Origin: Borborobacter arsenicus
GTDB lineage: Bacteria > Pseudomonadota > Alphaproteobacteria > Rhizobiales > Rhizobiaceae
Reading direction: 5' to 3'
DNA: 64,000 bases
Assembly (NCBI RefSeq): GCF_003934165.1
Contig: NZ_ML133508.1
Span: forward strand, 62,001-126,000
A program made the translations under genes and the position numbers. This document shows positions 1-64,000 of the stretch, in pieces. The stretch's first letter is position 1, and the number at the start of each line of letters is the position of its first letter. The notes beneath the pieces are model-generated. The model made no database searches and was not told the origin of the DNA. It saw only the letters and a list, made by a program, of their open reading frames with translations.

Positions 1-534
1 TTCATGCACCGGGTTGGCGTAGGAATTGAGCAGGCAAACGGCAATGCCCTCGACCTTTTCAGCCAGCAGTCGCTCGACTGCAGCCTCGATGTCAGCACGC
101 GCAAGGGGGATCGTGACGTTGCCCGCGGCATCGATCCGCTCGTTGATGCCCAGGCGCAAATAGCGTTCGACCAGCGGAGCAGGCTTGTCCCAGCGCAAAT
201 CGTAAAGTTTCGGCATGCGCAGGTTGCGGATTTCGAGGACGTCGCGGAAGCCCTTCGTGGTGATCAGGCCGATACGTGCGCCCTTGAGCTCCAGGATCGT
301 ATTGGATCCCACCGTCGTTCCGTGCAGGAATTCGGTGATCTGATTGAGGGTCAACCCGGCCGGATCGAGCACTCCCGCCAGCCCTTCGATGATGGCGCGG
401 GCATAGTTGTCTGCCGTGGACGACACTTTCTTGGTGAAGGTCTCGCCCTTGGAATTGACGACGACGAGGTCGGTGAAGGTGCCGCCGATGTCGATGCCGA
501 CGCGACATCCTCCCTGTTCGGTTCTGTCCAACAT
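1..534 (-). CDS. hyuA: Hydantoinase/oxoprolinase subunit A, N-terminal part (partial)
   Basis: The reading frame starts with ATG at 534 and runs off the window edge, giving the first 178 residues of a protein that is usually about 680-700 residues long. Near the N terminus it carries the actin-like ATPase phosphate-binding motif VGIDIGGTFTDLV, followed by LHGTTVGSNTILE, both typical of the HyuA/OxoA/acetone-carboxylase beta family. These enzymes open cyclic amides such as hydantoins or 5-oxoproline with ATP. It lies 40 bp downstream of hyuB on the same strand, so the two subunits are probably co-transcribed. The substrate cannot be read from the sequence. The family call is firm; the exact reaction is not. 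Confidence 0.9.
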   Translation of the reverse strand, partial: MLDRTEQGGCRVGIDIGGTFTDLVVVNSKGETFTKKVSSTADNYARAIIEGLAGVLDPAGLTLNQITEFLHGTTVGSNTILELKGARIGLITTKGFRDVLEIRNLRMPKLYDLRWDKPAPLVERYLRLGINERIDAAGNVTIPLARADIEAAVERLLAEKVEGIAVCLLNSYANPVHE

Positions 535-574
535 TGCTGGTTTCTTTCTTCTGTTCAGCTGTACGGGAAAGGGT

Positions 575-2362
575 TCAGTCACCCCAGGTGACGAACTCGG
601 ATACGGCGCTCCGCTGGCTACGAAGGTGAAGGCGCAGCTTTTCCGTGGCCCCCTGATCGATTGCAAACGTCTTTTCTTCGATCACGACGCCGTATTCGTC
701 TTTCGCCGCGGTCGCACTGATGATCTCGTTGCGAACGTCACGCGAAACGGCTGCAGGTTCCCTCTCCAGCGGGTCGCCCCAGCCGCCGCCGCCCGGCAGA
801 ACGTAGCGGAACTCGTCACCCTCGTTGACGCGGATGGTGACCTTTGAGCCGATCTTCTCCTTAGTCGTCTTGGGGTTCAGGCAGACTGAGCCCGGCTTTC
901 CGGCTTTGCCGCCATAGAGGCCGTAGGCACGGGTTGTCTGACGGTCGGCGCGGATCTGCAACGTGGCATCCGGCACCTTTATCCGATAGTCGCGGTAGAA
1001 GGGTGCGCCGCCACGGAACTTGCCGGCGCCGCAGCGATCCTGCGCGAATTCGTAGGCCAGGATCTCGACCGGATGCTCGGATTCGATCTGCTCAACCGAT
1101 TGCGAAGCCATGTTAACGAAGATGTTCGAGATGCCGTCGATTCCGTCTGCCCATGGCCTGCCGCCCCAGGTGCCGCAGGAGAAATCGACATAGACGAAAC
1201 GATCTCCTGACGGCGCGAAACCGGCGATCGTCACGCCCACATTGCCGCCGTCCGAAGCAGCGAACACCCGGTCGGGCACCATCTTGGCCAATGCGCCGAA
1301 GGCACAATCGACCATGCGGAAACCGGTCAGCGCGCGCGCCGCACAAGCGCCAGGCATTGCCACATTCGCAATCGTGCCTTCGGGTGCCGTGGTGCGGATG
1401 ATGCGGAATATGCCGTCATTGTTGGGAATGCCGCCGGGTAGGATTGAGCGAAGTGCCGTATAGGAGGCGGCTTCGGTGACCGATAAGGTGCAGTTGATGG
1501 CACCCCGGACTTGCGGTGCGCTGCCCGTCCAGTCGAACTCGACCGCCTCGCCTTGCTTGCGCACAGTCACGAAAAGGCGGATCGGGTGGCCGATATCCAT
1601 GCCGTCGTCGTCGATCCAGTCCTCGAAGGAAAACTCTCCGTCGGGAAGCTCGCCGACCGCAGCACGCGCCAGACGTTCGGTGTAGTCGATGATTTCGCGC
1701 ATATGGGCCAGCGATTCCTCGGCGCCATAGCGGTCCACCAGAGCAAGGATCTTACGCTGGGCTATCTCGCAGGCAGCGAGTTGAGCACGGAGATCGCCCA
1801 GAAGCTGAACGGGCAGCCGTACGTTCGTTTTGATCACCGTCCACAAGGATTCGTCCTGGTGTCCGGCCGAGACCAGCTTCAGGGGCGGGATACGCAGGCC
1901 TTCCTGAAAAATTTCGCTGGAATTCACCGAGTTGGAGCCGGGGACATGGCCGCCGACGTCGACATGGTGGGCGGTTGTGGCGGCAAACGCGATCAGTGTT
2001 CCGCCGGCGAAGACGGGCTTCAGGATGAAGATGTCCGGCAGGTGCATGCCACCTTCGAAAGGATCGTTCAGGATGAATACGTCGCCATCCTCGATCCGCC
2101 CCGCATACTTCTTCATGACAGCCTGAAGTGCTGTGCGGATGGAGCCGAGATGGACGGGCAGGGTCAGCCCTTGGGCGATAAGCCGGCCGTCTGCATCCGC
2201 AATGCCCGTGGAAAAATCCATGTTGTCGCGCAAGACGCCAGAGTAGGTCGTCCGGCAGATAGTGACGGCCATTTCATCGGCAATTGAAAACAGCTCGTTC
2301 TTGAAAAGCTCGAAGTCGATGAAGGTGTCGCTGCGCGCCTTCGCGATGGTTGGTTCCGCCAT
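575..2362 (-). CDS. hyuB: Hydantoinase B/oxoprolinase family protein
   Basis: A 595-residue protein matching the HyuB family over its full length: an N-terminal block with ADEMAVTICRTTYSGVLRDN, a metal-site-like block IFILNDPFEGGMHLPDIFIL, the region HHVDVGGHVPGSN, and a glycine-rich C-terminal end LPGGGGWGDP. HyuB pairs with HyuA to hydrolyse hydantoin- or oxoproline-like rings in the cytoplasm. It is the first gene of the minus-strand unit, reading from a TTGACA-N17-ATACTT promoter at 2399-2427 and followed by hyuA. The opposite strand carries a solute-binding protein and a cupin regulator, which suggests an inducible catabolic locus for an imported cyclic amide. Substrate is unknown. Confidence 0.92.
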   Translation of the reverse strand: MAEPTIAKARSDTFIDFELFKNELFSIADEMAVTICRTTYSGVLRDNMDFSTGIADADGRLIAQGLTLPVHLGSIRTALQAVMKKYAGRIEDGDVFILNDPFEGGMHLPDIFILKPVFAGGTLIAFAATTAHHVDVGGHVPGSNSVNSSEIFQEGLRIPPLKLVSAGHQDESLWTVIKTNVRLPVQLLGDLRAQLAACEIAQRKILALVDRYGAEESLAHMREIIDYTERLARAAVGELPDGEFSFEDWIDDDGMDIGHPIRLFVTVRKQGEAVEFDWTGSAPQVRGAINCTLSVTEAASYTALRSILPGGIPNNDGIFRIIRTTAPEGTIANVAMPGACAARALTGFRMVDCAFGALAKMVPDRVFAASDGGNVGVTIAGFAPSGDRFVYVDFSCGTWGGRPWADGIDGISNIFVNMASQSVEQIESEHPVEILAYEFAQDRCGAGKFRGGAPFYRDYRIKVPDATLQIRADRQTTRAYGLYGGKAGKPGSVCLNPKTTKEKIGSKVTIRVNEGDEFRYVLPGGGGWGDPLEREPAAVSRDVRNEIISATAAKDEYGVVIEEKTFAIDQGATEKLRLHLRSQRSAVSEFVTWGD

Positions 2363-2392
2363 TCGGGTTGTCCTCCTCCACGGGTATCGGTC

Positions 2393-2427
2393 TTAAGTAA
2401 GTATTCTTTTACAACGGACATTGTCAA
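2393..2427 (-). promoter_or_regulatory. Candidate promoter and operator for hyuBA
   Basis: On the minus strand TTGACA (2422-2427) is followed after 17 bases by ATACTT (2399-2404). The -10 overlaps the sequence TTAAGTAAGTATTC (2393-2406), which shares the TAAGTA half-site with the palindrome at 2545-2562. This is consistent with a repressor site. Read directly from sequence; function is inferred. Confidence 0.5.
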
Positions 2428-2527
2428 TGCCCGTTGACGCAATTCGACGTTGATTGGTGGAGACCCAGAGGGGACCGAAGGTTGGCAGGAACACGGGTCG
2501 CAAGCACAATGAGGCGGCACATGGCGC

Positions 2528-2562
2528 TTGACATAGCCTGTTAGTAAGTGATTAATTACTTA
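2528..2562 (+). promoter_or_regulatory. Candidate promoter and palindromic operator for the binding-protein gene
   Basis: TTGACA (2528-2533) is followed after 17 bases by ATTAAT (2551-2556). An 18-bp near-palindrome, TAAGTGATTAATTACTTA (2545-2562, one mismatched pair), covers the -10. Together with the similar site at 2393-2406 it brackets the divergent region. The XRE-cupin regulator encoded at 3988-4650 is the obvious candidate ligand-responsive binder. The 355 bp between the two genes hold nothing else I can identify. Confidence 0.5.
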
Positions 2563-2717
2563 TGGGCGAAATGGAACCGTCCAACCATCCGGAGGAGCCC
2601 GGTCCAACAAATAATGAGCGATTTTAGTTGCAAGCGCGGAAGCGGCGTTTGCAATGCCGCAATCACGTTGCCAACCACTGGGCCACCTTCCTCGTTTCAA
2701 TCAAAGGGAGGAATTAC

Positions 2718-3878
2718 ATGAAAAAGACAGGTATCCTGGCTGGCGCGGCAGTCGCGCTGTCCATGCTGATATCGAATGCGTTCGCGGACACTATCAAGAT
2801 TGGCGTCAACCAACCGCTGACCGGTCCGGTCGCAGCTTCAGGAAACTACGTAACCAACGGCGCCCGTATCGCCGCCGATCAAATCAATGAAAAGGGCGGC
2901 GTTCTCGGCAAGCAAATCGAACTGATCATCGAGGACAACAAAAGCAATCCGACCGAAGCGGCGGCCGTTGCCGAAAAGCTGATCGTACGCGATGAGGTGT
3001 CGGCAATCATGGGAGCCTGGGGATCGACCATGACGCTCGCTGTCATGCCCAAGCTGGAGGAATACGGCATCCCGATGGTGGTCGAAACCTCTTCGTCCGG
3101 CAAGATCACGACTTCGGGCAACCCGTGGATATTCAGGACAGCCCCAACGAGCGACATGCTGGCCGATTCCTTCGGTCCCTTTGTCGAAAAATTCGGCATG
3201 AAGAAAGCGGCGTTCCTGGCCGTCAACAATGATTGGGGGCACAGCAATACCGACGCCTATTCCAACATGCTGGCAAAACATGGGGTGCCGACGGTACTGA
3301 AAGAGAGCATGGACGCAAACGCTGTCGATCTTTCAGCGCAACTTGCCAAGATCAAAGCGTCGGATGCTGACGTATTGCTGGTGACAACCGAGATCGAGCA
3401 ACTGACCCTGATCTTCAAGCAGGCGTTTTCTCTTAGGCTGCCACAGAAGATTATTGCGACCACAACCTCGTCGACCCCCGATCAGGCAATTGAGCATGCC
3501 GGCAGTGCCGCAGACAACGCATATTTCACCGTGTTGTTTGCGCCGTGGTTCCCTGACATGGCCCCCAATCCTGAGGTGGCAAAGTTTTTCGCTGAAGAAT
3601 GGGAGCGCCGCGATTTTGAATTCGCCGGCCGCATCGAAGGGCAGCGTGGCTACGATGCAATCCTGAGCATTGCCGCTGCCGTCGAAAAGGCTGGAACGGC
3701 GGAGCCCGAAGCTATCCGCAAAGCGCTCTGGGAGGTGGAGGTCAAGGGAGTCAACAGCAATATCAAGTTCCTCAAGCAAGGGCCTGAAGGTGCTGAAAGC
3801 GGCCAGAACACCGCCAACATCTTTGTCGTTCAAGTCAAGGGCGGCAAGGTCGTTCGCCCCGACTTCGCAAGCCAATAA
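2718..3878 (+). CDS. Branched-chain amino acid-type ABC transporter substrate-binding protein
   Basis: A 386-residue periplasmic binding protein of the Leu/Ile/Val (LivJ/HAAT) class. The ATG at 2718 is chosen because GGGAGGAA lies just upstream and because it opens with a clean signal peptide (MKKTGILAGAAVALSMLIS, cleavage after AFA). The mature part begins DTIKIGVNQPLTGPVA and continues with GARIAADQINEKGGVLG, both hallmark stretches of type I periplasmic binding proteins. No permease or ATPase genes of the Liv type are in view, so it either serves a transporter encoded elsewhere or works with genes outside the window. Its position opposite hyuBA suggests it binds the compound that HyuAB degrades. 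Confidence 0.88.
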   Translation: MKKTGILAGAAVALSMLISNAFADTIKIGVNQPLTGPVAASGNYVTNGARIAADQINEKGGVLGKQIELIIEDNKSNPTEAAAVAEKLIVRDEVSAIMGAWGSTMTLAVMPKLEEYGIPMVVETSSSGKITTSGNPWIFRTAPTSDMLADSFGPFVEKFGMKKAAFLAVNNDWGHSNTDAYSNMLAKHGVPTVLKESMDANAVDLSAQLAKIKASDADVLLVTTEIEQLTLIFKQAFSLRLPQKIIATTTSSTPDQAIEHAGSAADNAYFTVLFAPWFPDMAPNPEVAKFFAEEWERRDFEFAGRIEGQRGYDAILSIAAAVEKAGTAEPEAIRKALWEVEVKGVNSNIKFLKQGPEGAESGQNTANIFVVQVKGGKVVRPDFASQ

Positions 3879-3987
3879 TCGGCACCCGGCCCGGTGATTC
3901 TTTTCGCCGGGCCCATCGTTTGATCGGGTGGGCTCAAGCTGCTTGCAAGGCCGATATCCACATCGAGAGAAATCGCCGGACTCCCAA

Positions 3988-4650
3988 ATGCAGGGCCAAT
4001 CACCAAAGCCGGCATTGCCATGTCGCAACCTTCGGCCGGATATCGAGCCTCGCGTAGGCGCGCTCACCGATGACCTTCCAAAGCGGCGATGTGAGAGCCT
4101 GCGAGTTGCAATCGGCAATGAAGTGCGCAATTGGCGCCTTAAACGCGGCTGGAGGCTGGAGGAACTGGCTCGCGCAGCCGGCCTGTCGATGGGCGCGGTC
4201 TCCAGGATTGAGAATGGCACCGTATCCACGTCTCTGACGACATTGCGGGCGCTGTCTTGGGCGCTGGGCGTGCCGATTTCATCGCTGCTGCGGCGTTCTG
4301 AGCAACAATACGAGGCAGTGTTCAAGAAGGCTGGTCAGCCGATAGGGCTCCGGAACTGTCCGACGCCAGCAGAAACTCTCGGCGACATCGAAGTGCTGAG
4401 TTCCGGCATCAAGGTCGAGCCTTATCTGGTACGGCTCATCGAGCAGGAAGCCCATTTCCCAACCTTCCGGCATAGCGGGATGAAGTTCCTCTATATGTTG
4501 GAGGGAGCCATCAGATATTCGCATGGCGAGGATCATTACGATCTAGGTCCGGGAGATAGCCTGCTTTTTGAGGCTTCCGTGCTGCATGGCCCTAGGAAAC
4601 TCCTGCGCGGCCCGGCGCTATATCTGTCGATCATCTCCGCTCGCCCGTAG
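3988..4650 (+). CDS. XRE-family transcriptional regulator with C-terminal cupin domain
   Basis: A 220-residue protein with an N-terminal helix-turn-helix (about residues 41-101, with RLEELARAAGLSMGAVSRIE as the core) and a C-terminal cupin fold (about 145-217, including GPGDSLLFEASVLHGP). Such proteins sense a small molecule in the cupin and control nearby catabolic genes. The start is uncertain: ATG at 3988 is used here, and an in-frame GTG at 3928 would add 20 residues. It lies 109 bp after the binding-protein gene on the same strand and probably regulates the divergent hyu promoter region. Confidence 0.85.
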   Translation: MQGQSPKPALPCRNLRPDIEPRVGALTDDLPKRRCESLRVAIGNEVRNWRLKRGWRLEELARAAGLSMGAVSRIENGTVSTSLTTLRALSWALGVPISSLLRRSEQQYEAVFKKAGQPIGLRNCPTPAETLGDIEVLSSGIKVEPYLVRLIEQEAHFPTFRHSGMKFLYMLEGAIRYSHGEDHYDLGPGDSLLFEASVLHGPRKLLRGPALYLSIISARP

Positions 4651-4698
4651 CCCACCGAGCGCACGACTGGCCGCGCTCGAGACGAGCAGCGCCTAGAG

Positions 4699-4796
4699 AA
4701 AGATGACTTCTCCTTGAATCGCCATCTCACTCTAAGTCTTTGTTTTTGAATTATGATCTTGTCCGAAAAGTCTGCAACTTTTCGGGGTCATGCTCT
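4699..4796. repeat. Intergenic palindromic repeat, copy A (about 98 bp)
   Basis: This stretch matches the reverse complement of 24225-24322 at roughly nine in ten positions by eye. The shared core is a palindrome built on CGAAAAGTCTGCAACTTTTCG, flanked on one side by a non-palindromic tail with the segment CACTCTAAGTCTTTG. Its outer end, read on the minus strand, is TAGAGCATGA and supplies the TAG stop codon of napC. Confidence 0.8.
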
Positions 4797-5514
4797 AATT
4801 GCCCGTCGCAGCGACGGGCGCCTGCGTGCGGGCGCTGGCCGCTTCGATCCAGGACGACAGTGCCTCGGTCGCCGATGTCTGCAGGCCGTCGGCATTCAAT
4901 TCAGGTGGTACCTTCCAGCCGGGATCGATACCTTCCATATTTGGCAACTCATGGGCGATGCCCTTGTGGCAGTCGATGCAGGTGGCCTGCCCGGACAAGA
5001 GATAGCGGGTGTGGATTTCGGCCGCGCGCTGTGTCTGTTTCGACAGGTCCATCGCGACGGAGGAGTGACAATTGCGGCACTCGAGGCTGTCATTGGCCTT
5101 CAAGCGGTGCCATTCATGCTGTGCAAGCTCAAGGCGCTTGTCGAGGAATTTCCGACGCGTGTTGATGGTGCCGAAAATCTTACCCCACACTTCCTTCGAG
5201 GCCTGCATCTTGCGCGCGATCTTGTCGGTCCAGTCATGCGGAACGTGGCAGTCGGGGCAGGAGGCGCGCACGCCCGAGCGGTTGGAGAAATGCACCGTGC
5301 GGGTCAGTTCCTGATAGACGTTGTTTTCCATCTCATGACAGGAGATGCAGAATTTTTCGGTATTGGTGACTTCGAGCGCCGTGTTGAACGCCCCCCAGAA
5401 GATGACGCCGCCCACAAAGCCACCCAAGGTCAGGAAGGCAAGGCTGAGCGTTGCCGCCGGTTTCGTCAGGAAGGCCCAGACCCAGGCGGCCAGCCGCTTG
5501 ATCGAGCTCATCAC
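4795..5514 (-). CDS. napC: Periplasmic nitrate reductase, membrane tetraheme cytochrome c
   Basis: A 239-residue NapC/NirT-family quinol dehydrogenase that passes electrons from the membrane quinol pool to NapB and NapA. One N-terminal membrane anchor (about residues 18-42) is followed by four heme-binding motifs: CISCH, CPDCH, CRNCH and CIDCH. The length matches the family. It is the last gene of napEDABC; its start directly abuts the napB stop, and a second in-frame Met follows the first. The TAG stop codon is provided by the end of the intergenic palindrome at 4699-4796. Confidence 0.96.
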
Positions 5515-6000
5515 CTATTCTTCCCCTGCATGCTTGACGCCCATCTCGCTCATGTCCTTGAAGGTATTGCCCACGAGCGGTTGCGTATCGGCCTGGGGCA
5601 CATGGCAAGCGGTGCAGAAGTAGCGGCGCGGCGAGACATCGGCCAGCATCTGGCCGTCGCGCGTAAGATAGTGGGTCACGCTGACCATCGGCGCGCCGGA
5701 CCCTTCGGTGAATTCGCGCTTGTGGCAGGAAAGGCAGCGATTGGTATTGACCGAGAGCTGATAGCCCTCGATCGAATGCGGGATCACCGGCGGCTGGTCC
5801 GGATAGGCGCGCATCTTGCGGATGTCGTCGACAGTCCATTTCGGAATGGGTTTTGCCGGAGCCGATTCCGGATAAGAGACGCCACCCATGGTCTCGGCAC
5901 CCATCTGCGCGAGCGCCACCGACGCACTGATCGCCGTCAGCGCAAATACGGCCAGCAGCAGGCGCGGCGGCGTCAGACGGAAACGATCTTGACTGCGCAT
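5515..6000 (-). CDS. napB: Periplasmic nitrate reductase, diheme cytochrome c subunit
   Basis: A 161-residue periplasmic diheme cytochrome that forms the NapAB complex. It has an N-terminal hydrophobic signal (about residues 11-32) and two heme sites, CLSCH (89-93) and CTACH (129-133), with His75 and His110 placed as likely sixth ligands. The start is set at ATG 6000, where the mature-like family sequence begins. This start overlaps the napA 3' end by 28 bp, implying translational coupling. An upstream in-frame Met at 6081 lies deep inside napA and gives no family similarity. Confidence 0.95.
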
Positions 6001-8474
6001 TTCTTGAAATCCGTCTGCTTGGAGATCGGGTCGGTAGCGTCGAGCGTCACCTTGTTGATCAGCTTGCTGGCGTCGAACCACGGCACGAAGATCACCCCTT
6101 TCGGCATGCGGTTGCGGCCGCGCGTCTCTACCCGCGCCTGCATTTCGCCGCGCCGTGACACAACCCGGACCTCGGCTCCCTGGTTGATGCCGCGCGTGCG
6201 CGCATCGTCGGCATTCATGAAACAGACGGCACCGGGAAACGCCCTGTAAAGCTCAGGCACGCGCATCGTCATGGAACCGGAATGCCAATGTTCCAGCACG
6301 CGGCCGGTCACCAGCCAGAGGTCATATTCGTCGTCGGGGCTTTCAGCCGGCGGCTCATAGGGCACCGCTATGATCTTGGCCTTGCCGTCCGGATTGCCGT
6401 AGAAGCGCACCCCTTCGCCCGGTTTCACATAGGGATCATAGCCTTCCCGGTAGCGCCACAAGGTTTCCTTGCCGTCGACCACCGGCCAGCGCAGGCCGCG
6501 CACTTGGTGATAGGAATCATATGGTGCCAGGTCATGGCCATGGCCGCGCCCGAACGAGGCATATTCCTCAAACAGGCCTTTCTGGATGTAGAAGCCGAAA
6601 TCCTTCGCTTCCTGATTGTCATATTCGGCGTCGATGTCCGCGAGCGGAAACTTGTCCGCTTCGCCGTTCTTGAACAATATGTCGAACAGCGTCCTGCCAT
6701 TGTAATCCGGGTTTTGCGCGAGGAGATCGGCGGGCCAGACGTCGTCGGCGGTGAAGCGCTTGGAGAACTCGACCAGTTGCCACAGGTCGGAGCGCGCCTC
6801 GCCCTCGGCCTGCACGAGTTGGTGCCAGACATGGGTGCGACGCTCGGCATTCCCGTAGGCTCCCTCCTTCTCCACCCACATCGCGGCGGGCAGGATGAGG
6901 TCGGCATTGACCGCGGTGATGGTCGGATAGGCGTCTGACACGACGATGAAATTGTCCGGATTGCGATAACCGGGATAGGTTTCGTTAGCGGTGTTCGGCG
7001 CCGCCTGGAGATTGTTGTTCACCTGGATCCAGTACCAGTTGAGCTTGCCGTCCTTCAGCATGCGGTCCTGGAGCACGGCATGGTAGCCTGGCTTTTCCGG
7101 CAGGAGGCCGTGCGGCACCTTCCAGATTTCCTCGGCATGCCGCCGATGCTCGGGATTGGTCACCACCATGTCGGCCGGCAGGCGATGTGCGAATGTGCCG
7201 ACTTCGCGTGCCGTACCGCATGCGGAAGGCTGACCCGTCAGCGAGAACGGACTGTTGCCGGGTTCCGAGATTTTTCCGGTCAGAAGATGGATATTATAGA
7301 CCATCTGGTTGGCCCAGACGCCGCGGACATGCTGGTTGAAGCCCATTGTCCAGAGCGACATCACCTTTTTGGCGGGATCGGCGTAAAGCTCGGCCAGTTC
7401 CTCCAGGAATGAGGGCTCGACGCCGGAAAGTTCGGAGACTTTGTCGAGCGTATATTCGGAAACCATCGCCTTGAAGGCCTCGAAATCGATCGGCTCCGTC
7501 TTGCCGGGGTCTACCGCATTCGTCGCCGCCTTCTCCAGTTCGTGTTCGGGCCGCAAGCCGTAGCCGATATTCGTCACGCCTTTCACGAAGACGGTGTGCT
7601 TGTCGACGAACTCCTTGTGGACGCGGTCGGTGGCGATGATGTGGTTGGCGATATAGTTGAGGATCGCAAGGTCGGTGCCCGGTTTGAACACGATGGGGAT
7701 GTCGGCAAGGTCCATCGAGCGATGGGTGAAGGTCGACAGCACCGCGCAACGCACATGCGGATGCCCCAGTCGCCGGTCGGCGACCCGCGTCCACAGGATC
7801 GGGTGCATCTCGGCCATATTGGAGCCCCACAGCACGAAGGCATCGGCCGCCTCGAAATCGTCATAGCAGCCCATCGGCTCGTCCATGCCGAAGGTGCGCA
7901 TGAAGGCGACCGCTGCCGAGGCCATGCAATGGCGCGCATTGGGGTCGAGATTGTTAGAACGAAAGCCGGCGCGCATCAGCTTGGTCGCGGCATAGCCCTC
8001 GAAAATGGTCCACTGGCCGGACCCGAACATGCCGACTGCCTCCGGCCCCTTTTCCTTCAGCGTGGCCTTCAGTTTTTCGGCCATCAGGTCGAAGGCTTCA
8101 TCCCAGGTGACCGGTTCGAATTCTCCGTTCTTGTCGAACTTGCCGTTGGCCTTGCGCATCAGCGGCTGCGTCAGGCGGTCTGCTCCATACATGATCTTGG
8201 AGAGGAAATAGCCCTTCACGCAGTTAAGCCCGCGATTGACGTCGGCCTGCATGTCGCCATGTGTTGCTACGACCTTGCCTTCCTTGACCCCGACCATGAC
8301 GCCGCAGCCGGTGCCGCAGAAGCGGCATGGCGCCTTGGACCATTTGATTTCGAGGGCGCTGACGCCGCCTGGAACGGACTGGCCGGCGGCAGGTGTCGCT
8401 ATGCCGGCTGCGGCGGCTGCAACGGCGGCCGCATTAGCCTTGAGCATGTCGCGACGGGTCATCGATCTCGTCAT
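5973..8474 (-). CDS. napA: Periplasmic nitrate reductase catalytic subunit
   Basis: An 833-residue molybdenum bis-MGD enzyme that reduces nitrate to nitrite in the periplasm. A twin-arginine signal (TRRDMLK near residue 6) is followed by the 4Fe-4S ligands Cys50, Cys53, Cys57 and Cys85 (CRFCGTGC and NCVKG). The molybdenum ligand is Cys183 in NARHCMASA. The length is standard. The start codon overlaps the napD stop as ATGA, consistent with coupling to its chaperone. In this order Nap commonly serves aerobic redox balancing or the first step of denitrification; no nir, nor or nos genes are in the window. Confidence 0.98.
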
Positions 8475-8791
8475 TGCGGGTCGCCTTCGTCACTGTAGAT
8501 GTGTTCGAAAACCAGATTTGCGGTGATCACGCCGTCGAGCAGGGAGATCTGTGTCAGCCTCTCACCGAGCGCGCCGACACTCGGGCCCTCGATGGTGACG
8601 ACGATCTTGCTCGCCTGCGCGGCGTGTACTTCCACGCCTTCCATTGCGGCTAGCCGCTCGACGACTTCATCGGTGTGTCTGGGCAGCACGGAAATGACGG
8701 CGCTGGAGCTATGCTGCCATGCTGGGATGCCGTCTGTGAGGCTTTGGCCGGTCAGAAAGTCGCGACGGGTCATGCTGGCGCGCTCTTTCAT
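8471..8791 (-). CDS. napD: NapD, NapA signal-peptide-binding chaperone, with N-terminal extension
   Basis: A 106-residue protein whose residues about 28-100 match NapD, beginning at [13 protein letters not shown] and with a ferredoxin-like beta-alpha fold. NapD binds the twin-arginine signal of NapA until cofactor loading is complete. Ahead of this core sits an extra segment with [12 protein letters not shown], which itself resembles a twin-arginine motif and the N terminus of NapF. No napF gene is present here. The start at 8791 is nine bases after napE; an in-frame Met at 8773 would still keep the TRRDFL motif. Confidence 0.9.
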
Positions 8792-8800
8792 GGCGCCGCC

Positions 8801-9001
8801 CTAATGCAACCCATTCGGCGGCGACCCCGGCGGGCCGAATACAATCTGCCACATCCAGACGGCGAAGCCAAAGCCGCCGACCACGCCGACGGCCACGACC
8901 GGCCAGATGCCGAAAGCCAGAACCAGGAAGGCGATGAGTTCACGCCGGCGTTGTCCCGCAGTGTCGGGCGATACGGTCTGTCCTGCTTGGTCCTGGGTCA
9001 T
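8801..9001 (-). CDS. napE: NapE, small membrane protein of the nitrate reductase operon
   Basis: A 66-residue protein with one long hydrophobic helix (about residues 22-55, core ELIAFLVLAFGIWPVVAVG) preceded by an RRRE segment. Both features fit NapE, which heads nap operons in alphaproteobacteria. The role of NapE is not established. It is the first gene of the napEDABC unit, with a candidate promoter about 45 bp upstream. Confidence 0.88.
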   Translation of the reverse strand: MTQDQAGQTVSPDTAGQRRRELIAFLVLAFGIWPVVAVGVVGGFGFAVWMWQIVFGPPGSPPNGLH

Positions 9002-9046
9002 GATTTCCTCATGGGCCTGGGATTTCGGGCGCCGAACTCAACAGTC

Positions 9047-9076
9047 ATTATGGCCATTGCTACCTGTGGATGACAA
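9047..9076 (-). promoter_or_regulatory. Candidate sigma-70 promoter for napEDABC
   Basis: On the minus strand TTGTCA (9071-9076) is followed after 18 bases by CATAAT (9047-9052), about 45 bp ahead of the napE start. I looked for an FNR box (TTGAT-N4-ATCAA) in the 200 bp upstream and did not see one, so oxygen control through FNR is not supported here. Confidence 0.4.
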
Positions 9077-9200
9077 GTGCCTTGAACCACAGCACGGAAT
9101 TGCCATTGGCCGAAGTCGCCTCCACCGGCCGTTCGGCGGCAAAGCCCATCATCTCATGGAAGAGATCGGGAATGGGTGTCTGGCGAAGAGAGGACGAAAC

Positions 9201-10019
9201 CTAGTTCGTATTGGTTTGCTTGTCTTCCTTCTTGAGCTGGTTCCAGGCGTTCTGCTGCGAAAGCATGCCGCGCAGATAGGCGATATTGGCCTGTGCCTGC
9301 TCTGGGGATAGCTCCTGGCTTGCAATGGCTTCAGCCTCCTGGAAGCGCCCCTGGAGGCCGACGACGAGCGCCAGATTCTGCCGGACCCGGCTGTCTGCCC
9401 CAGATGCCTCGGATGCCGATCGCATATAGGTTTCGGCGGTCTTGAGGTCGCCGGCCAGAACGTAGGACATGCCCAGATTCGACAGGATGGAGGGCTCGTT
9501 GGGCTTCAGGTCGAGTGCCTTGCGATAAAGCTGCCGGGCTTCGTCGGCCTGTCCAAGCTGATCGAGAATGGCGCCTTCAGCGGATAGAAGCTTCCAGTCC
9601 GGATATTCGGGTGTCTGGGCACGGCGTACCGCATCCAATGCCGGCTCCAACTGGCCGACGCCGGCAAGCGCCTTACCATAGGCGGCAAGCACATCGCGAT
9701 CCTTGGGATGGGCGATGGCAAGCTTGCGCATGACCGCGAGTGCCTGGTCTGAGCGTCCATCCATCTGCAGGACAGTGGCATATTGCAGGGCAACGCTCTT
9801 GTTGTTCGTGTCGCGCGTATAGGCATTGCCGAGTGATCTGGCCGCTGAATCCAACTCCGCGGACGACATGGTTTCAAGCGGTTTGCCGGACGCGCGGCTG
9901 ACCGACCCCGTCGCCATCTTGTCGGTGGCGCAACCGGAAATTCCTGCTGCCAGCGCGAGCGCAAATGCGACGGTGACCAACCTTTTTCCAGTTGCCTTTG
10001 CCGAGTGATTGGTCAACAT
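9201..10019 (-). CDS. TPR-repeat lipoprotein, TadD-like
   Basis: A 272-residue lipoprotein. From ATG 10019 it has a signal peptide ending in the lipobox AGISGC, with Cys30 as the lipidated residue. Several tetratricopeptide repeats follow, for example AEGAILDQLGQADEARQLYR and LGMSYVLAGDLKTAETYMRS. The layout resembles TadD, the outer-membrane-linked lipoprotein of Flp/Tad pilus systems, but no other tad genes are near, so a general TPR scaffold is equally possible. A longer start at 10064 would place 15 residues ahead of the signal peptide and is less likely. Confidence 0.8.
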   Translation of the reverse strand: MLTNHSAKATGKRLVTVAFALALAAGISGCATDKMATGSVSRASGKPLETMSSAELDSAARSLGNAYTRDTNNKSVALQYATVLQMDGRSDQALAVMRKLAIAHPKDRDVLAAYGKALAGVGQLEPALDAVRRAQTPEYPDWKLLSAEGAILDQLGQADEARQLYRKALDLKPNEPSILSNLGMSYVLAGDLKTAETYMRSASEASGADSRVRQNLALVVGLQGRFQEAEAIASQELSPEQAQANIAYLRGMLSQQNAWNQLKKEDKQTNTN

Positions 10020-10154
10020 CTGCGCCAGATCTCCATCCGTTCCCGCTGGCCAAACTGCGGCCATCTTCCCCGTCGCAGAAATATTCTGTTAACCCTAACG
10101 GATGGTTAAGAAGCGGCGCCTGCGCCGCATGGTGAACAACCGAGGACCGCCGAA

Positions 10155-11531
10155 ATGCCGCTCGAACTGATCGAAAAGAAACAGAAAAAATCACGTCCCA
10201 TCTATCTGCTGGCCAATGGCGATCTGGAAAATGCAGGTCTCGACGGGACGGCGTTGGCATGGGCCGACAATAACGGCTTTTCCGGCGATGCGGGGCGCGT
10301 GCTGATACTTCCAGGCGCGGAAGGAGCAATAGGCGGTGCGCTGTTCGGTCTGGGCAAAGCGGATGAGGCCAAGGGTGCTCTTGCTTGCGGCACCCTTGCC
10401 CGGACCCTGCCAGAGGGTGACTGGCATTTTGCGACAAAGCCCGCAGACCCGTTCCTGTCGTCGCTCGGTATCGCACTTGGGGCTTATGCTTTCACGCGCT
10501 ACGGGAAAAAACCCGGGAAGGAACTGCGCCTTGCCGTTCCTGCTGGCGTAGACCATGCGCATATCAAGCGTATTGTGGAAGGGGTGTTTCTCACACGCGA
10601 CCTCGTCAATACGCCAACCAATGACATGGGCCCCAATGCGCTTGAGGAGGCTGTCCGTAAATTGGCCCGGCAGCACAAGGCCAAGCTGTCGGTCACCAAA
10701 GGGGACGATCTTCTCAAGTACAACTTCCCGATGATCCATGCGGTTGGCCGGGCGTCGGCAGAGGCCCCGCGTCTCATCGACATGGTGTGGGGCGAAAAGA
10801 ATGCGCCCAAGGTCACGCTGGTCGGCAAGGGCGTGTGTTTCGACACCGGTGGCCTCGACATCAAGCCGGCAAGCAGCATGCTCCTGATGAAGAAGGACAT
10901 GGGCGGTGCTGCCAATGTGCTCGGCCTGGCAGCCATGATCATGGCTGCCGGTATGCGCGTCAGGCTGCGCGTGCTGATCCCTGCGGTCGAGAACTCGATC
11001 TCGGCCAACGCCTTCCGACCTGGCGATATTCTCACCAGCCGCAAAGGGCTGACGGTCGAGATCGGCAACACCGACGCCGAGGGCAGGCTGGTTCTGGCCG
11101 ATGCCCTGGCGCTGGCGGACGAGGAGACACCGGACCTGCTGGTCGACATGGCGACGCTGACAGGTGCGGCGCGAGTGGCGCTGGGGCCGGACCTGCCGCC
11201 CTTCTATACCGACGACGAGGCGCTGGCGGACGAGCTTGGAAAGGCCGCCGCGGCCGTCGAGGACCCGCTTTGGCGCATGCCTCTGTGGGCACCCTATGAT
11301 GCCAAGCTCGCCTCGAAAGTTGCCGACATGAACAACGCCACCAGCGATGGTTTCGCCGGCTCGATAACTGCGGCACTTTTCCTCAAGCGGTTTGTCGAGA
11401 GGGCATCAAGCTGGGCGCATTTCGACATTTTTGCCTGGAACCCCGCCGAACGGCCATACGGGCCAGCAGGAGGCGAGGCGCAAGCCATACGCGCTTTGGA
11501 ACGGGTATTATCAAAACGCTATGGCGGCTAA
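10155..11531 (+). CDS. Leucyl aminopeptidase family protein (peptidase M17)
   Basis: A 458-residue cytosolic metallo-aminopeptidase of the PepA/M17 family. The C-terminal catalytic domain (about residues 165-455) shows KGVCFDTGGLDIKP and the signature NTDAEGRLVLADAL, which hold the two-zinc ligands. The N-terminal domain is shorter and divergent relative to E. coli PepA. It is followed closely by a MarR-type regulator and an NlpC/P60 hydrolase, an arrangement I recall as common in Rhizobiales. The TAA stop abuts a palindromic repeat (TAAAGCATTTTG). Confidence 0.93.
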   Translation: MPLELIEKKQKKSRPIYLLANGDLENAGLDGTALAWADNNGFSGDAGRVLILPGAEGAIGGALFGLGKADEAKGALACGTLARTLPEGDWHFATKPADPFLSSLGIALGAYAFTRYGKKPGKELRLAVPAGVDHAHIKRIVEGVFLTRDLVNTPTNDMGPNALEEAVRKLARQHKAKLSVTKGDDLLKYNFPMIHAVGRASAEAPRLIDMVWGEKNAPKVTLVGKGVCFDTGGLDIKPASSMLLMKKDMGGAANVLGLAAMIMAAGMRVRLRVLIPAVENSISANAFRPGDILTSRKGLTVEIGNTDAEGRLVLADALALADEETPDLLVDMATLTGAARVALGPDLPPFYTDDEALADELGKAAAAVEDPLWRMPLWAPYDAKLASKVADMNNATSDGFAGSITAALFLKRFVERASSWAHFDIFAWNPAERPYGPAGGEAQAIRALERVLSKRYGG

Positions 11532-11612
11532 AGCATTTTGCAGCCAAGTGAAATCACTCGGCGTCGCCGTCATTTTGTGGCGTGAAACGGAAGCGAAACG
11601 ATTCCACGCCAT
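11532..11612. repeat. Intergenic repeat after the aminopeptidase gene
   Basis: The segment beginning AGCATTTTGCAGCCAAGTGA, with the inverted stretch AAGTGAAATCACTCGG inside it, resembles a family of short dispersed palindromes known from rhizobial genomes. It fills the gap between the aminopeptidase and the MarR gene. Only one copy of this family is seen in the window, so assignment rests on resemblance. Confidence 0.4.
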
Positions 11613-11621
11613 GCTGGCTCC

Positions 11622-11972
11622 ATGGCGATCCGGTTACGTCCAGCTCAGGCTCTCCGGCTTTGGCAACAGGTCGTGTTGTCCGAGGTGCGTGCCGACGCCC
11701 CGGATTTGACTATGCGTCAGGCGGCGATATTGCTGACGATCTATCTCGAACCGCCGCCTCATACCGTACGCGCCCTTGCCGAAAGGCTGGGCGTCAGCAA
11801 GCCGGTGATCACCCGCGCACTTGATACGATGGGCGCCTTGAAACTGGTATCGCGCCATCGCGACGAAGCCGATCGTCGCAACGTGCTGATCCGGCGCACG
11901 GTGGAAGGTGCGCTCTATGTCGAGCGTTTCGGCGATGTTATCATTGCCAGAGCTTTGGAGTTACCGCTTTGA
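11622..11972 (+). CDS. MarR-family winged-helix transcriptional regulator
   Basis: A 116-residue protein whose core (about residues 29-90) is a winged helix-turn-helix: TMRQAAILLTIYL, then RALAERLGVSKPVITRALDT as the recognition helix and RHRDEADRRN for the wing. It is shorter than typical MarR proteins, with little flanking dimerisation helix. Its stop overlaps the TTG start of the following NlpC/P60 gene (TTGA), indicating one operon with the aminopeptidase. It may sense a peptide or cell-wall signal; this is inference from context only. Confidence 0.85.
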   Translation: MAIRLRPAQALRLWQQVVLSEVRADAPDLTMRQAAILLTIYLEPPPHTVRALAERLGVSKPVITRALDTMGALKLVSRHRDEADRRNVLIRRTVEGALYVERFGDVIIARALELPL

Positions 11973-12829
11973 CTGCCCATGACGCGCGCCTTCATGCCTT
12001 CCGGTCCGATCTTGCCGATGCCCGCCTGAAAGACGAAATCGCGGCGGAACGATACGTGGCCGGGCGGCCGGGACGCATCGAAGCTTCTGTTGTCGATGTT
12101 AGAATAGCACCGGGGCTGGAAGCTGGGATAAGCACACAGTTGTTGCGCGGAGATGATGTCAGTATCTTCGAAGAGGCCAAGGGCTGGTGCTGGGTGCAGG
12201 CGGAGCGCGACGGCTATGTCGGCTATGTCGGCGAGGCCGCGATTGCGGCACGTGACCACGATCTTACACATCAAGTCATTGCGCCCCGCAGTTTTATCTA
12301 TCCGGGTCCTGACCTGAGATTTCCACGCAGCGGCCAGATTTCACTGGGCTCAAAGCTGACGGTTGTGAACTTCACCGAAACGCGTGGCACGCGCTATGCG
12401 CTCCTGCCGTCGGGCGAAGCGGTGATTGCGGGTCACTTACGGTCACTCGGAGAGTTCGACACCGACTACGTCGCCGTCGCAGAGACCCTGCTCCACACAC
12501 CCTATCTGTGGGGTGGCGTGTCCGGCTTCGGCATCGACTGTTCCGGCCTCGTGCAACTTGCCATGCGCATGACGGGCAGGGATGTGCTGCGTGACTCGGA
12601 CATGCAGGCCTCGACCATAGGCGAAGCGATCGATCCTGCGGACGATTTTTCCAATCTGCGGCGCGGAGATTTGGTTTTCTGGAAGGGGCATGTTGCCATA
12701 CTGACCGATGGCGAGAACATCATCCATGCCAGCGGTCATACCATGATGGTATCGCGCGAAAACCTGAAGCAGGCGATCGAGCGCATCGGCTATCTTTATG
12801 GCGGGCCTACTGCCTGCCGGCGTCCCTGA
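11969..12829 (+). CDS. NlpC/P60 family peptidoglycan hydrolase with SH3-type domains
   Basis: A 286-residue protein with two bacterial SH3-like regions (about residues 35-155) and a C-terminal NlpC/P60 papain-like domain. The catalytic Cys lies in GFGIDCSGLVQLA, the His in FWKGHVAIL and a polar third residue in IIHASGH. The family cleaves gamma-D-glutamyl-diaminopimelate links in cell-wall peptides. It has no evident signal peptide, so it probably acts on recycled muropeptides in the cytoplasm, which fits its coupling to an aminopeptidase. The start is TTG, overlapping the upstream stop. Confidence 0.9.
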   Translation: MTAHDARLHAFRSDLADARLKDEIAAERYVAGRPGRIEASVVDVRIAPGLEAGISTQLLRGDDVSIFEEAKGWCWVQAERDGYVGYVGEAAIAARDHDLTHQVIAPRSFIYPGPDLRFPRSGQISLGSKLTVVNFTETRGTRYALLPSGEAVIAGHLRSLGEFDTDYVAVAETLLHTPYLWGGVSGFGIDCSGLVQLAMRMTGRDVLRDSDMQASTIGEAIDPADDFSNLRRGDLVFWKGHVAILTDGENIIHASGHTMMVSRENLKQAIERIGYLYGGPTACRRP

Positions 12830-12838
12830 TTCCTGTTT

Positions 12839-12892
12839 TTGCGCAAATTCCGGAAGGACAACCGGTTCCCGCTTTTCCTGGGATTTCTCTAA
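12839..12892. repeat. Palindromic repeat between convergent genes
   Basis: An imperfect palindrome with arms around AAATTCCGGAAGG and TTTTCCTGGGATTT enclosing ACAACCGGTTCCCGC. It closely resembles a short repeat frequent in Rhizobiales. Read on the minus strand its end is TAGAGAAATCCCAGG, and that TAG is the stop codon of the adjacent hydroxyacid dehydrogenase gene. Confidence 0.55.
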
Positions 12893-13830
12893 TATTGCAT
12901 CTGCCGGTCGACGACATTCCGCAGCGGTTCGCCGCGTTCGAACGCATCCATCTGCGCTAGCATGGGCGCAACCAGATGGGCGGGATCGGAGGTGGCCGCC
13001 GCATGCGGCGTCACGAACACCTTGGGATGCGTCCATAGCGGGCTGGTCTTGGGCAGGGGCTCGAGTTCGAACACGTCCAGGCTCGCCTCCTTGAGAAGGC
13101 CGTCCTCGAGTGCGCGCGCGATGTCTGCGTCCTTTTGCAGCAAACCGCGGCCGGCATTGATCAGCACCGCCCCGCCGATGCCGTTACGCCGCCGCAGTTC
13201 GCGCAGCAGCTTGTAGTCGATGATGCCACGTGTTGCAGGCGTAAGCGGCAGGAGCACCACGAGAATATCGGTAGCGTTGAGGAAAGGCACCAGTCCCGCC
13301 TCGCCGCCAAAGGTCTGCACCCCCTCCATGGTACGGCCGGTGCGCCCCCAGCCATTGACGCGGAAGCCGATCGCAAGCAATGCGTTCGCCGCTACACGAC
13401 CCAACTGGCCGAGCCCCATGATGCCGACCGAAACATCGGCCGCCGACCGCTGCGGCGGCTCGTGCCAGATCTTCTTCTGCTGCTGGTTCCGGTAGAGCGT
13501 GCCTTGCCGATGATGATCCAGCACACGCCATACGACATATTCGGTCATGTGTTGGGAGAGGTTTTCGGCCACAACGCGCACGATCGGCGCATCCGGCAGG
13601 CCGGGGTCGTTGAACAGATGATCGACGCCGGCGCCGATGGAAAAGACCGCGCGCAGATTGGGCAATCTGGCCAAGATGTTGGCCGGCTGCTTCCAGACCA
13701 CCGCATAGGTGATGGAAGGGTCTTCCGGCCCGTCCGGCGCCAGCACCACGTCACGTTCCGCCGACAGCAGTTCGTGCCACCGCTGCGGGTTGAAACCCGT
13801 GACCGAAAGCAGGATGCGGCCCTTGTTCAT
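12889..13830 (-). CDS. Glyoxylate/hydroxypyruvate reductase A-like 2-hydroxyacid dehydrogenase
   Basis: A 313-residue NAD(P)H-dependent D-2-hydroxyacid dehydrogenase of the GhrA subgroup. The Rossmann motif is GIMGLGQLGRVAANAL. The catalytic Arg is in LINAGRGLLQ, the Glu in DVFELEPLP and the His in VTPHAAATS. GhrA enzymes reduce glyoxylate and hydroxypyruvate. It stands alone between convergent and same-strand neighbours. The TAG stop comes from the palindrome at 12839-12892. Confidence 0.9.
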   Translation of the reverse strand: MNKGRILLSVTGFNPQRWHELLSAERDVVLAPDGPEDPSITYAVVWKQPANILARLPNLRAVFSIGAGVDHLFNDPGLPDAPIVRVVAENLSQHMTEYVVWRVLDHHRQGTLYRNQQQKKIWHEPPQRSAADVSVGIMGLGQLGRVAANALLAIGFRVNGWGRTGRTMEGVQTFGGEAGLVPFLNATDILVVLLPLTPATRGIIDYKLLRELRRRNGIGGAVLINAGRGLLQKDADIARALEDGLLKEASLDVFELEPLPKTSPLWTHPKVFVTPHAAATSDPAHLVAPMLAQMDAFERGEPLRNVVDRQMQY

Positions 13831-13845
13831 GTCATTCCTCTTGCT

Positions 13846-15477
13846 TCATTCGCTGACCACGCCAGCCGGCGCGGTCTCTATCCTGAAGGCAGCCGAGATC
13901 AGTGCCCGAGTATAGTCCGAGCGCGGCTCCTCGAAAATCTGGCGCGACGGGCCGGCTTCCACGATCTTGCCGTTACGCATGACGATGACGTCATTGGCAA
14001 GTGCCCGTACCACCTTCAGATCGTGGCTGATGAAGAGATAGGCCAGGTCGTGCTTGCTCTGCAGGCTACGCAGCAGGTCCACCACCTGCGCCTGCACGCT
14101 CATGTCGAGCGCCGATGTCGGCTCGTCCAGCATCACAAAGCGGGGCTTCAACACCATGGCGCGGGCAATCGCGATGCGCTGGCGCTGGCCCCCGGAAAAT
14201 TCATGCGGATAGCGGAAGCGGGTTTCGGAATCGATGCCGACTTCCTGCAGCACGTCGACCACGCGCCTGTCACGCTCGTCGGCGGAGAGCTTGGGCTCGT
14301 GGATCTTCAGTCCCTCTTCGATGATTTCGGAGATCGACATGCGTGGGCTGAGCGAACCATAGGGGTCCTGGAACACGATCTGTAATTCGCTCCGCAGCGG
14401 CCGCATGTCGTTGAAGGACAATGCATTGATGTCGCGCCCGTCAAAGTTGATCCTGCCTTGCGAGGAGATCATGCGGGCGAGTGCCAGGCCGAGGGTTGTC
14501 TTTCCCGATCCGGATTCACCGACGACGCCCAGCGTCTGGCCGGCGCGCACCGTCACGTCGATTCCGTCCACGGCCTTCACATGGTCGACGACCTTGCGAA
14601 AAAAACCCTGCTTGATCGGAAACCACACCTTGATGTCGTCCCCCGCCATTACCGTTTTGGCATCGGGATTGGCTTGTGGAGGCTTGCCCTTGGGTTCGGC
14701 CGCAAGCAGATGTCTCGTATATTCATGTTGCGGATTGGTGAAGATTTCCTGCGTCGGTCCCGCCTCGACGATCTTGCCCTTGGTCATGACGCAGACGCGG
14801 TCGGCGATCTTGCGCACGATGCCGAGATCATGGGTGATGAACAGCATCGACATGCCCTTACGGGCCTTCAGTTCGGCCAGGAGTTCCAGAATCTGTGCCT
14901 GCACGGTGACGTCGAGCGCCGTCGTCGGCTCATCGGCGATCAGCAGTTCCGGTTCGTTGGCGAGCGCCATGGCGATCATGACCCGCTGGCGCTGGCCGCC
15001 GGACAATTGGTGCGGGTAGGCGCCGAGGCGCTTTTCCGGGTCGCGGATGCCGACTTCCTTGAGCAGATCCAGCGTGCGGGCTCGAGCCTTCTTGTCGCCC
15101 ATGCCTTGATGCAGCTTAAGGATTTCGATGATCTGCTGCTCGATCGTGTGCAGCGGATTGAGCGAGGTCATCGGTTCCTGGAAGATCATGGTGATCTTGT
15201 TGCCGCGTACGCGACGAAGCTCGTTCTCGTTCTTCGCCAGAAGATCGTCGCTCTGGAACAGGATCTTGCCGGATGGGTGGCTCGCTGCCGGATAGGGCAG
15301 GAGGCGCAGCACCGAAAGCGCCGAAACCGACTTGCCAGAGCCGGATTCGCCTACCAGCGCCACCGTCTCGCCCTTGGCAATGTCGAAGGAGATGCGATCG
15401 ACGGCCGTTTGGGTCCGGCCGCCTTGCATGAAGGCGACGGAAAGGTCCTGCACCGATAAAAGAGGCTTACCGGTCAT
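13846..15477 (-). CDS. yejF: Peptide ABC transporter, fused double ATP-binding protein
   Basis: A 543-residue cytoplasmic ATPase with two complete ABC domains in one chain, as in YejF. The first has Walker A GESGSGKS (43-50) and signature LSGGQRQR; the second has GESGSGKTT and FSGGQRQR with LDEPTSALD. It energises uptake of oligopeptides (microcin C-type in E. coli) through YejB and YejE. The start at 15477 overlaps the yejE stop as ATGA, so the longer frame reaching 15582 is rejected. Confidence 0.95.
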
Positions 15478-16607
15478 TTGAACGTCTTTCTCGGATCGAA
15501 GGCGTCGCGCGTCGCCTCGCCGATGAAGATCAGCAGCGACAGCATCAGCGAAATCACCACGAAGCCGGAAATGCCGAGCCAAGGTGCATTGAGGTTGCGC
15601 TGGCCCTGCTTGAGCAATTCCCCAAGCGAGGCGGAACCCGGCGGCAGGCCGAAGCCGAGGAAATCGAGCGCCGTCAAAGTGGTGATCGAGCCATTGAGGA
15701 TGAAGGGCAGGAAGGTCAGCGTCGCCACCATCGCATTGGGCAGCAGATGCCGAAACATGATGGTGCGGTTGGGCACGCCGAGCGCGCGCGCCGCATTGAC
15801 ATATTCGAAGTTGCGGGCGCGTAGGAATTCGGCGCGCACGATGCCGACGAAACTCACCCAGGAAAACAAAAGCATGATGCCGAGCAATATGAAAAAGCCC
15901 GGCGGCAGGATCGCGGCGATGATCAGCAGCAGATAGAGCACGGGAATTGCCGACCAGATTTCGATGAAGCGCTGGAAGATCAGGTCGGTCAGGCCGCCGA
16001 AATAGCCCTGCACCGCACCCGCTGAAACCCCGATGACTGCCGAACCGGCTGTCAGGATCAGACCGAACAGAACCGAGACGCGAAAACCGTAGATGACCCG
16101 CGCCAGCACGTCGCGCGCCTGGTCGTCGGTGCCGAGCCAGTTCCAGTTGCCGATGGTGCAGTTCTCATCGTCGACGCCCTGCGGGTAGCGCTGGCAGCGT
16201 TCCTCCTTCGAATACATCCAGGACGGCTTTGCCGGCGCCGCCTCGGGAATCTCGTTGTTGACGCTGCGATAATGGTAGCGGATCGGCGGCCAGATCAGCC
16301 AGCCATTGGCCTCGATCTCGTCCTGGATCACCGGGTCGCGATAATCTGTAATGGCGAGGAAGCCGCCGAATTTCTCTTCCGGATAGTCGATCAGTGCGGG
16401 AACCAGCAATTCGCCCTTGTAGGAGGCCAGGATCGGCCGGTCATTGGCGATGAATTCGGAGCATAGCGTCAGGCCGAACAGCGCGAGGAAAATCCAGAGC
16501 GACCAGTAGCCGCGCCGGTTCGCCTTGAAATTCTGCCAGCGCCGCTGGTTGAGTTGAGACAGAAGCGGGCGCTTCTCGGGCCGTGCAACGGTATCGGCGG
16601 CAGACAT
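15474..16607 (-). CDS. yejE: Peptide ABC transporter permease
   Basis: A 377-residue inner-membrane permease of the DppC/YejE type. It starts with [13 protein letters not shown], has one N-terminal helix (about 37-57), a large periplasmic loop with WNWLGTDDQARDVLARVIYG, and a binding-protein-dependent transport core with the EAA loop RALGVPNRTIMFRHLLPNA. ATG 16607 is chosen because it overlaps the yejB stop by one base (TGATG) and fits family length; the longer frame to 17108 lies inside yejB. Confidence 0.94.
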   Translation of the reverse strand: MSAADTVARPEKRPLLSQLNQRRWQNFKANRRGYWSLWIFLALFGLTLCSEFIANDRPILASYKGELLVPALIDYPEEKFGGFLAITDYRDPVIQDEIEANGWLIWPPIRYHYRSVNNEIPEAAPAKPSWMYSKEERCQRYPQGVDDENCTIGNWNWLGTDDQARDVLARVIYGFRVSVLFGLILTAGSAVIGVSAGAVQGYFGGLTDLIFQRFIEIWSAIPVLYLLLIIAAILPPGFFILLGIMLLFSWVSFVGIVRAEFLRARNFEYVNAARALGVPNRTIMFRHLLPNAMVATLTFLPFILNGSITTLTALDFLGFGLPPGSASLGELLKQGQRNLNAPWLGISGFVVISLMLSLLIFIGEATRDAFDPRKTFK

Positions 16608-17707
16608 CAGACGTCCCTCCGCTCGAAATCGATGCGCGGATCGATCCATGTATAGGTGAGGTCGGAAATCAGGCTGATGAACAGGCCGATGAGTGAGAAA
16701 ATGTAGAGATTTGCGAACACCACCGGATAGTCGCGGTCGAGGATGGAGCGGAAGCCGAGCAGGCCGAGCCCGTCGAGCGAGAAGATGTTTTCGATCAGCA
16801 GCGAGCCGGTGAAGAAGGCGGAAATGAACGCGCCCGGAAAGCCGGCAATCACGATCAGCATGGCATTGCGGAACACATGGCCATAGAGCACCTGCCGTTC
16901 CGATAGGCCCTTGGCCCTTGCGGTCACGACATATTGCTTGCGGATCTCGTCGAGGAACGAGTTCTTGGTCAGCAGCGTCGTGGTGGCGAAGGCCGACATC
17001 ACCATGGCGGTCAGCGGCAATGTGAGATGCCAGAAATAGTCGAGGATTTTGCCGCCCAGCGACAGCTCGTGAAAATTGTCCGAGGTGAGCCCACGCAGCG
17101 GGAACCAATCATAAAAGGACCCGCCCGCAAACAGCACCATCAGCAGGATGGCGAAGAGAAAGCCCGGTATGGCATAGCCGATGATGACGATGCCGCTTGT
17201 CCACATGTCGAAGGATGACCCGTCCTTGACCGCTTTGCGGATGCCGAGCGGAATAGAGATCAGATAGGACAGAAGGGTGATCCATAGGCCGAGCGACACG
17301 GAAACCGGCATCTTCTCCACGATAAGGTCGAGAACGCCGATGTCGCGGAAATAGCTTTCGCCGAAATCGAAGCGGGCATAGTTCCACAGCATCATGCCGA
17401 ACCGCTCCAGCGGCGGCTTGTCGAAGCCGAACTGCTTTTCAAGCTTGGCGATGAATTCGGGGTCGAGTCCCTGCGCTCCGCGATATTTCGATGAGGTGAC
17501 GCCGCCGGCATCGAAGCTCGCTGCTCCGGCATCGCCACCGCCACTTCCCAGCCGGTCGCCGGCGTCCCCGCCCTGGCCGGTGATCTGCGCAATGACCCGC
17601 TCCACCGGCCCGCCGGGCGCGAACTGGATGATGGCGAAGGAAATGGCCATAATCCCGAAGAGCGTCGGGATCATCAGCAGGATGCGCCGCAGGATATAGG
17701 CGCCCAT
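16607..17707 (-). CDS. yejB: Peptide ABC transporter permease
   Basis: A 366-residue inner-membrane permease of the DppB/YejB type. The N-terminal helix [20 protein letters not shown] is characteristic, followed by a periplasmic Gly/Asp-rich insert (about residues 43-70) and the transport core with [19 protein letters not shown] as the ATPase-contacting loop. It partners YejE and YejF. It is preceded by about 130 bp containing two hairpins that separate it from the binding-protein gene. Confidence 0.94.
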
Positions 17708-17715
17708 CAGCTCTT

Positions 17716-17737
17716 ACCCTCACCACGGAGTGAGGGT
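17716..17737. repeat. Hairpin 1 between binding-protein and permease genes
   Basis: A perfect 8-bp inverted repeat, ACCCTCAC and GTGAGGGT, with a 6-base loop. It sits between the second yejA-like gene and yejB on the minus strand. No T-run follows on that strand, so it may trim or attenuate the transcript rather than end it. Confidence 0.45.
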
Positions 17738-17793
17738 GAAGCACGTCGCACCGATGCTTCGGCCCCACTCTTTCGCTCCGGGCGTTCGTCGTT

Positions 17794-17819
17794 CGAAAAG
17801 CTAAATCCTCGGCTTTTCG
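17794..17819. repeat. Hairpin 2 between binding-protein and permease genes
   Basis: A perfect 8-bp inverted repeat, CGAAAAGC and GCTTTTCG, with a 10-base loop. It resembles a dispersed palindrome I recall from Phyllobacteriaceae intergenic regions. It lies 20 bp after the stop of the upstream binding-protein gene. Confidence 0.45.
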
Positions 17820-17839
17820 CCTGCTTCGCAGACCACTGC

Positions 17840-19711
17840 TCACCCTTTGCCAATTGCCGCCGCCTTTTCCTTGTCAAACCACCACAGTGCTTCGACCGGA
17901 AAGCCGAAATCGGGTTTTGGCTCCTTGAAGCCGAACATGTCCCAGAAGGCTGCCCGGTGATTCGCGGAATACCAATTTGGAATCCAGTCTTGCCGCGCGC
18001 GCAAGACCCGGTCCAGGGCGCGCATGGCAATTGTAAGGCTCTGACGATCCTGAGCCGCGCCGACCGCATCGACCAGCGAATCTACCGCGGAGTCGGCTGT
18101 GCCGCACAGATTGCGCGACCCGGGAAGTGTGGCCGATCGCGAATGGAACAGGCCTTCGATCTCATCGCGCGTCGGTGTCGCGGTAAATGACAGCGCCATG
18201 GTGATCAGGTCGAAGTCGAAATCATTCTGGCGCGCGGCAAATTGGGCGGAATCGACCACCCGGATCGAGGCATCGATGCCGATTGCCCGCATATTGCCGA
18301 TCCACGACCCATGAATCTGTTCCCAAATCGAGTCCTCTACCAAGATTTCGACGGTGAGCTTTTCGCCTTTGGCATTGGCAAGCAGTGACTTGGAGCGCTG
18401 CCAGCCGGCTTCGGCAAACAGGCGGGTTGCTGCGCCGAGCAGCTTGCGGTCGCGGCCGGACCCGTCTGAAACCGGCTGGATCACCGCCTCGCCAAACGCC
18501 TCGTCGGGGATTTTACCGCGCAACGGTTCCAGCAGCGCCAGTTCCTCGGGCGAGGGCAGGCCTTCTGCTCTGTAGTCGGATCGCTCGAAACAGGATTGCG
18601 AGCGCTCATAGGAGCCGTAGAAGAGATTGCGCCTTGCCCATTCGAAATCGAAGCACATGCCGATGGCCTTGCGCACGCGCGGGTCGTGGAAGCGCTCGCG
18701 GCGCTGGTTCAGCGCGGTGGCCTGCATGGAGGGGCGCTTTTCGGACGGGAATTCGCGGCGCACCACCTTGCCTTGTTTTAGCGCCGGAAAATCATAGCCG
18801 GTTGCCCAGATGCGCGAGGTGAATTCCTGCCGGTAGAGAATATCCCCTTTTTTGAAGGCCTCGAAGGCGGCCTGCCGGTCGCGATAGAACTCGATGCGGA
18901 TGCGGTCGAAATTGTAAAGGCCACGATTGACCGGAAGGTCGCGCGCCCAATAATCCTCCACGCGGTCATATTCGATTGTCTGGCCCGCTGCGACGCGGCC
19001 AACCTTGTAGGGGCCCGAACCGAGAGGCGCCTTCATGCTTGCGCCGTCGAAGGGATTTTCGGTGAAATATGCCTTCGAGATGATGGGAAAGCCCGCGACA
19101 TTGAGGATGGTGCGCGCCGATTGCTTGCCCGTAAATGTCAGGCGCAATGTGTGATCGTCCACCGCCGCAGCTTCCGTCATCTGCGTCAGCGGCAGAAGCA
19201 GGCTGGGATGGCCATCCTTCTTGTAGAGGTCGAACGAGAAGGCGACGTCATGTGCGGTAAGCGGTGTACCGTCATGGAAGCGCGCTTCAGGCCGCAGGAT
19301 GAATTCGAAGACATTGCGGTCGTCGGAGATCGACACGCTTTCGGCAAGCAGGCCGTAAAGCGCATCCGGCTCGTCAAGGGCGCTTGCCATCAGCGAATCG
19401 AAGCACATTTCCATGCGCGGCGGTGCATCGCCCTTGGCGACGAAGGAATTGAGCGTATTGAAGGTGAGGGTGCTTTGGTTGAAGACCCAGTTGGGCGGCG
19501 CGAAATTGAACAGCCCGCCCTTGGGCGCGTCGGGGTTCACATAGTCGAAATGCTTGAAGTCCGGCTTGTATTTCAGGTCGCCGAATGCCGACAGCCCGTG
19601 CAACCTGGTTCCGGAAGGAGCTTCCGCAAAGGAGAGGCGAGGCAGCAGCGGAGCGGCGGCCACCGCACCTGCCGCCGCCAGAAATTCCCGGCGTCCAATC
19701 ATGGGAGCCAT
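17840..19711 (-). CDS. YejA-like peptide ABC transporter substrate-binding protein, Tat signal
   Basis: A 623-residue extracellular solute-binding protein (family 5, SBP_bac_5). The N terminus carries a twin-arginine signal, GRREFLAAAGAVAAA, unlike its neighbour. The mature part contains DFKHFDYVNPDAPKGG, shared with the adjacent paralogue and typical of YejA. Family-5 proteins capture oligopeptides for the permease pair. It is the second of two tandem binding proteins; a second in-frame Met (MIGRREF) three codons in could be the real start. Confidence 0.93.
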   Translation of the reverse strand: MAPMIGRREFLAAAGAVAAAPLLPRLSFAEAPSGTRLHGLSAFGDLKYKPDFKHFDYVNPDAPKGGLFNFAPPNWVFNQSTLTFNTLNSFVAKGDAPPRMEMCFDSLMASALDEPDALYGLLAESVSISDDRNVFEFILRPEARFHDGTPLTAHDVAFSFDLYKKDGHPSLLLPLTQMTEAAAVDDHTLRLTFTGKQSARTILNVAGFPIISKAYFTENPFDGASMKAPLGSGPYKVGRVAAGQTIEYDRVEDYWARDLPVNRGLYNFDRIRIEFYRDRQAAFEAFKKGDILYRQEFTSRIWATGYDFPALKQGKVVRREFPSEKRPSMQATALNQRRERFHDPRVRKAIGMCFDFEWARRNLFYGSYERSQSCFERSDYRAEGLPSPEELALLEPLRGKIPDEAFGEAVIQPVSDGSGRDRKLLGAATRLFAEAGWQRSKSLLANAKGEKLTVEILVEDSIWEQIHGSWIGNMRAIGIDASIRVVDSAQFAARQNDFDFDLITMALSFTATPTRDEIEGLFHSRSATLPGSRNLCGTADSAVDSLVDAVGAAQDRQSLTIAMRALDRVLRARQDWIPNWYSANHRAAFWDMFGFKEPKPDFGFPVEALWWFDKEKAAAIGKG

Positions 19712-19727
19712 CGGTCGGCACCCCTCA

Positions 19728-21608
19728 TCAGTCGGCGCTCTTATATTTGGTGGCCAGCGCCTTTTCCTTCTCCGGATCGATCCACCATGAATCGATGTCG
19801 GCGCCGATATAGGAAGGCTGCTTTTCAGGGATGCCGAATTTGTTCCAGAAGGCGAGCCAGATCACCGGCCGGTGCCATTGCGGCACGACATAATAATTCC
19901 ACAGCAAAACCCGGTCGAGCGCGCGCGTGGCCGCGACCAGATCGTCGCGGTCGGTTGCGAAGATCACCCGTTCGACCAGCGCATCGACCACCGGGTCCTT
20001 GATACCCGGCAGATTGCGCGAACCGGGCTTGTCGGCAGCCTGCGAACTCCAGAAGTCGCGCTGTTCGTTGCCGGGCGAGGACGATTGCGGGAACTGCCCG
20101 GTGACGATGTCGAAATCGAAATTGCGGTAGCGGTTCACATATTGGTTGGGGTCAACTATGCGCAGCGAGGCGGCGATGCCGATCTTGCGCAGGCTGTCGA
20201 TATAGGAGCCCGATATGATCTCGTCGGTCGGGCTGTTGCCGAGGATTTCGACCCGGTACTGCTCACCGGTCGTCTCATTGGTCATCTTGCCGTTGACGAT
20301 CTTCCAGCCCGCCTGCGCGAAAAGCGCGATCGCCTCGCGCAGATAGGTGCGTTCCGACTGCGGCGTATCGTAGACCGGGAGCCTGAATTCCTGAGTGAAG
20401 ACCTCCGGTGGCAGCTTGTCCTTGTAGGGCTCAAGCAGTTCCAGTTCCTTGCCAGTGGGAAGTCCGCTCGAAGCCAGGTCCTGTCCTTCGAAATAGCTGT
20501 CGGTGCGAGTGTTGAGCCCGTAGAACAGCTTGCGGTTCATGCTTTCGAAGTCGAGCGCCAGCGTCAGGGCATGCCGCACGCGGCGGTCCTGGAATTGCGG
20601 GCGGCGCAGATTGAGCACGAAGCCCTGCATTGGCTCGCCAGAAGTGTTCTCGAACTCGCGCTTGATGACGTCGCCTTCCTTGAAGGCAGGGAAGTTATAT
20701 TCCGTCGCCCAGCGGCGGGAGCTGTTTTCGGGCCGGATGTCCTCGAAGCCGCCCTTGGTGAAGGCCTGCCATTCGGCGTTTTCATCCTGGATATAGATAT
20801 AGCGGCGTCGGTCGAAATTGTTTCGCCCGACATTTACCCCGACCTCGGCCGCCCAATAATCGGGAACCCTGCTCCAGATGATTTCGGATCCGGGCTTGAA
20901 GCTCTCGATCTTGTAGGCGCTCGACCCTAGCGGTGGCTCCAGTGTCGGCTGGGTGATGTCACGCTTCTTGCCCTTGGCGTCGGTGCCCTCCCACCAATGT
21001 TTCGGCAGGACAACGAGATCGCCGAGAATAAGCGGTAGTTCGCGGTTGCCATTCTGGTCGAAGCGGAATTCGATTTCCCGCTCCGAAACGGCGACTGCTT
21101 CGGTCACATTGCCAAAATAGCGGATGAAATTGGGGCTTTCCGCCTTGAGGAAATTGAACGACCAGATAACGTCCTCTGCCGTGATCGGCTTGCCGTCATG
21201 CCATTTGGCGCGGGGATCGAGGCGGTAGGTGGCTGAGGAGAAGTCGTCCGGATATTTGAACGCTTCGGCAATCAGCGGATGGTTGGTGCTACCCTCGTCG
21301 GTCGCCTTGGCCATCAGCGTGTCATAGAGCAGGCCACCCTGGTAATTGAGGCCGGCCGCCGCCGTGCCGCGCACGATGAAGGGATTGAAACTGTCGAAAC
21401 TGCCACTAGTGACGGAATTAATCGTACCGCCCTTCGGCGCATCGGGGTTCACATAGTCGTATTGCTTGAAATCCGAGCCATATTTGGATTCCCCGACCAG
21501 CGAGGCAGTCGTGCGCCACTCATCGGCCGTCGATGAAGCGAGACTCGCTGCGAGAAAGACCGAAGAAAGGCCGAGAGTTGCGATTGTCCGTGGCATCCAC
21601 GCCTTCAT
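19728..21608 (-). CDS. yejA: YejA-like peptide ABC transporter substrate-binding protein, Sec signal
   Basis: A 626-residue family-5 solute-binding protein with a Sec-type signal peptide (about residues 1-28, ending ASSTADEW). The mature part has DFKQYDYVNPDAPKGG and YRLDPRAKWHDGKPITAEDV, the standard opening of YejA-type proteins. It is the first gene of the yej unit (two binding proteins, yejB, yejE, yejF). Similarity to its 623-residue neighbour is visible throughout, pointing to an old duplication. Confidence 0.94.
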   Translation of the reverse strand: MKAWMPRTIATLGLSSVFLAASLASSTADEWRTTASLVGESKYGSDFKQYDYVNPDAPKGGTINSVTSGSFDSFNPFIVRGTAAAGLNYQGGLLYDTLMAKATDEGSTNHPLIAEAFKYPDDFSSATYRLDPRAKWHDGKPITAEDVIWSFNFLKAESPNFIRYFGNVTEAVAVSEREIEFRFDQNGNRELPLILGDLVVLPKHWWEGTDAKGKKRDITQPTLEPPLGSSAYKIESFKPGSEIIWSRVPDYWAAEVGVNVGRNNFDRRRYIYIQDENAEWQAFTKGGFEDIRPENSSRRWATEYNFPAFKEGDVIKREFENTSGEPMQGFVLNLRRPQFQDRRVRHALTLALDFESMNRKLFYGLNTRTDSYFEGQDLASSGLPTGKELELLEPYKDKLPPEVFTQEFRLPVYDTPQSERTYLREAIALFAQAGWKIVNGKMTNETTGEQYRVEILGNSPTDEIISGSYIDSLRKIGIAASLRIVDPNQYVNRYRNFDFDIVTGQFPQSSSPGNEQRDFWSSQAADKPGSRNLPGIKDPVVDALVERVIFATDRDDLVAATRALDRVLLWNYYVVPQWHRPVIWLAFWNKFGIPEKQPSYIGADIDSWWIDPEKEKALATKYKSAD

Positions 21609-21708
21609 TCATGCACCTCCTGCACGTCTCGATTCTCAATGTAGCCCATTGTGCCGCGCTGGAAACCGTACAGAGCCGGATTGGCGGATATATGCGTGCT
21701 TTCTAACA

Positions 21709-21735
21709 AAAAAGCCGGGCTGAACCCGGCTTTTT
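21709..21735 (-). terminator. Rho-independent terminator of cycM
   Basis: An 11-bp stem, AAAAAGCCGGG paired with CCCGGCTTTTT, with a 5-base loop. It lies 25 bp downstream of the cytochrome gene on the minus strand and is followed there by a T-run. The A-run on the other side makes it potentially bidirectional. Confidence 0.85.
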
Positions 21736-21759
21736 CATGATCCGACAATGACGATTTCG

Positions 21760-22425
21760 TTATTGCGCCGGTGCAGGAGCCGGTTCGGCCGGTGCTGCCC
21801 CTTCCGTCTGTGCAGGCTGCTCGCCCTCTGGGGCAGGCGCGGCTCCTTCAGCTGGCGCCTCGGCCGGTGCTGCGCCGGCTTCCGGCAACGGAGCCGGATT
21901 GTCCGACAGCGAGTGGAGATAGGCCAGCAGATTGGCGCGCTCGTCGTCCTTCTTGACGCCGGCGAAGCCCATCGCGGTGCCCTTGATGTAGCCCTTGGGC
22001 GAGGCGAGGAAGTGGTTGAGGTGATCGAAATCCCACACCACGGAACCGCCTTGCGAGAATTCCTTCATGGCCGCCGAATAGGAGAAGCCCTCATGGGTGC
22101 CGATCGGACGGTTCACAATGTCCCAAAGGTCGGGACCGACCTTGTTCGGGCCGCCCTTTTCACCGGAATGGCAGGCTGTGCACTTCTTGAACACGGCAGC
22201 GCCGGCATTGGCATCGGCCTTGGCAAGCAATTCTGCAACCGGAACGGCAGCCGGTTCCTCACCGCCGGGTGTAGCGGCCTCGGCTTCCGCAGCCTCGATG
22301 ACATAGCCGGGCTTTTCAGGAGCAGGCGAAGCAAAAATAGCGTCCGACGCGATGGAAATGGAAAATATGATGAACACTGCGGCCAGCAGGCCGCCGATCA
22401 CCTTGTTGAATTCGAATGAGTCCAT
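21760..22425 (-). CDS. cycM: Membrane-anchored cytochrome c, CycM-type
   Basis: A 221-residue class I cytochrome c. An uncleaved N-terminal anchor (about residues 9-30) precedes an acidic Pro/Ala linker and a heme domain with CTACH (82-86) and an axial Met in GTAMGFAG. The last 45 residues are an Ala/Pro/Glu-rich tail. CycM (cytochrome c552) carries electrons from the bc1 complex to the aa3 oxidase in rhizobia. It diverges from kdsB with about 200 bp between them. Confidence 0.9.
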
Positions 22426-22622
22426 TCGCCCCTGGCTCCCTTGGCCGGCTCGAGTCTGAAACTCCCGAATGCCGACAGCACTATCTTATTGCCGGACAGG
22501 GCCGGCAGAATGCGGCGGAAACTAGGTCTTTTGCTCTGGCGTTGCAACACCTATAAGGGCGGTTCCAGTGAGACCTTTTGCCACTTTCCATCGCTGTCTT
22601 TTCGGATTTTTTTGCTGCAGCC

Positions 22623-23363
22623 ATGACACCGCTCATTCTGATTCCGGCGCGAATGCGTGCCACGCGCCTGCCCGGCAAGCCATTGGCTGACATTTGTGGG
22701 CGCCCGATGATCGTTCACGTGGCCGAACGCGCGCGTGAAAGCGGGCTTGGACGCGTCGTCGTGGCGACTGACACGCCCGAGGTGGCTTCGGCTGTCGAGG
22801 CTGGAGGCTTTGAGGCGGTCATGACCCGGGCCGACCACGAATCGGGCTCGGATCGTATCTTCGAGGCTTTGACTAAGCTCGATCCGGATGGGGGTTTCGA
22901 CATCGTGATAAATGTCCAGGGCGACCTGCCGACGATCGATCCGGATACGATCCGCTCGGCACTGCAGCCCTTCGACGATCCGCAGGTGGATATCGCAACG
23001 CTTGGCGTCGAAATCACGCGTGACGACGAAAAGACCAATCCCAATGTGGTCAAGATCGTCGGCTCGCCCCGCTCGGAAACGCGTTTGCGGGCACTCTATT
23101 TTACCCGGGCCACGGCTCCCTGGGGCGAAGGGCCCCTCTATCATCATATCGGGCTATACGCCTATCGCCGCGCTGCGCTCACCCGCTTTGTGGAGCTGAA
23201 ACCGTCGCCGCTGGAAAAGCGCGAACGCCTCGAACAATTACGCGCGCTCGAAGCAGGAATGCGCATAGACGTCGAAATCGTCCGCTCCTTGCCCCTCGGC
23301 GTCGATACGCCTGAAGATCTCGAGCGCGCCCGCGCCATCATTTCCAATCAAAGCAAGGCCTGA
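22623..23363 (+). CDS. kdsB: 3-deoxy-manno-octulosonate cytidylyltransferase
   Basis: A 246-residue enzyme that makes CMP-Kdo for lipid A inner core synthesis. The nucleotide-binding N terminus reads [20 protein letters not shown], followed by [19 protein letters not shown] and [10 protein letters not shown], all standard KdsB blocks. ATG 22623 is chosen because the conserved core starts directly after it; the open frame extends 15 codons further upstream without family similarity. pheA follows after two bases, a pairing seen in Rhizobiales. Confidence 0.95.
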
Positions 23364-23365
23364 TC

Positions 23366-24226
23366 ATGCCCGAAAAAACCAACCGCATCGCCTTCCAGGG
23401 CGAGCCGGGTGCCAATTCCGACACCGCCTGCCGCAATGTCTATCCCTCGATGGAGCCGCTGCCTTGCCCGACTTTCGAGGATGCCTTCAATGCGGTCGAA
23501 ACTGGCAAGGCCGATCTGGCGATGATCCCGATCGAGAACACCATTGCCGGCCGGGTTGCCGATATCCACTATCTGCTGCCGATCTCGAAACTGCATATTG
23601 TCGGTGAATATTTCCTGCCGATCCATTTCCAGTTGATGGTGCTGCCCGGCGTCAAGCGGGAAGAGATCAAGTCTGTCCACAGCCACATCCATGCGCTCGG
23701 CCAGTGCCGCAAATACATCCGCAAGAATGGCTGGAAGCCGATGGTCGCCGGCGATACGGCCGGTGCCGCCAAGCTGGTTGCCGAACAGCAGGACAGGACG
23801 ATGGCAGCCCTTGCCCCGCGGCTGGCATCGAGCCTCTACGGATTGGACATATTGGAAGAGAATGTCCAGGACACCGAAAACAACGTGACCCGCTTCGTGG
23901 TCCTTTCCAGGGCCAAAGACTGGGCCGAGCGGCAGGACGGCGTGCCGATGATCACGACCTTCGTCTTCCGGGTTCGTAACGTGCCGGCCGCGCTTTACAA
24001 GGCCATGGGCGGCTTTGCCACCAATGGTGTCAATATGACCAAGCTGGAGAGCTACCAGCTCGGCGCCTTCGCGGCCACGCAGTTCTACGCTGATGTCGAG
24101 GGTCATCCCGGCGACCGCAACCTGTCGCTCGCGCTGGAGGAACTGCGCTTCTTCTCACGCGAGGTGCGCACGCTTGGCGTCTATCCCGCGCATGAATATC
24201 GCGCCACACAGGATGCCGACGCCTAG
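23366..24226 (+). CDS. pheA: Prephenate dehydratase
   Basis: A 286-residue prephenate dehydratase converting prephenate to phenylpyruvate for phenylalanine synthesis. The catalytic domain has FQGEPGANS and the TRF motif in NNVTRFVVLSR. A C-terminal ACT domain (about 200-275) carries GGFATNGVNMTKLESYQLG. The usual ESRP phenylalanine-binding motif is ESYQ here, which as I recall is a common alphaproteobacterial form. It has no chorismate mutase domain. The TAG stop is the first three bases of the palindrome that follows. Confidence 0.95.
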   Translation: MPEKTNRIAFQGEPGANSDTACRNVYPSMEPLPCPTFEDAFNAVETGKADLAMIPIENTIAGRVADIHYLLPISKLHIVGEYFLPIHFQLMVLPGVKREEIKSVHSHIHALGQCRKYIRKNGWKPMVAGDTAGAAKLVAEQQDRTMAALAPRLASSLYGLDILEENVQDTENNVTRFVVLSRAKDWAERQDGVPMITTFVFRVRNVPAALYKAMGGFATNGVNMTKLESYQLGAFAATQFYADVEGHPGDRNLSLALEELRFFSREVRTLGVYPAHEYRATQDADA

Positions 24227-24322
24227 AGCATGATCCCGAAAAGTTGCAGACTTTTCGGGATCATGCTCCAAAAACAAAGACTTAGAGTGAGGTGGTGATT
24301 CAAGGAGAAGTCATCTTGCTTT
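24225..24322. repeat. Intergenic palindromic repeat, copy B (about 98 bp)
   Basis: Inverted second copy of the element at 4699-4796. It starts AGAGCATGATCCCGAAAAGT and forms a near-perfect palindrome of about 42 bp (to GATCATGCTC), followed by the non-palindromic tail with CAAAGACTTAGAGTG. The palindrome overlaps the pheA stop codon and could act as a transcript end for pheA. Confidence 0.8.
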
Positions 24323-24329
24323 AAGGGAT

Positions 24330-25274
24330 TCAGACGCTTTCCGCCGCCCAGGTCCTGATGAGATGATGGGCGATTGCGCCATAGGGCGGGATGAAGATGC
24401 CGTCACCATGCGTACCTTCGATTGCGGTCAATAGCTCGTCGCGGGAAAACCAACGGCAGTCTTCCAGCTCGGCCGTATCGGTGGCGATATCTTCGTTCAG
24501 GGCTTCGCCGAAACAGCCGATCATCAGGGAATAGGGGAACGGCCAGGGCTGGCTGGCCTGATAGACGACCCGGCCGAGCCGGATGCCAGCCTCCTCGAAG
24601 GTTTCTCGGCGCACTGCCGCCTCGATCGTCTCACCCGGTTCGATGAAGCCGGCAAGTGCCGAATACATGCCCGGCTTGAAATGCGGGCTACGACCGAGCA
24701 GGCATTTGTGCGGGGTCACCGCAAGCATGATCACCACCGGGTCGGTACGCGGAAAATGTTGGGCGCCGCAGGAGGTGCACAGGCGCTTGCAGCCGCCAGC
24801 CCGCATCTCGCTCCTGTGGCCGCATTTGCCGCAGAATTGATGATTGGAATGCCAGGAAAGCAATGCCGCGCCCTGCGCCAGCGCACCCAAGGCAGATGGA
24901 TCGATCAGGCCTTGACTATAGATGGATCTGAAGTCTATCGCCTTGATGTCGTCTGCAAGTCGTTCCGGTACAATGCAAGCGGGAACCGCGAGGATCGGGC
25001 CATGGGCTTCTGAACCAAGCAGGACCGCATGCTTCGTATCGGCCTCGAACGCGCCGATTTCGGCGAGCGTGAAATACGGATTGGCGCCCTCAGCGGAAAA
25101 CTTTACGAAAAGCCTGCCCTCCCGGATCAGCATCAACCGCGCACGTGGGTCAGCCAGGGCGTGTCCGGCGGAATCATCGCTGCGCTTTTCCGACAGCCGG
25201 TCGATTCGGTTGCCGGCGAAGGCAACGCTCTGGCTCGCCTCGCATTCGAGCGCCTCGAAAAGCCGGAAGGTCAT
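24330..25274 (-). CDS. nudC: NAD(H) pyrophosphatase (Nudix hydrolase)
   Basis: A 314-residue NudC-type enzyme that hydrolyses NADH and can remove NAD caps from RNA. It has a zinc-ribbon with CGKCG and CTSCG, then the Nudix box GFIEPGETIEAAVRRETFEE, followed by the NudC-specific SQPWPFPYSLM (SQPWPFPxS array). Length matches the alphaproteobacterial form, which has an added N-terminal domain. It is followed after three bases upstream-to-downstream by the HIT gene on the same strand side, so the two may share a promoter region. Confidence 0.94.
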   Translation of the reverse strand: MTFRLFEALECEASQSVAFAGNRIDRLSEKRSDDSAGHALADPRARLMLIREGRLFVKFSAEGANPYFTLAEIGAFEADTKHAVLLGSEAHGPILAVPACIVPERLADDIKAIDFRSIYSQGLIDPSALGALAQGAALLSWHSNHQFCGKCGHRSEMRAGGCKRLCTSCGAQHFPRTDPVVIMLAVTPHKCLLGRSPHFKPGMYSALAGFIEPGETIEAAVRRETFEEAGIRLGRVVYQASQPWPFPYSLMIGCFGEALNEDIATDTAELEDCRWFSRDELLTAIEGTHGDGIFIPPYGAIAHHLIRTWAAESV

Positions 25275-25277
25275 CGC

Positions 25278-25697
25278 CTAAAGCGCCTTCCTGATCTTTT
25301 CGCAAAAGCCATGCAGGTCCGAGCGCTTGTAGGGTTCACGCATGCCGTAGCCCCAGACCGGGCCCGGCCATCCGGCATCGCCTTCGAAACGCGCGATGAC
25401 ATGGACATGAAGCTGGCGCACGACGTTCCCGAGCGCGCCGGAATTGATCTTGGTGCAGCCGGTCGTCTTCTTCAAAGCCTGGGCAACCATATTGGCCTCG
25501 AAGGTCAGCATGGCCTGATCGAGTGGCGTCAGATCGTGGATTTCCGTCACGCCGGGCCGCTGCGGGACCAATAGGAGCCAGGGCCAGCGCCGGTCGTTCA
25601 TGATGCGCAATTCGCACAGCCCCAACCACATGAGCGGTTCGCTGTCAGCCTCCAGCCGCGCATCAAGCTCAAATCCGGGCTTCGAGCTAGGCACCAT
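25278..25697 (-). CDS. HIT-domain hydrolase
   Basis: A 139-residue histidine-triad family nucleotide hydrolase. The catalytic stretch is RQLHVHVIARF; the first His of the HxHxH triad is Gln, a form usual for this subgroup. The Trp-rich tail GWPGPVWGYG is also typical. ATG 25697 is preferred because GAGGGA lies six bases upstream; Met codons at 25703 and 25772 are alternatives. It lies directly before nudC and on the same strand, so both are likely read together. Confidence 0.88.
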   Translation of the reverse strand: MVPSSKPGFELDARLEADSEPLMWLGLCELRIMNDRRWPWLLLVPQRPGVTEIHDLTPLDQAMLTFEANMVAQALKKTTGCTKINSGALGNVVRQLHVHVIARFEGDAGWPGPVWGYGMREPYKRSDLHGFCEKIRKAL

Positions 25698-25815
25698 CGG
25701 CATTCCCTCGTTTACACAGAAGGCTAAAGTGACTGTCTGTCGCCTGCAAGCAAATCGTGTCGTGTCGGCCACTTATCCATCGCTCTTGCATTTGGCCGAA
25801 CAATTGCCGATATGA

Positions 25816-25920
25816 GGGCTGGGAGGTTGGTGGTGGACGATCCACTCGCCAACCGGGTCAGGTCCGGAAGGAAGCAGCCCTAACGAGCCCGGAACGGGTC
25901 ATTGTTCCAGCCTCCCGCCT
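25816..25920 (+). ncRNA. ffs: Signal recognition particle RNA, small bacterial type (4.5S)
   Basis: About 105 bases containing the conserved SRP domain IV core GGTCAGGTCCGGAAGGAAGC followed by AGCCCTAACGA. The ends pair as GGCTGGGAGG with CCAGCCTCC-type sequence, forming one long hairpin. The RNA binds Ffh to target nascent membrane proteins. It sits just upstream of dnaX, as in many proteobacteria. End positions are approximate. Confidence 0.95.
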
Positions 25921-26034
25921 TCTTCGCCAGTCGCCAGCTTGATGTGCCCATGATTGACGGCGCTTGGCTGTGCGGGGACACTCTGATTTTGGAATCGGTC
26001 GCGCCTCTCGTGGCCAGTGGAGCGAAACGGGCGG

Positions 26035-27846
26035 ATGAGCGAAGCCGGAAACGACCAGTCAGCAAAGGCCGCCGGCGGCTATCGCGTTCTCGCGCGTAAA
26101 TATCGTCCAAGCGATTTTTCGAGCCTGATCGGCCAGGAGCCGATGGTGCGCACGCTGACCAACGCTTTCGCCTCCGGCCGCATAGCGCAGGCCTGGATGC
26201 TGACCGGTGTGCGCGGGGTGGGCAAGACCACCACGGCCCGCATTCTGGCGCGCGCGCTGAACTATAAGACCGACACGATCGATCAGCCCTCGGTTGAGCT
26301 GCAGGTGCTTGGCGAACACTGCCAGGCGATTATGGAAGGCCGTCATGTCGATGTGATCGAGATGGACGCCGCCTCCCATACCGGCATCGATGATATACGC
26401 GATATCATCGAGCAGGTGCGCTATGCACCGGTTTCGGCGCGCTACAAAGTCTATATCATCGACGAAGTGCACATGCTGTCGACGCAGGCCTTCAACGGGC
26501 TGCTCAAAACCCTGGAAGAGCCGCCACCGCATGTGAAGTTCATCTTCGCCACAACCGAAATCCGCAAGGTGCCGATCACTATCCTGTCGCGCTGCCAGCG
26601 CTTCGATCTACGCCGCGTCGATGCCGGTACGCTGACCGCCAATTTGCGCATGATTGCGGACAAGGAGAATATCGAGGTCGATGATGCCGCGCTGGCGATG
26701 ATCGCGCGCGCTGCCGAAGGTTCTGTCCGCGATGGGCAGTCGATCCTTGATCAGGCGATTGCGCATGGTGCGGGTGCTGTCACCGCCGAAGCCGTGCGGG
26801 CGATGCTTGGCCTGGCCGATCGGGCGCGCATAGTCGACCTCTTCGAACATGTCATGAAGGGTGATGCCGCCGCCGCCCTTGGTGAGTTGCGGGCGCAGTA
26901 TGAGACCGGCGCCGATCCGGCCGCGGTGCTGACCGACCTTGCCGAATTCAACCATCTGGTGACGCGGTTGCGTTTTGTGCCGAGCGCTGCCGATGACGCG
27001 TCGCTTTCCGAAGCCGAGCGTTTGCGCGGCCTGGAGTTTGCGCAGGCGCTTTCGGTACGTGTCCTTTCACGCAGCTGGCAGATGCTGCTGAAGGGAATCC
27101 CCGAGGTACAGGCATCTTATCGGCCGATCAGCGCTGCCGAGATGGTGCTGATAAGGCTTGCTCATGCGGCCGACTTGCCGACGCTCGATGAGGCGCTGAA
27201 ATCGCTTGGTGACGGCGGTGTGGGGGCAGGAGCCGGGCTGCGCCCCGCCGCTCAGCCTCAGCCATCGCCCGGTGGTGGAAACGCAAATGCCATGGCGCAG
27301 GCGCGTATGCCCTCAGGCAATGGTGGTGGCCAGACCATGCGTCTTGTCGCGCAGGAAGCCGCACCGACCCCGGTGCAGTTTGCCCCGCCGCCGGCGGTCG
27401 AGGAAGCCCCGGAGGTACCGGTGCGCTCGCTGGCCGACATTGCCGGGTTAGCCGACGAACACCGCGACATGACGCTGAAGGTGCTGGTTAAGCGCTGCGT
27501 GAGGCTGGTCAAGGTCGAGCCTGGCCGACTCGATGTCAATATGACCGATGAAGCACCCAAGACCCTGCTGAACGATCTGGCGGTGAAGCTCAAGGCCTGG
27601 ACCGGTCGACACTGGATGGTGTCGCTGTCGCGGGAACAGGGTGGCCAGACGCTGGCCGAGATGGAATCGAGCAAGCGCGAAAACGCGATTCTTGACGCCA
27701 GGAGCGATCCCACCGTCGCGGCCATTCTGGCGCGGTTTCCGGGAGCCAAGATCATCGATGTACGTATTCCCGATGCATCTGGGGCGGATTCGGTCGAGGC
27801 CGGCATGCCGGACGAGCCGCCACTCGAAGATGATGACGAGAACTGA
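26035..27846 (+). CDS. dnaX: DNA polymerase III subunits gamma and tau
   Basis: A 603-residue clamp-loader ATPase. Near the N terminus are ARKYRPSDFSSLIGQ, Walker A GVRGVGKTT, Walker B YIIDEVHML and the SRC sensor in LSRCQRF. Of the four zinc-site cysteines known in E. coli only the last is kept (GEHCQAI). The C-terminal part is a Pro/Gln/Ala-rich linker and a tau-like domain. ATG 26035 follows a GGGCGG-type sequence; GTG 26017 would add six residues. It heads the dnaX-ebfC-recR cluster. Confidence 0.95.
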   Translation: MSEAGNDQSAKAAGGYRVLARKYRPSDFSSLIGQEPMVRTLTNAFASGRIAQAWMLTGVRGVGKTTTARILARALNYKTDTIDQPSVELQVLGEHCQAIMEGRHVDVIEMDAASHTGIDDIRDIIEQVRYAPVSARYKVYIIDEVHMLSTQAFNGLLKTLEEPPPHVKFIFATTEIRKVPITILSRCQRFDLRRVDAGTLTANLRMIADKENIEVDDAALAMIARAAEGSVRDGQSILDQAIAHGAGAVTAEAVRAMLGLADRARIVDLFEHVMKGDAAAALGELRAQYETGADPAAVLTDLAEFNHLVTRLRFVPSAADDASLSEAERLRGLEFAQALSVRVLSRSWQMLLKGIPEVQASYRPISAAEMVLIRLAHAADLPTLDEALKSLGDGGVGAGAGLRPAAQPQPSPGGGNANAMAQARMPSGNGGGQTMRLVAQEAAPTPVQFAPPPAVEEAPEVPVRSLADIAGLADEHRDMTLKVLVKRCVRLVKVEPGRLDVNMTDEAPKTLLNDLAVKLKAWTGRHWMVSLSREQGGQTLAEMESSKRENAILDARSDPTVAAILARFPGAKIIDVRIPDASGADSVEAGMPDEPPLEDDDEN

Positions 27847-27868
27847 GCGATAAAAAGGACCCAGGATC

Positions 27869-28192
27869 ATGAAGGATCTTCTCGGCCTGATGGGCAAGGC
27901 AAAGGAAATGCAGGCCAAATTCCAGGCCATGCAGGAGGAAATCGCCGGGCTGGAAGCAACAGGCCAGGCTGGCGGCGGTCTCGTCCATGTGACGATTTCC
28001 GGCAAGTTCGAGATGAAGTCGCTGAAAATCGATCCGTCGCTGTTCAAGGAAGAGGACGTCGAGATTCTCGAAGACCTCATCCTTGCAGCGCATAATGATG
28101 CCAAGGTCAAAGTCGAGCAGGTGATGCAGGAAAAAACCAAGGCGCTGACCGCCGGTCTGCCGATGCCGCCGGGAATGAAGCTGCCGTTCTAG
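27869..28192 (+). CDS. ebfC: YbaB/EbfC family nucleoid-associated protein
   Basis: A 107-residue DNA-binding protein of the YbaB/EbfC family. It starts [20 protein letters not shown], with the central [20 protein letters not shown] and the tail [12 protein letters not shown]. The family forms tweezer-like dimers that coat DNA. It lies 22 bp after dnaX and before recR, its usual position. The start follows GGACCCAGGATC. Confidence 0.94.
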
Positions 28193-28259
28193 TGAATGGT
28201 GAATAGTGGATGCGGCGCTAGCCGGTGGGCCATTCACCATTTTACTATTCACCATTCAC
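28192..28259. repeat. Perfect 16-bp inverted repeat between ebfC and recR
   Basis: GTGAATGGTGAATAGT (28192-28207) pairs perfectly with ACTATTCACCATTCAC (28244-28259) around a 36-base spacer that itself holds CCATTCACCATT. The arms are built of GGTGAAT units. The element occupies nearly the whole ebfC-recR gap and starts inside the ebfC stop codon region. Confidence 0.7.
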
Positions 28260-28280
28260 CCCTTTCGCTAAACCACGCCT

Positions 28281-28886
28281 ATGTCGAAGCGAATCGCTGG
28301 TCCTGAAATCGAACGGCTGATCCAGCTCCTGGCTAAGGTGCCGGGGCTTGGTCCGCGTTCTGCCAGGCGTGCAGCACTTCACCTCATCAAGAAGAAGGAA
28401 CAGCTTTTGGCGCCGCTTGCCGACGCTATGGGCGAGGCGGTGGAGAAAGTGCGCGTCTGCACCACCTGCGGCAATGTCGATACCGCCGATCCCTGCATGA
28501 TCTGCACCGATCCGCGTCGTGATCCGGCCACCATCATCGTCGTCGAGGATGTTGCCGATCTGTGGGCGCTGGAGCGCGCCGGCGCGATGAATGCGCTCTA
28601 CCATGTGCTCGGCGGCACACTGTCGCCGCTCGACGGTATCGGCCCCGACCAGCTTACCATCAAGCAATTGGTCAGCCGGATCGCACAGGGCGCGATTCGG
28701 GAGGTGATCATCGCCGTTAACGCCACTGTCGAGGGACAGACGACCGCGCATTACCTAACTGACCAGCTTGCCGGCTTCGAGGTGAAGGTGACGCGGCTTG
28801 CCCATGGCGTACCGGTGGGCGGCGAACTCGACTATCTGGACGAGGGGACGCTTGCGGCAGCGTTGAAATCGCGGACGGCTTTTTGA
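28281..28886 (+). CDS. recR: Recombination protein RecR
   Basis: A 201-residue recombination mediator that works with RecO and RecF to load RecA on gapped DNA. It has the N-terminal helix-hairpin-helix [17 protein letters not shown], the zinc finger [16 protein letters not shown], a Toprim region with [13 protein letters not shown], and the C-terminal Walker-like [17 protein letters not shown]. Length and order are standard. Confidence 0.97.
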
Positions 28887-28911
28887 CGTCTCCAAAGGGA
28901 AAAGGGGGAAG

Positions 28912-30207
28912 ATGATTTTTGTAAAGGCGCTACTCTTGTCCACCCCCCTCTGCCCTGCCGGTACCCGACCTCTCAAGCGAATGCTCCTCGCCCTATGCGC
29001 TGCGCTCGTCCTCTTCGTACTGTTGCCGATTGGATCAAGCCAAGCCGCAAAGATAGACGATCAGTTCCAGGCTTGGCTTCGCAACGATCTGTGGCCCGAG
29101 GCGCAAGCGCAGGGCATTTCCCAAGCCACGTTCCATGCCGCTTTTGCCAGCGTTTTGCCCAATCTCAAGCTGCCCGATCTGGTCCTGCCCGGCACGAAGC
29201 CGAAGACGCCGAAGAAGCAGCATCAGGCCGAATTTGGCTCGCCGGGCAGTTACTTCGCACCCATTAGTGGCGTGACGGCAGGCGGGCGTTCGCGCGCCGG
29301 CCAGCATGTCGCCACCCTTGCCGCAGTGGAAAAGCGCTTCGGCGTGCCCGGCGGCGTGGTCCTGGCGATTTGGGGGCGCGAATCCGGTTTCGGCGCGGCG
29401 AAAATTCCCTATAACGCTTTCGAGGTGCTCGGCACCAAGGCCTTTCTGGCCACCCGCAAGGACATGTTCCGTAAGGAGGTGCTGGCGGCGCTGGAAATGG
29501 TGGAGCGCGGGCTGGCCTCGCCGAAGGACATGAAATCCTCCTGGGCCGGCGCGCTAGGCCAGCCGCAATTCCTGCCGACCTCCTTCCTCAAGCACGCAGT
29601 CGATTTCGACGGCGACGGCCGCGCCGATATATGGGGGTCGGTGCCCGATACTCTGGCCTCCATCGCCAACTATCTGGCGCATTACGGCTGGACTAAGGGC
29701 CGCGACTGGGGCTTCGAGGTGGCCGTGCCCGCCAGAGTTTCCTGTGCGCTGGAAGGGCCGGACCAGGGCCGCCGGATTTCGGATTGGGCGGCGATGGGCA
29801 TTGCCCGTATCGGCGGCAAGCCGTTTCCCCAGCATGAGGCGCGCGCCGAAGGCTATCTGCTGATGCCGGCGGGGCGCAGCGGCCCAGCCTTCATCGTCAC
29901 GCCGAATTTCTATGTGCTCAAGCAATATAATGAGAGCGACCTCTATGCGCTCTTCATCGGCCACGGCGCCGACCGCATCGCCTATGGCGACAAGTCCTTT
30001 GCGGCGCAATGGGGCAAGGTCGGCGGGCTCTATCGCTCCGATGTTGCCGCCATGCAGAGGGGGCTTGAGAAGGCCGGCTATGATGTCGGCGGTGCCGACG
30101 GCCTGCCGGGCTTCAAGACCCGCCGCTCCATAGGTGCATGGCAGGCAAAGAACGGTCGCGCGCCAACCTGCTTTCCCGACAAGGAGCTGGTTGGGGCGCT
30201 GCGATAG
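28912..30207 (+). CDS. Lytic murein transglycosylase with peptidoglycan-binding domain
   Basis: A 431-residue exported enzyme of the MltB-type (SLT_2) family. After an N-terminal signal (hydrophobic segment about residues 24-40, ending SSQAAK) the catalytic domain shows AIWGRESGFG, with the catalytic Glu in GRESGFG, and SWAGALGQPQFLPTSFL. A C-terminal peptidoglycan-binding region includes VAAMQRGLEKAGYDVGG. It cleaves glycan strands with 1,6-anhydro product. The start is uncertain: ATG 28912 follows AAGGGGGAAG but gives an unusually long n-region; ATG 28981 directly precedes the hydrophobic stretch. Confidence 0.9.
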   Translation: MIFVKALLLSTPLCPAGTRPLKRMLLALCAALVLFVLLPIGSSQAAKIDDQFQAWLRNDLWPEAQAQGISQATFHAAFASVLPNLKLPDLVLPGTKPKTPKKQHQAEFGSPGSYFAPISGVTAGGRSRAGQHVATLAAVEKRFGVPGGVVLAIWGRESGFGAAKIPYNAFEVLGTKAFLATRKDMFRKEVLAALEMVERGLASPKDMKSSWAGALGQPQFLPTSFLKHAVDFDGDGRADIWGSVPDTLASIANYLAHYGWTKGRDWGFEVAVPARVSCALEGPDQGRRISDWAAMGIARIGGKPFPQHEARAEGYLLMPAGRSGPAFIVTPNFYVLKQYNESDLYALFIGHGADRIAYGDKSFAAQWGKVGGLYRSDVAAMQRGLEKAGYDVGGADGLPGFKTRRSIGAWQAKNGRAPTCFPDKELVGALR

Positions 30208-30208
30208 G

Positions 30209-31204
30209 TCAACCGGCCAATTCCCGGTGGACCTCGGCGAGGATTTCGAAGGAGCGCACACGCGCCTTATGATCGAAAATCTGCGCGGTCACCATCAACT
30301 CGTCGGCACCGGTGCGCGCGATGAAGGCTTCCAGGCCGGACTTCACCATTTCTGGCGAGCCGACGATTGCGCAGGACAGGGCCGAGGCGAGCGTGGCCTT
30401 TACCATCGGGTCGAGTTCGGCATCGTAATTTTCGACCGGCGGCGGCAATTGGCCCGGCCTGCCGCTGCGCAGATTGACGAAGGCCTGTTGCAGCGAACTG
30501 AAATGGAACTTCGCCTCCGCATCCGTCCCGGCGGCGAAGACGTTGAGGCCGAGCATGACATAGGGTTTCTGCAACCGCTCCGAAGGTTGAAAGCGCGCCC
30601 GATAAATCTCAAGCGCATGCTCCATTTCGGCCGGCGCGAAATGAGATGCGAACGCGTAAGGCAGACCGAGCATTGCCGCCAATTGCGCGCCATAGAGGCT
30701 GGAGCCGAGTATCCAGACCGGAACGTCCTGGCCTTCGCCGGGAACGGCGCGAACTCGCTGGTTGGGTTCTGCGGGCGCAAAATAATTGATGAGCTCCACC
30801 ACATCCTGCGGAAAGCTGTCGACGCCGGCCTCCATGTTGCGCCGTAATGCGCGTGCCGTGTTCATGTCGGTGCCCGGTGCGCGGCCAAGCCCGAGGTCGA
30901 TGCGCCCGGGATGGAGTGCAGCAAGCGTGCCGAACTGCTCGGCAATCACCAAGGGTGCATGGTTGGGCAGCATGATGCCGCCGGCGCCCACGCGAATCGT
31001 TTTGGTACCGGCCGCCACATGACCGATCACAACCGAGGTGGCGGCGCTGGCGATGCCCGGCATGTTGTGATGTTCGGCCAGCCAGTAGCGCAGATAGCCG
31101 AGGCGCTCGGCATGGCGCGCGAGATCGAGCGTATTGGCAAGTGACCGCGAGGCTGTGTTGCCCTCGGCAATGGGAGCAAGGTCGAGAACGGAAAGAGGGA
31201 TCAT
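30209..31204 (-). CDS. LLM-class flavin-dependent oxidoreductase (first of two)
   Basis: A 331-residue luciferase-like monooxygenase, starting [15 protein letters not shown]. It has [20 protein letters not shown] and the block [13 protein letters not shown], both characteristic of the bacterial luciferase-like subgroup often annotated as MsnO8. FMNH2-dependent oxidation is the family activity; the substrate is unknown. ATG 31204 is chosen because the beta-barrel starts there; an extension to 31267 lacks similarity. It converges with the transglycosylase gene with one base between the stops. Confidence 0.87.
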
Positions 31205-31308
31205 CAGGCAGGCTCCGGAGGGGCAGGAATTCTGGATATAGGCACTCCCTTCGGCGGCGCCAACCATTGGTCAGGCCGCCATTGCTCCTCGCCAATTCGC
31301 GCCGTCGA

Positions 31309-32364
31309 TCAGCCGGCGGTTAGCTCAGGCACCTTTGTACCGAGTTCCTTGCGCACCATCGGCGCGACCCTGGTGCCGAACAATTCGATTGCCTTCATGA
31401 TCTTGGCGTGCGGCATAGTGCCGATCGCCATTTGCAGCAGGAACCGATCGTTCTTGAACAAGGCATGGTTGGCGATGATCTTTTCGGCGACCTGCTCGGG
31501 ATCGCCGACGAAGAGCGCGCCTCGCGGACCCCGCGCCTGGTCGAAATGCGCGCGATTGGTCGGGCCCCAGCCCCGCTCGCGGCCGATACGGTTCATCACC
31601 TCCGCCTGGGGCTGGTAGAAGTCGTCGGCTGCCTGTTCCGAGGTTTCGCCGACGAAGCCATGCACATTGATGCTGGTGGCAAGTTTCGTTGCATCGTGCC
31701 CGCTTCGCGAGGCCGCCTGGCGATAGAGATCAAACAGCGGCGCGAAGCGGGCGGGTTCGCCGCCGATAATGGCAAGCGCCAGCGGCAGGCCGAGCATGCC
31801 TGCACGTGCCACCGATGCCGGCGTTCCGCCAACAGCGATCCATATTGGGAGTTTTTCCTGAAGAGGGCGCGGATAGACGCCGCGATCATGGATCGGCGCG
31901 CGCAATTCTCCTGACCAGGTAACGCGTTCGCTGTCGCGCAGCTTCAGGAGCAGATCGAGTTTTTCGGCGAAGAGCTGGTCGTAATCTTCCAAATTATAGC
32001 CGAAGAGCGGGAAGGATTCGATAAAGGAGCCGCGCCCGGCCATTATCTCGGCACGTCCGCCCGAAAGCAGGTCGAGCGTGGCGAACTGCTGGAAGACGCG
32101 CACCGGATCGTCGGAGGACAGAACGGTGACCGCGCTGGTGAGCCTGATACGGCTGGTGCGCTCGGCTGCGGCGGCAAGTGCCACGATGGGTGCGGAGGCT
32201 GCATAGTCCGGGCGGTGGTGTTCGCCGAGCCCGAAGACGTCGAGCCCGACCTGATCGGCCAGTTCGATCTCCTCGATCAGGTTGCGCAACCTCTGATGCG
32301 CACTGACAGCGCCTGGGCCGCTATCGAGGCTGACATCGGCAAAGGTGTAGAGACCGATTTCCAT
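31309..32364 (-). CDS. LLM-class flavin-dependent oxidoreductase (second)
   Basis: A 351-residue luciferase-like monooxygenase of a different subgroup from its neighbour. It starts [14 protein letters not shown], has [20 protein letters not shown], and [20 protein letters not shown]. The last resembles the Atu2307/SP_0267-type LLM group. FMN-dependent oxidation is inferred from family; the substrate is unknown. It lies upstream of the first LLM gene with about 100 bp between, so the two may be co-expressed. Confidence 0.87.
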
Positions 32365-32554
32365 TGAGTTGCCCTCTTCCTACGGATCGGATGCAGATAG
32401 CGATGTGGAGACTTGTCTGCCAGAGGTGCGGTTGTGAACGGTCCTTTCAGTTTTCCGATCGGCGGACCGTTCCTTAACGGCAACATTCGCCGAATACATG
32501 GCAGTCATGCCGTTTTGGCGCTTGAACTCTGGGCTTTCGCGCGTATGTAAGCCA

Positions 32555-32579
32555 CGCGAAGAGATTTTGTATCTTCGCG
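32555..32579. promoter_or_regulatory. Inverted repeat in the leader of the DUF6481 gene
   Basis: A perfect 8-bp inverted repeat, CGCGAAGA and TCTTCGCG, with a 9-base loop (GATTTTGTA) located 29 bp ahead of the TTG start. It could be an operator or a 5' leader hairpin. The rest of the 243 bp between the divergent genes shows nothing clear. Confidence 0.35.
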
Positions 32580-32607
32580 AACCGACGTATAGGAATGAAG
32601 GCGAACA

Positions 32608-33033
32608 TTGGCACTCTATAGGGAACAAGACATATTCGAGCGGCGCAACGCCGCAAATGCAGCAAAACAGGCTCTGCTGGAGCGTTTCAAGGCAAGACCC
32701 GCTGAAGACGACCCGCAGGTGATGGCGCGCAAGGCCGAGCGTCAGGCCATCCTGGAGGCGCGCGAAAAGCGCAATGCCGAAAAGGAAAGGCTGAGACAGG
32801 AAAAGCTGGCACGCGAGGCTAAAGAAAGAGCCGAGCGCGAAGCCATTGCAGAAGCCGCACGCATTGCCGCTGAAGAAGCCGCAGCAGCCGAAGCAAAAGC
32901 CAAGGAAGCGGAAGAGATGGATCGCATCTCGCGCTTGCTCGCCGACGAGGCCGAGCGCAAGGCCAAGCGCGACGCCCGCTATGCCGCCCGAAAGGCGCGC
33001 AACGGCCGGATGCCGCCGCCTCGTCCGGCATAA
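32608..33033 (+). CDS. DUF6481 family protein, charged coiled coil
   Basis: A 141-residue highly charged protein, nearly all helix, dominated by Ala, Glu, Lys and Arg. A long coiled coil spans about residues 35-130, with LREKR-like heptads such as EKRNAEKERLRQEKLAREAK. The opening FERRNAANAAKQALLERF fits DUF6481 proteins of Rhizobiales. The start is TTG, preceded by GAAGG; no ATG lies in frame nearby. Function is unknown; an abundant small charged protein acting on RNA or stress is only a guess. Confidence 0.72.
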   Translation: MALYREQDIFERRNAANAAKQALLERFKARPAEDDPQVMARKAERQAILEAREKRNAEKERLRQEKLAREAKERAEREAIAEAARIAAEEAAAAEAKAKEAEEMDRISRLLADEAERKAKRDARYAARKARNGRMPPPRPA

Positions 33034-33184
33034 ATCTCGGCTTCAGGCCTGACGCGAAGCGCCGACATGCCCTTTGTATTTTTCTCGGGCATCAGATGAC
33101 GGCGCAGTCGCATTTGTGATGCACAGCCTTTCTCTGGTGCGCCCTATTGGTGCAGCGGCAGAGTAGGGCTGTGCGTATTTCTTA

Positions 33185-33316
33185 TTATTTGTTTTTGTCC
33201 TTAAGCCTTGTCGCCTGAACCGCCGGGGCCTTGAGTGCGGGCTCAGCGGCCGGCTTCTTTGCATCCTTTTTCGGTTTTCGCGGTTCCTTGTTGCTGCGCA
33301 ATTGTCCCTTGGCCAT
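33185..33316 (-). CDS. Small lysine-rich conserved hypothetical protein
   Basis: A 43-residue basic protein beginning MAKGQLRSNKEPRKPKKD and ending RLKDKNK. I recall similar short proteins with the same opening in many Rhizobiales genomes, usually unannotated in function. ATG 33316 is chosen because this conserved opening starts there; the frame extends upstream to 33373 without similarity. The downstream GCACAGCC/GGCTGTGC pair at 33121-33174 could form a loose terminator. Confidence 0.65.
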   Translation of the reverse strand: MAKGQLRSNKEPRKPKKDAKKPAAEPALKAPAVQATRLKDKNK

Positions 33317-33445
33317 GGCTTCCTCCGTGAGTGGCGACGCTTCGAGTGAACCAACAGTTCGTGGCAAGAGCAAGGGGCGATGAACGCCGGCAAGGTGCGG
33401 TTTGCATATTGTGTGGGCGGCGTCTGCTAAACCGGCAAGGATGAC

Positions 33446-34684
33446 TCAGCGGTCGCTTTCTTCAAGCACGCGCAGCCGCAACTGGCCGGTCTTGGATTCG
33501 GCACTCCGCTCGACTGCACGACTGGCTCCACGAGCTTCGTCCGCTTCGCCGACGCCGAATTCCAGCGACTCGATCTTGGCCCCGCGTTTGGTGACCTTGC
33601 TGGACGAGACGAGGATATCGTCGATGTCCTTCGACGCCTGGCCGAAATGCGTCTGCAATTTGCGCACCCGATCGTCGAGGCGCGAGACATCCTCCATCAG
33701 CCGGATGACCTCGCCCTGGATCAGATGTGCCTGTTCGCGCATCCGCGCGTCCTTCAGGATCGCCTGAATGACCTGTATCGACAGCATCAGGAGGGAGGGC
33801 GAGACGATTACGACGCGCGCGCGGTGGGCGCGATGGACAAGCGTCTCGAAATTCTCGTGGATCTCGCTGAATACGGATTCCGAAGGCACGAACATGAAAG
33901 CCGTGTCCTGGGTTTCTCCGCTGATCAGATATTTGTCCGAAATATCCCTGATGTGGATTTCGACATCTCGGCGGAAGGCCTGTGCGGCAAGCTTTTGTGC
34001 CTCCGGTCCTTCAGCGGCGCGGATGGCGTTCCACGCTTCCAGCGGAAACTTGGCGTCGATGACCAGGGACGGCGAGCCATTGGGCATTTTTACCAGACAG
34101 TCCGGCCGGTTGTTGTTGGAGAGCGTCGCCTGGAATTCGTAAGCGCCGTGAGGGAGCCCATCGGCAACGATTGCCTCCATGCGTGATTGCCCGAACGCAC
34201 CGCGCGTCTGCTTGTTGGACAGGATTGCCTGCAGTTGCACGACCTGGCCGGCAAGCGACTGGATATTGCCCTGTGCGGTGTCGATGACTGCAAGCCGCTC
34301 CTGCAGCTTGGCAAGGCTCTCATGCGTTGACCTTGTCTGTTCCGACATGGTCTGGCCTAGCCGCCCGGTCATGGCGTCGAGCCGCTGGCCGATCGATTGC
34401 GTGAGTTCGGCCTGGCGAGACCCAAACACCTCCGCCAATGCGCCCATGCGCCCCTGCATCTCAGCTTGGGATTGCAGAATATCCGCCATGCGTGCTTCAG
34501 TGTCGCGGGCACGCTCTGCCGCTTCTGTCGCGGCAACTGCTCGAGCCTTGGATGAGCGCCAGAGCGCCACGACCAGCACCAGCAGCAGGAACAGCAGCAC
34601 TATCGAGCCAACGGCCAGGATTTGGCCGAGCGAAACGACGCTGGCGCCCAGGTGCAATACGGGTTCGGAAAGCAGATCGATCAT
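33446..34684 (-). CDS. rmuC: DNA recombination protein RmuC
   Basis: A 412-residue membrane-anchored protein of the RmuC family. One N-terminal helix (about residues 22-45) is followed by a coiled coil (about 50-150) and a nuclease-like domain with LPHGAYEFQATLSNNNRPDC, LVIDAKFPLEAWNAI and AFMFVPSESVFSEI. RmuC limits sequence inversion at short repeats in E. coli and belongs to a restriction-like nuclease fold. It diverges from def with about 100 bp between. Confidence 0.94.
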   Translation of the reverse strand: MIDLLSEPVLHLGASVVSLGQILAVGSIVLLFLLLVLVVALWRSSKARAVAATEAAERARDTEARMADILQSQAEMQGRMGALAEVFGSRQAELTQSIGQRLDAMTGRLGQTMSEQTRSTHESLAKLQERLAVIDTAQGNIQSLAGQVVQLQAILSNKQTRGAFGQSRMEAIVADGLPHGAYEFQATLSNNNRPDCLVKMPNGSPSLVIDAKFPLEAWNAIRAAEGPEAQKLAAQAFRRDVEIHIRDISDKYLISGETQDTAFMFVPSESVFSEIHENFETLVHRAHRARVVIVSPSLLMLSIQVIQAILKDARMREQAHLIQGEVIRLMEDVSRLDDRVRKLQTHFGQASKDIDDILVSSSKVTKRGAKIESLEFGVGEADEARGASRAVERSAESKTGQLRLRVLEESDR

Positions 34685-34786
34685 ACGGACAGGATACGTG
34701 ATTCGCGCTGCGATAACAGATCAAAACAGGAACATCGTGAAGGCAAGGCAGTTGACGCCTTTTCTCGCAAGCCTTAGGTGAGGCGC

Positions 34787-35317
34787 ATGACGATCAAGCC
34801 GCTCGTAATCCTTCCCGATCCCGTACTGCGCCAGCTTTCCAAGCCGGTGGAGCGCATTGACGATTCGCTGCGCAAGCTGGCCGACGACATGCTGGAAACC
34901 ATGTATGACGCGCCGGGAATAGGCTTGGCTGCCATTCAGATCGGTGAACCGTTGCGCATGCTGGTGATCGACCTGGCCAAGGAGGACGAAAAGCGTTCGC
35001 CGCAGGTCTTCATCAACCCCGAAATCCTCAGCCGGTCGGATGAGGGCTCGGTCTATGAGGAAGGCTGCCTGTCGATTCCCGATTACTATGCCGAGGTGGA
35101 GCGTCCGGCTTCGGTGCGGGTGAAATTCCTCGATCGTGACGGCAAAGAGCAGGAAGTTGACGCCGATGGGCTTCTGGCAACCTGCCTGCAGCATGAGATC
35201 GACCATCTCAATGGCGTGCTCTTCATCGACCATATCTCCAAGCTGAAGCGCGACATGGTCATTAAGAAATTCAAGAAGCTGGCCAAGGACCGGCAACCGA
35301 GCCGCATGGTCGGGTAG
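34787..35317 (+). CDS. def: Peptide deformylase
   Basis: A 176-residue metalloenzyme that removes the formyl group from new proteins. All three motifs are present: [18 protein letters not shown] with the metal-binding Cys, and QHEIDHLNG with both His ligands and the catalytic Glu. ATG 34787 is used; an in-frame GTG at 34778 would add three residues. It is followed after 15 bp by fmt, the enzyme that adds the formyl group. Confidence 0.97.
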
Positions 35318-35332
35318 GGTCAGGACCCTCGC

Positions 35333-36268
35333 ATGCCCCTTCGCATCATCTTCATGGGCACGCCGGAATTTTCCGTCGCCACCCTTCGTGCAATCGCCGG
35401 GGCGGGCCACGAAATAGTCTGCATCTATACCCAGCCGCCGCGCCCGGCAGGGCGGCGCGGGCTGGAACTGACGCCTTCGCCGGTACAGCACGAGGCCGAA
35501 CGGCTGGGCGTGGAGGTGCGTGCACCCTTGTCACTCAGGGGATCAGCCGAGCAGGAGGCGTTTCGTGCCTTGGGTGCCGATGTCGCGGTTGTCGTCGCCT
35601 ATGGGTTGTTGTTGCCGCCCGCCATTCTCGAAGGTACGCGGTTCGGTTGTTATAACGGCCATGCCTCGCTGCTGCCACGCTGGCGCGGGGCCGCACCGAT
35701 CCAGCGGGCGATCATGGCTGGCGACCGGGAAACCGGTATGATGATCATGAAGATGGATCGGGGGCTGGACACCGGACCGGTCGCGCTGACGCACCGCATC
35801 GGCATCGAGCCCGACATGACTGCCGGCGAATTGCACGACCGGCTGATGGACGTCGGCGCCGATCTTATGGTGGAGGCGTTGGCGCGGCTTGAACAGGGCG
35901 ATTTGTCCTTGACGCCACAGGCGCCGGACGGCGTCACCTATGCAAGCAAGATCGACAAGACTGAAACGAGAATCGTCTGGTCGCGGCCGGCAGGTGAGGT
36001 GCACGACCATATTCGCGGCCTGTCGCCCTTTCCGGGCGCATGGTGCGAGATGGTCGTCGCCGGAAAGGCCGAGCGACTGAAAGTCCTACGCACAACATTG
36101 GCGGATGGCAATGGCGTGCCCGGCGTGGTCCTGGATGATCGACTGGCGGTAGCTTGCGGTGAGGGGGCTGTAAGGCTCCTGCAGGTTCAGCGGGCCGGCG
36201 GCAAGGCGGTTGCCGCCGAGGAGTTCCTCCGCGGCGCGAAACTCGGCAAAGATACGAGGCTGGCATGA
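35333..36268 (+). CDS. fmt: Methionyl-tRNA formyltransferase
   Basis: A 311-residue enzyme that formylates initiator Met-tRNA. The N-terminal formyltransferase domain has [15 protein letters not shown] and the folate site [20 protein letters not shown], with [17 protein letters not shown]-terminal OB-like domain follows from about residue 208. It overlaps the GNAT gene by four bases (ATGA). Confidence 0.97.
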
Positions 36269-36765
36269 ACGGCGTGACAATCAGGCCGGCGCAAGCAGGC
36301 GACCGGAAGGCGATCAACGAAGTCGAGGCAAGGGCGTTCGGCCAGATGGCGGAAGCCCGGTTGGTCGAGCAATTGGTAGCCGATGGCGAGGTGGTGCTGG
36401 AACTGGTGGCCGAGAAGGCAGGGCGGATCATCGGCCATGTCCTGTTTTCGCGGCTGCTTGTCGTTGACGGAGACAGGCAATTCGGCGCCGTCGCGCTGGC
36501 GCCGCTCGCCGTCGATCCGGACTTCCAGCATCAGGGCATCGGCAGCGCTCTGGTCACGGAAGCGCATCGGCAATTGCAGGGGGCCGGGGGACCCTTGTCC
36601 GTGGTGCTGGGCGACCCCGCCTATTATGGACGTTTCGGCTACCAGCATGAACGAGCGGTGGGCTTCGACAGCGATTATCAATGCGATGCCCTGCAGGCGC
36701 TTGCCTGGGGCGACGCACCGAAAACCGGCAGGCTGGTCTATGCCGCCGCCTTCGGCAGGTTGTGA
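36265..36765 (+). CDS. GNAT-family N-acetyltransferase
   Basis: A 166-residue acetyltransferase. The acetyl-CoA loop is in [16 protein letters not shown] (Q-x-x-G-x-G pattern), followed by [11 protein letters not shown], which matches the YhbS-like subgroup. The substrate is unknown; YhbS-like proteins are often placed with translation genes, as here between fmt and truA. Start and coupling to fmt are firm (ATGA overlap). Confidence 0.9.
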
Positions 36766-36774
36766 GCCGCTGGA

Positions 36775-37527
36775 ATGCCGCGCTACCGCCTCGATATCGA
36801 ATATGACGGCACTGCCTATGCCGGCTGGCAGCGGCAGGACGGGCCCGCGACGATCCAGGGCGCGATCGAGCAGGCCATAAAGGGTTTTTGCGGTGAGACA
36901 ATCACCTTGCGCGGGGCAGGGCGGACGGATGCAGGCGTGCATGCGACCGGCCAGGTCGCCCATCTCGATCTTCAGAAGGCATGGCGCGACGATACGGTGC
37001 GCGATGCCATCAATGCCCATCTGGAAATGGCCGGCGAGGCGGTGACGATCCTTGCCGCACGTGCCGTGCCGGATGATTTCGATGCTCGGTTTTCGGCTAT
37101 TGGCCGGCAATATCTCTACCGCATCCTCAACCGCCGCGCGCCTGCGGCCCTGGAGAAAAATCGCGTCTGGGTGGTGCAAAGAAAGCTTGATGCGCAGGCC
37201 ATGCATGCGGCAGCCCAGGTGCTGGTCGGGCGGCATGATTTCACCACCTTCCGCTCGCAGCAGTGTCAGGCAGCCAGCCCGGTGCGCACGCTCGATCGTT
37301 TGGATGTCGTGCGCCGCGGCGACGAGATCGAGATCCGCACCGCCGCTCGCTCTTTCCTGCACAACCAGGTCCGTTCGATGGTCGGCACGATCAAGCGCGT
37401 CGGCGAGGGTGCTTGGACGATGGACGATGTCAGGGCTGCCCTTGAGGCCACGGATCGCGCCGCTTGCGGTTCGGTGGCCCCGCCTTATGGGCTCTATCTC
37501 ACTGGCGTGGACTACCCGGAGATATAG
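36775..37527 (+). CDS. truA: tRNA pseudouridine(38-40) synthase
   Basis: A 250-residue enzyme that makes pseudouridine at positions 38-40 of the tRNA anticodon stem. It starts [19 protein letters not shown] and has the catalytic Asp in [15 protein letters not shown], then [12 protein letters not shown] and [12 protein letters not shown]. It lies nine bases after the GNAT gene in a def-fmt-truA cluster. Its 3' end overlaps the convergent membrane-protein gene by 16 bp. Confidence 0.96.
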
Positions 37528-38108
37528 ACGCCGAATATCGCCTGCAACACCACCAGAACCACGATCGAGGCGATGAACATTCCGGCGAAAACAGCGCTGC
37601 CTACCGCCGCCCCTTTGGCGATCACGGCATTGGTCAGCCGCCATGTCAGCACCATCGACAGGAGGAAGAGGCCGAGCGACAGGGCAAGCGCGGGATCGGC
37701 ATCGGATGGTGTGACCAGGCGCAGCAGGGCCGCCGGCAACATCAGCCAGGCAAGGATGGCCGAACTCCAGTTGCTGGCGACGACATAGTGCACGAAGCGG
37801 TCGCGTATGCCGGCACTGGAGGCGACAAAGGCCAACCCGACCAGCGGCAGGATCCATGCGCCGAGATCGATCATTGCCAGCCGAAGCATATAGGATAATC
37901 GGCTCAGCGGCGCTGCGGGATCGGCCCCTAGCTCATTGGCGGTGCCCACCCAGCCGACGATGAGAGCCGGCAGCGCGATTGCGATGGCGAAGAAGGAATT
38001 CCAGAAACCATCGGCGGAGACGTCGAGCAGCGCCACACCGTCGCGCTTGCCCATCATCAATTGCCAGGCGCCGGTCAGATATCGCTGGATGTCGTCGGAG
38101 GGCGGCAT
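37512..38108 (-). CDS. Multi-pass inner membrane protein of unknown function
   Basis: A 198-residue membrane protein with about five hydrophobic segments (roughly residues 37-54, 75-97, 113-130, 140-157 and 168-195). The start [20 protein letters not shown] looks like the short cytoplasmic lead of Yip1-type membrane proteins, which are annotated in this position in Rhizobiales. No catalytic motif is visible. It lies four bases downstream of dapE on the same strand and is probably co-transcribed. Confidence 0.78.
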
Positions 38109-38112
38109 CGGG

Positions 38113-39306
38113 TCAACCCTGTGCGAACCAGTCTTCGATGAAGCGTCTGTAAATATCGGTCAGCATTTCAAGGTCGGCCAGTGCTGCGCGCTCGTTCACC
38201 ATATGCATGGTTTTGCCGACGAGGCCGAATTCCACGACCGGGCAATAATCCTTGATGAAACGCGCATCCGAGGTGCCGCCGGAGGTCGACAGCGCCGGTC
38301 TGCGCCCGGTAACGGCTTCCACCGACCCGCTCAGCGTGCCGATCAGTTTTTCGTCGTGGGTGAGGAAAACATGGCTTGGCCGGTCGCGCCAGAGAATATC
38401 GAACTCGATCGGTTCTTTGCGGCCCTTCCGATATCTTTCACTCGCGCTTGCGACATCGAGCCGATTGTGGATTTCAGCCTGGATGCTCTCGGCATCCCAT
38501 GTGTCGTTGAAGCGGATATTGAATGATGCGGTTGCCCTGGCCGCAATGACATTGGTCGCCGGGTTGCCGACATCGATCGACGTGATTTCAAGATTGGTCG
38601 GCTGGAAATCCTTGGTGCCCGCATCGAAATCAGGATTGATGAGCGCATCCACCAATGTCATCAGGCCACGCACGGGGTTGTCCGCCAGATGCGGATAGGC
38701 GACATGGCCCTGCCTGCCATGTACAGTTACCACGCCCGAGAGCGAGCCGCGCCGGCCAATCTTGATCATGTCGCCGAGCGCATCGGGATTGGTCGGTTCG
38801 CCGACGATCGCCGCGTCCCATTTCTCGCCTCTGGAGGCAGCCCAATCCAGCAGCTTGACGGTGCCGTTGATCGACGGTCCCTCTTCGTCGCCGGTGATCA
38901 GCAGTGACACCGACCCCTTCGGATTGCCGTGAGCTTCGACATGGCGGGCCAGCGCTGCGATGAAGCAGGCGATGCCGCCTTTCATATCGACAGCACCGCG
39001 CCCATAAATTTCGCCATTGTGGATGGCGCCGGCAAACGGAGGATGGGTCCATGCCGCCTCGTCGCCGACGGGAACGACGTCGGTATGGCCGGCAAACATC
39101 AGATGCGGCCCGTTGCCGGAAAGCCGTGCATAGAGGTTCTCGACATCCGGCGTGCCTTCCTCCGAGAAGATCGGGCGCTCGATTCCGAAACCGAGCGGCT
39201 TGAGCATGGCTTCCAATGCCGATAGTGCGCCGCCTTCAGCGGGCGTCACCGATGCGCAGCGGATCAGTGTGGCAAGGTTCTCGACTGGATTTTTTGGCAT
39301 GCTCAT
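38113..39306 (-). CDS. dapE: Succinyl-diaminopimelate desuccinylase
   Basis: A 397-residue zinc peptidase-like enzyme of the succinylase branch of lysine and diaminopimelate synthesis. Metal ligands are seen in [20 protein letters not shown] and [12 protein letters not shown] (catalytic Glu pair). The dimerisation domain is central and the last ligand His is in [12 protein letters not shown]. It pairs functionally with dapD at 40950-41804. It diverges from a HAD hydrolase gene. Confidence 0.96.
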
Positions 39307-39436
39307 GATGAAGGCAGATAATGCAAACGATGCGCCATGTCACTGGAGATGGGACGGCCGCTGATTGGTCCATCGGGAGTTGGATCACGCCACTAACCGC
39401 AATACACTGTCGAAATCGTTTATCCGGTGAACAATA

Positions 39437-40144
39437 ATGCCGTCCAGTAGCCTGTCCTTGACCACCATCGGCTTCGATGCCGACGACACGCTGTGGCAGA
39501 ATGAGCAATTCTTTCGGCAGACCGAAAAGCAGTTTATCGCGCTTTTGGCGGAGCATGCCGATGGCACGGATATCGAGGCGCGGCTGCTGGAGGCCGAGAA
39601 GCGCAATTTGGCACTTTATGGCTTTGGCATAAAAGGCTTTACGCTGTCGATGATCGAAACGGCGCTCGAGATCGGTGGCGGACGAGTGCCTTCTGCAGTC
39701 ATCGGTGAGATTCTGGCAGCTGGCCGTGACATGCTCAGTCATCCGATCGAAATTTTACCGCAGGTCCGCGAAACGCTGGAGCAACTGGCCGGGGCCTATC
39801 GGCTGGTATTGATTACCAAGGGCGATCTGTTCGATCAGGAGCGCAAGCTGGCGCAGTCGGGCCTGGCTGATCTGTTCGAGGCCGTCGAGATCGTCAGCGA
39901 CAAGAACGCGGCGACCTATGCACGGATATTCGCCCGCCATGGGGAGGGACCTGAGCGCAGCATGATGGTAGGCAATTCCCTGAAATCCGACATCGTGCCA
40001 GCGATCGAGGCGGGCAGTTGGGGGGTCTATGTGCCGCACGACCTGACATGGGTGCTGGAGCACGTCGAGGAGCCGACGCAGGCGCCGCGGTTTCGCCGGC
40101 TGGAGCGGCTAGGCCAATTGACGGATTTGATCGAACGGCTCTGA
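39437..40144 (+). CDS. HAD-family hydrolase
   Basis: A 235-residue haloacid dehalogenase-like phosphatase. Motif I is GFDADDTLWQNE with the nucleophile Asp, motif II is LVLITKGDLFDQ and motif III/IV is MMVGNSLKSDIVPAIEAG. A helical cap lies between residues about 25 and 105. The substrate is unknown; the layout is that of YjjG-like nucleotidases or similar. It stands alone. Confidence 0.88.
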   Translation: MPSSSLSLTTIGFDADDTLWQNEQFFRQTEKQFIALLAEHADGTDIEARLLEAEKRNLALYGFGIKGFTLSMIETALEIGGGRVPSAVIGEILAAGRDMLSHPIEILPQVRETLEQLAGAYRLVLITKGDLFDQERKLAQSGLADLFEAVEIVSDKNAATYARIFARHGEGPERSMMVGNSLKSDIVPAIEAGSWGVYVPHDLTWVLEHVEEPTQAPRFRRLERLGQLTDLIERL

Positions 40145-40165
40145 AGCTTCCTGCCCTGCGGAGTG

Positions 40166-40561
40166 TCACTGCGCGGAATTGGCGTACCGGCCGTATTGAT
40201 TCGGACCGGGATTGCCTGGAAACAGGCACAAAATCAGAAAAACAATGATCGAAACCACGGGAATGAACAGCGATACCGCCAGAATTCCCGGCTTGCCCAT
40301 GTCATGCAGCCGCTTCACGCTTGTGGCGATATGGACCCACAGAAACGTGACGAAAATCACTCCGAACAGCACCGACCAGGTTTGTCCGGCCAGGCTTTCG
40401 GCCGGTACACGCATGAACTGGTAGAGCGGAAACGAAACCACGACCACCATCAGGAGGAATGTGAGCAGGAAGGCTACCCGGCTAAGGCGACCGGAAAATC
40501 GAAAGAATAGCCAGAGATACTGATTGTTAGGCAAGTGGATCGGGTCCGTATCGATTGGCAC
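40166..40561 (-). CDS. DUF805 membrane protein (second of a pair)
   Basis: A 131-residue membrane protein of DUF805. It carries the family opening WLFFRFSGRLSRVAF, three or four hydrophobic segments and the tail motif KRLHDMGKPG, with a final GNPGPNQYG. The GTG at 40561 is chosen because AAGGA lies about eight bases upstream; a TTG at 40534 is possible. The start lies inside the end of the preceding DUF805 gene, so the two are translationally linked. Confidence 0.75.
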   Translation of the reverse strand: MPIDTDPIHLPNNQYLWLFFRFSGRLSRVAFLLTFLLMVVVVSFPLYQFMRVPAESLAGQTWSVLFGVIFVTFLWVHIATSVKRLHDMGKPGILAVSLFIPVVSIIVFLILCLFPGNPGPNQYGRYANSAQ

Positions 40562-40892
40562 CCTGGGTTCCTTCGAGAATACCGATCTCGACGATGAACC
40601 AGACGATGCCGATGAAGGGTACAAGGGCGATGAGCGTCCACCAGCCTGATTTGTCACGGTCATGCCAGCGCTTGGCATAAACCGCCAGTGCGAAGTAACA
40701 GGAAGCGCACCAGACCAGCGTGAACAGGACACCCACCGGCGCCCCGTCAAAAGTGATGCCGAGCAGATTGTCGAGCATGAGAGCGACAATGGAGGCGGCC
40801 AAAAGAGCGCCTGTGCCCACCCAGAATTTCGCCCGGCTTATGCGGCCCTGAAAGCTGGTGAAAAGATGTCTCCAGTCCACGGCTCCCCCCAT
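40527..40892 (-). CDS. DUF805 membrane protein (first of a pair)
   Basis: A 121-residue DUF805 protein: opening WRHLFTSFQGRISRAKFWVG, three hydrophobic segments, the conserved KRWHDRDKSGWW motif and the tail QGANRYGPDP. DUF805 proteins are small inner-membrane proteins of unknown function, often in tandem. This copy precedes the second one and follows dapD by about 60 bp on the same strand. Confidence 0.86.
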   Translation of the reverse strand: MGGAVDWRHLFTSFQGRISRAKFWVGTGALLAASIVALMLDNLLGITFDGAPVGVLFTLVWCASCYFALAVYAKRWHDRDKSGWWTLIALVPFIGIVWFIVEIGILEGTQGANRYGPDPLA

Positions 40893-40949
40893 TTCGCCCG
40901 CGCCGTAAAATTGTACGCGGACGGAAGGTGCGTCCGAATGCAGGTAAGA

Positions 40950-41804
40950 TCAATCGCGCAGAAGCTCATTGATCGAGGTCTTCGACCGGGTCTGTGCATC
41001 AACGCGCTTGACGATGACGGCGCAATAAAGGCTTGGGCCGGGCTCGCCATTGGGGAACGGCTTGCCAGGCAGCGAGCCGGCGACGACGACAGAATTCGCC
41101 GGAACCTCGCCATAGGTGATCTCGCCGGTGGCGCGGTCGACGATCTTGGTCGATTTGCCGATGAAGACGCCCATGCCCAGCACCGAGCCTTCGCGCACGA
41201 TGCAGCCCTCCACCACCTCGGAACGGGCGCCGATGAAGCAATTGTCCTCGATGATGGTCGGTCCTGCTTGCATCGGCTCCAGCACACCGCCGATGCCTAC
41301 GCCGCCGGACAGGTGCACATTCTTGCCGATCTGCGCGCAGGAGCCGACGGAGGCCCATGTATCGACCATTGTGCCTGAATCGACATAAGCGCCGAGATTG
41401 ACGAAGGACGGCATCAGCACAGCACCCGGCGCGATATAGGCCGAACGGCGCACAACGCAGGAAGGAACGGCACGAAAGCCGGCATTTTCGAAGTCGATCG
41501 CCCCCCAACCGGCAAATTTCGACGGCACCTTGTCCCACCAGGCCGAATCGCCGGGACCTCCCTTGGTGATCTCCATCGGGTTGAGGCGGAACGACAGGAG
41601 CACCGCCTTCTTAAGCCATTGATTGACTTTCCAAGCACCGTCATCCTGGCGCTCCGCAACGCGAACAGCGCCACGGTCGAGCAGATCCAGTGCCGTCTCG
41701 ACAGCCTCTCTTATTTCGCCACTCGTGCTGGTCGATACGGTCTCGCGTTCCTCGAACGCCTTTTCAATCGTCGCCTCGATGCTCGAAAGATCGGTTTTCG
41801 ACAT
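40950..41804 (-). CDS. dapD: 2,3,4,5-tetrahydropyridine-2,6-dicarboxylate N-succinyltransferase
   Basis: A 284-residue left-handed beta-helix acyltransferase of the succinylase lysine pathway. Hexapeptide repeats are visible in [20 protein letters not shown] and [18 protein letters not shown], with the C-terminal [23 protein letters not shown] 41804 (MSKTDLSS) is the family start; an ATG two codons upstream is also in frame. It works with dapE nearby. Confidence 0.96.
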
Positions 41805-41990
41805 GAGCATACTCCATTACACAGGCTGTTAAGGCGAAAGGCCTAGTATGGCCAAACGGTTTCTCGGCTGTTTTTGAGATCGCGCGGACCCTATGTCAGG
41901 GTGTGGAAGGGGTCAATCGGGCGAGGGGCAAAGACAAGGCTCGTCGCTGAAAAAATTGGGCCCGCCGGTGAAAAATTGGACAAGCATATT

Positions 41991-42839
41991 ATGAATCCTA
42001 TGGAAAAGACCGGATGGACGCCGCTGCCTCATTCCGATGAGGATTTGGAGCGGGCAAAAAGCGTTCCGGATACGCCCCAGACGCGCGCCTCTACCTATCG
42101 GCTGGCGTGGAACGACGAAGAATTCATGACGCGGCGCGAGTTGCGGGCGGTGCGCCTGCAGTTGGAGCTTCTCAAGCCCGAAATGATTCTGGCCGAACGC
42201 GGCATCCGCTCCACAGTGATTTTGTTTGGCGGCGCACGTCTTCCCGAGCCGGGCGGCGAGGCCTGGGCAGCCAAGAATGAGATCCAGAAGAAGAACCTCG
42301 AAAAAAACAGCAAATATTACGAGGAGGCGCGCAAATTTGCACAAATTTGCTCACGCCACTCCGCCTCTTCCTATTACCGCGAATATGTCGTGGTGACTGG
42401 CGGCGGGCCGGGCGTGATGGAGGCCGGCAACCGCGGGGCGGCCGATGTCGGCGCGCCGTCGATCGGCCTTAACATCGTGCTGCCGCACGAGCAGGCGCCG
42501 AATGAATATGTGACGCCGGAACTCTGCTTCAACTTCCATTACTTCGCGATCCGCAAGATGCATTTCGTCATGCGCGCCAAGGCGGTGGCGGTGTTCCCGG
42601 GCGGCTTCGGCACGATGGACGAATTCTTCGAGACGCTGACGCTGATCCAGACCGGGCGTATGGAGCGCGTGCCGGTAATCCTGTTTGGCAAGGCTTTTTG
42701 GGAGCGTGCTATCGACCTGGACTTCCTGGCCGAGCAGGGCACGATCACGCCGGGAGACCAGGATATCATCGATTTCGTCGATACCGCCGAGGAAGCTTGG
42801 CGGATCATCAGCCGTTTCTACAAGCTCAAGACGCGCTGA
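41991..42839 (+). CDS. LOG-family protein (lysine decarboxylase-like fold)
   Basis: A 282-residue protein of the LOG/TIGR00730 fold. Both nucleotide-binding signatures are present: VTGGGPGVMEAGNRGA and FPGGFGTMDEFFETLTL. LOG proteins release cytokinin-type bases from nucleoside monophosphates; longer bacterial forms like this one have no proven substrate and are sometimes linked to AMP nucleosidase activity. ATG 41991 is chosen as the family start (MNPMEKTGW); upstream frame to 41874 is dropped. Confidence 0.9.
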   Translation: MNPMEKTGWTPLPHSDEDLERAKSVPDTPQTRASTYRLAWNDEEFMTRRELRAVRLQLELLKPEMILAERGIRSTVILFGGARLPEPGGEAWAAKNEIQKKNLEKNSKYYEEARKFAQICSRHSASSYYREYVVVTGGGPGVMEAGNRGAADVGAPSIGLNIVLPHEQAPNEYVTPELCFNFHYFAIRKMHFVMRAKAVAVFPGGFGTMDEFFETLTLIQTGRMERVPVILFGKAFWERAIDLDFLAEQGTITPGDQDIIDFVDTAEEAWRIISRFYKLKTR

Positions 42840-42926
42840 CACTTCCGTCCGTTGGCAACGCCCGTGCGTCCATGCCGCATGATGCAATGCTGGTGGCTGG
42901 CAAACCCTTCGGCTAAACCAATATCG

Positions 42927-43346
42927 ATGAGACGGTCGCAACGAGCCTCGGGTTGGTTTGCCGTGCTTCGGCGCGACCGCCTGTTGTTTGCCGTCGCCGC
43001 CACACTGGTGTTGCTCACCCATCTGTTCCAGCCGCTCGCCGAAGCCAGGGCTGCAGAGGCAGAAAATGCCTGGGTGATTTGCACTATGTTCGGCATGCAG
43101 ACTGCCTCTCCGGAGAGCAAATCAGTGCCGCCTGTCGGCGCGCCGGATGGCTGTTCGACCTGCATTGGCGGACCTTGCGCCGGTTTTGCGGTCCCGCTCC
43201 GGCTAGCAACTGCGTTCGAACAGGCTTTCCCCGCACCGGTGGCCAATCGGGAAGCGATGCCGGGTCTCGTCGAGACCACGATCCCACCTGACCGGCTCAA
43301 CGAACCGCCGCCGGCCATTCGCGCCCCGCCATTTGTCCTTGCCTGA
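42927..43346 (+). CDS. DUF2946-like secreted protein, copper-associated context
   Basis: A 139-residue protein with a membrane or signal segment (about residues 20-40) followed by WVICTMFGMQ and a cysteine pair plus one in CSTCIGGPC. The pattern fits DUF2946, a family found beside copper-handling genes. It lies 42 bp ahead of the YcnI-PCuAC fusion gene on the same strand and is likely co-transcribed. Start ATG 42927 gives a basic n-region (MRRSQRASGW); the open frame starts at 42852. Confidence 0.7.
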   Translation: MRRSQRASGWFAVLRRDRLLFAVAATLVLLTHLFQPLAEARAAEAENAWVICTMFGMQTASPESKSVPPVGAPDGCSTCIGGPCAGFAVPLRLATAFEQAFPAPVANREAMPGLVETTIPPDRLNEPPPAIRAPPFVLA

Positions 43347-43388
43347 AACGAACCGCTTTCGCCCTGCGCGGAAGCAAATCTGTTCCAG

Positions 43389-44366
43389 ATGCGGAAGGAC
43401 ACGAACATGCATCGACTTATTCTGCCATTTGCCGCGGCCTGTGCGCTGACGGCCATTTCCATCGTCACCGCCCATGCCCATGCCTCGCTGGAAAAAAGCC
43501 AGGCGGCTCCCGGTTCCTACAAGGCCGTGCTGAAAGTGCCGCATGGCTGCGACGGCCAGGCCACACACACTGTGCGCATCGACCTGCCGGAAGGCTTCAT
43601 TGGCGCCAAGCCGATGCCGAAGGCCGGATGGACCCTGTCGGTTGAAAAGGGCGACTATGCCAAACCCTACAAGCTCCACGGGGACGAGGTCACATCGGGT
43701 ATAAGATCGGTGACCTGGACTGACGGCAACCTGCCGGACGAGTTCTACGATGAATTTGTCGTCAGCGGCACGCTGGCCGATGTCGCCGAAGGCCAGACTC
43801 TGTATTTCAAGGCAAGGCAGGTCTGTGACAAGGGTGAGGTCGCCTGGGATCAAGAACCTGCGGAGGGACAAGACCCGCATTCGCTTGATCATCCGGCGCC
43901 TTCCTTGACCATCCTCGCGGCCCACGGTGATACTCATGCCCACCATGCTGGCGCGTCGGATACGGTTAAAGCCGGCGAGCTGGAGATCAAGGGAGCATGG
44001 GCGCGCGCGATGTTGCCTGGCCAGCCGACCGGCGGCGCTTATCTGACCATCACCAATAGTGGGGCCGCCGCTGACCGACTGCTTGGCGCGACTTCGCCGA
44101 ACGCCGGCAAGGTGGAAATCCACTCAATGTCGATGAAGGACAATGTGATGGTCATGCGCCCGATCGAGGGTGGACTGGAAATTCCGGCAGGTGCAAGCGT
44201 CGAGTTGAAGTCAGGCGGCGAACATCTGATGTTCATGAATGTCACGCAGCCGTTCAAGGAAGGGGCCAGCGTGCCGGTCACGCTCGAATTCGAGAAGGCC
44301 GGAAAGGTAGATCTAAGTCTGCCGGTGCAAGCGAAAGCTGGCGGCGAGGATCACTCCAGCCATTAA
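43389..44366 (+). CDS. YcnI-like (DUF1775) domain fused to PCu(A)C copper chaperone domain
   Basis: A 325-residue exported protein. The signal peptide ends AHA, so the mature protein would start at His31 (HASLEKSQAAPGSY), the N-terminal His used for copper in YcnI proteins. The YcnI domain covers about residues 31-170. After a His-rich linker (HGDTHAHHAG) the PCu(A)C domain (about 195-312) has His245, Met256 and HLM at 279-281, the usual Cu(I) ligands. The chaperone loads copper into cytochrome oxidase. The start could also be Met7 (43407). Confidence 0.9.
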   Translation: MRKDTNMHRLILPFAAACALTAISIVTAHAHASLEKSQAAPGSYKAVLKVPHGCDGQATHTVRIDLPEGFIGAKPMPKAGWTLSVEKGDYAKPYKLHGDEVTSGIRSVTWTDGNLPDEFYDEFVVSGTLADVAEGQTLYFKARQVCDKGEVAWDQEPAEGQDPHSLDHPAPSLTILAAHGDTHAHHAGASDTVKAGELEIKGAWARAMLPGQPTGGAYLTITNSGAAADRLLGATSPNAGKVEIHSMSMKDNVMVMRPIEGGLEIPAGASVELKSGGEHLMFMNVTQPFKEGASVPVTLEFEKAGKVDLSLPVQAKAGGEDHSSH

Positions 44367-44388
44367 AGCGATATAGATCAAGTTCGCG

Positions 44389-44428
44389 TACATAGGCGGC
44401 GCAGTTCCATGGCTGCGCTGCCTATGTA
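44389..44428. terminator. Strong hairpin between convergent genes
   Basis: A 16-bp stem with one mismatch, TACATAGGCGGCGCAG against CTGCGCTGCCTATGTA, with an 8-base loop. It lies 22 bp after the copper-chaperone stop and just before the stop of the convergent nucleotidase gene, so it probably ends both transcripts. T-runs are short. Confidence 0.65.
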
Positions 44429-44430
44429 AC

Positions 44431-45144
44431 TCACCTTGAGAGCCTTGGCGGCGCAATGGTCCGAAGAAAGCCAGCGAGGTCGTCGGTAACGAAATCAACG
44501 GCATCGTCATAGGCCGGATCGCTCTCCCATATTTCGGAGAAGGTCGGCTCGAAATTCCTCGGTACGACAAGCACTGTGCGCATGCCGAGTGACTTGGGCA
44601 CGATGAGGTTGCGCGCCAGATCCTCAAACATCACTGCCGTCGGGCCGGCGATATGATGAAGCGCGATGAATCTGTCATAGGTTTCCGGGGCAGGCTTCGG
44701 CGTTAAACCGGCTGCTACGATATCGAATATGTCATCGAAATGGTCGAGGATGCCAAGTCGCCCTGCCGCGCGTTCGGCGTGGGTGCGGTCGCCATTGGTG
44801 AAAATGAACTTGCGTCCCGGCAGAGCGGTGATCGCTTCTCCCAGCGCGGGGTCTGGTGAGAGCCATGTATAGTCGATGTCATGGACTTTGCTCAGAAAAT
44901 CGTCGGGATCGATATTATGGCGCGCCATGAGGCCGGCCAGCGTCGTGCCATACTCCTTATAGAGTTGCTTTTGCACGGCGCGCGCCTCTTCGCGCGGCAA
45001 TCGCAGCAATTCCGACACATAGGCCGTCATCTTCACGTCGATTTGCGAGAAAAGATTGGTGGCGTGCGGATAAAGCGTGTTGTCGAGATCGAACACCCAG
45101 TCGGTGACATGGGCAAAATGGTGAGGCTCAGCTGTCTGTGTCAT
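44431..45144 (-). CDS. Pyrimidine 5'-nucleotidase-like HAD hydrolase
   Basis: A 237-residue HAD phosphatase of the SDT1/PHM8-like subgroup. Motif I is WVFDLDNTLYPHATNLF, motif II FIFTNGDRTHAERAAG and motif III MFEDLARNLIVPKSLG. The subgroup removes phosphate from pyrimidine monophosphates. ATG 45144 precedes the conserved core by about 14 residues; the frame runs 26 codons further. It diverges from the GGDEF gene. Confidence 0.9.
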   Translation of the reverse strand: MTQTAEPHHFAHVTDWVFDLDNTLYPHATNLFSQIDVKMTAYVSELLRLPREEARAVQKQLYKEYGTTLAGLMARHNIDPDDFLSKVHDIDYTWLSPDPALGEAITALPGRKFIFTNGDRTHAERAAGRLGILDHFDDIFDIVAAGLTPKPAPETYDRFIALHHIAGPTAVMFEDLARNLIVPKSLGMRTVLVVPRNFEPTFSEIWESDPAYDDAVDFVTDDLAGFLRTIAPPRLSR

Positions 45145-45291
45145 GCGATGCTTATGGCACGGTTCTTCGTCTTGTGCTCGCTGGAATAGAGGTATCCACG
45201 GATCAAACAGTCGATCGTTCAAATTTTATCTAAATGGGAAAGGACACTTTCAGCCCTCGCTGTCATTCAGCCCCGCAACGGAGGGCTGGCG

Positions 45292-46095
45292 ATGAAAAGC
45301 GTGATTCTAAGGGCGACGATTGTCGCCATCCTCGCCGTTCTTGGCTCGCTTCTTGCCGTTGTCACGGTCGTGCCCATGCTCGGAGGCGTCGTTGATGGCA
45401 ACGCCTGGCTCATGTGTATTGTTTGCCCGCTGGTGACTGCCTGGCCGGCCAGCTTCTACATGTTCCGGCAGGGCGACCGGCTGAAGCAGGCGTATCGCGA
45501 CCTGGCAAGAGCACATGCACAACTAGCGGCCGCGCATCGACGTCTGGAGGAGAAAGCCAGCCGCGACCATCTGACCGGCATGCTCAACCGCGAAGCCTTC
45601 TTTGCATTGCTGGACGGCTCGCGCCGCAAGGCCGATCGCGGTGCCTTGCTGATCATCGATGCCGACCATTTCAAGAAAATCAACGACAGTTACGGCCATC
45701 TGACTGGGGACAAGGCGTTACTGGAAATTGTCGGGGCAATTTCACGCGGCGTTCGCGCCGGCGATGTGCTGGGCCGCATCGGCGGCGAGGAATTCGGCGC
45801 GTTGCTTATCGGAGCTACCGACGAGGAGGCGCTGGTCGTCGCCGAGCGGGTTCGCCGCGAAGTTGAGCAGATCAGCTTCAGCCCGCTGGGGGACGGTACG
45901 ATTCCGCTCACCGTCAGCATCGGGGGAACAACCTGCAAAGCCGGTGCAACCGTCTCCGAATTGATGCGCTCTGCCGATATGCGTCTCTATGAAGCTAAGA
46001 GCCGTGGGCGCAACCGGGCAATCACAGATGGCAATATGTCTGCCGCCACCCGAAAATTTGCTTCCTTCACAGGTTGTGTCGCTGCTGAAGTATGA
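45292..46095 (+). CDS. GGDEF-domain diguanylate cyclase, membrane-bound
   Basis: A 267-residue protein with two N-terminal membrane segments (about residues 6-30 and 38-58), a short coiled coil (60-95) and a GGDEF domain (about 95-255). The active site is GGEEF, and an RxxD inhibitory site (RAGD) lies five residues ahead, as in product-inhibited cyclases. It should make cyclic di-GMP. No sensory domain or EAL domain is present. A link to the secretion locus nearby is possible but not shown. Confidence 0.92.
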   Translation: MKSVILRATIVAILAVLGSLLAVVTVVPMLGGVVDGNAWLMCIVCPLVTAWPASFYMFRQGDRLKQAYRDLARAHAQLAAAHRRLEEKASRDHLTGMLNREAFFALLDGSRRKADRGALLIIDADHFKKINDSYGHLTGDKALLEIVGAISRGVRAGDVLGRIGGEEFGALLIGATDEEALVVAERVRREVEQISFSPLGDGTIPLTVSIGGTTCKAGATVSELMRSADMRLYEAKSRGRNRAITDGNMSAATRKFASFTGCVAAEV

Positions 46096-46121
46096 AGGCC
46101 TGATGTTCGGAGCAGCAGAAC

Positions 46122-46367
46122 TCAGGTTACGATTGACGTAATCGACGCAGCAATCAGCAATCCGGCCACGACCAGCAGCGCGCCATAGATACTCGGCTTG
46201 CCGAACAATACTGCGAAGGACGACCCCCAAACGATTATGGCTCCGGCAAGCGCATAGAGAAATGCCGCCTTGTCATTCCATGCGATGCCGACGGCCATCA
46301 AGCCGCCGACGATAAGCGCGCCGAAGATAAGCATAATTGACAGCGCGAACTTCTCCACCGAATCCAT
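46122..46367 (-). CDS. Small membrane protein, three helices
   Basis: An 81-residue hydrophobic protein with about three membrane segments (roughly residues 8-28, 34-55 and 58-78), starting MDSVEKFALSIMLIFGAL. I do not recognise the family. The composition and the clean hydrophobic pattern support a real gene. It converges with the GGDEF gene, with 26 bp between stops. Confidence 0.6.
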   Translation of the reverse strand: MDSVEKFALSIMLIFGALIVGGLMAVGIAWNDKAAFLYALAGAIIVWGSSFAVLFGKPSIYGALLVVAGLLIAASITSIVT

Positions 46368-46437
46368 CTATCGTCCTCTGATCGTCAGTCCGGGCCTTGC
46401 GCGTTCATGCGCAAAGGCGATGCATCGCTTTGAACCT

Positions 46438-46486
46438 ACGCATAATCCGTCGCAAAATCGATCCGCAATTTTTGGAAATTATGCGT
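46438..46486. repeat. Palindromic repeat-like element
   Basis: Perfect 9-bp arms ACGCATAAT (46438-46446) and ATTATGCGT (46478-46486) enclose CGCAAAATCGATCCGCAATT. The layout resembles the rhizobial palindrome type with an inner CGAAAATCGATTCCGATT-like core, also hinted at 60872-60907. It lies in the 237-bp gap before a small secreted protein gene. Confidence 0.45.
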
Positions 46487-46604
46487 CGGGGACTGTGCTT
46501 ATGGAATTGTCCTCATGGCGATGATGGTGGCCCAATTCGCAACTTTCCGATGCCGGTGTATGGTCAGTGCCTCGTTATGCCTGCCTCGAATGCGGTGATT
46601 CCCA

Positions 46605-47063
46605 ATGCGCATGGCATGGACCATTTTTGCGCTATTGTGCTGGACGCTCCCAGCGCAGGCGCAACATCTGCCCGCCGAGTCGACAGCATTCGAGCGTACT
46701 GTCTCCATGGCACGCCTCTATTTGGCAAGACAATCAGTGCTTGTCGACTATGTGGCCGCCATGAGACGTTACGAGGCCGCAGTCGCCAGAAAAAAACACC
46801 CGGAAAATCTGTTCCAGGAAGCGGGTCAAGCTGGCGAGAGCGAGCCCTGGACCTGGACGGCCGCCAACGGCGACACGGTTCGCCGCAGGGAGGAGGGCGT
46901 GTTCATTGTTCAGAGTGGGAACTACCTCGGCAACTGGTTCACTAATACTGAGTGCATAATTCTCGAATGGCCGGCGTTTCTTTGTGCGGATGGCCAGACA
47001 TGGAAGATGTCTGCACCTGATCCCGATACCGTGATTTTTGGCGACGTCGAGTATACTAGGTGA
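46605..47063 (+). CDS. Hypothetical secreted protein
   Basis: A 152-residue protein with a short signal peptide (about residues 1-19, MRMAWTIFALLCWTLPAQA). The rest is a helical stretch (about 28-65) followed by WTWTAANGDTVRRREEGVF and a C-terminal part with NTECIILEWPAFLCADGQTW, holding two cysteines that could form a disulfide. I do not recognise the family. The stop is two bases from that of the convergent HEPN-like gene. Confidence 0.55.
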   Translation: MRMAWTIFALLCWTLPAQAQHLPAESTAFERTVSMARLYLARQSVLVDYVAAMRRYEAAVARKKHPENLFQEAGQAGESEPWTWTAANGDTVRRREEGVFIVQSGNYLGNWFTNTECIILEWPAFLCADGQTWKMSAPDPDTVIFGDVEYTR

Positions 47064-47065
47064 TT

Positions 47066-47629
47066 TCAATGCGGATATGAATATTCGCGAACCAATCTCC
47101 AGATGGTGGTGTTGGTGTTCTTGATATCGTTGATGCAGTTCGTGATTTTCCTTACCTCGGCGTCGTCCAGTTCCTCGATCTTGCCGTACCGTATGTCGTC
47201 CTTCGCGTCGAATATCCGCATGAGCTGGGTGCTTCCCGAGGTTCCGGTCTCGTCAAACGAATAGATGCAGTGGCTGTACTTGTTTCGAAGTTTTGCCTGG
47301 CGCGTCAGCTGCTCGGTTACCGAAAGAATCTCGCGCCTCCGGTCGGTCGGGTTTTTGGCTAGCTTCGAAAGGCGTTCGACGAGTTCGATGCGTGCGCGTG
47401 TGGTGTTCAATGTCAGAAAGATCACGATCGCCGTTTCCTTGTCGACTCGTGCAAGGCCGGCGATGAGATAGATGAGCAGGCTTTCCGTGTTGGTCCAGGT
47501 GTAGTTCAACTGGCCGATCAACAGCAGTATTTCCTGGAAACGCGGCCCCAGCTTTGCTGGCCCTTCATGCAGTATCTCGGTGGAGGGTGGCGGGGTTCCC
47601 TGCGAGCCGTTCTTGTTCATCTCAGGCAT
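47066..47629 (-). CDS. HEPN-like alpha-helical protein of unknown function
   Basis: A 187-residue, largely helical protein. Helices are evident at FQEILLLIGQLNYTWTNTES, in the stretch with FLTLNTTRARIELVERL, and in SVTEQLTRQAKLRNKYSHCI. The last contains RNKYSH, an R-x4-H motif as in HEPN ribonucleases and nucleotide-binding HEPN proteins. There is no partner MNT or toxin-antitoxin gene adjacent. ATG 47629 is chosen for the AAAGGAAA about 10 bases upstream; Met at 47620 and 47674 are alternatives. The HEPN assignment is inference from motif and fold pattern. Confidence 0.6.
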   Translation of the reverse strand: MPEMNKNGSQGTPPPSTEILHEGPAKLGPRFQEILLLIGQLNYTWTNTESLLIYLIAGLARVDKETAIVIFLTLNTTRARIELVERLSKLAKNPTDRRREILSVTEQLTRQAKLRNKYSHCIYSFDETGTSGSTQLMRIFDAKDDIRYGKIEELDDAEVRKITNCINDIKNTNTTIWRLVREYSYPH

Positions 47630-47674
47630 TTCAGCGAGTTTCCTTTCCGGAGCTCTGCATCCTGTGGCCGGCAC

Positions 47675-48298
47675 CCATCATATATGATTGCCGAGGCTTT
47701 CGGCATCCTCAATCACAATCGGTTGCCATCCATCGCATCGCACAACGGCGCCATCGGCGCCGCATTTTGCCGGTCGGCGGCGTTGGGACAGGCTGATCCA
47801 TATGCCGAATGAAGATGAAAACAGACATCCGAGGTAGCCGGGATAACCGCTTACGCCAAAAGCGTAAGGTCATCATGGCGTGAATTTTAACAGACGATTC
47901 AATGGCTTGTTGAGCCATTTAAAATCCATTGAGCGAGCAAAACGCATCGAAAGACGTAGAAACGGGTAACTCGAATTGGCAGCTAGCGTTTCCGGCTGCG
48001 GAGTCACAAGGTTTTATTCCTGGGCGCGGGCTGAGCCGGACGTGACAGCGGTTCTGGCGAACCACGCGTGCTGGCTCGGGGCGGAGACGTTCGGCGCCGT
48101 ATGTTGTCGTGTGGAGTGGGTCCGCACGTCTCCGCTCGCGCCAGGGCTTTTGGGTATCCGGTGGCTGTGGCACCCGGCTGTCCACAATGACGTACCTGCA
48201 TGATGTAGTCAGAACTCAATCGTCCGCGTGCAGCTCAAAGCCCCGTAAGAGATGAATGGTGGTTATGCTGTCCGTGGCCTCAATTCGAGGACATTGAA
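47675..48298. other. Long non-coding region with hairpins upstream of the secretion locus
   Basis: About 620 bp without a credible gene. It holds CTTACGC-CAAAA-GCGTAAG (47850-47868), AATGGCT-TGTTG-AGCCATT (47901-47919), and a 10-bp perfect inverted repeat GCGGAGACGT (48081-48090) with ACGTCTCCGC (48126-48135) around a 35-base loop. A GAGGACA sequence lies before the ATG at 48299. Small open frames here show no codon bias or recognisable product. A structured leader or unlisted small RNA is possible. Confidence 0.5.
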
Positions 48299-50191
48299 AT
48301 GGCCAACAAAAACAACGGTACACAGCAATTTGGCGTCCAATTGTTCGGGGACGATCAATATAATGTTGCTTTCGACGACATTATTTATGATCCGGGCGAT
48401 CAGAGCCAAAATCAGGACCAGGGACAAGGTCAGGGCCAGGGACAAGGTCAGGGACAAGGTCAGGGCCAGGATCAGGGACAAGGCCAGGATCAGGGTCAGG
48501 GTCAGGAGCAAGGCCAGTATCAGGAGAGCGCCTCGTATAACGAGAACGCGAACGGCAATGGCAACCTCAACGGCAACGGTAATCTGAACGGCAACGGCAA
48601 CCTGAACCTCAATGGCAATGGCAACCTGAATTTGAACGGCAACGCCAATGCCAATGAAAACGTCAATACAAACACGAACACTTCGACCACGACCGTCGAT
48701 GTGAACGTCGATCTCAGCCTGGAGGGCTGGGAACCCACGGACAATGATTTCGCAGACATCGACCTGACGGATTCGTCGGTCGGTAATCTGTTCGTCAATC
48801 GCGACGGCGAGATTCACTACAATCCCGGCGATGATATCACCTTCGACGATATTTTGAACGGCTCCCTGAACGGTGCGGGCAACGATATGGCGTTCCTGCA
48901 GAACCAGGTCGCCGATCTTGAGGACAATGACACGCTCGAAAACGCTTATGTCCAGAACAACGGCACGTTCGAGCAGAACGGCAATGCCAATGGCGGCGAA
49001 GCCTATGCTGACGAAGGCATCGATGCTGGCGGCGGCGGCGGCTCCAGCGGTGACGCTTGGGGCGGCAATGGCGGCAATGGCGCCGGTGGCGGAAATGCCA
49101 ATGGCGGCGCGGCTGCCGGTGGCTTTGGTACTGGCGGCGGCGCATCGAGCGGCGCGACCGGTGGAACCGGCGTCGGTGGAGCGGCTGTAGGTGGCATCGC
49201 CACTGGCGGCGGCGCGGCCGGTGGTGCCGGCGCAGCCGGCGGTAGCGGTTCCGGCTTCGGCATCGGCCTTGGCGCGCTTGGTGTTGGTGCAGGCCAGGGT
49301 GGTGCCGGTGGTGCCGGCGGCGCTGGCGGCAATGGCGGCAACGGCAATGGCGGCGATGGCGGCAATGCGAACGCCAATGGCGGCGATGGCACTGGCGGCT
49401 CATCCCTCCCGCTGACTGGTGATGGTGGTGCCGGTGGCGCTGGTGGTGCCGGTGGCGCTGGTGGTGATGCCGGTGCGATTGCGCTTGCGGCGAACGTGCC
49501 GATCCTGTCGGCAATTGGCGCTGCGGGTGCTGCTGCGGCAGCCGGTGCCGGTGGTGGCGCCGGTGGTGCCGGTGGTGCCGGCGGTTCAGGTGGATCGAGC
49601 GGTAGTGCGGATAATGCCGATGCGTCCGGAACCGGTGGCGCAGGCGGTGCCGCGGCTGGTGGAGCCGGTGGTGCTGGTTCAGGTGGTGCAGGTGCTGCCG
49701 GCGGAACGGCTGACGGTGGCTTTGGTGCCGGCCTTGGGCTCGGCGTCGGAACGGGTGTCGGCATTGGTGCCGGTCTCGGCGGTGACGGCGGCGCAGGTGG
49801 CGCAGCGACTGGTGGCGCAGCCGCAGTCGGTGATTCCAACGGCGGTGCAGGCACCGGCGGACATGGCCTCAGCGGTGCATGGGCCGGTGACGGCACAGGC
49901 GGCGATGCCCTTGGCGGCTTCGCCTGGGGTGGTGACGGCGGCAATGGCGGCAATGGCGGCGACGCGTGGAGCGGTAACGGTGGTGCTGGCGGTGCCGGTG
50001 GACAATGGGGGTCCGGAAATGGCGATGACGGTATTGTCAACGGCATTTCGGAAGCCCATGCCGAGGCAGCCATCGATGTGACGGCATTCAACCAGAGCAT
50101 CGTGATGGGCGCCAATCTGCAGGGCAACACGATCGACATGACCGTTGTCGGTGGTGACCTGACCAGCACCTTTACTGGCGAAGACGTCTAG
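48299..50191 (+). CDS. Gln-Gly / Asn / Gly-rich low-complexity protein, candidate type I secretion substrate
   Basis: A 630-residue protein with no recognised family. A non-repetitive start (1-36, with FGVQLFGDDQYNVAFDDIIY) is followed by a Gln-Gly tract (about 40-74), an Asn-rich NGNGNLN tract (80-128), an acidic segment (130-240, including EDNDTLENAYVQNNG), a very long Gly/Ala-rich block (about 242-575, GGAGGAGG-type) and a conserved-looking tail (581-630, with FNQSIVMGANLQGNTIDM and VVGGDL). No cysteine and no N-terminal signal peptide are seen. RTX nonapeptides (GGxGxDxLx) are absent. The position at the head of an ABC exporter operon suggests export by a C-terminal signal. Confidence 0.8.
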   Translation: MANKNNGTQQFGVQLFGDDQYNVAFDDIIYDPGDQSQNQDQGQGQGQGQGQGQGQGQDQGQGQDQGQGQEQGQYQESASYNENANGNGNLNGNGNLNGNGNLNLNGNGNLNLNGNANANENVNTNTNTSTTTVDVNVDLSLEGWEPTDNDFADIDLTDSSVGNLFVNRDGEIHYNPGDDITFDDILNGSLNGAGNDMAFLQNQVADLEDNDTLENAYVQNNGTFEQNGNANGGEAYADEGIDAGGGGGSSGDAWGGNGGNGAGGGNANGGAAAGGFGTGGGASSGATGGTGVGGAAVGGIATGGGAAGGAGAAGGSGSGFGIGLGALGVGAGQGGAGGAGGAGGNGGNGNGGDGGNANANGGDGTGGSSLPLTGDGGAGGAGGAGGAGGDAGAIALAANVPILSAIGAAGAAAAAGAGGGAGGAGGAGGSGGSSGSADNADASGTGGAGGAAAGGAGGAGSGGAGAAGGTADGGFGAGLGLGVGTGVGIGAGLGGDGGAGGAATGGAAAVGDSNGGAGTGGHGLSGAWAGDGTGGDALGGFAWGGDGGNGGNGGDAWSGNGGAGGAGGQWGSGNGDDGIVNGISEAHAEAAIDVTAFNQSIVMGANLQGNTIDMTVVGGDLTSTFTGEDV

Positions 50192-50202
50192 CAAGCGCGA
50201 AT

Positions 50203-50218
50203 GTCCGCCACGGCGGAC
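50203..50218 (+). promoter_or_regulatory. Hairpin directly after the glycine-rich gene
   Basis: GTCCGC and GCGGAC pair around CACG, 12 bases after the stop codon. It is the first of two stems in the 131-bp gap. No T-run follows, so it is more likely an mRNA stabiliser or attenuator than a full terminator. Confidence 0.45.
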
Positions 50219-50229
50219 CGGATGTTGAC

Positions 50230-50253
50230 CTGCGCGGGGATATCCCCGCGCAG
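50230..50253 (+). promoter_or_regulatory. Perfect 24-bp palindrome after the glycine-rich gene
   Basis: The arms CTGCGCGGGGAT and ATCCCCGCGCAG form a perfect 24-bp palindrome with no spacer. It follows the shorter hairpin at 50203-50218. As DNA it could bind a dimeric protein; as RNA it would fold into a very stable stem. Confidence 0.6.
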
Positions 50254-50322
50254 CGTTCCCAACGGAAATAGGCACTGATCGGTCCTGGGCGGGTCCGACA
50301 CCAAAAGGGAGACGCGACCCCC

Positions 50323-52302
50323 GTGCTTATGGACAAGACGACAGAAGCCATCGCCCATTTCATCGGTCTGTTTGCAACCACGCTGGAAGAAGCCCGTCTG
50401 CGCAAGGACTACAACGAGTTTCAAGCAACGCGCGATTCCGCACCTGAACAACCCGGTCTCATCAACATCGACGCTTCGACGAAGGCGCCATACGACTTTG
50501 TCGAGATGGATCCTGGCCTGCGCTATCAGCCCCTGCCTCCGGACGTGATCTGGCTGGCGCCATGGATCGAGACCAATTTCCATCCGCCGCATATTCCGGT
50601 ATCGATGCCGATCTCCTCGCAGATCATCGCGAATCTTCCGGAGCCGGGCGTGGTGCACCAGGCATCGTCGCATGTCGTGTTCCACATCGACCCGCCCAGT
50701 TCGCTCGCCGCTCTTATCAATCAGGAGATCAGTCTTTCAGACAATGACTATGTCGGCGTCGGCGGTCATGGGCTGATTTTCAGCCCGGATATGGACTATG
50801 GGGCCGAGATGGCCGCCCTTCTATATGGCGCCGCGCAGCTATCGCCGGTCGGCCGTCTGGATGCACCCGGCTCCGGCGTGGAGATCGGCAACTTCATCCT
50901 CAACTCGGCGTCGGCGTTGGAAACCTTCGTCGAGGAGAGCCACCAGGATGGTGACGTGTCCGCTCTCAGCCAGGACAGGATCGAGGGGACCTATGTAAAT
51001 GGCGAGCTTGTCTCGGAGCTTCCTAATCTGAAGGATTATCTACCCGATCCCGAAGGGGAGGAGACCGATGCAGGATCAACCACGGTTCACTCCGTTCACG
51101 GGCTTGGAACTGTGGAGATCGCGGCCTCGGTCACGGTGGAAGCCGGCTCCAACCTGCTGGTCAATTCCGCAGTCCTTACCAACAACTGGCTGGTCGGACC
51201 CGTCATCGCAACGGTCGGCAATCACGTCGAACTTAATGCGATCGTGCAGATCAATGTCTGGAGCGATACCGATGCGATTGGCACTTCGGTAGGCGGGTGG
51301 GCCTTTGACCCCGGCGAGACGACGGAAGCGTTCAATATCGCCATGTTCTCGCGCATCGATCCTGGTGCAGACACACATGCCGAAGCATCAGATGATTTCC
51401 CGCAAAATTGGGCGGTTACTCGCATCGACGGCGATCTGATCCTGATGAACTGGATCGAGCAGTTCAGCTTCATGATGGACAATGATGTCCATGTCCTGTC
51501 GTCTTCGGGCGTAAAGTCCATGGTGACGACCGGCGACAACACCATGCTGAACAACGTCAATCTGACGGAGCTGGGGCTTTACTTCGACCTGATTATCGTC
51601 GGCGGCAATATTTACGACTGCAATTTCATCTACCAGATGAATGTCCTGCTCGACGACGATCTCGTCGGGGCAGTCAAAGGTTTCCAGACAGACGGGGACG
51701 GCACGCTTTCCACAAGTGGCAATCTACTGTGGAACCAGGCAGGAATCGTCAATATCGGCGGAGCCGATCGTTTTGAGACGATGCCTGATTACTACAGGGA
51801 GGCCGCTGCGAATCTGAAGGCAGGCAAGAACGATTTGCCAAGCGGCGTCTTCGGTGATGATGCCTTTGCTGGTCTTGGAGGCCTTCGGGTCCTCTATGTG
51901 TCAGGCGATATTCTCGATCTGCAATACATCAAGCAAACCAATATTTTGGGTGATGCCGACCAGGTCGCGCTAGCGATGAACAGCATCGGCGAGAACTTTC
52001 CTGATGCTCAATGGAACATATCCACGGGCTCCAACGCACTTGTCAACACGGCCGGAATTCTGGATCTCGATTCGACCGGAAAGAACTATGTCGGCGGCGA
52101 TCAATATTCGGATGAGATTTTGATCCAGGCCGAACTGGTGTCTACCGATCCCCATCTTGGCGGACAGAATCCCGATGTCCTGGTCAATGAAGCCGTTGCA
52201 TTCCTGGACGACGATTTTGCCGCCCCGGATGACGATGCCCCATCCGCCCCGACTGTTCACGATGCGCCTCATGTCGATGTCATGCAGACCATGCTGGCTT
52301 GA
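50323..52302 (+). CDS. Protein with repeated VGGD / GSN-LVN modules, candidate type I secretion substrate
   Basis: A 659-residue acidic protein with no recognised family and no N-terminal signal peptide. From about residue 265 on it is built of repeats: a GSNLLVNSA-type block (273-282, 402-411, 464-473, 567-577) alternates with a VGGD...IxQxN..xDxD block (297-318, 368-392, 426-449, 526-549, 589-611). The N-terminal 250 residues are non-repetitive, with PPDVIWLAPWIETNFHPPHI. The C terminus is Asp/Pro-rich. GTG 50323 is used (AAAGGGAG upstream); ATG 50329 is two codons later. It lies between the Gly-rich gene and the exporter, as expected for a secreted or accessory protein. Confidence 0.8.
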   Translation: MLMDKTTEAIAHFIGLFATTLEEARLRKDYNEFQATRDSAPEQPGLINIDASTKAPYDFVEMDPGLRYQPLPPDVIWLAPWIETNFHPPHIPVSMPISSQIIANLPEPGVVHQASSHVVFHIDPPSSLAALINQEISLSDNDYVGVGGHGLIFSPDMDYGAEMAALLYGAAQLSPVGRLDAPGSGVEIGNFILNSASALETFVEESHQDGDVSALSQDRIEGTYVNGELVSELPNLKDYLPDPEGEETDAGSTTVHSVHGLGTVEIAASVTVEAGSNLLVNSAVLTNNWLVGPVIATVGNHVELNAIVQINVWSDTDAIGTSVGGWAFDPGETTEAFNIAMFSRIDPGADTHAEASDDFPQNWAVTRIDGDLILMNWIEQFSFMMDNDVHVLSSSGVKSMVTTGDNTMLNNVNLTELGLYFDLIIVGGNIYDCNFIYQMNVLLDDDLVGAVKGFQTDGDGTLSTSGNLLWNQAGIVNIGGADRFETMPDYYREAAANLKAGKNDLPSGVFGDDAFAGLGGLRVLYVSGDILDLQYIKQTNILGDADQVALAMNSIGENFPDAQWNISTGSNALVNTAGILDLDSTGKNYVGGDQYSDEILIQAELVSTDPHLGGQNPDVLVNEAVAFLDDDFAAPDDDAPSAPTVHDAPHVDVMQTMLA

Positions 52303-52323
52303 CGGCGTAATCCGAGGAAACCG

Positions 52324-54588
52324 ATGAAAGACAATCACGCACATTCCCTGCGGCCTTTCACCGACGAAAAAGGAGAGGGCGGATCAACCGGAATGCCGGA
52401 TGATGATCCCGTTCAGGCACTGTCGCGAATGCTCTACCGGACGGAAGAAGCTATGCGCTCGATGAACGACCTTGATCGGGCGATCGTCGAACTGAGCGAT
52501 GCCGCAGCATCGCGTCCCTCGCTGCCGCCCAGGCCTGATTGTGAGCGGGCTTCTCCCAGCGAGCCGCAAGCCCCGACACAGGAGGCGCCGCCCTCGTCCT
52601 GGAAACGGGAAGAAGTCGTTGAGGAGCAAGCACGGCCAACTGTAGTGGAGGTGGAGCCCGAAGTGCGGGTGGTCGAACCCAGCCGGCTTGATGTGACGGA
52701 AACAAAGTCCATCCCCGCCACCGCGCCTGGCATGGTGACGATTGATGATGACCGATCGCCCATCAAGGCTGATGGACGATCGCCTGACAAGGCCGGCCCG
52801 GGCAATTTGGACAAGGGTGGCGGAGGAGGGAGTGGCGGTGCGGGAGGCCAATTTCACCGTCGTCTCGGGCCGATAAATTTTGCGCAGAATTTGCGCGCGG
52901 GCCTGCAAGCGGTCAGGAAAAACCTGCTTGTCGTCATGATCTTCACAGTTGCCAGCAACATCCTGGTGCTGGCCATTCCCATCTATCTCTTCCAGATTTC
53001 GGATCGCGTTTTGACCAGCCGGTCGATCGATACGCTGATCATGCTCACAGTCGTGATCGTAGGAGCTGTTTTGCTGCAGGCGGCGCTCGATGCGATACGG
53101 CGTTTCATTCTGATGCGCACGGCCGTCGAGGTCGCAGCCCAGCTAGGTGCCCCGATCCTCAGTGCCGCCGCCCGCGCCGCCCTGCATAGCAATGGCCGCG
53201 AATATCAGACCCTGGGAGACCTTCAGCAATTGCGCTCCTTCCTGGTTTCGGGAACGCTTCTGGCATTTCTGGATGCGCCGATGGCGCCTTTTTTCATCCT
53301 GGCGGTCTTCCTTGTGCATCCGCATCTGGGATTTATCGTCGTCAGTTCGGCGCTTGCGTTGCTGGCGATCGCCGCGATCAACCAGCGCGCGACCTCCGGG
53401 GCTTTCAGTGAGGCCACCTCTCACCAGAGCAAGGCCAATCTTCATCTCGATTCCATGTCTCGCAATTCGCAGATCATCAATGCGCTGGCAATGATCCCGG
53501 AGGCGGTCAAGATATGGGGAAAGGACACGGCTGGTTCGCTCAAGGCACAGGTGGCGGCACAGGATCGCAATATCGTTTCTGCCGCCACCTCCAAGGCGGC
53601 GCGGCTTCTGACGCAAGTGGCAATGCTTGGCTGGGGTGCGTTTCTGGCCATCGAAGGCGAATTGACTGGCGGCATGGTCATCGCCGCTTCGATTATCGCC
53701 GGTAGGGCACTGGCACCTGTGGAAGGGGCCATCGAAGGCTGGAACCAGTTCATCCAATCGCGTGCAGCCTACGGGCGCATATCGACTCTGCTTCAGTCGT
53801 CGCCGCTCAATTTCGAGCGCTTGAACCTGCCGCGGCCGCAGGGCCGGCTCGATGTGGAGCGGCTGCTTTTCGTGCCGCAAGGCACCAAGCGTGTGGTGCT
53901 CAACGGCATCACTTTTTCGCTTTCGCCGGGCGATTCGCTGGCGATCATCGGCAATTCAGGCGCCGGAAAAACCACATTGGGCAAGATGCTGGTCGGCTCG
54001 ATCCTGCCGACCTCCGGCAATGTGCGGCTCGACCTGATGGACCTGCGCAACTGGGACCAGCGGCAGTTCGGCGAGAATATCGGCTATCTGCCGCAGGACG
54101 TTCAACTTTTCCCGGCTACCATCAAGGCCAATATCGCCCGCATGCGTGAAGATGCCAGCGATGCCGACATCTATCAGGCCGCGATGCTTGCCGATGTCCA
54201 TGAGATGATTGCAACGTTCCCGCAAGGCTATGAGACATTCGTGGCAGGCGACGGCGCACCGCTTTCCGGTGGCCAGAAACAGCGCATCGCGCTTGCCCGT
54301 GCCTTTTTCGGCAATCCGCGGATGGTCATTCTGGACGAGCCCAATTCCAATCTGGATAGCGCCGGGGATGCGGCGCTGGCGCGAGCGCTGGAACATGCCA
54401 AGCGCGAGAAGATTACCGTCATCACCATTACCCAACGGCCGGCCCTGCTGCGCAGCGTCGACAAGATTCTGCTGCTCACCAACGGAACGGTGTCGCTGTT
54501 CGGTGCGCGCCAGGAGGTCTTGCAGGCCTTGGCCGCACGGGGAATGGCGCCGAGTTCTGCCGGATCGTTGGCAACGCAATCGGAATGA
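52324..54588 (+). CDS. Type I secretion ABC exporter (PrtD-like) with N-terminal extension
   Basis: A 754-residue inner-membrane ABC exporter. The first ~180 residues are a charged, Pro/Glu/Gly-rich extension without a peptidase domain. A six-helix membrane domain follows (about 195-490) and then the ATPase: Walker A GNSGAGKTT (543-551), signature LSGGQ (647-651) and Walker B MVILDEPNSNLD. The usual H-loop His is Gln704 in TITQRP. It lacks the C39 domain of HlyB. With HlyD directly after it (no gap), and no TolC gene here, it should export the upstream products across both membranes. Confidence 0.93.
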   Translation: MKDNHAHSLRPFTDEKGEGGSTGMPDDDPVQALSRMLYRTEEAMRSMNDLDRAIVELSDAAASRPSLPPRPDCERASPSEPQAPTQEAPPSSWKREEVVEEQARPTVVEVEPEVRVVEPSRLDVTETKSIPATAPGMVTIDDDRSPIKADGRSPDKAGPGNLDKGGGGGSGGAGGQFHRRLGPINFAQNLRAGLQAVRKNLLVVMIFTVASNILVLAIPIYLFQISDRVLTSRSIDTLIMLTVVIVGAVLLQAALDAIRRFILMRTAVEVAAQLGAPILSAAARAALHSNGREYQTLGDLQQLRSFLVSGTLLAFLDAPMAPFFILAVFLVHPHLGFIVVSSALALLAIAAINQRATSGAFSEATSHQSKANLHLDSMSRNSQIINALAMIPEAVKIWGKDTAGSLKAQVAAQDRNIVSAATSKAARLLTQVAMLGWGAFLAIEGELTGGMVIAASIIAGRALAPVEGAIEGWNQFIQSRAAYGRISTLLQSSPLNFERLNLPRPQGRLDVERLLFVPQGTKRVVLNGITFSLSPGDSLAIIGNSGAGKTTLGKMLVGSILPTSGNVRLDLMDLRNWDQRQFGENIGYLPQDVQLFPATIKANIARMREDASDADIYQAAMLADVHEMIATFPQGYETFVAGDGAPLSGGQKQRIALARAFFGNPRMVILDEPNSNLDSAGDAALARALEHAKREKITVITITQRPALLRSVDKILLLTNGTVSLFGARQEVLQALAARGMAPSSAGSLATQSE

Positions 54589-55935
54589 ATGGGTAGCAAA
54601 GTGACTGTCGCCACGCATCACGATCCCGAATGGTACGCAGATGTGCCTCGCTCCATCCGCAAACAGGCCTTTGTCGGCCTCGCGCTGATGGCATTGAGTT
54701 TCGGCGGCTTTGGAACCTGGGCGATGACGGCACCGCTTGCTGCGGCCGTCATCGCCCAGGGCAGCTTTGTCGCGACCGGGCAAAACAAGATCGTGCAACA
54801 TCTGGAAGGCGGCATCATCAAGGAGTTACTGGTCAACGAGGGTGACCATGTCGAACTCAACCAGCCGCTTTTGCGGCTCGATGAGACGGCCGCAAAGGTC
54901 AATGAACGGCAGTTCTTTCTGCGCCGGCTACGTCTCGAGGGGATTGTCGCGCGCCTGTCTGCCGAGGCCGCTGGGCTGAAGAAGATCAATTTCCCTCAAA
55001 TCATCCGGGAAAATCGCGGCGATGACGACGTGGCTTCCATCGTCGCCGGCCAGGAGCTCAATTTCCAGGCGTCACGCAGCAAGCTCGAGAGCGAAATCAG
55101 CCTTCTCACCCAGAATATGAAGGCGCTCGAATTCAGAGCGAGCGGCTATCAGCAACAGTTCGATTCGATGGAAAGACAGCTCGAACTGCTGGGAGAGGAA
55201 TATGAAGGCAAGAAAGTGCTCTTGAAGCAGGGCTTGCTGCGCAAGACCGAAATCAAAGCCATTGAGCGTGCAATGGCCGATGCGGAAGGGCAGATGGGAC
55301 GGCTGGCGGCCGAGGTTTCGGAAACCGATGCGCAGATCGTCAAACATAAACAGCAGGTCGACCAGACGCTTGCCGCCTACAGACAGGCCGCGCTTGATGA
55401 ATTGCAAAGCGTAGAGGCCGATCTTGACAGCGTTCGTCAGCAATCGCGTGAGGCGGAGAATGTTCTGGGACGCGCTACGATCCATGCGCCGGTAGCCGGA
55501 ACGGTGGTGCGCATGCTCTATCACACCTCGGGCGGTGTTATCGAAAGCGGCAAGAGCATTATGGAAATTTTGCCGGCCGATGTGCCCCTCGTCATCGAAA
55601 CGCTGGTTCCGCGAACGGAAATCGACAATGTCAGGGTCGGGCAGAAGGCCACGGTTCAACTCATCGCCCTCAATCGCCGCACGACCCCGGTATTGAACGG
55701 TGAAGTCTACTATGTTTCTGCAGACTCCCTGCCTGACGCCAGCGGCGATCAGAGGCACGAAGCCTATCTCGCCCGAATCAATCTTCCGGTCAGCGAACTG
55801 TCGAGGGTACCGGGATTTTCGCCTACCCCAGGCATGCCGGTGCAGGTTATGATCCAGACGGCCGAGCGGACATTCTTCTCCTATCTGATCAAGCCGATCA
55901 CGGATAGCATGTCGCGCGCCTTCATCGAGCAGTGA
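54589..55935 (+). CDS. HlyD-family type I secretion periplasmic adaptor
   Basis: A 448-residue membrane-fusion protein. One N-terminal anchor (about residues 27-47) precedes lipoyl half-domains (VIAQGSFVATGQNKIVQHLE and IHAPVAGTVVRMLYHTSGG) that flank a long coiled coil (about 95-300), and a C-terminal beta domain with RVGQKATVQLIAL. The family links the inner-membrane ABC exporter with an outer-membrane TolC channel. The ATG starts immediately after the exporter stop, so the two are one translational unit. The TolC partner must lie elsewhere. Confidence 0.95.
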   Translation: MGSKVTVATHHDPEWYADVPRSIRKQAFVGLALMALSFGGFGTWAMTAPLAAAVIAQGSFVATGQNKIVQHLEGGIIKELLVNEGDHVELNQPLLRLDETAAKVNERQFFLRRLRLEGIVARLSAEAAGLKKINFPQIIRENRGDDDVASIVAGQELNFQASRSKLESEISLLTQNMKALEFRASGYQQQFDSMERQLELLGEEYEGKKVLLKQGLLRKTEIKAIERAMADAEGQMGRLAAEVSETDAQIVKHKQQVDQTLAAYRQAALDELQSVEADLDSVRQQSREAENVLGRATIHAPVAGTVVRMLYHTSGGVIESGKSIMEILPADVPLVIETLVPRTEIDNVRVGQKATVQLIALNRRTTPVLNGEVYYVSADSLPDASGDQRHEAYLARINLPVSELSRVPGFSPTPGMPVQVMIQTAERTFFSYLIKPITDSMSRAFIEQ

Positions 55936-56485
55936 CGTACCCTCGATGTAGCATAGAACGGCTGGTGCGATGTGCTGAGCGCTATCAGCGCCTGCTCATT
56001 CCTGGCATTTGCCGTTATGCAGGCATCCGCAACCACACAGCTATTGGCATGAACGACGCCGATGATACTGGCATCCCCACGTGCTTCGGCGCAGGCATTG
56101 AGGTTGACGATGACGTTGATGCGCGTTTCCGCCTGCCGCAGTCGGCTTGTGGATTCAGTGTGATCGGCAACTGCAACCTGTTTTGGCCAGTTGGCTGCCG
56201 CTCCGATATCTTTGTCGTAGCGCGGGCTGAGATATTTCCTTGAACCGGATCGCTTCCAGCACAGACCACCAAGGCGTGGCCTGAGGCGGCCACGGTCGCC
56301 TGTCCGAACTGAGCTTTAGGGAACAATTATTCTTTCAGTTCTGATTCTTCGGCGCATTGTCGACCATTCTGTGTTACCGGTGCTGTGGGGTGAAGGCTCG
56401 GCGGTCCACATCACTTTGTGGAACCAGGCTCTTGGGGTTCGGACCTTCCTGACTACATTGACAACAGGAAAGCTGAGAGGTCCTC
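55936..56485. other. Intergenic region without a recognised gene
   Basis: About 550 bp after the secretion operon. Several frames stay open for about 100 codons (plus strand 55932-56243; minus strand 56015-56326 and another minus frame), but none has a clear start with a ribosome site or a recognisable family. It may be a decayed gene. GAGAGGTC precedes the next gene. Confidence 0.4.
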
Positions 56486-57415
56486 ATGGCACGGAAAGCG
56501 GTTGGCGGGTCGTCTGCAGGTGAAGGCGCAGAGCCGTCCACCACGCCGCCGAGGACGAAACGCCGCAAGAAGATCGCTGTAGGGCTGTTCAGTCCGCACG
56601 TGATTTCGGCATTGCGGCAGGAACGAAAATCCTACATTGCCCACCAAAGTCGGGAAAGTGATGGCGACGCCCTTGTCGCTTCTTACAACATCCACAAGGG
56701 TGTGGGCCTTGACCGCCGGTTCGATCCCTACCGGACAATCTCGGTCATCAAGGAAATCGGCGCGGATGTGATTGCCCTGCAGGAGGCCGACCAGCGCTTT
56801 GGCGATCGTGCCGGCCTGCTCGATCTTGCAGCGCTCAAGCGCGAGTGTGGCCTGATCCCTGTTCCGATGGAAATCCAGCAAGGGGGGCACGGCTGGCACG
56901 GCAATGTCATTTTGTATCGCGACGGCACGGTTACCGCTGCTCACCAGATCGCCTTGCCGGGTGTCGAGCCTCGCGGTGCACTGGTAGTTGACCTCAAGCT
57001 TACCAGCGGCCCGCTGCGCATCATTGCGGCGCATCTCGGCCTGCTACGTCGCTCGCGGGCCCAGCAGGTCAAGGCGCTTCTGTCTGCGGCAAGCTTCGAC
57101 GACGGCACGCCGACTGTGCTCGTCGGTGATCTCAATGAATGGCGACTGGGCAAGCGATCGTCATTGCAGGGCCTGGCGCCGGCATTCGGTCCTCTCCATG
57201 CTGCCATCCCGAGCTTTCCGTCCCGTTTTCCAGTGTGGGCACTCGATCGCGTTCTCGGCAATCCGCACAGTCTCATTTCCAGCGTGGAGTTGCACGAAAC
57301 CCCGCTGGCACGCATCGCCTCCGACCATCTGCCGATCAAGGCGGTCATCAGCCTGTCGGAGGGAAAAAGCACCGGCGACAAACAGAAATCGCGCGATTTG
57401 GCCGCCGCCGCATAG
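56486..57415 (+). CDS. Endonuclease/exonuclease/phosphatase family protein
   Basis: A 309-residue metal-dependent phosphoesterase. After a basic, low-complexity N terminus (1-50) the family residues appear in order: Asn in VASYNIHKGVG, Glu in VIALQEADQRFG, His in IIAAHLGLLRRSR, Asp/Asn in LVGDLNEWRLG and the final Asp-His in IASDHLPIKA. Substrates range from DNA to phospholipids and cannot be told here. The basic N terminus might bind membrane or nucleic acid. It stands alone between the secretion operon and the tRNA. Confidence 0.88.
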   Translation: MARKAVGGSSAGEGAEPSTTPPRTKRRKKIAVGLFSPHVISALRQERKSYIAHQSRESDGDALVASYNIHKGVGLDRRFDPYRTISVIKEIGADVIALQEADQRFGDRAGLLDLAALKRECGLIPVPMEIQQGGHGWHGNVILYRDGTVTAAHQIALPGVEPRGALVVDLKLTSGPLRIIAAHLGLLRRSRAQQVKALLSAASFDDGTPTVLVGDLNEWRLGKRSSLQGLAPAFGPLHAAIPSFPSRFPVWALDRVLGNPHSLISSVELHETPLARIASDHLPIKAVISLSEGKSTGDKQKSRDLAAAA

Positions 57416-57711
57416 CCGCCGTCTTACCGGCGATCGCACGTGGCAACCCCGTCGAATCATTGGCCGCTTTTCCAAAATATGGTTTAGCTTGACCGCGTGT
57501 GTACAAACCGATGCGAAGCTTGCCCTGATAGAAAGCACAATCGCGCGCTCGCATATCGTCGCGGAACGCGCAGTTGTGGTCACATGCATGTGAGATGAAA
57601 GATTTGCTACAAGCCCGCTTGCATTTCGTTCAGTCAGTCGCTAGGTAGCACTTCTCATTCGCAGCCGGGCGGATCGGCCGGCTAGCGACGATCGTTTATG
57701 CGGTCGGTTGC

Positions 57712-57788
57712 GCGCCCGTAGCTCAGCTGGATAGAGCACCAGACTACGAATCTGGGGGTCAGAGGTTCGAATCCTTTCGGGCGCGCCA
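57712..57788 (+). tRNA. tRNA-Arg (anticodon ACG)
   Basis: A 77-base tRNA with encoded CCA. The acceptor arms GCGCCCG and CGGGCGC pair perfectly, the D arm is GCTCAGCTGGATAGAGC, the anticodon loop CTACGAA holds ACG, and the T arm contains GGTTCGAATCC. No integrase or duplicated tRNA end is seen next to it. Confidence 0.98.
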
Positions 57789-57965
57789 ATTCTCTATGAT
57801 ACCGGAACAAAGAACTCTTCAAGCGGGATTTGAGCGGTGTGGATCGGTGGGGCGGCCGGACGACTTGCCGATATTCGCAAAAACTTTGCCCGTCGCTCAT
57901 GCTCTGGGCGAAAATCATGAATCGCCGATCACGCCCCACCCCTGATCAAAAATACCCGCCGACGC

Positions 57966-59060
57966 CTATTCACCCGGCAGGATGTGGGTGGCATCGGGGC
58001 GCCAGGAGACCCACACCTGGGCGCCCGGCTCGAGATTGAGCTGTTCGAGTTCGTCGTGGCTCTTCTGGACCTTGATCTCGATGCGCTCGGCACCTTCCAG
58101 ATGGATGACGGCAGTGGCGCCGACAAACTCCTCGCCGACCACGGATGCCTGCAGCCGGTTCAGCCTATCCTCTGGTGGCCGGTTGCTCAGGTGCAGCCTG
58201 TCGTCAGAAACCACGAATGTGGCCTTGTTACCCTTTGAAAGCGGCTTGGCTGCGTTCGGCACAACGTCGAATTCGCCCGCAGGGGTCGATATCTTGACGG
58301 CTGCTTCACTCACATTCGAGACCTCGCCGGCAAATATGTTCGACGAGCCAAGGAATTCGGCGACGAACTTCGTACGCGGCGCGCGGTAGATCTCCTGCGG
58401 GTTGCCGATCTGCTCGATACGCCCCCGGCTCATGATGACGACGCGGTCGGCCATCGAGAAGGCCTCCGACTGGCTGTGCGTGACATAGACGAAGGTGATG
58501 CCAAGTTCGCGCTGCAAGTTCGAAAGCACCGACTGCATGCGCACCTTGAGATGGGCATCGAGGGCCGACAGCGGCTCGTCGAGCAGAAGGATCTGCGGCT
58601 CCGTCACCAGCGAGCGCGCCAGCGCCACGCGCTGGCGCTGGCCGCCGGAAAGATGCGCTACGTTGCGGTCGGCAAATTCGGTGATTTGCATGCGCTCCAG
58701 CCACTTGTCGACCCGGCGCCTTCGCGCGGCCTTGTCGGCCCCACGCATGCGAAGGCTGAACTCGACATTCTCGCGCACGGTCAGGAAAGGAAACAGCGCC
58801 AGGCTTTGCCACACCATCGGCGTGTCGCGGTTCCAGGTCGGCAAATCGTTGATGCGCTTGCCGTCGAGCCTTATCTCTCCTTCAGAAGGCGCTTCAAGGC
58901 CTGCCAGCATCCTCAAGGTGGTGGTCTTTCCGCAACCGCTGGAGCCCATGATGGCGAGGAACTCGCCCTTACGAATCTCAAGGTTCAGTTTTTCGACCGC
59001 AACGAAGTTGCCGAAGCGCTTCGCCACACCGTCGAAGACGACAAGGGCCTGATCAGTCAT
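57966..59060 (-). CDS. Polyamine-type ABC transporter ATP-binding protein
   Basis: A 364-residue PotA-like ATPase. The ABC domain has Walker A GSSGCGKTT, signature LSGGQRQR and Walker B LLDEPLSALD; the C-terminal TOBE domain (about 280-355) includes LEPGAQVWVSWRPDATHIL. It energises import of spermidine, putrescine or a related amine. ATG 59060 overlaps the upstream permease stop by four bases. It is the last gene of a binding-protein / permease / permease / ATPase series read on the minus strand. Confidence 0.93.
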   Translation of the reverse strand: MTDQALVVFDGVAKRFGNFVAVEKLNLEIRKGEFLAIMGSSGCGKTTTLRMLAGLEAPSEGEIRLDGKRINDLPTWNRDTPMVWQSLALFPFLTVRENVEFSLRMRGADKAARRRRVDKWLERMQITEFADRNVAHLSGGQRQRVALARSLVTEPQILLLDEPLSALDAHLKVRMQSVLSNLQRELGITFVYVTHSQSEAFSMADRVVIMSRGRIEQIGNPQEIYRAPRTKFVAEFLGSSNIFAGEVSNVSEAAVKISTPAGEFDVVPNAAKPLSKGNKATFVVSDDRLHLSNRPPEDRLNRLQASVVGEEFVGATAVIHLEGAERIEIKVQKSHDELEQLNLEPGAQVWVSWRPDATHILPGE

Positions 59061-59905
59061 GGCGTGACTACTCCAATATCTGCTGGGGCGGCGGCACTGG
59101 TGGTGGCAGGCGTACCACTGCGTCTCATGAGAAGAATCTGGGCGAGCACCACCAGGGTCATCGAGGCGATGAAGACAAAGGTGCCGATTACATTGATGCG
59201 CGGGCTGACCTGGCCTTGCAGGAAGCCGAGCACCTTCACCGGCAGCGTCTCGTTAAGGCCGGACACGAACCAGGCAACCGCGAATTCGTCGAAGGACACC
59301 GCCATGGTGATGAACAGGGCGGCAAAGATGGCCGGCTTGCAGAAAGGAATGATGACGTGCCGCATGGCCATCCATTCCGAGGCGCCGAGATTCCAGGCGG
59401 CCGCCTCCAGGGAGGGGTCCATTTGCGACAATCTCAGCCGGCAGATCGCCATGGCGAAAGGCGCGCACATCACGACATGGGCGATGATGACGGAATAGAT
59501 AGCGCCTGAAAGCGAGATGTTGGACAGGAACGCAAGCATCGCAAGGCCGAGGATGACCACGGGGATTGTCGGCGGCAGCAGGGCGAGCGCCATATAGACC
59601 GACTTGCCGAAGAACTTGTAGCGGAAGTCGGTATAGGCGGCGCCGAAGCCGATGGCTGTGGCCAGGGCCGAAACCACGACGCCGGCAATCAGCGTGTTGC
59701 GCAGCCCCTCCCATATCAGCGGGTCGGCCCATACGGCCTCGTACCAGATCATCGAGAACCCGCCGAGCGGAAGTGAAGGGAACCGGTCGACATTGAACGA
59801 GAAGACGAAGCTCGCTGCGATTGGCGCAAAGATGAAGCCGAAGGACAAAAGAACGTAGAGCTTCAGTGCCCAGTCGATCAGTCGATTGCTATTGAAGCTA
59901 TTCAT
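59057..59905 (-). CDS. Polyamine-type ABC transporter permease (PotC-like)
   Basis: A 282-residue inner-membrane permease of the PotC class with six hydrophobic segments. The ATPase-contacting loop reads LEAAAWNLGASEWMAMRHVI. It overlaps both neighbours by four bases, which ties the three genes together. It pairs with the PotB-like subunit. Confidence 0.92.
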   Translation of the reverse strand: MNSFNSNRLIDWALKLYVLLSFGFIFAPIAASFVFSFNVDRFPSLPLGGFSMIWYEAVWADPLIWEGLRNTLIAGVVVSALATAIGFGAAYTDFRYKFFGKSVYMALALLPPTIPVVILGLAMLAFLSNISLSGAIYSVIIAHVVMCAPFAMAICRLRLSQMDPSLEAAAWNLGASEWMAMRHVIIPFCKPAIFAALFITMAVSFDEFAVAWFVSGLNETLPVKVLGFLQGQVSPRINVIGTFVFIASMTLVVLAQILLMRRSGTPATTSAAAPADIGVVTP

Positions 59906-60747
59906 CGTCCGCGCTCCCTATAGGCGAAGCTTACGGCCGCAAAAGCCACAGCAAGCAAGGTTGCGATCATGGTAAGTGCGATCACCGCCGCCCTCGGCCA
60001 CTGCTGGCCCGATTTGGTGGTGTCGGTGATCAGGATGGACAGCGTCGGCGGGTCACCACCGCCGAGATAGAGCGGGCTGACGAAATCGCCGAAAGTGAGG
60101 ATGAAACAGAAAAGCGCGGCAATGACGAGACCGACCTTCGCCGATGGAACGATCACCTCGAACACGGTACGCAGGCGGCCGCAGTGTAAATTATGTGCCG
60201 CCTCGATCAGCGTTTTGTCGACAAAAACCAGGCTGAACAATTGCAGCAGCACCACCAGCGGGAAGCTCAGCGTCAGATAGCCGATCATCACGCCGAAGGA
60301 AGAATTGAGCATGCCGAAGGGGCCGATCCCGACCTGGGCAAAGAGCGCATTGAATATGCCGTTGTCGGACAGGAATATCTGCCAGGAATAGACGCGCACC
60401 AGATAGGAGGTGAAGAAGGGGATCACCATCAGGAATATCGCCCAGCGGCGAGCGGTTTCTGAAAGCTTGAAGGCGATGGCATAGGCGCAGGGAAAGGCCA
60501 AAATGCTGGTGATGACTGCCGCAGAGGCGGATAGCAGGAAGGTACGCAGATAGGCCTGCCAGAACACCGCCCGCCCCAACATCCGTGTCCAGTTGTCCGG
60601 ATTGAAGTCCGGCTCCATGCGGAAATTACGGACCGACCAGAAGGAAAGCGCAATCAGGAAGAGCAGCGGCGCAAGGAAGAACAAGGCCTGCCAGACAAGC
60701 ATCGGCAGCGAAAATGTCAGGCCATAGAAAGTGATGGATTTCCGCAT
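59902..60747 (-). CDS. Polyamine-type ABC transporter permease (PotB-like)
   Basis: A 281-residue inner-membrane permease of the PotB class with six hydrophobic segments, starting MRKSITFYGLTFSLPMLVWQ. The coupling loop includes IEAAHNLHCGRLRTVFEVIV. It forms the channel with the PotC-like subunit. About 260 bp, holding a palindrome, separate it from the binding-protein gene upstream. Confidence 0.92.
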   Translation of the reverse strand: MRKSITFYGLTFSLPMLVWQALFFLAPLLFLIALSFWSVRNFRMEPDFNPDNWTRMLGRAVFWQAYLRTFLLSASAAVITSILAFPCAYAIAFKLSETARRWAIFLMVIPFFTSYLVRVYSWQIFLSDNGIFNALFAQVGIGPFGMLNSSFGVMIGYLTLSFPLVVLLQLFSLVFVDKTLIEAAHNLHCGRLRTVFEVIVPSAKVGLVIAALFCFILTFGDFVSPLYLGGGDPPTLSILITDTTKSGQQWPRAAVIALTMIATLLAVAFAAVSFAYRERGR

Positions 60748-60871
60748 TGCGCCAGTCCGGTTGTGGGCCTGTCAAGGCATCGCCATTCAAGGCCGGAAGA
60801 AACAGGCGGGCCGATAGCCCACCCAAGATCATGACGACGTTTCCGCGCCATCATATTCCATCTCTTGATGG

Positions 60872-60907
60872 AGGATCATCCCGAAAATCGGCTTCGGGAT
60901 CATGCTC
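60872..60907. repeat. Intergenic palindrome related to copies A and B
   Basis: GGATCATCCCGAAAATCGGC continues into TTCGGGATCATGCTC. The outer motif GGGATCATGCTC and the CCCGAA/TTCGGG arms match the palindromic part of the elements at 4699-4796 and 24225-24322, but the inner loop differs and the tail is absent. It lies between the binding protein and the permease genes of one transporter. Confidence 0.65.
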
Positions 60908-61009
60908 TGGCTTCCGACATCCGCATGACCCAGCCGGGCTTGAATGGCGGCCACGCAGCAGTCATGCGCAACTCAGACGCCCATGCACCGGCTTGCGCCA
61001 TATTGGGCG

Positions 61010-62149
61010 CTACGACCCCTTGTATTCCGACCAGAAGTCGTTCCAGTCCTCGAGGCTCTGCTGAACCGGCAGCTGGCGGTACTTGATACGACCGCTGCGG
61101 ATCAGTTCCATGGCATTGTTGCTTTCCGTGAGCAGCATGCCCTGCCGCTTGGCCTCTTCCGGCGTTTCCTTCGCCAGCAATTCCCAGCCTTTCTGGTTCG
61201 GGATGAGGCATGGGTAGGCCACCATATTGGCCGATTTCACCTGGCCCTTAGCCGATGTGATGTACTGGATCCACTTCTTGGCCAGATCGCCCTTTTGCGT
61301 GCCCTTGCCGATGGAGAAGGATTCGGTGAATTGCAGGCCGCCTTCCTCGGGAATGACGCTGCGCACCTTGGCGCCATTGCGTTCCAGAGTACCGGTGATC
61401 CAGTCGCCAATGCCGGCCATGGCCAGCATCTGCCCGTTCTGCAATGAGGAGAACGTGCCGCCATAGTCGAAGAACCCGCCGATCTGCGGGCGCAGCGTCA
61501 TCGTTTTTTCCTGCACGGCATCCCAAGCCGTCTCGTCTATGTCGTAAGGGGTGGCATTGCCGTTCAGCAGGCTGACCTGACCCAGATTAGGCAGGTGCCA
61601 GTCGAAATGGCCGACCTTGCCCTTCAGTTTCTCGGTCCAGTAGACATTGTATGTGGAGGCTTCCTTTTCGGTGATCGCCTCGGTGTTGTAGGCGACGCCG
61701 AGGAAGCCGAAGCGGGTGATGACCGAATAGAGGTCGTTATCCACCCAGTGTCCCGGGAATTTCTGGAACTCGGGGAAGAAATCGTCGAACGGATAGTCGG
61801 CAGGATCGAGCTTCTCGATATAGCCGGCAGCGTTGAGTTGCTGAACATATTCGGCATCCGACAAGATGAGATCGAAGGTTCCGGACGGCGACTGGGCGAT
61901 CAGCCCCAGCATATTGTCACCGCCGGTATAGTATTTCGGCTTGAATTTGACGTTGTTCTCGGCCTCGAATTCACTCACCATGTCTGGCTCGGCGTGGCCG
62001 TACCAGGCAAGCATGGTGAGTTCGACAGGCTCGGCAAAGGCAAGCCGGCTGAGGAATGGCGTGGACAGAGCCCCACCACCGATCGCAGCCGCGCCCTTCA
62101 AGATATTGCGGCGGGTATGAACGCCCGACAGCGTCTCCTTGATAGTCAT
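61010..62149 (-). CDS. Polyamine-type ABC transporter substrate-binding protein, Tat signal
   Basis: A 379-residue periplasmic protein of the PotD/SBP_bac_8 class. The N terminus has a twin-arginine motif, HTRRNILKGAAAIGGG, followed by a typical opening VELTMLAWYGHAEPDMVSEF. Later blocks include SGTFDLILSDAEYVQQL and a C-terminal LEDWNDFWSEYKG. It delivers a cationic amine or related solute to the permeases. ATG 62149 is chosen because it precedes the Tat motif by the usual distance. Confidence 0.91.
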   Translation of the reverse strand: MTIKETLSGVHTRRNILKGAAAIGGGALSTPFLSRLAFAEPVELTMLAWYGHAEPDMVSEFEAENNVKFKPKYYTGGDNMLGLIAQSPSGTFDLILSDAEYVQQLNAAGYIEKLDPADYPFDDFFPEFQKFPGHWVDNDLYSVITRFGFLGVAYNTEAITEKEASTYNVYWTEKLKGKVGHFDWHLPNLGQVSLLNGNATPYDIDETAWDAVQEKTMTLRPQIGGFFDYGGTFSSLQNGQMLAMAGIGDWITGTLERNGAKVRSVIPEEGGLQFTESFSIGKGTQKGDLAKKWIQYITSAKGQVKSANMVAYPCLIPNQKGWELLAKETPEEAKRQGMLLTESNNAMELIRSGRIKYRQLPVQQSLEDWNDFWSEYKGS

Positions 62150-62245
62150 CGCATTCCCCTTTTTTGCTTGTTGTTGTTCGCACGGTATGCAGGGCGAGTG
62201 CATTTGAAAAATTAATTCTAATAATTTTGTTATTTGCGACGCTTA

Positions 62246-63157
62246 TTAACGGGTCAGCTTGCCTTCGCGCCTTACGGGGTCTGCGGAGGCTCCCGCCTCG
62301 TCCAGTCGCGAGATGATGTGATTGACCAGACGGATGCCCGCATCGGACAGGCGCGGGTGCTTGTAGAACAGGCCGACACGGATTTCCGCCAGTGGCGGGA
62401 AGCCGTCGCTTTCATCCAGTACCCTCATGCCCGGCCGCATGGTGTAGCGCGTCAGGGCGCTGGCCCCGAGACCGTTGATGACCGCATTTTGCAGGCCGGA
62501 TATGCCAGGGCCGGTATAGGCCACGCGCCAGCGTATCCGCGCAGCATCGAGTGCCTGGATCATGCGCGCGCGATACGCACAGCCCTCAGGATGGGCTGCA
62601 AGCGGCACGCCGGTGGCGGGATCGAAACGCGCGTTCTCGGCGGCCGCCCAGATCGGCCGCTCAATCCAGGATCGCGACAAATACTGGGCCCGCTCGTTAT
62701 CGACCATGGCAATGGCAAGGTCGAGCTCATCGGCCCGCAGCCGCTCCAGCACCTCGGCGCTCCAGCCGCAATAGATCTCCAGCGATATCTCCGAGTGCTG
62801 GCGCGTATATTCGGTGATGACCCCCTGCAGGAAGGCCACTGCGTAATCGTTCGGCAACCCGATGCGCAGCACGCCGGCGATCTTGGCACGGTTGAAATAA
62901 GAGGCGGCTTCATCGTTCAGCCGTAGGATCTCGCGCGCATAGCTCAGCAGGATTTCGCCTTCGCTGGTCAGCAATAGCGTGCGCCCGACCTGCTTGACGA
63001 TCGGAGACCCAACCAGTTCCTCCAAGCGTCGCATCTGCAGGGAAATCGCGGGCTGCGTACGGCCCAAAACCTCGCCCGCCTTGGTGTAAGCGCCAAGATC
63101 GATCACCGACACAAAGGTGCGCAGCAGGTCGGTCTGGAGATTGATGATATTGCGCAT
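62246..63157 (-). CDS. LysR-family transcriptional regulator
   Basis: A 303-residue LysR regulator. The helix-turn-helix (about residues 5-64) reads LLRTFVSVIDLGAYTKAGEV and GRTQPAISLQMRRLEELVG; the effector domain follows (about 88-290), with GVLRIGLPNDYAVAFLQGVI at its start. It lies between the transporter genes and the divergent creatininase-family gene, and probably controls both. ATG 63157 (MRNIINLQT) fits the family; a seven-residue extension to 63178 is possible. Confidence 0.92.
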   Translation of the reverse strand: MRNIINLQTDLLRTFVSVIDLGAYTKAGEVLGRTQPAISLQMRRLEELVGSPIVKQVGRTLLLTSEGEILLSYAREILRLNDEAASYFNRAKIAGVLRIGLPNDYAVAFLQGVITEYTRQHSEISLEIYCGWSAEVLERLRADELDLAIAMVDNERAQYLSRSWIERPIWAAAENARFDPATGVPLAAHPEGCAYRARMIQALDAARIRWRVAYTGPGISGLQNAVINGLGASALTRYTMRPGMRVLDESDGFPPLAEIRVGLFYKHPRLSDAGIRLVNHIISRLDEAGASADPVRREGKLTR

Positions 63158-63254
63158 GGATTTCGATTCTTCATGCAAGGATGATGATTATAAATTTCTC
63201 ATATCAGGCAGACATCATCAAATGATTGTTCATCAGGAAAAATGGGAGATGAAC
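63158..63254. promoter_or_regulatory. Divergent promoter region between lysR and creatininase-family gene
   Basis: A 97-bp AT-rich gap. It holds GATGATG (63180-63186) and CATCATC (63213-63219) as a 7-bp inverted repeat and the segment ATTATAAATTTCTCATAT. This is a plausible LysR binding region, but no clear T-N11-A box stands out. GGGAGAT precedes the ATG at 63255. Confidence 0.35.
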
Positions 63255-64000
63255 ATGTCTGAACAAAGTGTTTTTGCCGCCGAGCTTTCCTGGCCGGACT
63301 ATGATGCACGGGTGCGTGACGGAAAGGTTCCGATCCTGCTGCCTATCGGCTCGATGGAGCAGCACGGCCACCACATGCCGATGAATGTCGATGTGCTTCT
63401 ACCGGTGGAATTTGCACGGCGCGTCGCCATGCAGACAGGCGCGCTTGTCGCCCCGCCCTTCACCTATGGCTATAAATCGCACCAGAAATCCGGTGGCGGC
63501 AATTATTTGCCCGGCACCACGAGCCTCGACGGCGCGACACTGGTTGCAGCTCTGCGCGACGTCCTCAAGGAATTCGCCCGTCATGGCGTGCGCCGGATTT
63601 GCCTGTTCAACGGCCATTTCGAGAATTCGTGGTTCATCATTGAGGGCATCGACCTGGCGTTGCGCGAACTCAAGTGGGGTGGCATCGACGACATGAAGGT
63701 GGTTGTCCTGTCCTACTGGGACTTCGTCGACAAGGATACGATCAAGCGCCTCTACCCCAAGGGTTTCCCTGGTTGGGAGATCGAGCATGGCGGCGTTCTG
63801 GAAACCTCGCTGATGCTGGCGCTTCACCCCGAACAGGTGCGCCTGGAGCGCGCAATCGACCATGCGCCGGCAAGCTTTCCGCCCTATGACGTCTATCCGC
63901 CAAAGCCGGAATGGGCGCCCGCCAGCGGCACACTGTCCTCACCGAAGGAAGCGTCGGCTGAAAAGGGTGAGATCCTGCTCCAGGTCTGCGTGGACGGCAT
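63255..64000 (+). CDS. Creatininase family protein (partial)
   Basis: The first 248 residues of a creatininase-family amidohydrolase, cut by the window end. Metal ligands are visible in LPIGSMEQHGHHMPMNVDV (Glu, His, Asp), NGHFENSWF (His) and IEHGGVLETS (Glu). The family opens cyclic amides such as creatinine, or cleaves formamides in cofactor synthesis. The start ATG 63255 has GGGAGAT six bases upstream; ATG 63249 is an alternative. It diverges from a LysR regulator next to an amine transporter, suggesting catabolism of the imported compound. Confidence 0.88.
   Translation, partial: MSEQSVFAAELSWPDYDARVRDGKVPILLPIGSMEQHGHHMPMNVDVLLPVEFARRVAMQTGALVAPPFTYGYKSHQKSGGGNYLPGTTSLDGATLVAALRDVLKEFARHGVRRICLFNGHFENSWFIIEGIDLALRELKWGGIDDMKVVVLSYWDFVDKDTIKRLYPKGFPGWEIEHGGVLETSLMLALHPEQVRLERAIDHAPASFPPYDVYPPKPEWAPASGTLSSPKEASAEKGEILLQVCVDG

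Follow-up and report, generated by a model that had tools for sequence, protein, structure and literature searches.

The 659-residue protein encoded at positions 50323–52302 on the forward strand (GTG start, with an alternative ATG at 50329) contains genuine internal repeats and belongs to a family of acidic proteins that has no name and whose genes lie directly beside those of a type I secretion system. We consider it probable (roughly 60%) that this repeat protein is exported by the system as one of its two substrates, forming a beta-rich scaffold at the cell surface or in a matrix together with a low-complexity partner encoded upstream. All positions refer to the window, the 64,000-nucleotide stretch of Borborobacter arsenicus DNA that was analysed, which is located on contig C2 of a 5.4-Mb genome comprising 107 contigs.

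The repeat region (positions 51091–52155, residues 257–611) is composed of two alternating block types, G-x-N-x3-N-x-A-x-h and h-x-Q-x-N-x3-D-x-D-x-h (h, hydrophobic), which have identical internal spacing and represent one kind of motif. A lone N-terminal Q-block at residue 134 (50716–50754 (+), residues 132–144) is followed, on the same strand, by five units consisting of a G-block and a Q-block each: G275–Q309 (unit 1, 51145–51279, residues 275–319), G332–Q380 (unit 2, 51316–51492, residues 332–390), G404–Q438 (unit 3, 51532–51666, residues 404–448), G465–Q538 (unit 4, 51715–51966, residues 465–548), and G569–Q602 (unit 5, 52027–52158, residues 569–612, with a weakened Q-block). The spacer of unit 4 is ~40 residues longer than those of units 1, 3, and 5. 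The original prediction had recognized this alternation by eye and listed nine blocks, all of which are present within two residues of the positions given, the G-block motifs beginning 1–2 residues later. Its list missed Q134, which is seen in pattern counts, masked-unit hidden Markov models (HMMs), and conservation, and the G332 block, which is degenerate in the window protein with N338-x-A340 conserved. A constant “VGGD” in the Q-type block was not borne out either, the literal motif being inconstant, with a consensus of approximately [VI]-x-G-[DN].

The reality of the repeat is confirmed both by pattern counts against shuffled sequences and by HMM self-matches. The pattern [QGST]-x-N-x3-[ND]-x-[ADN], which like the other motif and tag patterns was written after the sequences had been looked at, matches the window protein six times, a number reached by none of 5000 residue shuffles (mean 0.40, maximum 4). 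To avoid circularity, an HMM built for each unit from 26 homologues was searched against these proteins after the unit in question had been masked (match threshold i-Evalue ≤0.01), and the self-similarity detected in this way lies inside each single protein. The HMMs of units 1, 2, 3, and 5 and of the Q-block of unit 4 match other units in all 26 homologues, that of the G-block of unit 4 does so in 21, and that of the Q134 block in 17, compared to 0–2 matches per 520 residue-shuffled sequences in each test. Because the 26 homologues are mutually related, these counts are not 26 independent proofs of the repeat. In three relatives (L037–L039), the strict patterns are sparse (two core matches and no strict Q-block), and the unit profile still finds four stretches in each of them.

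Conservation within the 11 blocks has a period of two, with 3.33 bits at even offsets vs. 1.79 bits at odd offsets, a difference not reached in any of 20000 permutations. The 24 windows with the strongest period-two conservation among 535 possible 11-residue windows all overlap the blocks; only a slight even–odd difference (2.35 vs. 2.13) is found in the last block, Q602. Conservation of every second block residue is as expected of beta strands with one conserved face, and the mean strand propensity (Chou–Fasman values) is only slightly raised in the units (1.03–1.13 vs. 0.92–0.97 in other measured stretches). The period-two conservation indirectly supports the beta-rich part of the fold that had been proposed. 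For a solenoid arrangement, the AlphaFold2 models of the full-length protein (2 alignment rows, mean pLDDT 27, few strands and some helices) and of one 79-residue unit (10 rows, mean pLDDT 41, only two strands, on the Q-block and the following G-block) are both too poor for interpretation. The recurrence of Asp-x-Asp holds for five of the six Q-blocks: in the first five, the Asp pair is conserved in 21–26 of the 23–26 sequences present per position, and in Q602 the Gln is kept and the first Asp is mostly lost. Such conserved pairs would permit the binding of cations, binding itself being a guess.

That the original prediction could place the pattern in no named family agrees with searches of Pfam, NCBIfam, PHROGs, and the PDB. 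The window protein has no family match in NCBIfam, PHROGs, or the PDB, the 26-member family has no relative in the PDB, and in neither did Pfam or NCBIfam reveal an RTX or cadherin-like domain, or an adhesin domain of known type, above cut-off; LapA was matched by one family member at 0.065. Four Pfam families were each matched by 1–2 of the 26 members (best 0.023) and four NCBIfam families by one member each (best 0.00056), and all were treated as chance matches because they are not common to the members. A Pfam match of the window protein to a foamy virus envelope family (0.27, below cut-off) was likewise attributed to chance, and a phage or viral origin was rejected, with no relative in three viral-contig scans and a phage collection.

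Among 297 genomes of the order, a single-sequence search found homologues of the repeat protein in 26 and a profile search in 27, the latter giving E <1e-150 in 24 genomes. In 22 of these the protein is full-length, in one it is truncated where the contig ends (G102), and in one it is split (G074; locus L041, contig C2 ~76485–78468), the gene being in pieces with an internal stop codon. The remaining three profile matches (G108, G289, and G267) are divergent. Homologues are present in 2 of 385 genomes of a class sample, one being the window's own genome, and in 8 of 398 genomes of a phylum sample, again including the own genome, none of them outside the class. Matches in 32 of 72,556 records of a plasmid collection include Ensifer, Sinorhizobium, Paracoccus, Sulfitobacter, and Shinella. 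The closest named relative, from Aquamicrobium sp. LC103 (L028), shares ~65% identity over the whole protein and an identical gene order. In three Sulfitobacter records, the product name given to the repeat protein is “type I secretion protein ATPase”; one protein so labelled (L058, 8001–10109) was without any Pfam match at 0.1.

The repeat protein gene is the second in a conserved four-gene operon, in which the gene for the low-complexity protein precedes it and genes for a PrtD-type type I secretion ABC transporter (52324–54588 (+); TIGR01842, 710.5 bits, cut-off 510.15) and an HlyD-type membrane fusion protein (54589–55935 (+); TIGR01843, 378.8 bits, cut-off 208.65) follow after gaps of 21 and 0 bases, respectively. 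The transporter has an N-terminal extension of ~190 amino acids that is partly Gly- and Pro-rich (52324–52900 (+)). The repeat protein, PrtD, and HlyD genes are adjacent in this order at all 26 loci (L028–L053; 25 by BLAST and L053 by the repeat profile), all of which were selected through their repeat-protein match, and at each of them the gene has the position beside an ABC transporter and a membrane fusion protein that characterizes a type I substrate. Outer-membrane channel genes are present elsewhere in the genome: PF02321 exceeds its cut-off in three open reading frames (ORFs) on contigs C25, C28, and C32, and in none on contig C2. Contig C1 encodes a further PrtD-type transporter that exceeds the cut-off, and the pairing of exporter and substrate therefore rests on adjacency. 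In the surroundings of the operon, an ORF of the diguanylate cyclase type with a GGDEF domain (45292–46095 (+), 1.3e-38) lies 2.2 kb upstream, and on one Sulfitobacter plasmid the cluster is found near genes for galE, a UDP-glucuronate decarboxylase, and a glycosyltransferase.

The partner encoded upstream (630 amino acids, 48299–50191 (+)) is of low complexity, rich in Gln, in Asn, and then in Gly and Ala. Its sequence comprises an Asp-Gln/Gly-Gln stretch, an Asn-Gly stretch, a long Gly-Ala-rich part, and a conserved C-terminal tag (F-x-Q-x-I-x2-G-A-N-x-Q and following residues, 50087–50158 (+)). At most of the 24 listed loci, the gene upstream encodes a protein of low complexity in which Gln, Asn, Gly, or Ala is abundant, with wide variation in length and composition. 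The tag F/H-x2/3-[IV]-x2-G-[ASLG]-[NQ]-x-[QLM] was found by regular expression at the C-terminus of the upstream protein in 21 of 24 cases (the window plus 23 loci; misses at L035, L044, and L046; L041 with its split gene, L043 at a contig end, and L053 omitted). In the divergent genome G108 (L052/L069), both the family profile (3.2e-9) and the unit profile (2e-4) hit the protein encoded upstream, indicating that, at least in this lineage, the two co-encoded proteins have a motif type in common. By eye, this 268-residue protein (L069, 5598–6404 (−)) consists of about four copies of Q-x-N-x3-D-x-D plus a G-block, and it offers a simple model for the repeat. The C-terminus of the window's own partner matches the repeat profile only marginally (sequence E 0.034, stretch E 0.19), and this match was discarded as proof of homology.

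We infer that the repeat protein would be made without an N-terminal signal, recognized at its C-terminus by the PrtD-type ABC transporter, and exported in one step through PrtD, HlyD, and a TolC-like channel whose gene lies elsewhere in the genome. A candidate secretion signal is the C-terminal tail D-x-[LMF]-x2-h-h-x (52276–52299 (+)), which is conserved in 24 of the 26 homologues; RTX proteins are described as carrying an uncleaved C-terminal secretion signal of ~60 residues (PMC3034196). Outside the cell, the protein would fold into a beta-rich repeat array with Gln, Asn, and Asp side chains lining one face, and it would act with its low-complexity partner as a surface or matrix scaffold. 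It is rather unlikely that the repeat protein is instead an unsecreted accessory, such as a cytoplasmic or envelope chaperone or assembly factor, which delivers the low-complexity protein as the sole real substrate. The tight linkage to the transporter gene at all 26 loci would suit such a role, as would the conserved N-terminal segment E-x-I-x-H-F-x-G of the repeat protein and the substrate-like features of the upstream protein, namely its variable length and composition and its own conserved C-terminal tag. However, the repeat protein itself resembles type I substrates in its conserved C-terminal tail, its strong acidity (calculated pI from 4.05, the method's floor, to 4.63 in all 26 homologues), and its low Cys content (0–5 residues), and in one divergent genome, as described above, both proteins contain like repeats. 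The window protein also has no 19-residue stretch with a hydropathy >1.33.

Secretion of both proteins as a scaffold would place the cluster among the PrtD/HlyD type I systems, in which a likely substrate gene is likewise followed directly by genes matching TIGR01842 and TIGR01843. It differs from these systems in the two unnamed proteins in front, the lack of an RTX match, the HEPN-like companion described below, and channel-type genes found only on other contigs. The repeat protein shares with RTX beta-roll proteins its acidity, Asp at regular positions, and the type I secretion context, but its repeats are unevenly spaced and match no RTX family. Membership in the RTX family, defined by GGxGxDxLx nonapeptides, was rejected, as GGxGxD occurs once each in 2 of the 26 members and not at all in the window protein. 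Another alphaproteobacterial type I operon with a surface-protein gene upstream is that of BapA/BapBCD in Paracoccus denitrificans, an arrangement that serves biofilm formation according to PMC5588039. As described in the same source, BapA differs in having Asp-Ala repeats, the bap operon includes bapD for an outer-membrane protein, and strain Pd1222 has a single predicted type I system. We found the present cluster in another P. denitrificans strain (L054), on a 1.73-Mb replicon. BapA is a different protein from a different operon, but it illustrates that an arrangement of this kind can be used for biofilm formation by Alphaproteobacteria.

A curli-like two-component amyloid exported by type I secretion, with the repeat protein nucleating fibres of its partner under a CsgD-like regulator, appears very unlikely. 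As in the case of CsgB and CsgA, two proteins with Gln/Asn-patterned sequences are co-encoded, and a LuxR-type regulator reminiscent of CsgD is found near some loci. It is divergent from the operon, with strong matches, at 7 of the 26 loci (L029 and L031–L036), weakly matched at L047 and L052, also present at L054, L056, L057, L058, and L071, and within ~5 kb at L072 and L074. The C-terminal part of these regulators aligns with CsgD (30%–48% identity over 62–135 residues, E 4e-13 to 1.5e-10), and a GerE domain was found in all six regulators scanned, a receiver domain being matched in only one of the six (0.032, with matches listed to 0.1 in part of the scan). However, such similarity of LuxR-type helix-turn-helix regions is generic, and neither the window nor L028 yielded a LuxR-type regulator. 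Furthermore, a relationship to curlins was rejected on sequence grounds: PF07012 matched neither the window protein nor anything in its genome, and the E. coli control was positive. Profile comparison with the CsgA/CsgB repeats by hhalign did not rise above column-shuffled controls, giving 7.14 for the blocks (maximum 8.66 among 30 controls) and 9.12 for the unit profile (reached by 3 of 50 controls). The export route also differs, and the spacing from Q to D/N is, by eye, one residue longer here than in the curlin repeat. Any likeness to curli in the way the proteins work would be one of analogy only. We give hardly any credence to a reading in which the secreted protein is an enzyme or effector whose activity lies in the variable N-terminal 250 residues, carried by the repeats as a rigid support, since these residues, while unlike the repeat region and containing conserved short stretches such as YVNG, are otherwise poorly conserved, and no enzyme family is common to the members: a FokI cleavage domain was matched by two (best 0.023, far from significant) and other families by single members.

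A 202-residue companion (47066–47674 (−)) is encoded divergently from the operon and placed upstream or downstream of the cluster at other loci. Relatives are present at 22 of the 26 loci; two further loci (L030 and L043) are truncated at contig ends, with the companion found in these genomes near the end of another contig, adjoining the missing pieces of the cluster, and none was found at L052 and L053. Within the order, 25 of 297 genomes encode the companion, namely G294 and all 24 in which the repeat protein is strongly matched, and it is missing from the three genomes whose only repeat proteins are divergent. The co-occurrence spans 15 of 123 genera and is inflated by species relatedness. 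The G294 gene (L068, 9600–10184 (−)) is the sole companion gene in a genome without a repeat protein, and no PrtD/HlyD pair was found within 19.5 kb of it.

R130, N131, and H135 are invariant in all 21 aligned companions (the window, 17 of the 22 loci, and 3 named records) and conform to the R-x4-6-H arrangement of HEPN proteins; W-x-N-x-E-S and F-x-T-L-N-T-x-R-A-R are invariant as well. We take this R-N-x3-H to fit the HEPN nuclease motif. HEPN proteins act on RNA and are known mostly from defence and toxin–antitoxin systems. Unlike recognized HEPN proteins, the companion stays below the Pfam cut-off: HEPN_Cthe2314, the best HEPN match, was obtained for 3 of the 21 members (E 0.011, 16.2 vs. 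27.1 bits), none of which had a HEPN match above cut-off, and unrelated families are matched as often (HTH_30 in 4 of 21, WD40_alt in 3 of 21). Searches of the PDB (best 0.77) and PADLOC gave no relative or match, respectively. In view of this weak profile support, we refer to the companion as HEPN-like and not as HEPN. Its conserved residues suggest that it may be an RNA-cutting enzyme; that it regulates the cluster, perhaps through an action on RNA, is the most speculative of our proposals. It also seems quite unlikely that the cluster represents a surface-fibre system and type I-secreted counterpart of curli, in which two Gln/Asn-patterned proteins, an ordered repeat protein and a low-complexity partner, are exported under the control of a dedicated HEPN-type RNase and, in many species, of a CsgD-like regulator as well.

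This conserved alphaproteobacterial export gene cluster is apparently undescribed, as searches of the titles and abstract beginnings in a library of open papers found none concerned with such a cassette and nothing on a HEPN protein tied to type I secretion, the two papers containing both terms being unrelated judging by their titles. Soil, plant-associated, and marine Alphaproteobacteria share an export cassette with two likely substrates that have neither a name nor a fold. If the companion is truly a HEPN protein, a type of protein that acts on RNA would be tied to the secretion of surface proteins.
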